Shown: positions 1 to 33,416 of the stretch, piece after piece
Numbering within the stretch: the stretch's first letter is position 1
Layout: each line of letters begins with the position of its first letter
Assembly (NCBI GenBank): GCA_937884235.1
Contig: CALGBT010000575.1
Span: 1-33,416, forward strand
Length of the DNA stretch: 33,416 nt
Source of the DNA: an uncultured Pseudomonadota bacterium
GTDB lineage: Bacteria; Myxococcota_A; UBA9042; CAIXZC01
Reading direction: 5' to 3'
Position numbers and translations under genes: made by a program
Notes under the pieces: model-generated
What the model was told of the DNA's origin: nothing
The model's database searches: none
Seen by the model: only the letters and a program-made list of their open reading frames with translations

Positions 1-526
1 CCCTGGCCAACTGAGCCAATCGCTCCACGTGACCTTCGTTGGCCGGCGAAATCGACATGTTGATGCGGGTTGGTAGACCGTAGCGCGCGGCTAGGGCCAG
101 CCCGTCTACGGCAGCCTGATAAAGCCCCGGCAGACCTCTCACAAAGTCGTGGGTCTCATCAGCATAGTCCAGGGAAACTGTGAGGCCATCGAGGTATGGA
201 GCCAGGGCGGGGAGGCGTCTGGCGAGCATACTTCCGTTGGTGGTCAAGGAGATGTTGTAGCCGCAAGTGCGGGCCGCAGCCAGGGCCGCCTCAGCCTGCC
301 GATAGATGGTCGGCTCACCCCCGGAGAAATAGAGGAAACGGCAGCCCAATTCCCAGGCTTCGCAGAGCAGTCGGCGGATCTCGTCGAGGGTCAGTTCAGA
401 GGTCTCTTCTTCCTGCCAGTGGTAGCAGAAGGGGCACTTCGCATTGCATTTCTGTGATGGCTCCAGCAGGAGCATGAGTGGACGGGGTCGTCCCAGTATG
501 CCGTTGTCGATGGCCGCCTTGACCAT
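1..526 (-). CDS. Radical SAM domain protein (partial, C-terminus beyond window start)
   Basis: Reverse-strand reading gives MVKAAIDNGILGRPRPLMLLLEPSQKCNAKCPFCYHWQEEETSELTLDEIRRLLCEAWELGCRFLYFSGGEPTIYRQ..., with CxxxCxxC (CNAKCPFC) and GGEP motifs. The frame stays open to position 1. An in-frame TTG at 545-547 overlaps the RNase J stop (TTGA) and is a possible alternative start. Confidence 0.88.
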   Translation of the reverse strand, partial: MVKAAIDNGILGRPRPLMLLLEPSQKCNAKCPFCYHWQEEETSELTLDEIRRLLCEAWELGCRFLYFSGGEPTIYRQAEAALAAARTCGYNISLTTNGSMLARRLPALAPYLDGLTVSLDYADETHDFVRGLPGLYQAAVDGLALAARYGLPTRINMSISPANEGHVERLAQLAR

Positions 527-543
527 CGCCGGGAAAAACCCAC

Positions 544-2202
544 TCAACGCTTCTCCTTGCCGCTACTCAGGAAGACGTGGACCAGGGGCCGGCGGTTCTG
601 AAGCTTCTTCAGTGCCCGGCGCACCAGAATACTGATCTCTTCCTCTATTGAGCGCTCCGAAAGGCCCTTCTTGCGAGCTTCGAAATCGGACCAAATGAGC
701 TCCTGAAGAGTCTCTACCAGGGTTTCATCCGGGTCGGGCACTCCGTACAGCGTAATTTCAGTGTTAACGGAAATCCCTTTGCCACGCTTCTTCACCACGG
801 CGTGGACGTTGACGAGGCCATTATGGAAGAGCTTCTTGCGATCTTTCAGCCGCAACTCATACGCATTGCCGATGATCGGTCGCTCCACATAGTAGTGTTC
901 GAGGTCGTTGTGGTCGGCGTATTCAACACCGTCCCTGGTCACCTCGATAACATCCCCCCAGTCGGCGATGAGCGTCTTGGCCCCGATGACTTCTCGGGCC
1001 AAAGTCGCGTGCTCATGGAGGAACCGGTACTCGCCGTGGACGGGAATGAAGTGTTTTGGTCGCAGCAACTCCAACATCTCAATGACTTCTTCTCGCCGAC
1101 CGTGGCCAGAGGTGTGGACATCGGCGTTGCGCTCGTGCAGAACCCGGGCTCCGGCCTTGACCAGGTCGTTGGTAACCCTTTGAATGGCCTTCTCGTTGCC
1201 AGGAATAACCTTGCTTGAGTAAATGACCAGATCGTTTGACTTGATCCTGACGTCAGGATGTTCACCATTAGCAATTCTGGTCAAAGCGGCTCTCGGCTCC
1301 CCCTGGGACCCGGCAATAAGCAGGAAGACCTCCTCATCGGGCACCTCTTCGATGAATCTAGGGTCCACCAGCCGATTGGGGTCGAGGGGGGCGAAGCCAG
1401 TCTCGATGGCGGCCCGCGTGTACGTGTTTAGGGAACGTCCCACGAGGCAAAGGCGACGCTTCAATTTCCGGGCCACTTCGGCAAAGAGGCTGATGCGTTC
1501 AATGTTCGATGAGAAGAGAGTGACCAGCACTCGCCCACGATGCGCAGAGGCCAGCTCCACCAGGTTGGCGGCCACTTGCGATTCTGGTCCGGTCCTCCCC
1601 GGGACCTCTGCATTGGTGGAATCCGAGAGGAGCAGAAAGACTCCGTCATCTCCCAACCGGGCGAAGCCTTCACGGTCAAATGGCTCCCCCAGACTCGGCA
1701 CCAGGTCGATACGGAAATCGCCGGTGTGGACGATGCGGCCAAAGGGCGTCAAAATGGCCAACGCCAACGCATCGGGAATAGAATGGGTGACCCGGTAGAA
1801 CTCAAACTCCATGCCGGCCAGCGTCAGCTGGTCGCCAGGTTTGATGTTGTGCAGCACGAAGGCCGGAGAGGAGTTATACTCCGGAGTCTTCTCTCGAATA
1901 ATCGCGGCAGCAAAGGGCGGTGCGTAAACCGGTATGTGCAAATCACCAAAGATAATGGGAATTGCACCAATGTGGTCTTCGTGGCCGTGGGTCACGACCA
2001 CCGCCAGGATGCGGTCTTTGTTGGCGGCGAAGTAGCGGAGGTCAGGGATGATCAGATCGGGACCGGCAAAACGATTGTCCGGGAACATGACTCCGCAGTC
2101 GATGATGACGATTCCTTGCGGTGTTTCCAGGGCGAGGCAGTTCATGCCGATTTCGCCTACTCCCCCGAGGAAGTTCAGGCGTAGTTCTTGGGAATTGCTC
2201 AA
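544..2202 (-). CDS. rnj: Ribonuclease J (metallo-beta-lactamase/beta-CASP RNase)
   Basis: 552 aa; N-terminal LNFLGGVGEIGMNCLALET, HGHEDHIGAIP metal-binding motif, HTGDFRID, HTSGHGRREE and HFIPVHGEYR, all typical of RNase J. Confidence 0.95.
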   Translation of the reverse strand: MSNSQELRLNFLGGVGEIGMNCLALETPQGIVIIDCGVMFPDNRFAGPDLIIPDLRYFAANKDRILAVVVTHGHEDHIGAIPIIFGDLHIPVYAPPFAAAIIREKTPEYNSSPAFVLHNIKPGDQLTLAGMEFEFYRVTHSIPDALALAILTPFGRIVHTGDFRIDLVPSLGEPFDREGFARLGDDGVFLLLSDSTNAEVPGRTGPESQVAANLVELASAHRGRVLVTLFSSNIERISLFAEVARKLKRRLCLVGRSLNTYTRAAIETGFAPLDPNRLVDPRFIEEVPDEEVFLLIAGSQGEPRAALTRIANGEHPDVRIKSNDLVIYSSKVIPGNEKAIQRVTNDLVKAGARVLHERNADVHTSGHGRREEVIEMLELLRPKHFIPVHGEYRFLHEHATLAREVIGAKTLIADWGDVIEVTRDGVEYADHNDLEHYYVERPIIGNAYELRLKDRKKLFHNGLVNVHAVVKKRGKGISVNTEITLYGVPDPDETLVETLQELIWSDFEARKKGLSERSIEEEISILVRRALKKLQNRRPLVHVFLSSGKEKR

Positions 2203-2380
2203 AAGGTGGTTCTCCTACAGGTAGTGGGGTGACCGGAGCGGTGAAAAACCAGGCCGGCCAGCGTCTTCGAGCGCCAGTATAGCAGAAGTTACGCCGAGTT
2301 GGAACGATTGAGTCCCTCGTCCTTGACCTGCGTTGCCCTGCTCGGCTATAACATGAGCGGTTTTGACGGGAAGGAGCACC

Positions 2381-3127
2381 ATGTACGAAGCCAACGCATT
2401 ACGCCGTGACCTTGTGAAGTACTCCCAGCGCATTTGGGAGCGGGGCTGGGTTGCCAACCATGATGGCAACCTTTCGGTCCGCGTTGACAAGAGCCGGATA
2501 CTGGCAACTCCCACAGCCTTTTCCAAAGGGGAGGTGCGGGAAGACGATCTGCTTCTCATCGAAATCTGGACGGGTAAGGTCCTCAGCGGTCGGCACCGCC
2601 CCTTCTCTGAGTTGCCACTGCACCTGGAGTATTATCAGGTGCGTCCAGACGTGCAGGCGGTTATCCATGCGCACCCGCCCGTAGCTTGTGGTTTTGCCAT
2701 CGCGGGGCTAGAGGTTGACCCGCGTATTACTCCCGAGGCGGTGGTGAGCATTGGCGACCGCATCCCGCTGGCTCCAACGGTGAAGCCTGGCTCCCTCGCC
2801 GCCAGACAGCAGATTCGTAGCCTGGGCACTCTCTACGATGCGGTGATGCTGGGCAATCACGGTACCGTGGTTTGTGGAAGTGACCTGGAGATGGCCTATC
2901 TGCGTACGGAACTGGTGGAACACCTGGCGAAAATGCAACAGCAGGCGATGCTCCTTGGCAATCTCCGGCTCATTCAGGATGAGTGGGTGGCGGAGTTGAT
3001 GAAGAAGCGCAAGTCCGCAGGTCTTGGACCCGAGGCGCGTGGGGCTCAGACCCCCCCGGCGCGGGTGTTGGCCGACCTGCCCGTCGAAGAGATTATTTCA
3101 TCCATGGTGGAGCAATTGAAAGCGTAG
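2381..3127 (+). CDS. Class II aldolase/adducin family protein (fuculose-phosphate aldolase-like)
   Basis: ATG at 2381 preceded by GGGAAGGAG. Motifs GNLSVRV, HAHPP and GNHGTVV match class II aldolase metal-binding and active-site regions. The track start at 2363 is a TTG. Confidence 0.88.
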   Translation: MYEANALRRDLVKYSQRIWERGWVANHDGNLSVRVDKSRILATPTAFSKGEVREDDLLLIEIWTGKVLSGRHRPFSELPLHLEYYQVRPDVQAVIHAHPPVACGFAIAGLEVDPRITPEAVVSIGDRIPLAPTVKPGSLAARQQIRSLGTLYDAVMLGNHGTVVCGSDLEMAYLRTELVEHLAKMQQQAMLLGNLRLIQDEWVAELMKKRKSAGLGPEARGAQTPPARVLADLPVEEIISSMVEQLKA

Positions 3128-3131
3128 TCCT

Positions 3132-5252
<2,121 letters not shown>

Positions 5253-5396
5253 GGTCACCATGCGCCGGGGCGAAGGCCCAGGCCATGCTCTTCACCCACA
5301 TCCACCACTTAGGACAAGAAGAAGCGAAGACGCAGGGAGAGGGGGAGGAGGGATGGATGGTCGGCAAGGCGCCCGCCTCTCCCCGCGTGAAGTGGG

Positions 5397-8300
5397 CTAT
5401 GGAATCGATACCGTGTTGGCCTTCTTGCCAGGCAGGCCGTTGGTGCCGTTGACCGGATAGCCCTGTGATGTGAGCCCGCCGTTTCCGCCCTGGCCCGGTG
5501 CGCCCAGAGCGTAGGTCGTGGCCTGCACTTTTGGTGCCTTCGCCTTATCGTAGAGAAGCGCGGCACTGTTGCCTCCGGAGCCGCCTCCGCCGACTCCCCC
5601 GTTGCCGCCGTCGCCACCCGCACCACCGAAACCTCCCTTCCCAGACCCCGCGTAACCTTTGCCGCCCAATCCACCGGCTCCACCCTGGCCTCCTTTGCCG
5701 GCCTTACCGCCGTTGCCGCCCTTGCCGCCCTTGGCTGTGGTGAGTTCACAGCCGATGATAGCGATGGGGGATTTGTGGAGAACTATGGCCATGGAACCGC
5801 CGCCAGCTTTGCCTCCTTTGCCTCCTGTGCCGGAGGTTCCGCCAGCCCCGCCGCCGCCCCCGCCGCCCCCCTTGGAGTCACACCACAGGTAGGCGTCGTT
5901 CTTGTGCTTGCCCATGCCGCCGCCACCACCGCCGCAGCCATCGACGCCGTTGCCACCGTCATTGCCGGCGTCCCCAATCCAGCCAGATTTGGTCAGCGCG
6001 CCCTTGGTGAAACCACCCTTGCCCTGACTGCCACCCGGGCCGTCGATGCCGTCGCCGCCATTGCTGCCGTTGTTGCCGTCACCAGCGTAGATGCCGCCGT
6101 CGCCACCCATTTCCTTGCCCCACTTCTTGTAGCAGCACGATGGCTCCCCGACGTCGATTCCGGTCCACGTCACCTTTGCCCCCGGGCTCCAGGGCCCGGC
6201 TGTGGGGATATCGCCGATGCCGTCGCCGCGGCCGCCACAGGTGAACTCCATTCCTAGTGCCCCGGCGGCAAACCCGGGACAGGTGTTGTCGGTGTTGGGG
6301 TTATTGCAGATGGGCGAAGAGCTGCTGAAGCAACCGCTTGTGGCGTTGGCTCCAGCCTTGCCATTCATGCCGTTGACACCGTCCATGCCGTTAGCTCCAT
6401 CAGCGCCGTTACCAGCCTTGATGGCCACCATGGTGAGGCTCAGTCCAGGGCTCTCAGAGGCAAAGAGACCAACTGAACTTTGCCCTGCGGCGATGGCCTT
6501 GGCAGCCTGAATGGTGAGGCGGCCGACGCTGGTTTGACCGATCAACTTGAAGCCCTCCACGGCTGTTGGGCCACCGACTACCAGGCTCTTGGCCGCGGGG
6601 CTGGAAGACCAGTTCTTCGCTGCCATGTAGCCTCCCCAGACATGGACCCCCGGGCGCAGCTTGATGCTTCCGGGATAGGTGCCAGTGTCCACCAGCACAG
6701 AGTCCTTGTACGAGTTGCCGTGCACCGAATCGATGGCCGACTGGATCGTCTTCTTGGGTTTTTGCATGGTGCCCGGATTCGTGTCTGCCCCTTTCGCTAC
6801 TGAAACGAATACCGAGCGCTCGATATTGCCATCGATGCCGTCGCAGTTCTGGTCCACGCCCAGGAGGTCAGGGAGGTCGTCGGCCCCCGGGTTGATGGCC
6901 GAGTAGGCGTCGTTGCAGTCAGCCGCGGCGCTCGGCAGGCAGTAGATACAGCCTGGTGTTATCACGGCATCCGCAGCACAGTAGCCATCCTGGTCGACGT
7001 CATATCCTTCGTCGATCTGCGAGTCACAGTTATCGTCCAGGTTATTGCAGATCTCCGGGGCTCCAGGGTGGACCGTGTAGTTTTTGTCATCGCAATCGAA
7101 GAATCCCTTGGGACAGCTTTTCTCTACAGCATCGCACTGAGCTTCAGTGGCCATGGGAGTGCCCAGGTAACAGTTGGCCACGCTGTCTGGGGGAGCGTTC
7201 ACGCAGTAGCCGTCAGCATCGCCGTCGCAGCCGTCGTCCACCTGCAGGTTGCAGTTCTGGTTGATACCGTCGCAAAGCTCGATCGCACCAGGATGGACGG
7301 ATGCGTCGTCGTCATCGCAATCCACCTCCGGCGAAATGCAGAGGAGGCCGACTCCCCACTTGAGTACCGGGGCATGGCAGTAGCCGTCGCCGTCTTGATC
7401 GCACCCCTCGTCGGGAATCTGGTCACAGTCGTTGTCCAGTCCGTCGCACCATTCCTGGTGGCCCGGATGGATGTTGTCCGAAAGGTCGTTGCAGTCCATT
7501 AGCGGGTATCGACAGACCATGTCCGGGCCGTAGGCCAGCGGTTCCTGGGAGCAGTACCCGTCACCGTCGAAATCGCACTGTTCATCGACCTGTCCGTCGC
7601 AGTTGTTGTCGATGTTGTCGCACAGTTCAGGGGCGGCCAGGTAGATGGCAGGGTTATCGTCATTGCAGTCCAGGCTGTTGTCGACGGCGCCTGGGCCAGG
7701 CTGACAGGCGCACCTGATATTCTGGCTGCCGTAGCCATCGCCGTCGGCATCGACGAAGAAGGCGATGCAGTCGGCGGCCTCGGCCTCATCCACTTCGCCG
7801 TCGCAATCGTTGTCCAGCCCGTCACAGACTTCGGCCTCTGCTGCGGGAGCATTGCACACCGGTATTCCGGACAGGCACTTCTCCACGCCCGGGCATGTGC
7901 CGTTGTTGTTGGTGATCTGACAGGGCTTGTCCGGAATCTCGTCGTCAGCTTTGCCGTTGCAATTGTCGTCCAGTCCGTTGCAGACCTCATCCAGTGGTGG
8001 TGGTGCGTCGCATTTGCCCAGGCCATCTTCGGTGCAGTACCGCTCTCCCACGCACATGCCCTCCGCGTGGTCGACACATGCGGTTGAATGGCCAAAGTTG
8101 GTCTCGGCCCACGCACAATCGCACTCGCCCTCCCAAGCTACGCATCTCTCTTCGTGGCACTGGAAGCCGTGGGGACAGGCTGAATCCTCGTTGCACGAGG
8201 TGGTGCAATAGGCCCCGATCTCTTTCTCCGCCAGGCCGCAGAAGGAAGCATCATCGCCGGGGAAGCGTGCGCAATCGCCAGAGTCATGACAGGGTCGGCA

Positions 8301-8693
8301 ATAGGGCAGGAATTGGCCAATGCAGACGTTGGTGATGCTGTCCCGCTTAGCCCCCACCGCGCGGCAATCATATCCCAGGGGACACTCTTCCACACAGGGG
8401 GTAGCGCAAAAGTAGCCTGAACCTTCGTCCACGCACGGTAGTCCCGCACAGTCGGCGCTGGTCAGGCAGCTCTGGCCGGCATGCTCAGCGGCGGTTGTGA
8501 GATCCCCTTCGTCCCAGTCCTCAAAGGTCAGGCCGGAGTCTGGGGTGCCGCCGGGCTCGTCGGCTAGAAAGGCCGGCAAGTCCGGGTCTGGGTCTGTCCA
8601 CGTATCGAAGGCCACGGGGTCAAAGTTCGCAGGATCGCTGCCGCAGGCGGACAGCAGGGCCAGGAAGAAGATAATGCTTGAGAATTGCTTCAT
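5397..8693 (-). CDS. Secreted lipoprotein: Cys-rich N-terminus, MopE-type metal-binding motifs, beta-helix-like segment and glycine-rich/collagen-like C-terminus
   Basis: From MKQFSSIIFFLALLSACGSD (lipobox) with upstream GGAGGTG. Motifs such as VCDGLDNDCDGEVDE, then VSVAKGADTNPGTMQKPKKTIQSAIDSV and long G-x-x/GG-rich tracts. Track start 8735 is 14 codons upstream. Confidence 0.9.
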   Translation of the reverse strand: MKQFSSIIFFLALLSACGSDPANFDPVAFDTWTDPDPDLPAFLADEPGGTPDSGLTFEDWDEGDLTTAAEHAGQSCLTSADCAGLPCVDEGSGYFCATPCVEECPLGYDCRAVGAKRDSITNVCIGQFLPYCRPCHDSGDCARFPGDDASFCGLAEKEIGAYCTTSCNEDSACPHGFQCHEERCVAWEGECDCAWAETNFGHSTACVDHAEGMCVGERYCTEDGLGKCDAPPPLDEVCNGLDDNCNGKADDEIPDKPCQITNNNGTCPGVEKCLSGIPVCNAPAAEAEVCDGLDNDCDGEVDEAEAADCIAFFVDADGDGYGSQNIRCACQPGPGAVDNSLDCNDDNPAIYLAAPELCDNIDNNCDGQVDEQCDFDGDGYCSQEPLAYGPDMVCRYPLMDCNDLSDNIHPGHQEWCDGLDNDCDQIPDEGCDQDGDGYCHAPVLKWGVGLLCISPEVDCDDDDASVHPGAIELCDGINQNCNLQVDDGCDGDADGYCVNAPPDSVANCYLGTPMATEAQCDAVEKSCPKGFFDCDDKNYTVHPGAPEICNNLDDNCDSQIDEGYDVDQDGYCAADAVITPGCIYCLPSAAADCNDAYSAINPGADDLPDLLGVDQNCDGIDGNIERSVFVSVAKGADTNPGTMQKPKKTIQSAIDSVHGNSYKDSVLVDTGTYPGSIKLRPGVHVWGGYMAAKNWSSSPAAKSLVVGGPTAVEGFKLIGQTSVGRLTIQAAKAIAAGQSSVGLFASESPGLSLTMVAIKAGNGADGANGMDGVNGMNGKAGANATSGCFSSSSPICNNPNTDNTCPGFAAGALGMEFTCGGRGDGIGDIPTAGPWSPGAKVTWTGIDVGEPSCCYKKWGKEMGGDGGIYAGDGNNGSNGGDGIDGPGGSQGKGGFTKGALTKSGWIGDAGNDGGNGVDGCGGGGGGMGKHKNDAYLWCDSKGGGGGGGGAGGTSGTGGKGGKAGGGSMAIVLHKSPIAIIGCELTTAKGGKGGNGGKAGKGGQGGAGGLGGKGYAGSGKGGFGGAGGDGGNGGVGGGGSGGNSAALLYDKAKAPKVQATTYALGAPGQGGNGGLTSQGYPVNGTNGLPGKKANTVSIP

Positions 8694-8923
8694 GGTGCAC
8701 CTCCAGGTTTGTTTGGGCATTGTGCCGTTCCTCACTCCTCACCCTCTTTATCGGGAGGAGCGATACCAAAGACCTGAAATTTCTTGTTTCACCTGTTATT
8801 TTAGTGGGTTACGTTTTTTGGTCTCGGGGAAGTGAATAGTCGTGCGCCCGCCGGCGTCTGTCTGCCCCAGTTGCCAAAGCGCAGCGGCCACCAGCACGGT
8901 CCGCTGAAAACTAGGAGGAAACC

Positions 8924-9820
8924 ATGAAACGGATATCGACATACGCGACTCTTTTGATGCTGGCCCTGGCCCCGGCGGCAGGGAGTGCCGGTGAGTTGGC
9001 GACTTCCTCCAGCGAAGTGCAGGTCGACAGTGATGCTGCAGCGAAGGGGAAGTACAAGGGCAAGAACCAGAAGAAGTACAAGAAGCAGAAGAAGGTGGTG
9101 ATTCGAAGCCGCAACCGTGGCCCCAGGGTCGTAGTGGCGCCGGTGATTCACCAGCACCGACGCGTCGTAGTTCACAGTGGCCCGCCAGTTGTCGAGACGG
9201 TCCGCTACGTGCCGGCTCGCCGCACAGCGGTGACGCATAAGCAGTATGCGCGCCGTCCCGTTGAGGATCGGATGTTGGGAATTGGCATACGTTTCAGTGG
9301 AGTCGCCGTGGACGGTGAGAAGCTTAATCTGGGGTCGGTGGAGAATCCTACCATGGGCGGCCTGGGCCTGCAGATTCGGGGCAAAGTCTCTCCCAATGTC
9401 GGCCTGGAACTGGCGACAGACGTGCTCTATGGGGAGACCGATGTCATGGACCAGACGACGGTCCCCATCACACTCTCCGCAATGTACTACCTGATCCCCC
9501 GCGGCAAGTTCAAGCTCTATGGGTTGCTGGGGGGCGGTGTGCATCTGACCAAGCTGGAGTACCACAATGGTTTTCGTCACGATCTCGTTGAGATCGCCGG
9601 CCAGGCCGGAGCGGGCATGGAATTGCGCTTCACCCCAGACTTCGGCCTCAGCGCCGACCTGCGATTCATCGGGCTCTACAAGAACATCGAGTCGGAGTCG
9701 AGCATCGAGTCCAAGTGCATGGGCCTCTCCGGCGTGACCATCAACTGCAGTGGCGTGAAGCAGGCTGACAAGTTCAATGCCGGTGCCCAATTCATGGTTG
9801 GCGCCAATATGTACTTCTAG
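8924..9820 (+). CDS. Predicted outer-membrane beta-barrel protein with a Lys/Arg-rich N-terminal linker
   Basis: AGGAGGAAACC then ATG at 8924; signal peptide MKRISTYATLLMLALAPAAGSAG; C-terminal alternating strands (MYYLIPRGKFKLYGLLGGGVHLT... FNAGAQFMVGANMYF) ending in an aromatic residue. Confidence 0.8.
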   Translation: MKRISTYATLLMLALAPAAGSAGELATSSSEVQVDSDAAAKGKYKGKNQKKYKKQKKVVIRSRNRGPRVVVAPVIHQHRRVVVHSGPPVVETVRYVPARRTAVTHKQYARRPVEDRMLGIGIRFSGVAVDGEKLNLGSVENPTMGGLGLQIRGKVSPNVGLELATDVLYGETDVMDQTTVPITLSAMYYLIPRGKFKLYGLLGGGVHLTKLEYHNGFRHDLVEIAGQAGAGMELRFTPDFGLSADLRFIGLYKNIESESSIESKCMGLSGVTINCSGVKQADKFNAGAQFMVGANMYF

Positions 9821-9864
9821 CCATCCCCCCTTTTCGACCGCATACCAAATAGTACTCCGCACAC

Positions 9865-9884
9865 CGCCTGGCGCCAGCCAGGCG
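9865..9884. other. GC-rich inverted repeat CGCCTGG-CGCCAG-CCAGGCG
   Basis: Perfect 7-bp stem read directly; lies downstream of the 8924-9820 CDS. No U-tract. Confidence 0.5.
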
Positions 9885-9927
9885 CCGTTGCTGGGCATCG
9901 CTACATGCGTGGGTGGTGCGTACGGCG

Positions 9928-9949
9928 GCGCCGTCATGACTGACGGCGC
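9928..9949. other. GC-rich inverted repeat GCGCCGTCA-TGAC-TGACGGCGC
   Basis: Perfect 9-bp stem with 4-nt loop, about 90 bp upstream of RNase P RNA. Terminator or regulatory role not proven. Confidence 0.5.
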
Positions 9950-10036
9950 TGAGTAGGGATACGGGCGGTGCTCCACCGACCATCCCGACCAAAGCTCAAC
10001 TGGACGTCAGCACGAAATTCGCGTATGCTCCGGCCC

Positions 10037-10440
10037 GGACAGGGCCAGAGGGTGAGAAGGTCGCCGGTGCGTTTGTCGCACGGGAGGAAAGTCCGGGCTC
10101 CGCAGGGCAGGGTGGTCGGTAACGCCGACCGGGGGTGACCCCAGGGCCAGTGCCGCAGAGAGTAGACCGCCCGCCAGTCTTCGGGCTGTGCGTGGTAAGG
10201 GTGAAAGCGTGAGGTAAGAGCTCACGGGCTGTGACGGTGACGTCGCAGTCGGTAAACCCCACCTGGAGCAAGAGGAATATGGAAACGCCGGGGTTCGCCC
10301 CGTACGGGTTGCCCGCCCCAAGTTTCCGGGTACTCGCTTGAGGCATGTGGCAACGCATGTCCTAGACGAATGACCTTCGCCTGTGTTGGGGTGACCCGGC
10401 ACGGGAACAGAACCCGGCTTACTACCCTCTGGTCCTGTCC
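10037..10440 (+). ncRNA. rnpB: RNase P RNA (bacterial class A)
   Basis: GAGGAAAGTCCGGGCTCC, AGAGTAGACCGCC, GGTAAGGGTGAAAGCGTGAGGTAAGAGCTCACGG, GGTAAACCCCACCTGGAGCAAG, CTTGAGGCATGTGGCAACGCATGTCCTAGACGAATGAC and ACAGAACCCGGCTTA. Ends pair as a P1-like helix: GGACAGGGCCAGAGGGT (10037-10053) with ACCCTCTGGTCCTGTCC (10424-10440), one G-U. Confidence 0.96.
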
Positions 10441-10476
10441 GCCCGTCCCCTCGCCAGTGCGGTGAGCTTCGCAACC

Positions 10477-10971
10477 CTAAAGATTGATGATCTTCGGTGT
10501 ACCGACGCCGGCCCCGGTCACCTCGACCTCTGCGTAGGTGTGATGTGGTGAGAAGCGCTTCTCAGTGGGGCTACCGGGATTGAGGAAGAGAGTTCCTGCG
10601 TAGCTGCGGATTTCGGGAAAGTGGGAGTGACCGAAGACGACCAGCGAGTATCTTGAGCAGTCGATTCGCTGGGCGATTCGTTCCAGAAGATCCCGGGCCG
10701 CCCCCCAGCCGTGGATGACGGCGATGCGATGCCCCTGCACTACGCGCTCGCCGATCTCCGGAATACGGGCCCGCAGCGCGGCGTTGTCGGAGTTGCCGAG
10801 GGCGCAAAGGAGGGGCTTGCGGTGAAGCAGCGAGTCGTAAAACTCCGGGGCCACGAAGTCCCCGGCGTGGACCACCAGATTGGCCCCATCGATAGCTGTC
10901 TCCAGCGGCTCGGGGAGCCGGGCGGACTCTTTGAAGTGAGTGTCGGAAAGAATGACGAGCTTCTCGGGCAT
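10477..10971 (-). CDS. YfcE-like metallophosphoesterase
   Basis: MPEKLVILSDTHF, VVHAGDFV, ALGNSD, IAVIHGWG and VVFGHSHFPEI motifs of the calcineurin-like phosphoesterase family. Likely start MPEK; track start is 4 codons upstream. Confidence 0.92.
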   Translation of the reverse strand: MPEKLVILSDTHFKESARLPEPLETAIDGANLVVHAGDFVAPEFYDSLLHRKPLLCALGNSDNAALRARIPEIGERVVQGHRIAVIHGWGAARDLLERIAQRIDCSRYSLVVFGHSHFPEIRSYAGTLFLNPGSPTEKRFSPHHTYAEVEVTGAGVGTPKIINL

Positions 10972-11028
10972 GTCGGCCTCCAAGCTGGAACCCAGCTACT
11001 ATGGCATCGGCAGTTGCCCTAGGTCAAT

Positions 11029-12102
11029 CTACCTTTTCAAGCGCAGTACTTCTTTGCCATCGATGTTGCCCCAGCGGGCATCTTTAATGGGCACCGTTTC
11101 CGGTTCGCGAAAGAGGGTGTGCATGAGGAAGTCGCTGGTATCCAGGAAACCGTTGCCGTTGTCTCGTACGAGTACGCCGACGTGGCCGTCCGGGAGGTTC
11201 AGCAGGTCCCCGGGACGGACGGCCCCATCCGCGCCAAAGGTCAACCGCCGGTTCCTGGCGTCAACGTAATAAGCTTCGTCATCGAGGTGGACTTTCGTGC
11301 GCTTTGACGCCAGCTTGTAGAGCCCTCCGGTATAGGTGTAATCGAACTTCTTGCGGGAGCTTTGGCGGCGCTTTCCATAGACGGCGAAGTCGGCACAGTC
11401 GGAACCCACGAGGAGGTCACTCTGATGGCCTCCCTGAATACGTTTGGAGCCGTAGATATAGGGCACGTTCATGAGTTCGTGGAGGTAGCCGAGGTAGGTA
11501 TCGTCCGGGCGATAGGAGAGGGTGAAGACGGCGGGGCAGAGAGCCCCCGAGCGGCGGCACTCCTGGCCCGGGGAGGAGACTTGGCCGGCGGCTGTGGTGG
11601 CTGTCACTTTGAAGCGCATGGTGCCATAGCCGGTGGCAACCTGCGGGTATTCGTCATGCATTCTGGTGGGGTGGACGTCGGCGGTCACGGTCCAGCCCTC
11701 AGTCCACTCGGTCTCGGTGATTTCGATCTCTGCCGGAGGGGCCGAGTAGGCGTTGTTATATGCCACGGGCAGGGCCTCAACCTTGGCCCAGCGAAGGGTA
11801 ACGGGGCACTCAGCAGGCCAGGCGCTCGGGGCCGAGATGCCCATGGCGTCCGGCGGGGCGCCGTAGCTTACCTTGCGGCCGCTTAGCGTTCCCTTGATTA
11901 CCGCATGGAGTTGCACAACCTGGTCGCCTCGGGCATAGAGGATACCACCTTCCTTGACCGCTTTGCCTTCTCTTGAGGTGCGGATGGTGACTTCCTTCAT
12001 GGTGGGGCAAGACTTGGGGTCGCCTTGAGCTTGAGCGGGGGCATGGCCCGCCAGGGCAGCCAGCGAGAGCGCGAGCGCAACGATGCGGAGCCTGCCGTGC
12101 AT
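11029..12102 (-). CDS. Secreted protein with a probable NlpC/P60-like cysteine hydrolase C-terminal domain
   Basis: Signal peptide MHGRLRIVALALSLAALAGHAPAQAQ; GSDCADFAVYGKRR (candidate Cys) and GDLLNLPDGHVGVLVRD (candidate His) fit an NlpC/P60-type arrangement. Confidence 0.6.
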   Translation of the reverse strand: MHGRLRIVALALSLAALAGHAPAQAQGDPKSCPTMKEVTIRTSREGKAVKEGGILYARGDQVVQLHAVIKGTLSGRKVSYGAPPDAMGISAPSAWPAECPVTLRWAKVEALPVAYNNAYSAPPAEIEITETEWTEGWTVTADVHPTRMHDEYPQVATGYGTMRFKVTATTAAGQVSSPGQECRRSGALCPAVFTLSYRPDDTYLGYLHELMNVPYIYGSKRIQGGHQSDLLVGSDCADFAVYGKRRQSSRKKFDYTYTGGLYKLASKRTKVHLDDEAYYVDARNRRLTFGADGAVRPGDLLNLPDGHVGVLVRDNGNGFLDTSDFLMHTLFREPETVPIKDARWGNIDGKEVLRLKR

Positions 12103-12105
12103 GGG

Positions 12106-12330
12106 CTATGAGAAGAAGCGGTAGAGAGCCGCCGCACCAAGCAGTCCTGCGGCGATCCAGAAGAGGACATCCCAGAACGAGACGGTCTTCTTCTGGGGCG
12201 CTTTCTTCTTGCCCGTGCCCACCATGTTCTTCATGCCGCCGCGCAGAGACGAGAAGATGCCACCGCTACTCTTGCTGGAGGCGTTTCTGGAGGAGCCGTG
12301 TTGCTTACGCTTCTTCTTGGTCTTGGCCAT
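12106..12330 (-). CDS. Small basic protein with C-terminal transmembrane helix
   Basis: 74 aa: Lys/Ser-rich N-terminus MAKTKKKRKQHGSSRNASSKSSGG and hydrophobic SFWDVLFWIAAGLLGAAALYRFFS; upstream GGGAGGATTC. Confidence 0.7.
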   Translation of the reverse strand: MAKTKKKRKQHGSSRNASSKSSGGIFSSLRGGMKNMVGTGKKKAPQKKTVSFWDVLFWIAAGLLGAAALYRFFS

Positions 12331-12371
12331 TGAATCCTCCCTTTGTCGGGCATTCTAGCCCACCTGAGATG

Positions 12372-13964
12372 TTATCGCAACGACCGGTAGATAACGTATC
12401 CTTCAGCTGTCGGATGGAACTTCTCCCGCAGGTGTTCCCGCACCAGATAGACCTGGGTGGAGAAGTAGACCGGAATGGCGGGAAGCTCTTGGCAGAGCAG
12501 GTCGTGGGCCTTTTGCATGATGGTGGCACGCTCTTCGGGATCGCCGGTGGTGCGGATGGCGCGGACTAGCTGATCGTATTCATCATTGGCGAAGTGGCCG
12601 AAGTTGTTGGAGCTTGCGCGGGTGAAGTTCTCGAAGAAATCGAGGGGGTCGGGGCCGCCGCTAAGGGACATGCGTGCAATCTGGAAGTCGCCCTGCTTGA
12701 GGCTTGCGAGGAAACTGCCCCACTCGAGCATGCGGATGGCCAGAAAGAGGTCCAGTTGCCGGCTGAATCCCTGTTGGACGTACTCCATGATAGTGCGCAA
12801 AGTCTCGGAGGCATTGCAGATCATCTCGGTGCCGACCAGCGCATCCCGGGCCGCATCGATACGTTGTCGGGCCGCGGTCGGCGAAAGGGCCTTGCAGGGT
12901 TCGGCATCGAAGCCCGTGGCCGTGGCGTAGGTGGGGGGAAGAAAGGCCCGGGCCGGCAGTTGCCCGCCGCCCAGGATATTGTCCACCAATCCTTCCCGAT
13001 CGATGGCGCCAAAGAGCGCGCGGCGGACCTCCAGGTCGGCCAGCGCTGCGGCCTGTCCATTGAAGAAGAGGTAGAAGACCGAGTGCATGGGCTGACTGAC
13101 GACGGCCCCGGGGTATTTGCCACGCAGGTAGAGGAGTTTCTGGAACGGCACCAGTCCCTGGACGAAATCCACTCTTCCGGCATCCCACCAGGTCAGCGCG
13201 GTCTCCTCACTGTCGCTGAAGCGTAAGGTAATTCGTGGAAAGGGAGTCTGGCCATCGAGGAACTCGTAGTGTGGGTTGGGCTCAAGAGTCATGGATTCGC
13301 GTGCCTTCCACTCCACCACATGGTAGGGCCCGGAGGCGAGGTCGAGGCCCTGCACGAAGAGGTCCCCTGTACTCTGCGGAATGGTCTTTGTGGGAAGGGG
13401 GGCGAAGCGCGGTGAAGCGAGGATTTCGGGAAGATATGGCTGGGGGGATTCCAATTCGACCCGGAGCAGGTCCTCGCCGATGACGGTGACGGCCAGTCTG
13501 GTCTCCTCCCCGGCGGCGAGGCTGCGGCCGTGGCGGAGGATGAAGAGGGCATCCGCCCCGGGTGAGGCGGTGGCCGGGCTGAGGATGCGTTGCCAGGCAG
13601 TGAGAAAGTCGGCGGCTTTGATGGGCTCACCATTGGCATAGCGGGCTGACGGTTTGATGCGAAACTGCCAGACGAGATGCTCGTCATCGGTTTCGTGGAG
13701 GGTGGCGAGGGCGGGTTCAGCACGGCCATGGACCGGGTTGGGGCGATAGAGCCCTTCGTAGATGTTCACGGCAACCTGGAAATCGTTGCTGCCATCTAGA
13801 AAGGCGGGGTCGATGGAGCCGGGTTCCCGCATGGCAACGGCCAATTCACGACTGGCCGGATTGGTGTTGCCACCAGTGACGCCCGGGGCTTTCGGGTCGG
13901 CCTTGCAGGATGAGAGCAGCGTCACCAGGGCAAGGAGGATGAGCAGTGATTGCCGGCAATTCAA
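12372..13964 (-). CDS. Oligopeptide/dipeptide ABC transporter substrate-binding lipoprotein (SBP family 5, OppA-like)
   Basis: Lipobox LLSSCKADP; EPGSIDPAFLDGSNDFQVAVNIYEGLYR and DFLTAWQRILSP typical of OppA. TTG start overlaps the upstream glycosyltransferase stop. Confidence 0.9.
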   Translation of the reverse strand: MNCRQSLLILLALVTLLSSCKADPKAPGVTGGNTNPASRELAVAMREPGSIDPAFLDGSNDFQVAVNIYEGLYRPNPVHGRAEPALATLHETDDEHLVWQFRIKPSARYANGEPIKAADFLTAWQRILSPATASPGADALFILRHGRSLAAGEETRLAVTVIGEDLLRVELESPQPYLPEILASPRFAPLPTKTIPQSTGDLFVQGLDLASGPYHVVEWKARESMTLEPNPHYEFLDGQTPFPRITLRFSDSEETALTWWDAGRVDFVQGLVPFQKLLYLRGKYPGAVVSQPMHSVFYLFFNGQAAALADLEVRRALFGAIDREGLVDNILGGGQLPARAFLPPTYATATGFDAEPCKALSPTAARQRIDAARDALVGTEMICNASETLRTIMEYVQQGFSRQLDLFLAIRMLEWGSFLASLKQGDFQIARMSLSGGPDPLDFFENFTRASSNNFGHFANDEYDQLVRAIRTTGDPEERATIMQKAHDLLCQELPAIPVYFSTQVYLVREHLREKFHPTAEGYVIYRSLR

Positions 13965-14662
13965 GAACGGCCCTGTCGCCGACGGAGCTTCTGGAGGCTT
14001 TTGCGTGCCACCAGAGCGAAGAACTGCAACGAATCCTTGACCGGATTGTAGTGGCTCGTTTCGTCGGCGTATATGCAGGATATCGGCACCTCGCAGAAGC
14101 GCAGTCCATTCCAGACTGCATCGATGATCATCTCCGACTCAAAATCGAAGCCATCGCCACCCATCTTCTGGAGTTGCTCCAGGAGCTGGGCCGAGAGCAT
14201 CCGAAAGCCCGACTGACTGTCGGTGACTCTGGTGCCGGCGAGGCCGGAGACGAGGAGGGAACTGAAGCGGTTGGAGACTTTTCGCACGAGGGGCATTTGC
14301 TGGTTAGCGTGCATGCGCGTGCCGAGAATGAGGTCTGCCCGGGTGGCCGCATAGCACTGGGCGAAGCGGGGTATTTCCTCGGCTGCATGCTGTCCGTCAG
14401 CATCCATGAAGAGGGCAGCTTCGTAACCATGCTCAAGGACCCAGGCTATGGCCGTGCGGATGGCTGCGCCTTTGCCCTGGTTGGTCTTGTGGACAATGAG
14501 GTGGACGTCGAATTGGCTGGCGACCGCAGCGGTGTCGTCTGTTGACCCATCGTCCACCACCAGGATGTCGAGGTCGAAGGTGGTGGCGGCCACGAGGACC
14601 CGGCCGATGGCCCGGCCTTCGTTATACGCGGGGATCACTACGCAGACCTTAGGTTCTAGCAT
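13961..14662 (-). CDS. Family 2 glycosyltransferase (polyprenyl-phosphate glycosyltransferase-like)
   Basis: VCVVIPAYNEGRAIGRVL, DILVVDDGSTDDTAAVA, GKGAAIRTAI, LFMDADGQH and DSQSGFRMLS motifs. Confidence 0.94.
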   Translation of the reverse strand: MLEPKVCVVIPAYNEGRAIGRVLVAATTFDLDILVVDDGSTDDTAAVASQFDVHLIVHKTNQGKGAAIRTAIAWVLEHGYEAALFMDADGQHAAEEIPRFAQCYAATRADLILGTRMHANQQMPLVRKVSNRFSSLLVSGLAGTRVTDSQSGFRMLSAQLLEQLQKMGGDGFDFESEMIIDAVWNGLRFCEVPISCIYADETSHYNPVKDSLQFFALVARKSLQKLRRRQGRS

Positions 14663-15147
14663 GGCTTCTCACTGTTAGGGGGGCGCGGTTTCATGACCCA
14701 GTATTTCATTACGGTGTAGTTGAAGAGGAAAACGGTGCATTCGGCAACGACTTTGCCAGGTACCGGTGCCATGTGTGCGGTTTTGACAGCTCCATAGACG
14801 AGCACTGACGAGAGGGCAAACGAGGCGGCATACAGGACCAGGAAGCGGAGCAGGTCTTCCCAGAATCCGCGGCTGTCCGCTGAGCGAAAGGTGACATAGC
14901 GATTGAGCACGAAGCAGGAAACGCCCCCGATGGTTCGAGAGATGAAGTGAGCGTAAAGGAACCAGGAGTCGAAGAAGCGAATGAAGATCCAGTAGGCAGT
15001 CAGATCGAGGAGGAAGACAAAGGCGCCCACCAGAGTATAGACATGCAGTTGTCGGGACCAGGCCCTGGCGACGTTGCGCAGTTTAGACAGCGTGCTGCTG
15101 TCGGATTCTGCGCGCAGGAAGTAGGTGCGGCCTTTGGCTGTTGGCAT
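14656..15147 (-). CDS. GtrA-like membrane protein
   Basis: Four hydrophobic segments with GAFVFLLDLTAYWIF, ISRTIGGVSCFVLNRYVTFRS and VVAECTVFLFNYTVMKYWV; overlaps the GT2 gene, a common GtrA/GT2 pairing. Confidence 0.88.
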   Translation of the reverse strand: MPTAKGRTYFLRAESDSSTLSKLRNVARAWSRQLHVYTLVGAFVFLLDLTAYWIFIRFFDSWFLYAHFISRTIGGVSCFVLNRYVTFRSADSRGFWEDLLRFLVLYAASFALSSVLVYGAVKTAHMAPVPGKVVAECTVFLFNYTVMKYWVMKPRPPNSEKPC

Positions 15148-15172
15148 ATAGACCTCAGCGTCCGGCTCGAGA

Positions 15173-16423
15173 TTATTTCACTTTGGGTGGTGCTTTGCCA
15201 CCGCTTTTTTTGCTCCTGACAATGGCGATGGCATTGGCCATGGAGCGGGCCGAGTGGTTCTTCCCCTGGTGTGGTTTGTTGTAGAAACCGTCGGGACCAA
15301 TTAGGGCCACGGAGCCGCCACCGTCGAAGAGCATGGCATCGCTGGCGCCAGTGGCCTTGAAGAGGTTGGCCGCATCGTCTGCCGAGAGTCCGCTGGAGCG
15401 CTTCACCCGGCCCTCTCCAGCCAGCAGGTAGAGGGTCTTACCATCACTGGAGATGCCCACGGCCGCGCGGGGGTGGGGTTGCGGGATATAGAGGCGCAGC
15501 GGCAGGGTGAACCCTTCCTGGCTCATCTCTTTGACGATCTGGCCATCCCGCAGGACACGAGGACCGCCGGAAATGGCTTCGAGCATCACACCGGCAAAGC
15601 CTGGGACAGTGGTCTTGATGGTCAACTCCGTCCCTTCAGGCAGCACTTTGGCTGCTGGGCGGGCATCGCCGCAGACCACCAGGGCCAGCTCGAGGGGCTT
15701 GAGGGGCTGGGCAGCTCGGGAGGGGAAGACCTTGGCAACCTTGACCTCAATGTCGGAATTGAGCATGGGGCCGAGTGTCTCCCGTTGCAGGAGCAGCCCG
15801 GTACAACTGCCCTGGGGAATCGTCTTCTGCAGGTAGTAGCCGGAGTAGAGGACTGATTCCTGCTTGTTGGCTTTGCGATTGGCCCCGGAGATCTGGACCT
15901 TGAGGCCATCGCCGCTGACGGTCTGATTGACGGTGTAACGATCGATGGCGATGTGGTTGTTCGCATCGACAGTGATACTTGTGGTGTTGGCGGGGAACCA
16001 GAGCAGCTGTCCCCCCGACACGTGCAGGCCCAGGGGGTTCTTCTCGGCCTGGGCGAAGCTGAAGTAGTCGCCGTTGAGGGCGGCCCTGACATCGACGCCG
16101 CCGGTGCGGAAGATCTCGACGATTTTCTCGAGTCTCTCGCTGTGTCCCAGGGGGCGCAGGGAGCGGAAGGAGAGTCCGGTATCATTCAGGTCGACCCTTA
16201 GCAGATGGGCGAAGGCGGGGGCCACCTGCCATGTTGGGTCGCCCTCCTTGGCCTTGCGATTCTTGACCCCGGCGAAGGACCAGGTGGTGTACTCGATGCC
16301 GGCCTCAACGGCTTGCCATTGCAGATCCTCCGGCTGAGGATTGTAGGGGGATTCGGCCCAGGCGGGCAGCCCGGCGGCAACAAGCAGGAGCAGAAGGGTG
16401 CTGAAGAGGGCGTGGCGGGCCAT
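15173..16423 (-). CDS. Secreted phosphodiester glycosidase family protein (NAGPA/DUF2233-like)
   Basis: Signal peptide MARHALFSTLLLLLVAAGLPAWA; ALNGDYFSF, AISGGPRVLRDG, PRAAVGISSDGKTLYLLAGEGR, DAMLFDGGGSVALI and RSMANAIAIV. Likely start 16423; track start extends 42 codons upstream. Confidence 0.87.
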   Translation of the reverse strand: MARHALFSTLLLLLVAAGLPAWAESPYNPQPEDLQWQAVEAGIEYTTWSFAGVKNRKAKEGDPTWQVAPAFAHLLRVDLNDTGLSFRSLRPLGHSERLEKIVEIFRTGGVDVRAALNGDYFSFAQAEKNPLGLHVSGGQLLWFPANTTSITVDANNHIAIDRYTVNQTVSGDGLKVQISGANRKANKQESVLYSGYYLQKTIPQGSCTGLLLQRETLGPMLNSDIEVKVAKVFPSRAAQPLKPLELALVVCGDARPAAKVLPEGTELTIKTTVPGFAGVMLEAISGGPRVLRDGQIVKEMSQEGFTLPLRLYIPQPHPRAAVGISSDGKTLYLLAGEGRVKRSSGLSADDAANLFKATGASDAMLFDGGGSVALIGPDGFYNKPHQGKNHSARSMANAIAIVRSKKSGGKAPPKVK

Positions 16424-16526
16424 GGTTTCCTCGCGACGGTGGTGCCGGGACACTGTAGACAAAGGGGCCGCTGGCTGCAATGAAAAAGGATCTGGCCGGG
16501 GGCCTGGAGCACCCGGCAGCGACTGC

Positions 16527-17525
16527 CTAGAGCGGGGCCTCGGGGGCAACGATGACGTGGGCGCTGAGACCTCGCTCCCGATACTGATGCTCCATCATCT
16601 CGACCTCATCTTCCCGCCCCGGTGCGAGGATGGCCAGCACCCTGGTCCAGCCGCTCTGCGTGCAACGCTCGAAGAGGGCGGTGGTGCCGGTGGAATTGCG
16701 TCGGGCTGGCGAGAGCACGATCTTGCGGGCAGGCAGTCCCAGGGCCACTGCCCCCAGGGCGATGACCTCGGCTCGGGTGATGTGGCCCACCGCGTAGGCT
16801 CCATGCCAGACGAAGTAGGGAATGTCGGTGACGCCATTCTGGTAGAGATAGACCATGGTCCGGGCGAGGGCGCGCTGGGTGCGATCGAGGACAACTGTGT
16901 CACCCAGAAAATCGACAGGTCTCGACTGTCCGTGAATGACCACTGCCTGGAAATCATCCATCTTCGGCAGCGGCGGGTCGAACTCCAGTTCGACCTTGCT
17001 CGGGGCGTAGTCATCGGCGTAGAGCCGCTGGATACGGCGGAGCCGGGGGATCTTCTTGCGGAACTCTTTCAAGGCCCTCGCCATATGGCTCTTGTGGGTT
17101 ACCAGGAGGGCTGAACGGAAGCGTTTGCGGGCCACCATCCGGCCTGCGTTGCGGGCGTTTTGGCCGGTGGAGATGGAGCCATTCTCGGTGAGAATGGCCC
17201 GGGCTGGGACGCCCATGGCCTGGGCCATGATCTTCATCTCATCGGCCTCGGCGATATGGCCCGTGGTGTGGCCACCGCAGAAGAGAATGTACTTCGCCCG
17301 TTGCTGTCGGTAGGCGCTGACTGCGGCGGTAACACGTTGGAGCATCTTGTAGGTCGGCGTGGCCTCGAGCTGATGACCGACGCCGAGGGCGATAATGACG
17401 CCCACCCGGTGCGGCTCCAGGGGCTCGGTACGAGGACTGTCGGCGGCCTCTACCCGGCCAGCGGCAGCGGCCACGAGGCAGGGAACCAGGAGCAGTGCGC
17501 AGAGAGTTGCTAAGGACCTTGTCAT
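16527..17525 (-). CDS. Secreted protein with two DUF218/YdcF-like domains
   Basis: First copy VGVIIALGVG...FCGGHTTGHIAEADEMKIMAQAMGVPARAILTENGSISTGQNARNAG...LLVTHKSHMARAL; second copy AVVIHGQ...VWHGAYAVGHITRAEVIALGAVALGLPARKIVLSPARRNSTGTTAL. Confidence 0.85.
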   Translation of the reverse strand: MTRSLATLCALLLVPCLVAAAAGRVEAADSPRTEPLEPHRVGVIIALGVGHQLEATPTYKMLQRVTAAVSAYRQQRAKYILFCGGHTTGHIAEADEMKIMAQAMGVPARAILTENGSISTGQNARNAGRMVARKRFRSALLVTHKSHMARALKEFRKKIPRLRRIQRLYADDYAPSKVELEFDPPLPKMDDFQAVVIHGQSRPVDFLGDTVVLDRTQRALARTMVYLYQNGVTDIPYFVWHGAYAVGHITRAEVIALGAVALGLPARKIVLSPARRNSTGTTALFERCTQSGWTRVLAILAPGREDEVEMMEHQYRERGLSAHVIVAPEAPL

Positions 17526-17581
17526 GGAGTCAGTCTAGCAGGAGAGTGGCGACCTGGCAAAGGCCACCGGAGAGGATGTTG

Positions 17582-19381
17582 CTAATTACCGCAGGAAGGT
17601 GCCGGGCCGCCGCGTTCTTCAGCGGCGAGTTGCTTCTTGCAGCCTTCGAAGGTGGGGTTGTGCTGGCAGATGTTCTTCTGCACGGTAGCGGCGTCGATAC
17701 CGGAGAACTGGTGGCGTCCATCAGCAATCCAGGTCGGGGAGCCGGAGATGCCAAGCTGCTTGGCAAGCTTCATGTCGTCGAGGAGCATCTTCGTTCCGTC
17801 GCCCTTGAAGCATTCTTCGATGACCGCAGCATCGATACCGTCGGTGGCGCATGCCTGCCAGTTGGTATCTTTGATATTCTTGTTGCGGCAGAGGATGTAG
17901 GTCATGTACTTCGCGGGGTACTTGGTGATGGCGCAGAGTTCACGGATGTTTTCGTCAACTTCGCTCTGGCCGTGCATGGAGGTAGGCTTGCCGTCCTGCT
18001 CGTCGCCGATGAAGTGGACGGAGAACTTGATTTCGTCGCCAAAGGCGGCGAGGACTTCTTCCATGGCATTGAGAGCTTTCAGGCCGAAGGGGCATTCTGA
18101 CATGACGAAGACTTCGAGCTGTCCTTTGACCTCGGCGCGGCAGAGGAGGTTGTTGGCGCAGGTTTCGTCGTCGCAGTCAACCTTGCCGTTGCCGGTGTCG
18201 TCGACTTTGTTGTCGCAGATCTCGGCGTTGGGGTCGTGCTGGGCACGGCCGGCGAAGACCTTCCAGGTGCCAGTCTTGGAGGGCTTGAGGAAGCGCTGCA
18301 GGCGGGCGTAGCCGTCGCCTTTCTCCACGTCGTTGCCAAAGAGAATGACGGGGAGGAAGGTGATGCCTTCGTCAGCGTAGAGCTTCTTGGCTTCTTCTTC
18401 GGCCCAGTCGAGTTTCCGTATTTTCATGCCGGGGAACATGGAGCCAAAGCTGCTCTGCAGCCGTGCGGTGTCGCAGCTACGGTCGGTGCAGCGCTTGTCT
18501 TCGAGGATGATGGCTTCGAATTCCACGGGCGGCGGAATGTCGGAGCAGGCCTGGGGCTTGGAGCCTTCGGGCAGACCACCGCAGATGGCGCGCATGTAGT
18601 CCGCTTCGCCACGGCCACCACGGTAGGGCTGGTCGTTGAGGAACATGGTGGGGCTGCCACGGGCGCCGGCCTTCTGGGAGAGCTCGTAGGAGGCCTTGAG
18701 CAGGCCCTTGCCTTCTTCGCCTTCGTAGCATTCTTTCAGCTTCGGAATCTCGGCTTCAAAGCCGGCTTCCTTGGCGCATCCTTCCCAGTTACCGGGGATG
18801 GCGCGCATGTTCTTGTTCATGCAGTCGAGGATGCCGAAGTACTTGTAGTTCTCGGCGAGGTGCAGCTGGGCGCACATCTGGATGATGTTGCCCTGGACTT
18901 CTGCTTCACCGTGCATGGAGGTGAGCTGGTCGCCCTGGACGTTGCCGATGTATTCGAGGCGGAAGTCAACATAGTCGCCGACCTTCTTGAGGACTGGGCT
19001 GATGCCATTCATGACCTGGGTACCAAAGGGGCATTGGGACATGACGTGGAAGGTGAACTTGACTTTGGCGCCGGAAGCGTTGGCTTCGGGCTTGGCTTCT
19101 TCGGGCTTGGCTTCAGCAGGCTTGGCCTCTTCGGGCTTGGCTTCTGCAGGCTTGGCTTCTTCGGGTTTGGCTTCTTCCGGTTTGGCCTCAGCAGGCTTGG
19201 CCTCTTCGGGCTTGGCTTCCGCTGGCTTGGCTTCTTCGGGCTTGGCCTCTGCGGGCTTGGCCTCTTCCTTCTTGGCCTCTTCCTTCTTGGCCTCTTCCTT
19301 CTTTCCTTCGTCAGCAGCCTTGGGTTGGCAGGCGACTGCAAAGGCGAGCAGCACGGACAGCACCAACAGTTTCACTCTCAT
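17582..19381 (-). CDS. Lipoprotein with (EEAKPAEAKP)n linker, two GILT/DsbA-like thioredoxin-fold domains (CPFG), and a central Cys-containing domain
   Basis: MRVKLLVLSVLLAFAVACQPK lipobox; Lys/Glu/Ala/Pro linker; VMSQCPFG...LTSMHGEAEVQGNIIQMCA...GARGSPTMFLN and VMSECPFG...PTSMHGQSEVDENIRELCA...GISGSPTWIAD; middle RCTDRSC and DDTGNGKVDCDDETC. Confidence 0.88.
   Translation of the reverse strand: MRVKLLVLSVLLAFAVACQPKAADEGKKEEAKKEEAKKEEAKPAEAKPEEAKPAEAKPEEAKPAEAKPEEAKPEEAKPAEAKPEEAKPAEAKPEEAKPEANASGAKVKFTFHVMSQCPFGTQVMNGISPVLKKVGDYVDFRLEYIGNVQGDQLTSMHGEAEVQGNIIQMCAQLHLAENYKYFGILDCMNKNMRAIPGNWEGCAKEAGFEAEIPKLKECYEGEEGKGLLKASYELSQKAGARGSPTMFLNDQPYRGGRGEADYMRAICGGLPEGSKPQACSDIPPPVEFEAIILEDKRCTDRSCDTARLQSSFGSMFPGMKIRKLDWAEEEAKKLYADEGITFLPVILFGNDVEKGDGYARLQRFLKPSKTGTWKVFAGRAQHDPNAEICDNKVDDTGNGKVDCDDETCANNLLCRAEVKGQLEVFVMSECPFGLKALNAMEEVLAAFGDEIKFSVHFIGDEQDGKPTSMHGQSEVDENIRELCAITKYPAKYMTYILCRNKNIKDTNWQACATDGIDAAVIEECFKGDGTKMLLDDMKLAKQLGISGSPTWIADGRHQFSGIDAATVQKNICQHNPTFEGCKKQLAAEERGGPAPSCGN
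19084..19302 (-). repeat. Degenerate tandem array of ~15-bp units coding for EEAKP/AEAKP repeats
   Basis: Repeated TTCGGGCTTGGCCTC/TTCAGCAGGCTTGGC-type units visible on the plus strand. Confidence 0.85.
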
Positions 19382-19570
19382 TTGATTCTCCTCTACTGGT
19401 TATCCAAAAAAAAGTCTCGATTACGCGTTTCAAGTGTGGCCATTGGCCAACTGCCGAGGGATGATAATCGACGCCTAATGGCAATGCAACCCCTTTCTTT
19501 AACAGAGAAGTGTGCGGCTTATTTCTGGAAATTGATGGCGGGTCCTGTTAGGATGGCAACGAGGTAGACG

Positions 19571-20014
19571 ATGCGGATTCTCGTCCTCAACGGTCCGAAC
19601 TTGAACCTACTGGGGGAGAGAGAGCGGGCGCTGTATGGTTCTACGACGCTGGATGGGGTCGAGGCGATGCTCTCTGCTCAAGCATCGCGGCGCTCCGTTG
19701 AGTTGTTGTTTTTCCAAAGCAACCACGAAGGCGCGCTGATCGATCGGCTGCATCAGGCGCGAGGGCAGGTGGACGGAGTTGTTTTTAACCCAGGGGCTTA
19801 TGCACACACCTCTGTTGCACTGTTGGACGCGCTACTGGCCGTGGCTCTGCCGGTGGTCGAAGTGCACGTGACCAATCTGGACCGCCGGGAGGACTTTCGG
19901 CGACGCTCCATCACGGCTGCAGGGGCCCTGGCTCGCATTGATGGCTTTGGCGCAGACGGTTATCGTCTGGCTTTGGATGGGCTGGTCAATTACCTGCAAC
20001 TAGACAAGAGTTGA
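19571..20014 (+). CDS. aroQ: 3-dehydroquinate dehydratase, type II
   Basis: MRILVLNGPNLNLLGERERALYG, FFQSNHEGALIDRLHQA, NPGAYAHTSVALLDAL, VEVHVTNLDRREDFR and GYRLALDGL. Confidence 0.96.
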   Translation: MRILVLNGPNLNLLGERERALYGSTTLDGVEAMLSAQASRRSVELLFFQSNHEGALIDRLHQARGQVDGVVFNPGAYAHTSVALLDALLAVALPVVEVHVTNLDRREDFRRRSITAAGALARIDGFGADGYRLALDGLVNYLQLDKS

Positions 20015-20023
20015 CGGGAGACA

Positions 20024-21334
20024 ATGGCAGGAAAGAAACAGAAGCTGCTGCAGAAGGCTGACTCTTTCGCCCGGGACAAGAAGCTGAAGAAGGCGATCGC
20101 TCTCTACAAACAGGTCATTGAGGACGATGCTGCGGACATTCGGACGCGTTTGCGTCTCTCGGAGTTGCTCTATCAAGCCGGGCGTATGGCTGAAGCCCTC
20201 GATGTTTTGCAGTTTGTCGGCGACTACTACCGGGAGCATGGCTTTCTGCTCAAGAGCGTTGCGGTCTACAAGAAGATGCTGGAGGTGGAGCCGTCGCGTA
20301 CCGACCTGCATGGTACTCTGGCCCAACTCTATTTCCAGCTGGGGATGGCCCCTGACGCCATTCGGCAGTTCAAGGCGCATATCCGGGCATTGCTCAAGCA
20401 GGGCAGAGTCCTCGACAGTCTCTTTGTGGTCCGCAGTATGTTGGAGTTGGATCCTGGCAACGTTTCGGATCGCCTGCGGCTGGCTGAGGGCTTCTCCTTC
20501 CATGAGATGATCGATGAAGCGGCCGTGGAATACCGGCGCGTACTCTCCCTCCTGGAGAAGGCTGACCGACAGTCGGAGTGGGGGCGGGTCGCCATGCGCT
20601 ACCTGCACCACAACCCTGAGGACGATAATATTCGGCGGCGGGTGGTGGAGTTCTTGATGCGGGAAGGGGATTATCACCGCTCGCTCCAGCACCTTTCAGT
20701 CTGCCTGGAGAAAGACCCCCGCGACACCCAGCTTCTGGACATCGCGGCCAATTGCTTCGAGATGCTGGGGCAGCCGGAGAAGGCAATCGTGGCCCTCAAG
20801 AGCATGGTTTCGGTCTTTCGACAGAAGGGGCTCTCCCATGAGGAGGTCAACATTCTGGCCAGAGTATTGGAGCTTGATCCCAAGGATGAACAGGCGCTGC
20901 GTGCATTGGGTGGCGAAGAGCCGGTTCCGGAAGAAGCCGGCGAAGAAGGATTCGTCGAGCTGGAGTGGGATATGCCGGCGGGCCATGGCGACCCCCCCCC
21001 AGTTACTGAGTTCGCAGCGACGGTTTACGAACCGGAGCCCCCCTCTTTCGCTGACGATTGGGCGGATGAGGCAACTATTGTTGAGCCGGTCAGTGAGGAT
21101 CTTTTGCGACAACTGATGCTTTATGCTGACGATGATCAGGTGCCCATGGCGGTGGACGTGCTACGTCTGCAGCGGGCTCTGGATGCTGGTGAGCCCATGT
21201 CACCGGCCGAGTTGGAGGCGGCGGGGGTGACCCTTTCGCCCAACGACCGCGAAGAACTGGAGTTCTTCCTCTCTTCCGGTCTGCGGGACGAAGCTCTGGC
21301 CATCTTGCAGGAACTGCACCTGCGCCTGAACTAG
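20024..21334 (+). CDS. Tetratricopeptide-repeat protein
   Basis: 436 aa of repeated helix pairs (KKLKKAIALYKQVIEDDAADIRTRLRLSELLYQAGRMAEALDVLQ; YFQLGMAPDAIRQFKAHI; CFEMLGQPEKAIVALKSMV); GGGAGAC upstream. Confidence 0.88.
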   Translation: MAGKKQKLLQKADSFARDKKLKKAIALYKQVIEDDAADIRTRLRLSELLYQAGRMAEALDVLQFVGDYYREHGFLLKSVAVYKKMLEVEPSRTDLHGTLAQLYFQLGMAPDAIRQFKAHIRALLKQGRVLDSLFVVRSMLELDPGNVSDRLRLAEGFSFHEMIDEAAVEYRRVLSLLEKADRQSEWGRVAMRYLHHNPEDDNIRRRVVEFLMREGDYHRSLQHLSVCLEKDPRDTQLLDIAANCFEMLGQPEKAIVALKSMVSVFRQKGLSHEEVNILARVLELDPKDEQALRALGGEEPVPEEAGEEGFVELEWDMPAGHGDPPPVTEFAATVYEPEPPSFADDWADEATIVEPVSEDLLRQLMLYADDDQVPMAVDVLRLQRALDAGEPMSPAELEAAGVTLSPNDREELEFFLSSGLRDEALAILQELHLRLN

Positions 21335-21348
21335 CAGAGGAGAAGTGA

Positions 21349-22170
21349 ATGGGGGAGTCCAGGACAGGACCGTTGGCTTCAGTGGAGCGGCTGCTGCAGG
21401 ACCTGAGTGGGCGCGTGGAAGCGCTCCACGTGATGGTGGACCGGTTGGCCGATACCTCCGAATGGGAGGCATCAATCGCCAATGAAGAGGATGAAGTCAG
21501 CGCACTTCTGTCCGAGGCGGAGATGACTCAGGACCTCACCACCATGGCCGATGCGCGGGCTCATTCGAGTCAGGTGAGGGGTGAGGTGGTTGGTTCCTTC
21601 GATACTTTGGTGGAGGGGTTGCGGGGGGCTTTGGAGCAAGCCCTTGCGGAGGCAACTGGGGCACATCGGGCCCTGGAGGCTGAGCTGAATGAGGCAACCT
21701 CAGCGCTGGTCCAGCGCAAGACCGCGCTGGATGTTGCCGCAGAGAGGGCCCGCGGAGTACTAGCAGACCGGGTCGCACTGGAGCAGACCGCGGCCGCTGA
21801 CGAAGATGCGGTATCCTATGAGGAGACCCGCGTTTTTGACGAATCCTGGAGTGGTCAGGATGAGCGACGCCGCCATCGCCGCGACGCAGTGGCGGTGGAG
21901 GTCCGACTCCAGGATGGCGGTACGAGTGTGGCCGGCAGCACCGAGAATCTGAGTGCGGGTGGACTCTTCATCTCGACCTCTGCAGAGTTTGAATTGGGAG
22001 CCCTCCTCCACGTCTCGTGCACCCTTCCCGATGGACGGGTGGTGCGCGCCGATGGTCTTGTTTCCTGGACCCGGGGCGAGGATGTCGACGTTGAGTCGGG
22101 GATTGGCGTTGAGTTTCTGGCCATGTCTGAAGAGGACCGTAAGTTGTTGGAAGGCCTCGACGAAGACTAG
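21349..22170 (+). CDS. PilZ domain protein with N-terminal coiled-coil region
   Basis: C-terminal DERRRHRRDAVAVEVRLQDGG...TENLSAGGLFISTSAEFELGALLHVSCTLPDGRVVRADGLVSWTR; AGAGGAGAAGTGA upstream. Confidence 0.88.
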   Translation: MGESRTGPLASVERLLQDLSGRVEALHVMVDRLADTSEWEASIANEEDEVSALLSEAEMTQDLTTMADARAHSSQVRGEVVGSFDTLVEGLRGALEQALAEATGAHRALEAELNEATSALVQRKTALDVAAERARGVLADRVALEQTAAADEDAVSYEETRVFDESWSGQDERRRHRRDAVAVEVRLQDGGTSVAGSTENLSAGGLFISTSAEFELGALLHVSCTLPDGRVVRADGLVSWTRGEDVDVESGIGVEFLAMSEEDRKLLEGLDED

Positions 22171-22233
22171 TTTCAAGCCAGTGTTTTGTCCCGCGTGGTG
22201 TCAGGTTTGCCCCCGGGCCAGGAGAAACCGGCA

Positions 22234-23211
22234 GTGCGAAGCAGAATCTGGTTTGTAGCAGTCCTTCTTGTTTTTTCGCAGCTTGCTGCGCTCTCTGCTC
22301 AGGAGCTGAGCACCGGTCGCCAGCGACTTGTCGCCAACGAGTTGGAGGGGCCTCTTCTGGAAGTCCACTTTCTGGATGTTGGGCAAGGCGATTCAATCTA
22401 TGTCCGTACTCCCGGGAAGAAGCACTACCTGATCGATACCGGCACCCGGTCGGCTCGCAAGCAGATTATTCCCTATCTGCAGTACCTGGACGTCAAGGCC
22501 CTTGATGGTGTTCTGTTGACACACAGTCACCTCGACCATATCGGGGCTCTTTACTACATTGCTGATGCTTTTCCCATCAAGCGTCTCTACTACAGCGGTC
22601 ACGTTCATCCCAGCAGTCATAATCGCAAAACAGTGCAGCGGCTGAAAGACAAGAATGTGGCGTTGCGGCGAGTGCGGGCCGGGGATACCTTCGAATTGGA
22701 AGAGGGGGTCAAGGTTCAGGTGCTCCATCCGGGCAAGGACTGGAATGGCGACGTCGAGGACCCGAACAATATGTCCGTGGTGGTCCGGTTGACCTATGGT
22801 GACATTGATTTTCTCCTCACGGGTGATGCCGAAAAGCAGAGCGAAAAGCAGATCCTCAAGGATAAACTGGAATTGAAGTCGGAGTTTCTCAAGGTCGGTC
22901 ATCACGGTAGCGAAACTTCCAGCACTGAGGAGTTTCTTGATACCGTGGAGCCGCTCTACGCAATAGTTTCATGTGGGGAGGGCAACAAGTTCAACCATCC
23001 CCACGCCTCGACCATGGAGAAACTGCGTGCTCGAGACATAACGATTCTGCGAACAGATCAAAACGGGACCATCGGCATTTACACCAATGGTAAGCGGGTG
23101 ATGATCAAGATTAAGGGCAAGGACTGGCAGCCAGTTTCATTCCTGGTGAGACCACCGGTGAACGGGGCTGGCTGGATTGTAGTTCATAACCGAGGGGGTT
23201 CATATGCGTAG
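22234..23211 (+). CDS. Secreted stand-alone ComEC-like metallo-beta-lactamase-fold hydrolase
   Basis: LEVHFLDVGQGDSIYVRTPGKKHYLIDTG, LTHSHLDHIGAL, DIDFLLTGDAE, LKVGHHGSETS and FNHPHASTMEKL. GTG start at 22234 with upstream AGGAGA and hydrophobic N-terminus; track start 22186 is a TTG. Confidence 0.9.
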   Translation: MRSRIWFVAVLLVFSQLAALSAQELSTGRQRLVANELEGPLLEVHFLDVGQGDSIYVRTPGKKHYLIDTGTRSARKQIIPYLQYLDVKALDGVLLTHSHLDHIGALYYIADAFPIKRLYYSGHVHPSSHNRKTVQRLKDKNVALRRVRAGDTFELEEGVKVQVLHPGKDWNGDVEDPNNMSVVVRLTYGDIDFLLTGDAEKQSEKQILKDKLELKSEFLKVGHHGSETSSTEEFLDTVEPLYAIVSCGEGNKFNHPHASTMEKLRARDITILRTDQNGTIGIYTNGKRVMIKIKGKDWQPVSFLVRPPVNGAGWIVVHNRGGSYA

Positions 23212-23926
23212 AAGTGTTCTAACCATCATTGCTGCTTTGAGTTTGCTCCTGGTTGTTCCCGCATTGGCCGGTCCCACCGGCCCTGAGGGGTCACCGGTGC
23301 GCAAGGACATCAACGAGGCTTCGGCCAAGGATCTGATGAAGATCAATGGCATTGGCAAGAAGACCGCAGCCAAGATTATTGAGAAGCGCACGGAACTTGG
23401 CAAGTTCACTTCCATGCACCAGATCAAGACGATCAAGGGATTTGGTCGGGCAACCCTGGTCAAGCTCATCTGTGGTTTTTACGTCAAGGAAGAAGGCGAA
23501 CTTCCCTGCACTGTGGAGAAAGGCCCCGTTGGTCCCACGGAGAAGATCAATATCAACACTGCGGACCTCAAGGAACTCACGAAGATCAAGGGGATGGGCA
23601 AGAAGAAGGGCACCCTGATCATGGAATATCGTCGGGACAAAGGTTGGTTCCGCTCTCCGCACGAGTTGACCAACATCAAGGGCATCGGCAAGAAGACCGT
23701 GGAGAATATGCTCCCCTACGTGGAGGTTCGCCTGGACATCAATCTGGCTCGTGCGGCGCAGTTCGAGGCCCTGGGATTTGCCAACGGTGACACAATTGTT
23801 GAGGCCCGGAAGGCCGCCGGTGGATTCAAGTCTCTGGATGACTTCGCCAAGACTGCCGGTGTAGCTGCCGATGCTTTTGAGAAGGCTAAGGATGTGCTGA
23901 CCTGGACTGAACCTGCAGGGAAGTAA
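23204..23926 (+). CDS. Secreted ComEA-like protein with three helix-hairpin-helix segments
   Basis: Signal peptide MRRSVLTIIAALSLLLVVPALAG; DINEASAKDLMKINGIGKKTAAKIIEKR, NINTADLKELTKIKGMGKKKGTLIMEYR...NIKGIGKKTVENM, and degenerate INLARAAQFEALGFANGDTIVEARK. Overlaps the preceding gene by 8 bp. Confidence 0.92.
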   Translation: MRRSVLTIIAALSLLLVVPALAGPTGPEGSPVRKDINEASAKDLMKINGIGKKTAAKIIEKRTELGKFTSMHQIKTIKGFGRATLVKLICGFYVKEEGELPCTVEKGPVGPTEKININTADLKELTKIKGMGKKKGTLIMEYRRDKGWFRSPHELTNIKGIGKKTVENMLPYVEVRLDINLARAAQFEALGFANGDTIVEARKAAGGFKSLDDFAKTAGVAADAFEKAKDVLTWTEPAGK

Positions 23927-23938
23927 CTAGCTGGCGCT

Positions 23939-24805
23939 TCACCACTTCATCTTGTCGAACCAATCCCGCTGCAGCAGTGACGCAAAATCCATGGACCATG
24001 CCACGGCCACGTGGATGGTCACCCCACCCCAGATATTCTTGGTCCGTAGTGCCAGAATGCCCAGGACGCTGCCGGCGATGATCGCCCCGAGGGCTTCCAA
24101 TCCCGGTTTGGAGAAGTGAATCATGCAGTAGGGGGTCATCATGAAGAGAACGGCACGCCAGCCCCATTTGTGTTTCAACTCGTTGAGCATGAAGCCTCTG
24201 AAGAAGACCTCCAGAGAGAAGAACTGCAGTGCATAGAAGGCTTCCCACAGGAGCAGCGATTGGATTGAGTCGGGGTAGCGATAGAAGGGGTAGGTCTTCT
24301 GGAAGGCTTCCTGGTACGAAACGACCCAGACGCAGCCGGCGACGGGGAGGAAGAGCAGGGCGTATATCCACAGGTGCTTGAAGAAACCGCGGGGCGAAAG
24401 GCCCAGACCGGTCAGGGGCCGTTTGAGCAGGAAGAGATGGACGATTCCCGGAATGACCAGATAGAAGAACATGCACCCCAGAGACCAGGAGATGCGCATG
24501 GTGAGGGAGACCTTCCAGGGCTCCAATGTCTGCAGGGAATCGCCGGTCACGGGCCCCCAGATACCGAGAGTATCAATGAGCAAGCGGGCGGCCCAGACCT
24601 GATAGTCGTGGCTCAGGACCAGATAGTTGAGCAAGAAGAGCACCATGCAGGAGACGTAGACGACCGTCAGCACGCGGCCGTCGGTAGTGGCGCCGGGTTT
24701 GACGTATTCCTCGTCAATCGCCCGCAAATGCGAGAGCAGGGCCCAATCCAGGAGCCGCATAATCGGACCGCTCGGGGCGACTTTCACCTCTTTCTTCCTT
24801 CCCAT
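23939..24805 (-). CDS. CPBP-family intramembrane metalloprotease homolog
   Basis: Multiple TM segments; SLEVFFRGFMLNELKHKWGWRAVLFMMTPYCMIHFSKPGLEALGAIIAGSVLGILALRTKNIWGGVTIHVAVAWSMD. Confidence 0.85.
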   Translation of the reverse strand: MGRKKEVKVAPSGPIMRLLDWALLSHLRAIDEEYVKPGATTDGRVLTVVYVSCMVLFLLNYLVLSHDYQVWAARLLIDTLGIWGPVTGDSLQTLEPWKVSLTMRISWSLGCMFFYLVIPGIVHLFLLKRPLTGLGLSPRGFFKHLWIYALLFLPVAGCVWVVSYQEAFQKTYPFYRYPDSIQSLLLWEAFYALQFFSLEVFFRGFMLNELKHKWGWRAVLFMMTPYCMIHFSKPGLEALGAIIAGSVLGILALRTKNIWGGVTIHVAVAWSMDFASLLQRDWFDKMKW

Positions 24806-24961
24806 CCATGCCTCGCAGTCTACGGGAGCAGATGCTCGGCATCATGCCAGACCCCCAAACCTCGCGCAAGCGGTACGTAGTCGCCAGGCAGGGGGACTGT
24901 CGGTGCGACGTGGTGCCGTTACCAATTGACAGCGACTCGCTGCCGGCCTAGGCTTGGCGGC

Positions 24962-26497
24962 ATGTTGCGTTGGTGCGGACCCATTACTTTGGTGGTAATC
25001 GTTCTACTGGCTGGTTGCCAGGGGGAGCGGGGGCAGCAGTATGCCCATCCTGGGGCACGATATGGGCTGGAGGGAATGGCCTTTGCGGTGCAGACGCCGC
25101 CGCTGGAGACGGTGCGGGACGACCTCCTAGGCCTGGTGGTCAACATGGAGGGCGTGGAAGGGGTTCTGGCGCTCATTGAGGGGGCCGTGGGACTCGATTT
25201 TGCCAACCTGGAATTGTTGGCGGAGGCGGGCTTGGATGAATCTATGCCGGGGCTCCTGTTCGGGTATCGGGGCGGTTTGGTCGCGGTTATTGGACTGGGT
25301 GATGTGAGCCGTTTCGAAGATTTTCTGGTGGGACTTGCAAAGCGGGAAGCGTGGAGCTTTCGGCGGACCCCCACTGAAGGAGCCGTGCTCTATGACATGG
25401 CTGGATTTGCCCTCGCGGTACAGGGCAACCTGCTGACTCTCTTCTGGGGGGGGCAGGGCGAGTCCCTGGGCAATTTGGCGGCCCTTCTGCTGGAGCCGAC
25501 ACCGGAGGTCGCGGCCCCACTGCCTGACCATGGCTATGCCATCAGGTTGAACGGTTTTGCCGGGCAACTGGAGGAAGGACTGGCTGAGGAGTTTTCACAG
25601 GTTGGTCCGTTGGCCGGAGTGGCGCGGTCTCTGGCGCGCTATCTGGATGGCTGCGGCGACGTCGCCGGGGGGCTGGACTTTGGCGATCGGGTGGTTTTCA
25701 CCGCCACAGCTGAAGGGTGCCCCACTGGCCTGACTGCGGTGCCCGTGCTGGCCCCTGAGCAGCTGGTTCCTGACGATACTATTGTGCTGGTGCATGCTCG
25801 CCTCCCGGTGGGTTCGTTGTGGCATGCGGTGCCCCCGGTGGCCCGCTACCTGTTGTCTGATTGGTGGCAGGAGATGCCCGGGAAGCGGCCCGAGACCTTG
25901 ACTGATCTGGGGGCGGTGCTGGGGCGGTTTGATGGCGAGTTCGCGGTGGCGTTGCTCGGTCTTGGTGCCGATGTCAATCTCGATTCCTTACTCGGCACCA
26001 AGGACGCGCTGGCTCCGCTCTTTGGAATCCATTGGCAGGTTGTGGCGTTGCTGCGTGAAGGCGAGGTTCTTGACGAGGTCTTTGACCCGGAGGCGATGAA
26101 GCTGTTGTTGCCGCAGTATCAGCCTCGGGGCCTGGGGGCTGGTGACCTGTTGGCAACCGAGTATTGTCGACCCAAGACTGCCCAGGCGGACCAGCGATGT
26201 TTCACGGTCATGCGCCAGGGGCAGACTGTGTCGGTGGTGACGGGGGTTGGCGAGGGGGACCGTTTGCTACGCACTTTGCGGGGGCAGCGTAAGGCGCTGG
26301 CCGAATCCATGTTTGCGGGGCAGCAGCGCGGCCCGCTGACTGTGACCTTGAAGACACGGCGATTAGTGAAGGAGCTTATCAGCAAGGGTTTTCCTCCCTA
26401 CTTCCTGAAGATCCTCTCGTCGATTCTTGAGGTGCGGCTGACAGTGGGGACTGGTGAGGCCGGGACCAGTCTGGCCGCGGAGGTGGTGCTGCGATGA
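24962..26497 (+). CDS. Lipoprotein of unknown function in an ABC transporter operon
   Basis: From ATG 24962: MLRWCGPITLVVIVLLAGCQGERG (lipobox LLAGC). Stop overlaps the ABC ATPase start (ATGA). Confidence 0.82.
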   Translation: MLRWCGPITLVVIVLLAGCQGERGQQYAHPGARYGLEGMAFAVQTPPLETVRDDLLGLVVNMEGVEGVLALIEGAVGLDFANLELLAEAGLDESMPGLLFGYRGGLVAVIGLGDVSRFEDFLVGLAKREAWSFRRTPTEGAVLYDMAGFALAVQGNLLTLFWGGQGESLGNLAALLLEPTPEVAAPLPDHGYAIRLNGFAGQLEEGLAEEFSQVGPLAGVARSLARYLDGCGDVAGGLDFGDRVVFTATAEGCPTGLTAVPVLAPEQLVPDDTIVLVHARLPVGSLWHAVPPVARYLLSDWWQEMPGKRPETLTDLGAVLGRFDGEFAVALLGLGADVNLDSLLGTKDALAPLFGIHWQVVALLREGEVLDEVFDPEAMKLLLPQYQPRGLGAGDLLATEYCRPKTAQADQRCFTVMRQGQTVSVVTGVGEGDRLLRTLRGQRKALAESMFAGQQRGPLTVTLKTRRLVKELISKGFPPYFLKILSSILEVRLTVGTGEAGTSLAAEVVLR

Positions 26498-27180
26498 TCG
26501 TTGAGCTGCGCCACATCCAGAAGAGCTACGAGGCGGCCTCGGGCATCCCGGTGTTGAAGGACGGGAACGTGGCCATCGAGGAGGGGGAGTTCGTTGCCAT
26601 TCTGGGCAAGAGCGGGTCCGGCAAGACGACGTTGCTCAATATCATCGGCGGTCTTGACCGGGACTTCAAGGGGGAGGCCATCGTGGCGGGCCGCAACCTT
26701 CAGAAGATGGGCGATCGGGCTCTCTCCCGATTTCGCAATGAGACCATTGCCTTCATCTTCCAGACCTTCAATCTGTTGCCCCACCTGACCTGCCGCGAGA
26801 ACGTCGCCTTTCCGGCCTACTTCGCCGGCAATGCCGCGAACCGCGCGGAGGTGGCACAGCGCGCTCAGGAAGCGATGGAACGGGTTGGCATTGAGCACAA
26901 GGCGGCCAGTGTGCCGGGGCGGTTGTCAGGCGGCGAACGCCAGCGGGTGGCCATTGCCCGGGCGATCTTCCAGAAGCCGAGGATTCTGCTTGCCGATGAA
27001 CCCACGGGAAATCTTGACTCGGTCTCTGGTCGGCACGTTCTGGATCTATTTATGGAGTTGAATCGAGAAGATGGCATGACCTGCATGTTGGTGACCCACG
27101 ACGAGCAGCTGGCGAAGATGGCCAGCCGCATCGTCCGCATTGCGGACGGTCAGGTCGTGGGGGAGGAGAGGCCGGCATGA
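26494..27180 (+). CDS. ABC transporter ATP-binding protein (LolD/MacB type)
   Basis: Walker A GKSGSGKTT, signature LSGGERQRVAIARAI, Walker B ILLADEPTGNLD, LVTHDE. Confidence 0.96.
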   Translation: MIVELRHIQKSYEAASGIPVLKDGNVAIEEGEFVAILGKSGSGKTTLLNIIGGLDRDFKGEAIVAGRNLQKMGDRALSRFRNETIAFIFQTFNLLPHLTCRENVAFPAYFAGNAANRAEVAQRAQEAMERVGIEHKAASVPGRLSGGERQRVAIARAIFQKPRILLADEPTGNLDSVSGRHVLDLFMELNREDGMTCMLVTHDEQLAKMASRIVRIADGQVVGEERPA

Positions 27181-29141
27181 AGGCGAGTCGTCTGGTGGCG
27201 GTGGTGCTCCAAAATGTGCGGCGAAATCGCAAGAATTTCGTTTTTTCGGCCATTGGAATCACCGTTGGCGTCTGTGTTTTCTCGTTTTTCACTGCCTTGA
27301 CCATGGGAGTCAGGGTGGAAGTACTCAATCGTATCTACCCCGTCGATTTGATCGAGGTTGAGCCGGCTTCTGTAAACATCGCCGGGACCAAAAGTAGCAT
27401 TGAGAAGGTGCCCTTTCGTGAAGAAGGCGTGACCATGCTCCTCAAGGAGCCGGGAGTCGGCCGCATCTTCCCGAAGCTGCGCTCCCGCTTTCAGGCTACC
27501 TACCGCATGGGGGGGCAGCTCTTCGGGCAGGATGGCATCACCTTTGAGGCCTACTTTGACGGGCTGGACGGTGGTCTCTTGCGGCGTGAACTGAAAGAGG
27601 GCGAAGAGCTGCGGGCCGGGAAGTCCGTGAAGGACAGGTTGGAGGCCCGCTACGGCCGCGAGCACCGCTGTTACGATGCTGAGGACTGTTCTCCTGGAGA
27701 GGAGTGCCGCGAGGGGCTCTGCCAGAAGGTCGAATACTGGTCGCTCTTCCGGGATTGGCGAGAGTATATCCCCTGTCGTGACGAGAGTATCTGCGCGGCC
27801 GGCTACGGTTGCCGCTATGAGCAGTGCCGGGCACTGTGCAAAGCCGATGATGAATGCCTGGCCGAGGAGACCTGTCTCAGGTCGCCCTGTACGAAGGATG
27901 AAGATTGTGGCCCCGGCGGCTGTGTCGCCGGGCGTTGCTCTACCGGGGCTTGTTTCTTTCCGTGTGAAGGCGGTTGTCCGGCCGGTCAGGAGTGCATTCC
28001 TGCGGTTTGTTTGACGGCTGCAGATTGCTCGGACGGTCCTTGTTACGAGGGACAATGCGCGCTGGGTGGAACCTGTACTTTCATGTCCTGTGTGCAGCGC
28101 CGGAAGGAGCGGGAAGTGCTGGGCAATCCGGACATGATTCGAGGCGAGCGACCGGGGCTGTGTGACGACGGCACTCCGGTTCCTGAGGGGGGAACCTGCG
28201 TGCTGGCACGTTGCCCCGTGGGCAGCTACTGTTCTGTCCATACCTACTTCAAGCCCGGCAGTCTGTGGCGGGACAAGCGGGGCGAGGGCCGGTGCGAGCA
28301 ACCGATCCCCGTGGTCTTGAATCCCATTGTCATGGAGATCTTCAACATGGTGCTGGGGTCGACGTTGGACCGGGCACAATTGGGCACCGTGGACACGTTG
28401 TTGGGATATGGTGCCTATGTCACCTTCGGGCATTCCTTCTACAAGGACCCGGTCAAGGACCGCACCCCGGTGCAGAAGCACATGCTGGTGGTGGGTTTCT
28501 CAAACAAAGCACTGGAGGCCGGCGTGACCATGCCCATGGCCTACGTGGACCGGGCCAATTCGCGGTACAAGGGCAAGGGCGCCAGTCAGGAATATGATTC
28601 CATGATCATCCAATTGGCGGCGGCGGAGCATCTGCCGGCGGTGATGGCGATGCTGGACCGCCTGAATATTCAGCTCTCCAGGCGCAGTTCTGAGGCCGAG
28701 AAGTTCAGGACCATTCTCCTCGTGGCCATCGCCATCTTCTTCATCATGGCGTCAATTATTCTGGCCATCGCCGCGGTGAACATCACGCATACCTTCCTGA
28801 TGGTCATCTACGAGCGGAACAAAGAGATCGGCATTCAGCGGGCGCTGGGTGCGACCAAGATGGACATCCGCCTGATCTTCCTGGGCGAATCGGTGCTTAT
28901 CGGTCTGGCCGGAGGGGCCATGGGCAACGGACTGGCCTATGGCTTGAGCCAGATCGCAGACTTCCTGGCTAATCGGTACATCGGAGATTTTCCTTTCCAA
29001 CCTGATACGTTCTTTCATTTTGAACTGTTGTGGGTTTTTGCCTCCACTGGTTTCGCCATCTTCTTCTCGCTGGTTGGTGCCTTCTTCCCCGCCAACCGGG
29101 CGGCGCGCATGGATCCAGCCAGGACTCTGACCGTAGGCTGA
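27177..29141 (+). CDS. MacB/FtsX-like ABC transporter permease with large Cys-rich insertion
   Basis: N-terminal VVLQNVRRNRKNFVFSAIGITVGVCVFSFFTALTMG; C-terminal NITHTFLMVIYERNKEIGIQRALGATKMDIRLIFLGESVLIGLAGGAMG; between them HRCYDAEDCSPGEECREGLC...CEQP with about 30 Cys. Confidence 0.93.
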   Translation: MKASRLVAVVLQNVRRNRKNFVFSAIGITVGVCVFSFFTALTMGVRVEVLNRIYPVDLIEVEPASVNIAGTKSSIEKVPFREEGVTMLLKEPGVGRIFPKLRSRFQATYRMGGQLFGQDGITFEAYFDGLDGGLLRRELKEGEELRAGKSVKDRLEARYGREHRCYDAEDCSPGEECREGLCQKVEYWSLFRDWREYIPCRDESICAAGYGCRYEQCRALCKADDECLAEETCLRSPCTKDEDCGPGGCVAGRCSTGACFFPCEGGCPAGQECIPAVCLTAADCSDGPCYEGQCALGGTCTFMSCVQRRKEREVLGNPDMIRGERPGLCDDGTPVPEGGTCVLARCPVGSYCSVHTYFKPGSLWRDKRGEGRCEQPIPVVLNPIVMEIFNMVLGSTLDRAQLGTVDTLLGYGAYVTFGHSFYKDPVKDRTPVQKHMLVVGFSNKALEAGVTMPMAYVDRANSRYKGKGASQEYDSMIIQLAAAEHLPAVMAMLDRLNIQLSRRSSEAEKFRTILLVAIAIFFIMASIILAIAAVNITHTFLMVIYERNKEIGIQRALGATKMDIRLIFLGESVLIGLAGGAMGNGLAYGLSQIADFLANRYIGDFPFQPDTFFHFELLWVFASTGFAIFFSLVGAFFPANRAARMDPARTLTVG

Positions 29142-29190
29142 GTTGGCCTCGTCGGGCGGTTGGTTCGTCATCCCCCGGTGTTTCTCGCGT

Positions 29191-29206
29191 GGGCGCTCGC
29201 GCGCCC
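29191..29206. terminator. Possible transcription terminator hairpin GGGCGC-TCGC-GCGCCC
   Basis: Perfect 6-bp GC stem with 4-nt loop, 50 bp downstream of the permease stop. No U-tract immediately following. Confidence 0.3.
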
Positions 29207-29313
29207 TGCGTCGCATCCTGATATTAAAACTTTTGATTTGAGAGCTTTCGCGTGCCAAGATGTACTGGAACAAGGCAGTGATTGCACAGTAATCGAACTT
29301 CCGAGGTACCGTT

Positions 29314-32300
29314 ATGAAGAAAACGTACAAGCTTTGGCAGATCCTAGCGCTGGGTATGGCCGTCGCATCTCTGGCCTGTTCCGGGATAATCCCCGGCGAC
29401 GACGCGGTTGAACCGACTGATGTGGTCACCCCTCAGGATGTACCGGATGATCAGGGAACCAGTCACACCTTCGATCTAATGCCTGTTGATACTTTCAGCA
29501 AGGACGTCGTTGAAGATCTGACGGATGTCTTCATTCTGGATACCTACCTGCCGGACGTGCCGGTCCTTGAAGATGCCTTCCAATGGGACTGGCTACAAGA
29601 TTGTGACGTCCCCTACCTGGACCCTCTGGATGTTGAGGATACGTATGGGTGGGATTGGCAGATGGACTGTGACGTGCCCTACCTCAACGGTCCCTATCTC
29701 AACGATGTCAAAGGCTGGTACTGGGACGGCCATGGCGAGCCGCCCGAGCCACCTTGCAAATGGCAGGGGCCTTGCGCTTGTGATACCGACGAGGATTGTG
29801 TGCCCGGTTGGCAGTGTGAGCATCTGCCGACTCCCCCCTTCATTCCCAATGCCTGGGTCTGTGTCTACTTCGTGGATACCATGTGCATGCCGTGCAACGA
29901 GGATTCTGACTGCGTCAACAGCTTCGAGATCGAAGTGGGGCAGTGCCGCGACCTGGGCGGTCCAGGCAAATCCTGCGTCGTGAGTTGCGACGAGGACGAG
30001 GATTGTCCGCTGACTTCGGCATGCGTGGAAGACCCGCTTAACGAGGGTCAGACCATCTGCATGCCGCAGGATGAGTGCTGGTGTTCGAATCTGGCCAAGG
30101 AGTTTGGTTCCTGGAGTCTGTGCGCTGGCGAGTTGCCCGCCGACGGCTGCTCCGAGATTGTGGAGTGCACTGAGGATGGTCTTAGCGATTGCTATCAACC
30201 GGACCTTTCCGCCGAGGTTTGTGACGGCTTGGACAACGATTGTGACGGCCAGATTGACGAAGCGGGAGCCCTGGAATGTCAGGCCTGGTTTGCCGATGGA
30301 GACGTGGACGGGTATGGCGGGAATGAGATTGCCTGCCTTTGTGACGGCGCTGATGGTTACGTTCCGGCGGGCGGCGATTGCGACGACGAGAACGACCAAG
30401 TCTATCCTGGTGCAGAGGAAGATTGCAACGGGCTGGATGACGACTGTGATGGTGCGGCCGACGAGGACTTTGAGGATTTGGACCAGGACGGCGTAGCGGA
30501 TTGCGTCGACGATGACATCGACGGCGACGGCATCCCCAATGATGAAGCCCCGTGTCCCTTCGATGCTGAGTTTGGCCTGGGCGCACCGGATACTGACGGG
30601 GACGGTATCGCTGATTGCCTTGACCCCGACGACGACAACGACGGTTTTGGCGACGAGATTGATTGCGATCCCCTCAATGGCGACATCTTCCCCGAGGCCG
30701 GGGAAGTGTGCGACGGCGTTGATAATGACTGCGACGGTGACGTTGATGAAGAGGGAGCCGAGCTGTGCTTGCCCTATTATCCTGACGGCGACAACGATGG
30801 TTTCGGCATCGGTCTGGACAGCCCCTGTCTCTGCGCACCGGATTGGCCGTACACGGCTCCGGTCAATGGCGATTGCAATGACTCTGACCCCAAGGTGAAC
30901 CCCGAAGCTACCGAGACCTGCGATGGAGTTGACAACGACTGCGACGGTATTGTGGATCAGGAGGACACGCAGGGTTGTACCAACTGGTTCATCGATGAGG
31001 ACAGTGACGGTCTGGGTGGTGACGAATCCAAGTGCCTTTGCGGTCCCAGTCACCCCTACAAGACGAAGGTCGCGGGCGACTGTGATGACAGTGACCCCGA
31101 CGTCAACGTGTTGGCTGCGGAGGTCTGCAACGGCAAGGATGATAACTGTGACGGTGGGGTGGACGAGGCTGGTGCCGTGGGCTGCCAGCAGTACAAGATG
31201 GACAAGGACGGCGATGGCTGGGGCGTGAGCTTCCCCATCAAGTGTCTCTGTGAACCGACCGCCCCCTTCACTGCGACCCAGTCTGGCGACTGTGATGACA
31301 GTGACGGTGACGTCAATCCGGACGCCACCGAAGTCTGTAACGGTAAGGATGACGATTGTGACTTCGCCACCGACGAGGCCGGTGCTGAGGGTTGCAAGAT
31401 CTACTTCCTTGATGGAGACAAGGATGGCTATGGAACCGAGGCCATGTTCAAGTGCGTTTGCGGTCCAAAGGGATACTACTCGAGCGAGAATGCGCTTGAC
31501 TGCGACGACAATAGTGCTGCGGTTAATCCGGATGGCATAGAAGTTTGTGATGGCGTCGACAATGACTGCAATGGACTGCTGGACATGTTCCCAGACAAGC
31601 CCTGCTATGCGTTTGGTAGCGGTATTGAGTGCAAGGGCATGTTGATGTGTGACAATGGCGGCATGAAGTGCAGTGCCGAAGACCCCGGCGACGAGACCTG
31701 CGATGGCCTCGATAACGACTGTAATGGACTCATCGATGATGGCCCCGATGGCGGCGAATTGAACGGTTCCTGTTACACCGGTTCCTTCGGCACCCAGGGT
31801 GTAGGGCTGTGCGCAGACGGACACCGGGTCTGTGGTAATGGTGTCTGGGGTGTATGCGAGGACCAGGTTCTCCCCACCACTGAATTGTGCGATGGACTGG
31901 ACAATGACTGCGATGGCTTTGACGACGATGGATTTGTCATCAACGAAGGCTGTGTCAGCGGTCTGGGCCTTTGCGCTACTCCGGGTATGTACATCTGTGC
32001 CGAAGATGGCCTGGATGTGCTCTGTGAGACCTTGCCCCTGCCGGAGCCCCAGGAGGAACTCTGCGATGGACTGGACAATGACTGCGATGGCGTGGTCGAC
32101 GAGGAGTTCCTTGATTCCGATTTGGACGGGCAGGCCGATTGCACGGACAAGGACGATGACAATGATGGTATCGCCGACAAGTATGACAACTGCGTCCTGA
32201 CCCCCAACCCGCTCCAGCTGGACTTTGATGGTGATGGCTTGGGCGACAAATGTGACGACGACGATGACAATGATGGCACTGCCGATGGTGACGACTGCGC

Positions 32301-33416
32301 GCCCAAGAATGGCAATGTCTTCCCGGGGGCAGAGGAAGTCTGCAACGGAATCGACGACAACTGCTCTGGTGCAAAGGACGAAGGCTTCCCGGATACTGAC
32401 CTTGATGGAATCAGCGACTGCGAAGACCTCGACGATGACGGTGACGGTGTTCCAGACAAGGACGACAACTGTCCGCTGGTGCCCAATTTTACGCAATCTG
32501 ACTTCGATGCCGATGGCATGGGCGATGATTGTGACGCAGACGATGACAACGACGGCTCGCTGGATGTGGATGACTGTAAGCCGCTGAATCCCGCGGTCTA
32601 TCCCGGAGCTCAGGAACTTTGCGATGGCCTGGACAACGATTGCAACAAGATCATCGATGATCCGTGGCCCGATACTGATGGCGATGGCACCCATGACTGT
32701 GCGGATGTCGATGACGACAACGACGGAGTTATCGATGCTGTCGACAACTGTCCGCTGATCAAGAATGCCGACCAGGGCGATGCCGACGGCGACAAGATTG
32801 GCAATGCCTGCGAAGACGATGACGATGACGATGGCATACTTGACGGTGCGGACAACTGTCCGCTGGATGCCAACCCCGGTCAGGCTGACCAGGATGGCGA
32901 CGGCATTGGTGATGCCTGCGATGCTGATCTTGACGGTGATGGCGTGAACAATCCCGCGGATACCTGTCCGCTGCTGCCCAACCCGCAGCAAACTGACACT
33001 GACCAGGATGGTGCTGGCGATGCCTGCGATGACGACGACGACAACGACGGAATCGCTGACGGTGCGGACAATTGTCCGCTTGTGGCCAATGCGGATCAGG
33101 ATGACCTGGACGGAGATGGCATTGGCAATGGGTGCGATCCGGACATGGATGGCGACGGTGTGCAGAACAAGGACGATAACTGCCCCGGCATCGTCAATCC
33201 TGCCCAGGAGGACTCGGATGGCGACGGCAAGGGCAATGCCTGCGTCGGGGACGATGATGGCGATGGCATCAAGGACGAAGCTGACAACTGCCCCGATGAC
33301 TACAACCCGGGCCAGGAGAATGCTGACAACGATTTCCCCGGCAATGTTTGCGATCCGGACGCCGACAACGACACGGTCCCAGACGTCTCGGACAACTGCC
33401 CCTACACGGCCAACCC
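29314..33416 (+). CDS. Giant lipoprotein with Cys-rich N-terminus, MopE-type metal-binding motifs and thrombospondin type-3 repeats (partial, C-terminus beyond window)
   Basis: From ATG 29314: MKKTYKLWQILALGMAVASLACSGIIPGDD (lipobox). Frame open to window end (1367 codons). About 12 CDGxDNDCDGxxDE motifs, then many DxDxDGxxDxxDNCPxxxNPxQ repeats. Absent from ORF track. Confidence 0.95.
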   Translation, partial: MKKTYKLWQILALGMAVASLACSGIIPGDDAVEPTDVVTPQDVPDDQGTSHTFDLMPVDTFSKDVVEDLTDVFILDTYLPDVPVLEDAFQWDWLQDCDVPYLDPLDVEDTYGWDWQMDCDVPYLNGPYLNDVKGWYWDGHGEPPEPPCKWQGPCACDTDEDCVPGWQCEHLPTPPFIPNAWVCVYFVDTMCMPCNEDSDCVNSFEIEVGQCRDLGGPGKSCVVSCDEDEDCPLTSACVEDPLNEGQTICMPQDECWCSNLAKEFGSWSLCAGELPADGCSEIVECTEDGLSDCYQPDLSAEVCDGLDNDCDGQIDEAGALECQAWFADGDVDGYGGNEIACLCDGADGYVPAGGDCDDENDQVYPGAEEDCNGLDDDCDGAADEDFEDLDQDGVADCVDDDIDGDGIPNDEAPCPFDAEFGLGAPDTDGDGIADCLDPDDDNDGFGDEIDCDPLNGDIFPEAGEVCDGVDNDCDGDVDEEGAELCLPYYPDGDNDGFGIGLDSPCLCAPDWPYTAPVNGDCNDSDPKVNPEATETCDGVDNDCDGIVDQEDTQGCTNWFIDEDSDGLGGDESKCLCGPSHPYKTKVAGDCDDSDPDVNVLAAEVCNGKDDNCDGGVDEAGAVGCQQYKMDKDGDGWGVSFPIKCLCEPTAPFTATQSGDCDDSDGDVNPDATEVCNGKDDDCDFATDEAGAEGCKIYFLDGDKDGYGTEAMFKCVCGPKGYYSSENALDCDDNSAAVNPDGIEVCDGVDNDCNGLLDMFPDKPCYAFGSGIECKGMLMCDNGGMKCSAEDPGDETCDGLDNDCNGLIDDGPDGGELNGSCYTGSFGTQGVGLCADGHRVCGNGVWGVCEDQVLPTTELCDGLDNDCDGFDDDGFVINEGCVSGLGLCATPGMYICAEDGLDVLCETLPLPEPQEELCDGLDNDCDGVVDEEFLDSDLDGQADCTDKDDDNDGIADKYDNCVLTPNPLQLDFDGDGLGDKCDDDDDNDGTADGDDCAPKNGNVFPGAEEVCNGIDDNCSGAKDEGFPDTDLDGISDCEDLDDDGDGVPDKDDNCPLVPNFTQSDFDADGMGDDCDADDDNDGSLDVDDCKPLNPAVYPGAQELCDGLDNDCNKIIDDPWPDTDGDGTHDCADVDDDNDGVIDAVDNCPLIKNADQGDADGDKIGNACEDDDDDDGILDGADNCPLDANPGQADQDGDGIGDACDADLDGDGVNNPADTCPLLPNPQQTDTDQDGAGDACDDDDDNDGIADGADNCPLVANADQDDLDGDGIGNGCDPDMDGDGVQNKDDNCPGIVNPAQEDSDGDGKGNACVGDDDGDGIKDEADNCPDDYNPGQENADNDFPGNVCDPDADNDTVPDVSDNCPYTAN

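Follow-up and report, generated by a model that had tools for sequence, protein, structure and literature searches.

GILT is a disulfide-breaking enzyme of animals that has been studied almost exclusively in animals and plants, and there as a dithiol reductase. In the window (the whole stretch of bacterial DNA analysed here, 33,416 nucleotides), a gene on the minus strand encodes a chain in which a GILT-like domain occurs twice, and in both copies the active-site motif reads CPFG. The question that this locus raises is what such a protein might do in a bacterial cell envelope with one active-site cysteine per domain. From sequence and predicted structure we infer that the protein quite possibly acts on exported proteins as a monothiol disulfide isomerase or holdase anchored in the membrane.

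Gene extent and domain organization

The protein contains 22 cysteine residues in total and is composed of the elements listed in Table 1. The original prediction had placed the feature at positions 17582–19065, a span that begins at about the first GILT domain and includes the stop codon, but leaves out the signal peptide, the lipobox and the AKPEE repeats; the anchoring that it proposed is borne out by the LLAFAVAC lipobox and by lipobox-like sequences in the relatives. All motifs quoted in the prediction were found: MSQCPFG (C117) and MSECPFG (C430), TSMHGEAEV...NIIQMCA and TSMHGQSEV...NIRELCA, CMNKN and CRNKN, NWEGCA and NWQACA, ECYEG and ECFKG, and GSPT in both copies. The AKPEE/KEEA linker has a length of ~90 residues in the window gene's own family, as against ~20 in most other members. 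NF033662, to which the four-cysteine linker shows a weak match (E = 0.006), is an acidic double-disulfide repeat, and the tail of the window protein is short, with the final residues PAPSCGN. An open reading frame on the plus strand opposite the gene (18236–19567, 443 residues) was taken for a shadow that the repeats and the coding strand produce.

Table 1 Elements of the tandem GILT-like gene and its product, in window coordinates
Element	Position	Strand	Evidence
Whole gene, tandem monothiol GILT-like lipoprotein, 599 residues	17582–19381	−	Full-length orthologues
Signal peptide and lipobox LLAFAVAC, residues 1–18, Cys18 lipidated (predicted)	19328–19381	−	Lipobox-like sequence in 43/46 family members
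Low-complexity AKPEE/KEEA linker, residues 19–103 (about 85 residues)	19073–19327	−	
First GILT-like domain, residues 105–283	18533–19069	−	PF03227 E 1.9e-13; 6NWX profile match E 2.6e-8; AF2 pLDDT mostly >90
CPFG active-site motif of domain 1 (C117)	19022–19033	−	Cys in 45/46 members
Middle thioredoxin-like domain, about residues 284–385	18227–18532	−	PDO 1a8l: profile E 0.005 and Foldseek E 6e-3, weak but agreeing
Cys pair of middle domain, C298-x4-C303	18473–18490	−	Conserved in 43/46 and 45/46; aligned with PDO CQYC site
Acidic four-Cys linker (ICDNKVDDTGNGKVDCDDETCANNLLC), residues 387–417	18131–18223	−	Weak NF033662 match, E 0.006; Cys kept in 44–45/45
Second GILT-like domain, residues 419–582	17636–18127	−	PF03227 E 9.1e-9; 6NWX profile match E 8.9e-7
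CPFG active-site motif of second GILT domain (C430)	18083–18094	−	Cys in 45/46
Flexible C-terminal tail with invariant Cys597 (17591–17593)	17585–17635	−	Cys in 43/43; pLDDT <50 (model residues 493–502)

Both terminal domains adopt a GILT-type fold

The similarity of the protein to GILT lies far above the chance level. Taken singly, the two domains scored 51.1 and 36.0 bits against the Pfam GILT family (PF03227), both above the curated cut-off of 22.4, and two profiles, built from 21 and 22 orthologous domains, both had mouse GILT (6NWX) as their top match in the PDB, extending over the entire first domain. Modelled by AF2 with 24 family sequences, the 502-residue core had a mean pLDDT of 92.7; Foldseek placed 6NWX first (E = 4.3e-9, TM 0.79 on the target), followed by S. 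aureus DsbA and then by plant vacuolar sorting receptor 1 (VSR1). Pfam, the PDB profile search and the Foldseek comparison thus all support the GILT-like thioredoxin fold that had been predicted, and the predicted duplication is confirmed by PF03227 scores above the cut-off in each copy; the first and second domains share 34% identity. In common with GILT are the fold over the entire domain, the HGxxE and N motifs, six of the cysteines outside the active site and the cis-Pro loop. By contrast, the window protein has CPxG for CxxC, has lost the cysteines of CQHG and EC, and is a bacterial lipoprotein with two copies of the domain per chain and a third thioredoxin-like domain.

Against the DsbA family (PF01323), the single domains scored 18.1 and 24.8 bits, both below the cut-off of 25.6; the whole-protein score of 36.8 bits exceeds it only as the sum of two partial matches. 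DsbA proteins (S. aureus 3BCI; P. syringae 3gn3) share with the window domains a thioredoxin fold with a helical insertion, and 3gn3 likewise has a monothiol site, CPFS; the window protein differs in lacking CxxC, and the sequence similarity is marginal and confined to the C-terminal half. The family of the vacuolar sorting receptor TRX domain (PF25011) scored 13.5 bits, below its cut-off of 27. In VSR1 (8R4Y/9B1R), too, a GILT-type TRX domain is part of an anchored multi-domain protein and has the same helical-bundle cysteines, whereas VSRs are plant specific, have CxxxC and carry PA and EGF domains, for which no matches were found in the window protein; sequence matches between the two are weak, with E-values of 5e-4 to 0.06. 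For the VSR1 TRX domain the nearest folds are 6NWX and 3BCI, and its enzymatic activity is unknown (PMC11052993).

The retained active-site cysteine is the attacking one

As predicted, the second active-site cysteine is replaced by glycine in both copies, leaving a single active-site cysteine in each. The motifs are encoded by TGC-CCC-TTT-GGT and TGC-CCC-TTC-GGC; because the last codons are GGT and GGC, the glycine is genuine rather than a misread TGA, and selenocysteine at the position of the missing cysteine is ruled out. In profile alignments, the family motif CPfG falls without gaps on the CPYC site of an archaeal thioredoxin and on the CPFS site of 3gn3, and the retained cysteine is therefore the attacking (N-terminal) one. 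A MAFFT alignment had placed the CPFG cysteine of domain 1 on the second cysteine of CxxC; given the gap-free profile alignments, this placing was judged artefactual, a result of the addition of a single divergent sequence.

GILT proteins have CxxC, the signature CQHGx2ECx2Nx4C and ten conserved cysteines (PMC7017176). Tested for these motifs, the window domains have CPFG rather than CxxC, an incomplete signature, and seven of the ten cysteines each. The signature reads SMHGx2EVx2Nx4C, in which H, G, E, N and the last C are retained and two cysteines are gone. The claim that the cysteine of CQHG had become methionine proved to be off by one: in the alignment to mouse GILT, Ser155 and Ser468 (TSMHG) stand at the cysteine and methionine at the glutamine, and the second signature cysteine (EC) corresponds to Val162 and Val475. 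The joint loss of these two cysteines is as expected of a disulfide pair, and therefore suggests, without proving it, that they are paired in GILT. The six cysteines beyond CPFG match GILT cysteines, with one-to-one alignment in the first domain. With seven cysteines per domain, the CPFG thiol would have no in-domain partner if the other six pair; these six are probably structural, so that the CPFG thiol is probably unpaired.

Conservation and distribution of the family

The family set comprises 46 distinct sequences from about 30 genomes, 43 of them complete and used for counts in the tail. The first cysteine of CPx(G/A/W) is present in 45 of the 46 sequences in each domain, and the fourth motif residue is glycine, with alanine in three cases and tryptophan in one; CPxC occurs in none of the 46. 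The exception to cysteine retention (L040, 6617–8161 +, on G001:C306) is a degenerate extra copy that adjoins an intact tandem GILT gene. This copy lacks both CP cysteines, the middle-domain pair and the lipobox.

Full-length relatives occur in each of the four genomes of the window's own family, and three more families of the class have them too; GILT matches above the cut-off were obtained in 29 of 284 genomes of the phylum. In the family proteins retrieved, the two GILT matches lie in tandem, about 920 bases apart. A single scan of genome contigs yielded one true relative, in a deltaproteobacterial metagenome-assembled genome (L006). Judged by its gene content, the window's genome is likely to belong to Myxococcota. 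In a tree of all domains, 45 of the 46 first domains form one group that is free of second domains, with low support for the split (0.45); this near-perfect separation points to a single internal duplication that preceded the spread of the family. A sequencing or annotation artefact is ruled out by orthologues across several families and genera. No plasmid copies of the tandem GILT gene were found, its product matched none of the phage families in PHROGs, and the literature searched contained no CPxG or bacterial GILT proteins.

Middle domain and C-terminal tail

Between the two GILT-like domains lies a thioredoxin-like domain with the sequence Asp-x-Arg-Cys followed by a second cysteine, and with an invariant proline (LP) at the cis-Pro position. 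Retention of the first and second cysteines (43 and 45 of 46 sequences) is accompanied by a difference in spacing, CxxC in most relatives and CX4C in the window protein's own family. In the profile comparison the pair falls on CQYC of the protein disulfide oxidoreductase PDO from Pyrococcus furiosus (1a8l; E = 0.005, a weak score), and a model of the middle domain alone (pLDDT 90) likewise had 1a8l as its best, equally weak, Foldseek match. PDO is thus the top match by both profile and fold, with CxxC aligned to CQYC; it differs in that the scores are weak (E about 0.005) and concern a single unit only, and in that the window protein has CX4C. Some paralogues have lost one of the two cysteines of the pair and retain CPxG or CPxA. 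Set against PDI, which is defined by thioredoxin domains with CxxC and by disulfide isomerase activity, the chain has three thioredoxin-fold modules, of which only the middle one keeps a cysteine pair.

The tail carries a cysteine in all 43 complete sequences, in most of them 1–4 residues from the C-terminus, and the sequence around Cys597 is variable and predicted by AF2 to be disordered. The original prediction had overlooked this cysteine, the middle domain with its pair, the four-cysteine linker and the conserved tandem family as such.

A proposed monothiol isomerase or holdase and its alternatives

A thioredoxin fold with only its first cysteine can form mixed disulfides, whereas it does not complete dithiol reduction alone. 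Because one active-site cysteine has been lost and the other kept, the protein probably reshuffles or holds disulfides rather than simply reducing them. The arrangement would be that of a cell-envelope lipoprotein reading GILT(CPFG), Trx(Cys pair), acidic disulfide linker, GILT(CPFG) and tail cysteine. In the mechanism that we infer, a single nucleophilic CPFG cysteine at the N-terminus of a helix, facing the cis-Pro loop, would attack a wrong disulfide of an exported substrate to give a mixed disulfide. With no resolving cysteine in the motif, the adduct would be released by another thiol of the substrate, amounting to isomerization, or alternatively by an internal resolving thiol, for which the near-C-terminal cysteine and the middle-domain pair are candidates; the two heads may form a clamp that holds misfolded cysteine-containing proteins at the membrane. 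Among 4,082 sequences in a survey of thioredoxin folds, 8.9% had the N-terminal cysteine only (PMC2757866). The role of isomerase or mixed-disulfide module suggested in the original prediction agrees with the data; for its metal-binding alternative no positive evidence was found.

The main alternative is that the GILT-like heads are a non-redox binding module in which a partner protein or peptide occupies the cleft between CP motif and cis-Pro, with the CPFG cysteine serving local structure. VSR1 stands high in the Foldseek list and, among solved families, comes second in the first-domain profile search (E = 5e-4); its TRX domain has the GILT fold and forms part of a receptor, for which reuse of TRX has been suggested (PMC11052993). 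A many-domain lipoprotein with a long flexible linker resembles a surface receptor as well, the CQHG/EC signature is gone, and glycine in place of cysteine abolishes dithiol reductase chemistry. A purely structural role is, however, hard to reconcile with a CPFG cysteine that 45 of 46 sequences keep in each domain alongside a variable position 4 (G/A/W), and the seven-cysteine count gives this residue no partner in its domain; since the invariant tail cysteine and the middle-domain pair also favour thiol chemistry, we regard a binding module as somewhat unlikely. Alternatively, all conserved cysteines might be structural, the CPFG thiols being paired with the tail cysteine, with each other across domains or between two chains, so as to stabilise an exoplasmic protein that is a dimer or is closed covalently. 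Conserved cysteines at the extreme C-terminus can also form interchain disulfides. The 22 cysteines in an oxidising compartment fit this, as does VSR1, in which the last cysteine of the TRX domain pairs with a linker cysteine (PMC11052993), but the CP dipeptide at a helix start and the conserved cis-Pro loop are the catalytic geometry of the fold, and the 21 core cysteines are an odd number, so that at least one thiol must be free or intermolecular; an entirely structural role thus appears improbable.

A relay, reductive or oxidising, would shift catalysis to the middle-domain pair, with the CPFG heads delivering substrates in a PDI-like division of labour. Conservation of the pair in 43–45 of 46 sequences, its alignment with the PDO active site and the PDI-like multi-module layout agree with such a scheme; yet the alternation between CxxC and CX4C, the latter in the window protein, is unusual in a catalytic dithiol, and some paralogues with one middle cysteine only have kept CPxG or CPxA, making a relay quite improbable. 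Within the preferred reading of a monothiol isomerase or holdase, a more specific version is a three-module thiol isomerase in which the resolving cysteine of the two monothiol GILT heads has been outsourced to the flexible tail cysteine, the mid-chain dithiol domain or both, which we consider unlikely. In the literature searched, neither GILT nor Dsb proteins have been described with a disulfide-shuffling layout of this kind; if the tail cysteine is the resolving residue, the arrangement would be new among disulfide isomerases. The GILT fold and monothiol thioredoxin folds are each already known, but their combination in a duplicated CPxG lipoprotein with a third thioredoxin-like domain and an invariant terminal cysteine was not found in that literature. 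With its fold and attacking cysteine conserved and the second cysteine dropped twice per chain, this bacterial branch provides a natural test of the capabilities of a monothiol GILT or Dsb module.

Envelope thiol chemistry of the genome

The genome encodes a VKOR–DsbA fusion in one 436-residue frame (G000:C642, 6422–7609 +), which is a likely source of oxidising power for the envelope, and two DsbD/CcdA-type proteins of a reducing route; both routes could serve the tandem GILT protein. Tandem DsbA-domain proteins on three further contigs (C452, locus L095; C647, L098; C871, L094 and L097) have an in-frame TGA at the first active-site position (UPFC/UPYC), with two such sites each in two of them and UPYC followed by CPYC and CPYC in one. 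As tRNA-Sec (79 bits) and SelB (318 bits) are present in the genome, these proteins look like multi-selenocysteine DsbAs. Together with the VKOR–DsbA fusion and the many exported cysteine-rich proteins, they make the thiol chemistry of this envelope appear unusually rich.

Genomic surroundings and cysteine-rich neighbours

In the window's family, the tandem GILT gene is flanked by a divergent aroQ–TPR–PilZ cluster and a DUF218 gene; in another family it lies in a syntenic block with genes for a Thy1-type thymidylate synthase and a cysteine-rich von Willebrand-like lipoprotein, and with tolB and brkB-type genes. No conserved redox operon partner was found among the neighbours examined, which are housekeeping or lipoprotein genes, and synteny differs between families.

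The window also encodes two large MopE-repeat lipoproteins (5400–8735 − and 29314–33414 +) with 73 and 106 cysteines; the latter additionally has thrombospondin type 3 repeats and extends past the window edge. The original prediction had linked the GILT-like protein to nearby cysteine-rich lipoproteins, and the proximity is real, but the link is not specific: MopE-repeat counts, which are lower bounds, are very high in most of the 53 relatives covered, and families that lack the GILT gene are just as rich in these repeats. For the same reason, the gene is not generally required for MopE proteins. Next to an ABC ATPase gene and the second MopE lipoprotein, the window holds an FtsX-type permease of 654 residues (27177–29138 +) that looks unusually cysteine-rich (31 cysteines, 4.7%).

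At eight loci (among them L030, 6579–9188 +, and L036, 7564–10173 +), paralogues of the tandem GILT gene from another family adjoin a conserved lipoprotein of ~870 residues with a weak C-terminal match to glycosyl hydrolase 65. The von Willebrand-like lipoprotein, a cysteine-rich protein of 926 residues with a DDSSSMG motif, is found near the orthologue within the Thy1/tolB/brkB-type block at L076 (2725–5502 +) and at seven syntenic loci.
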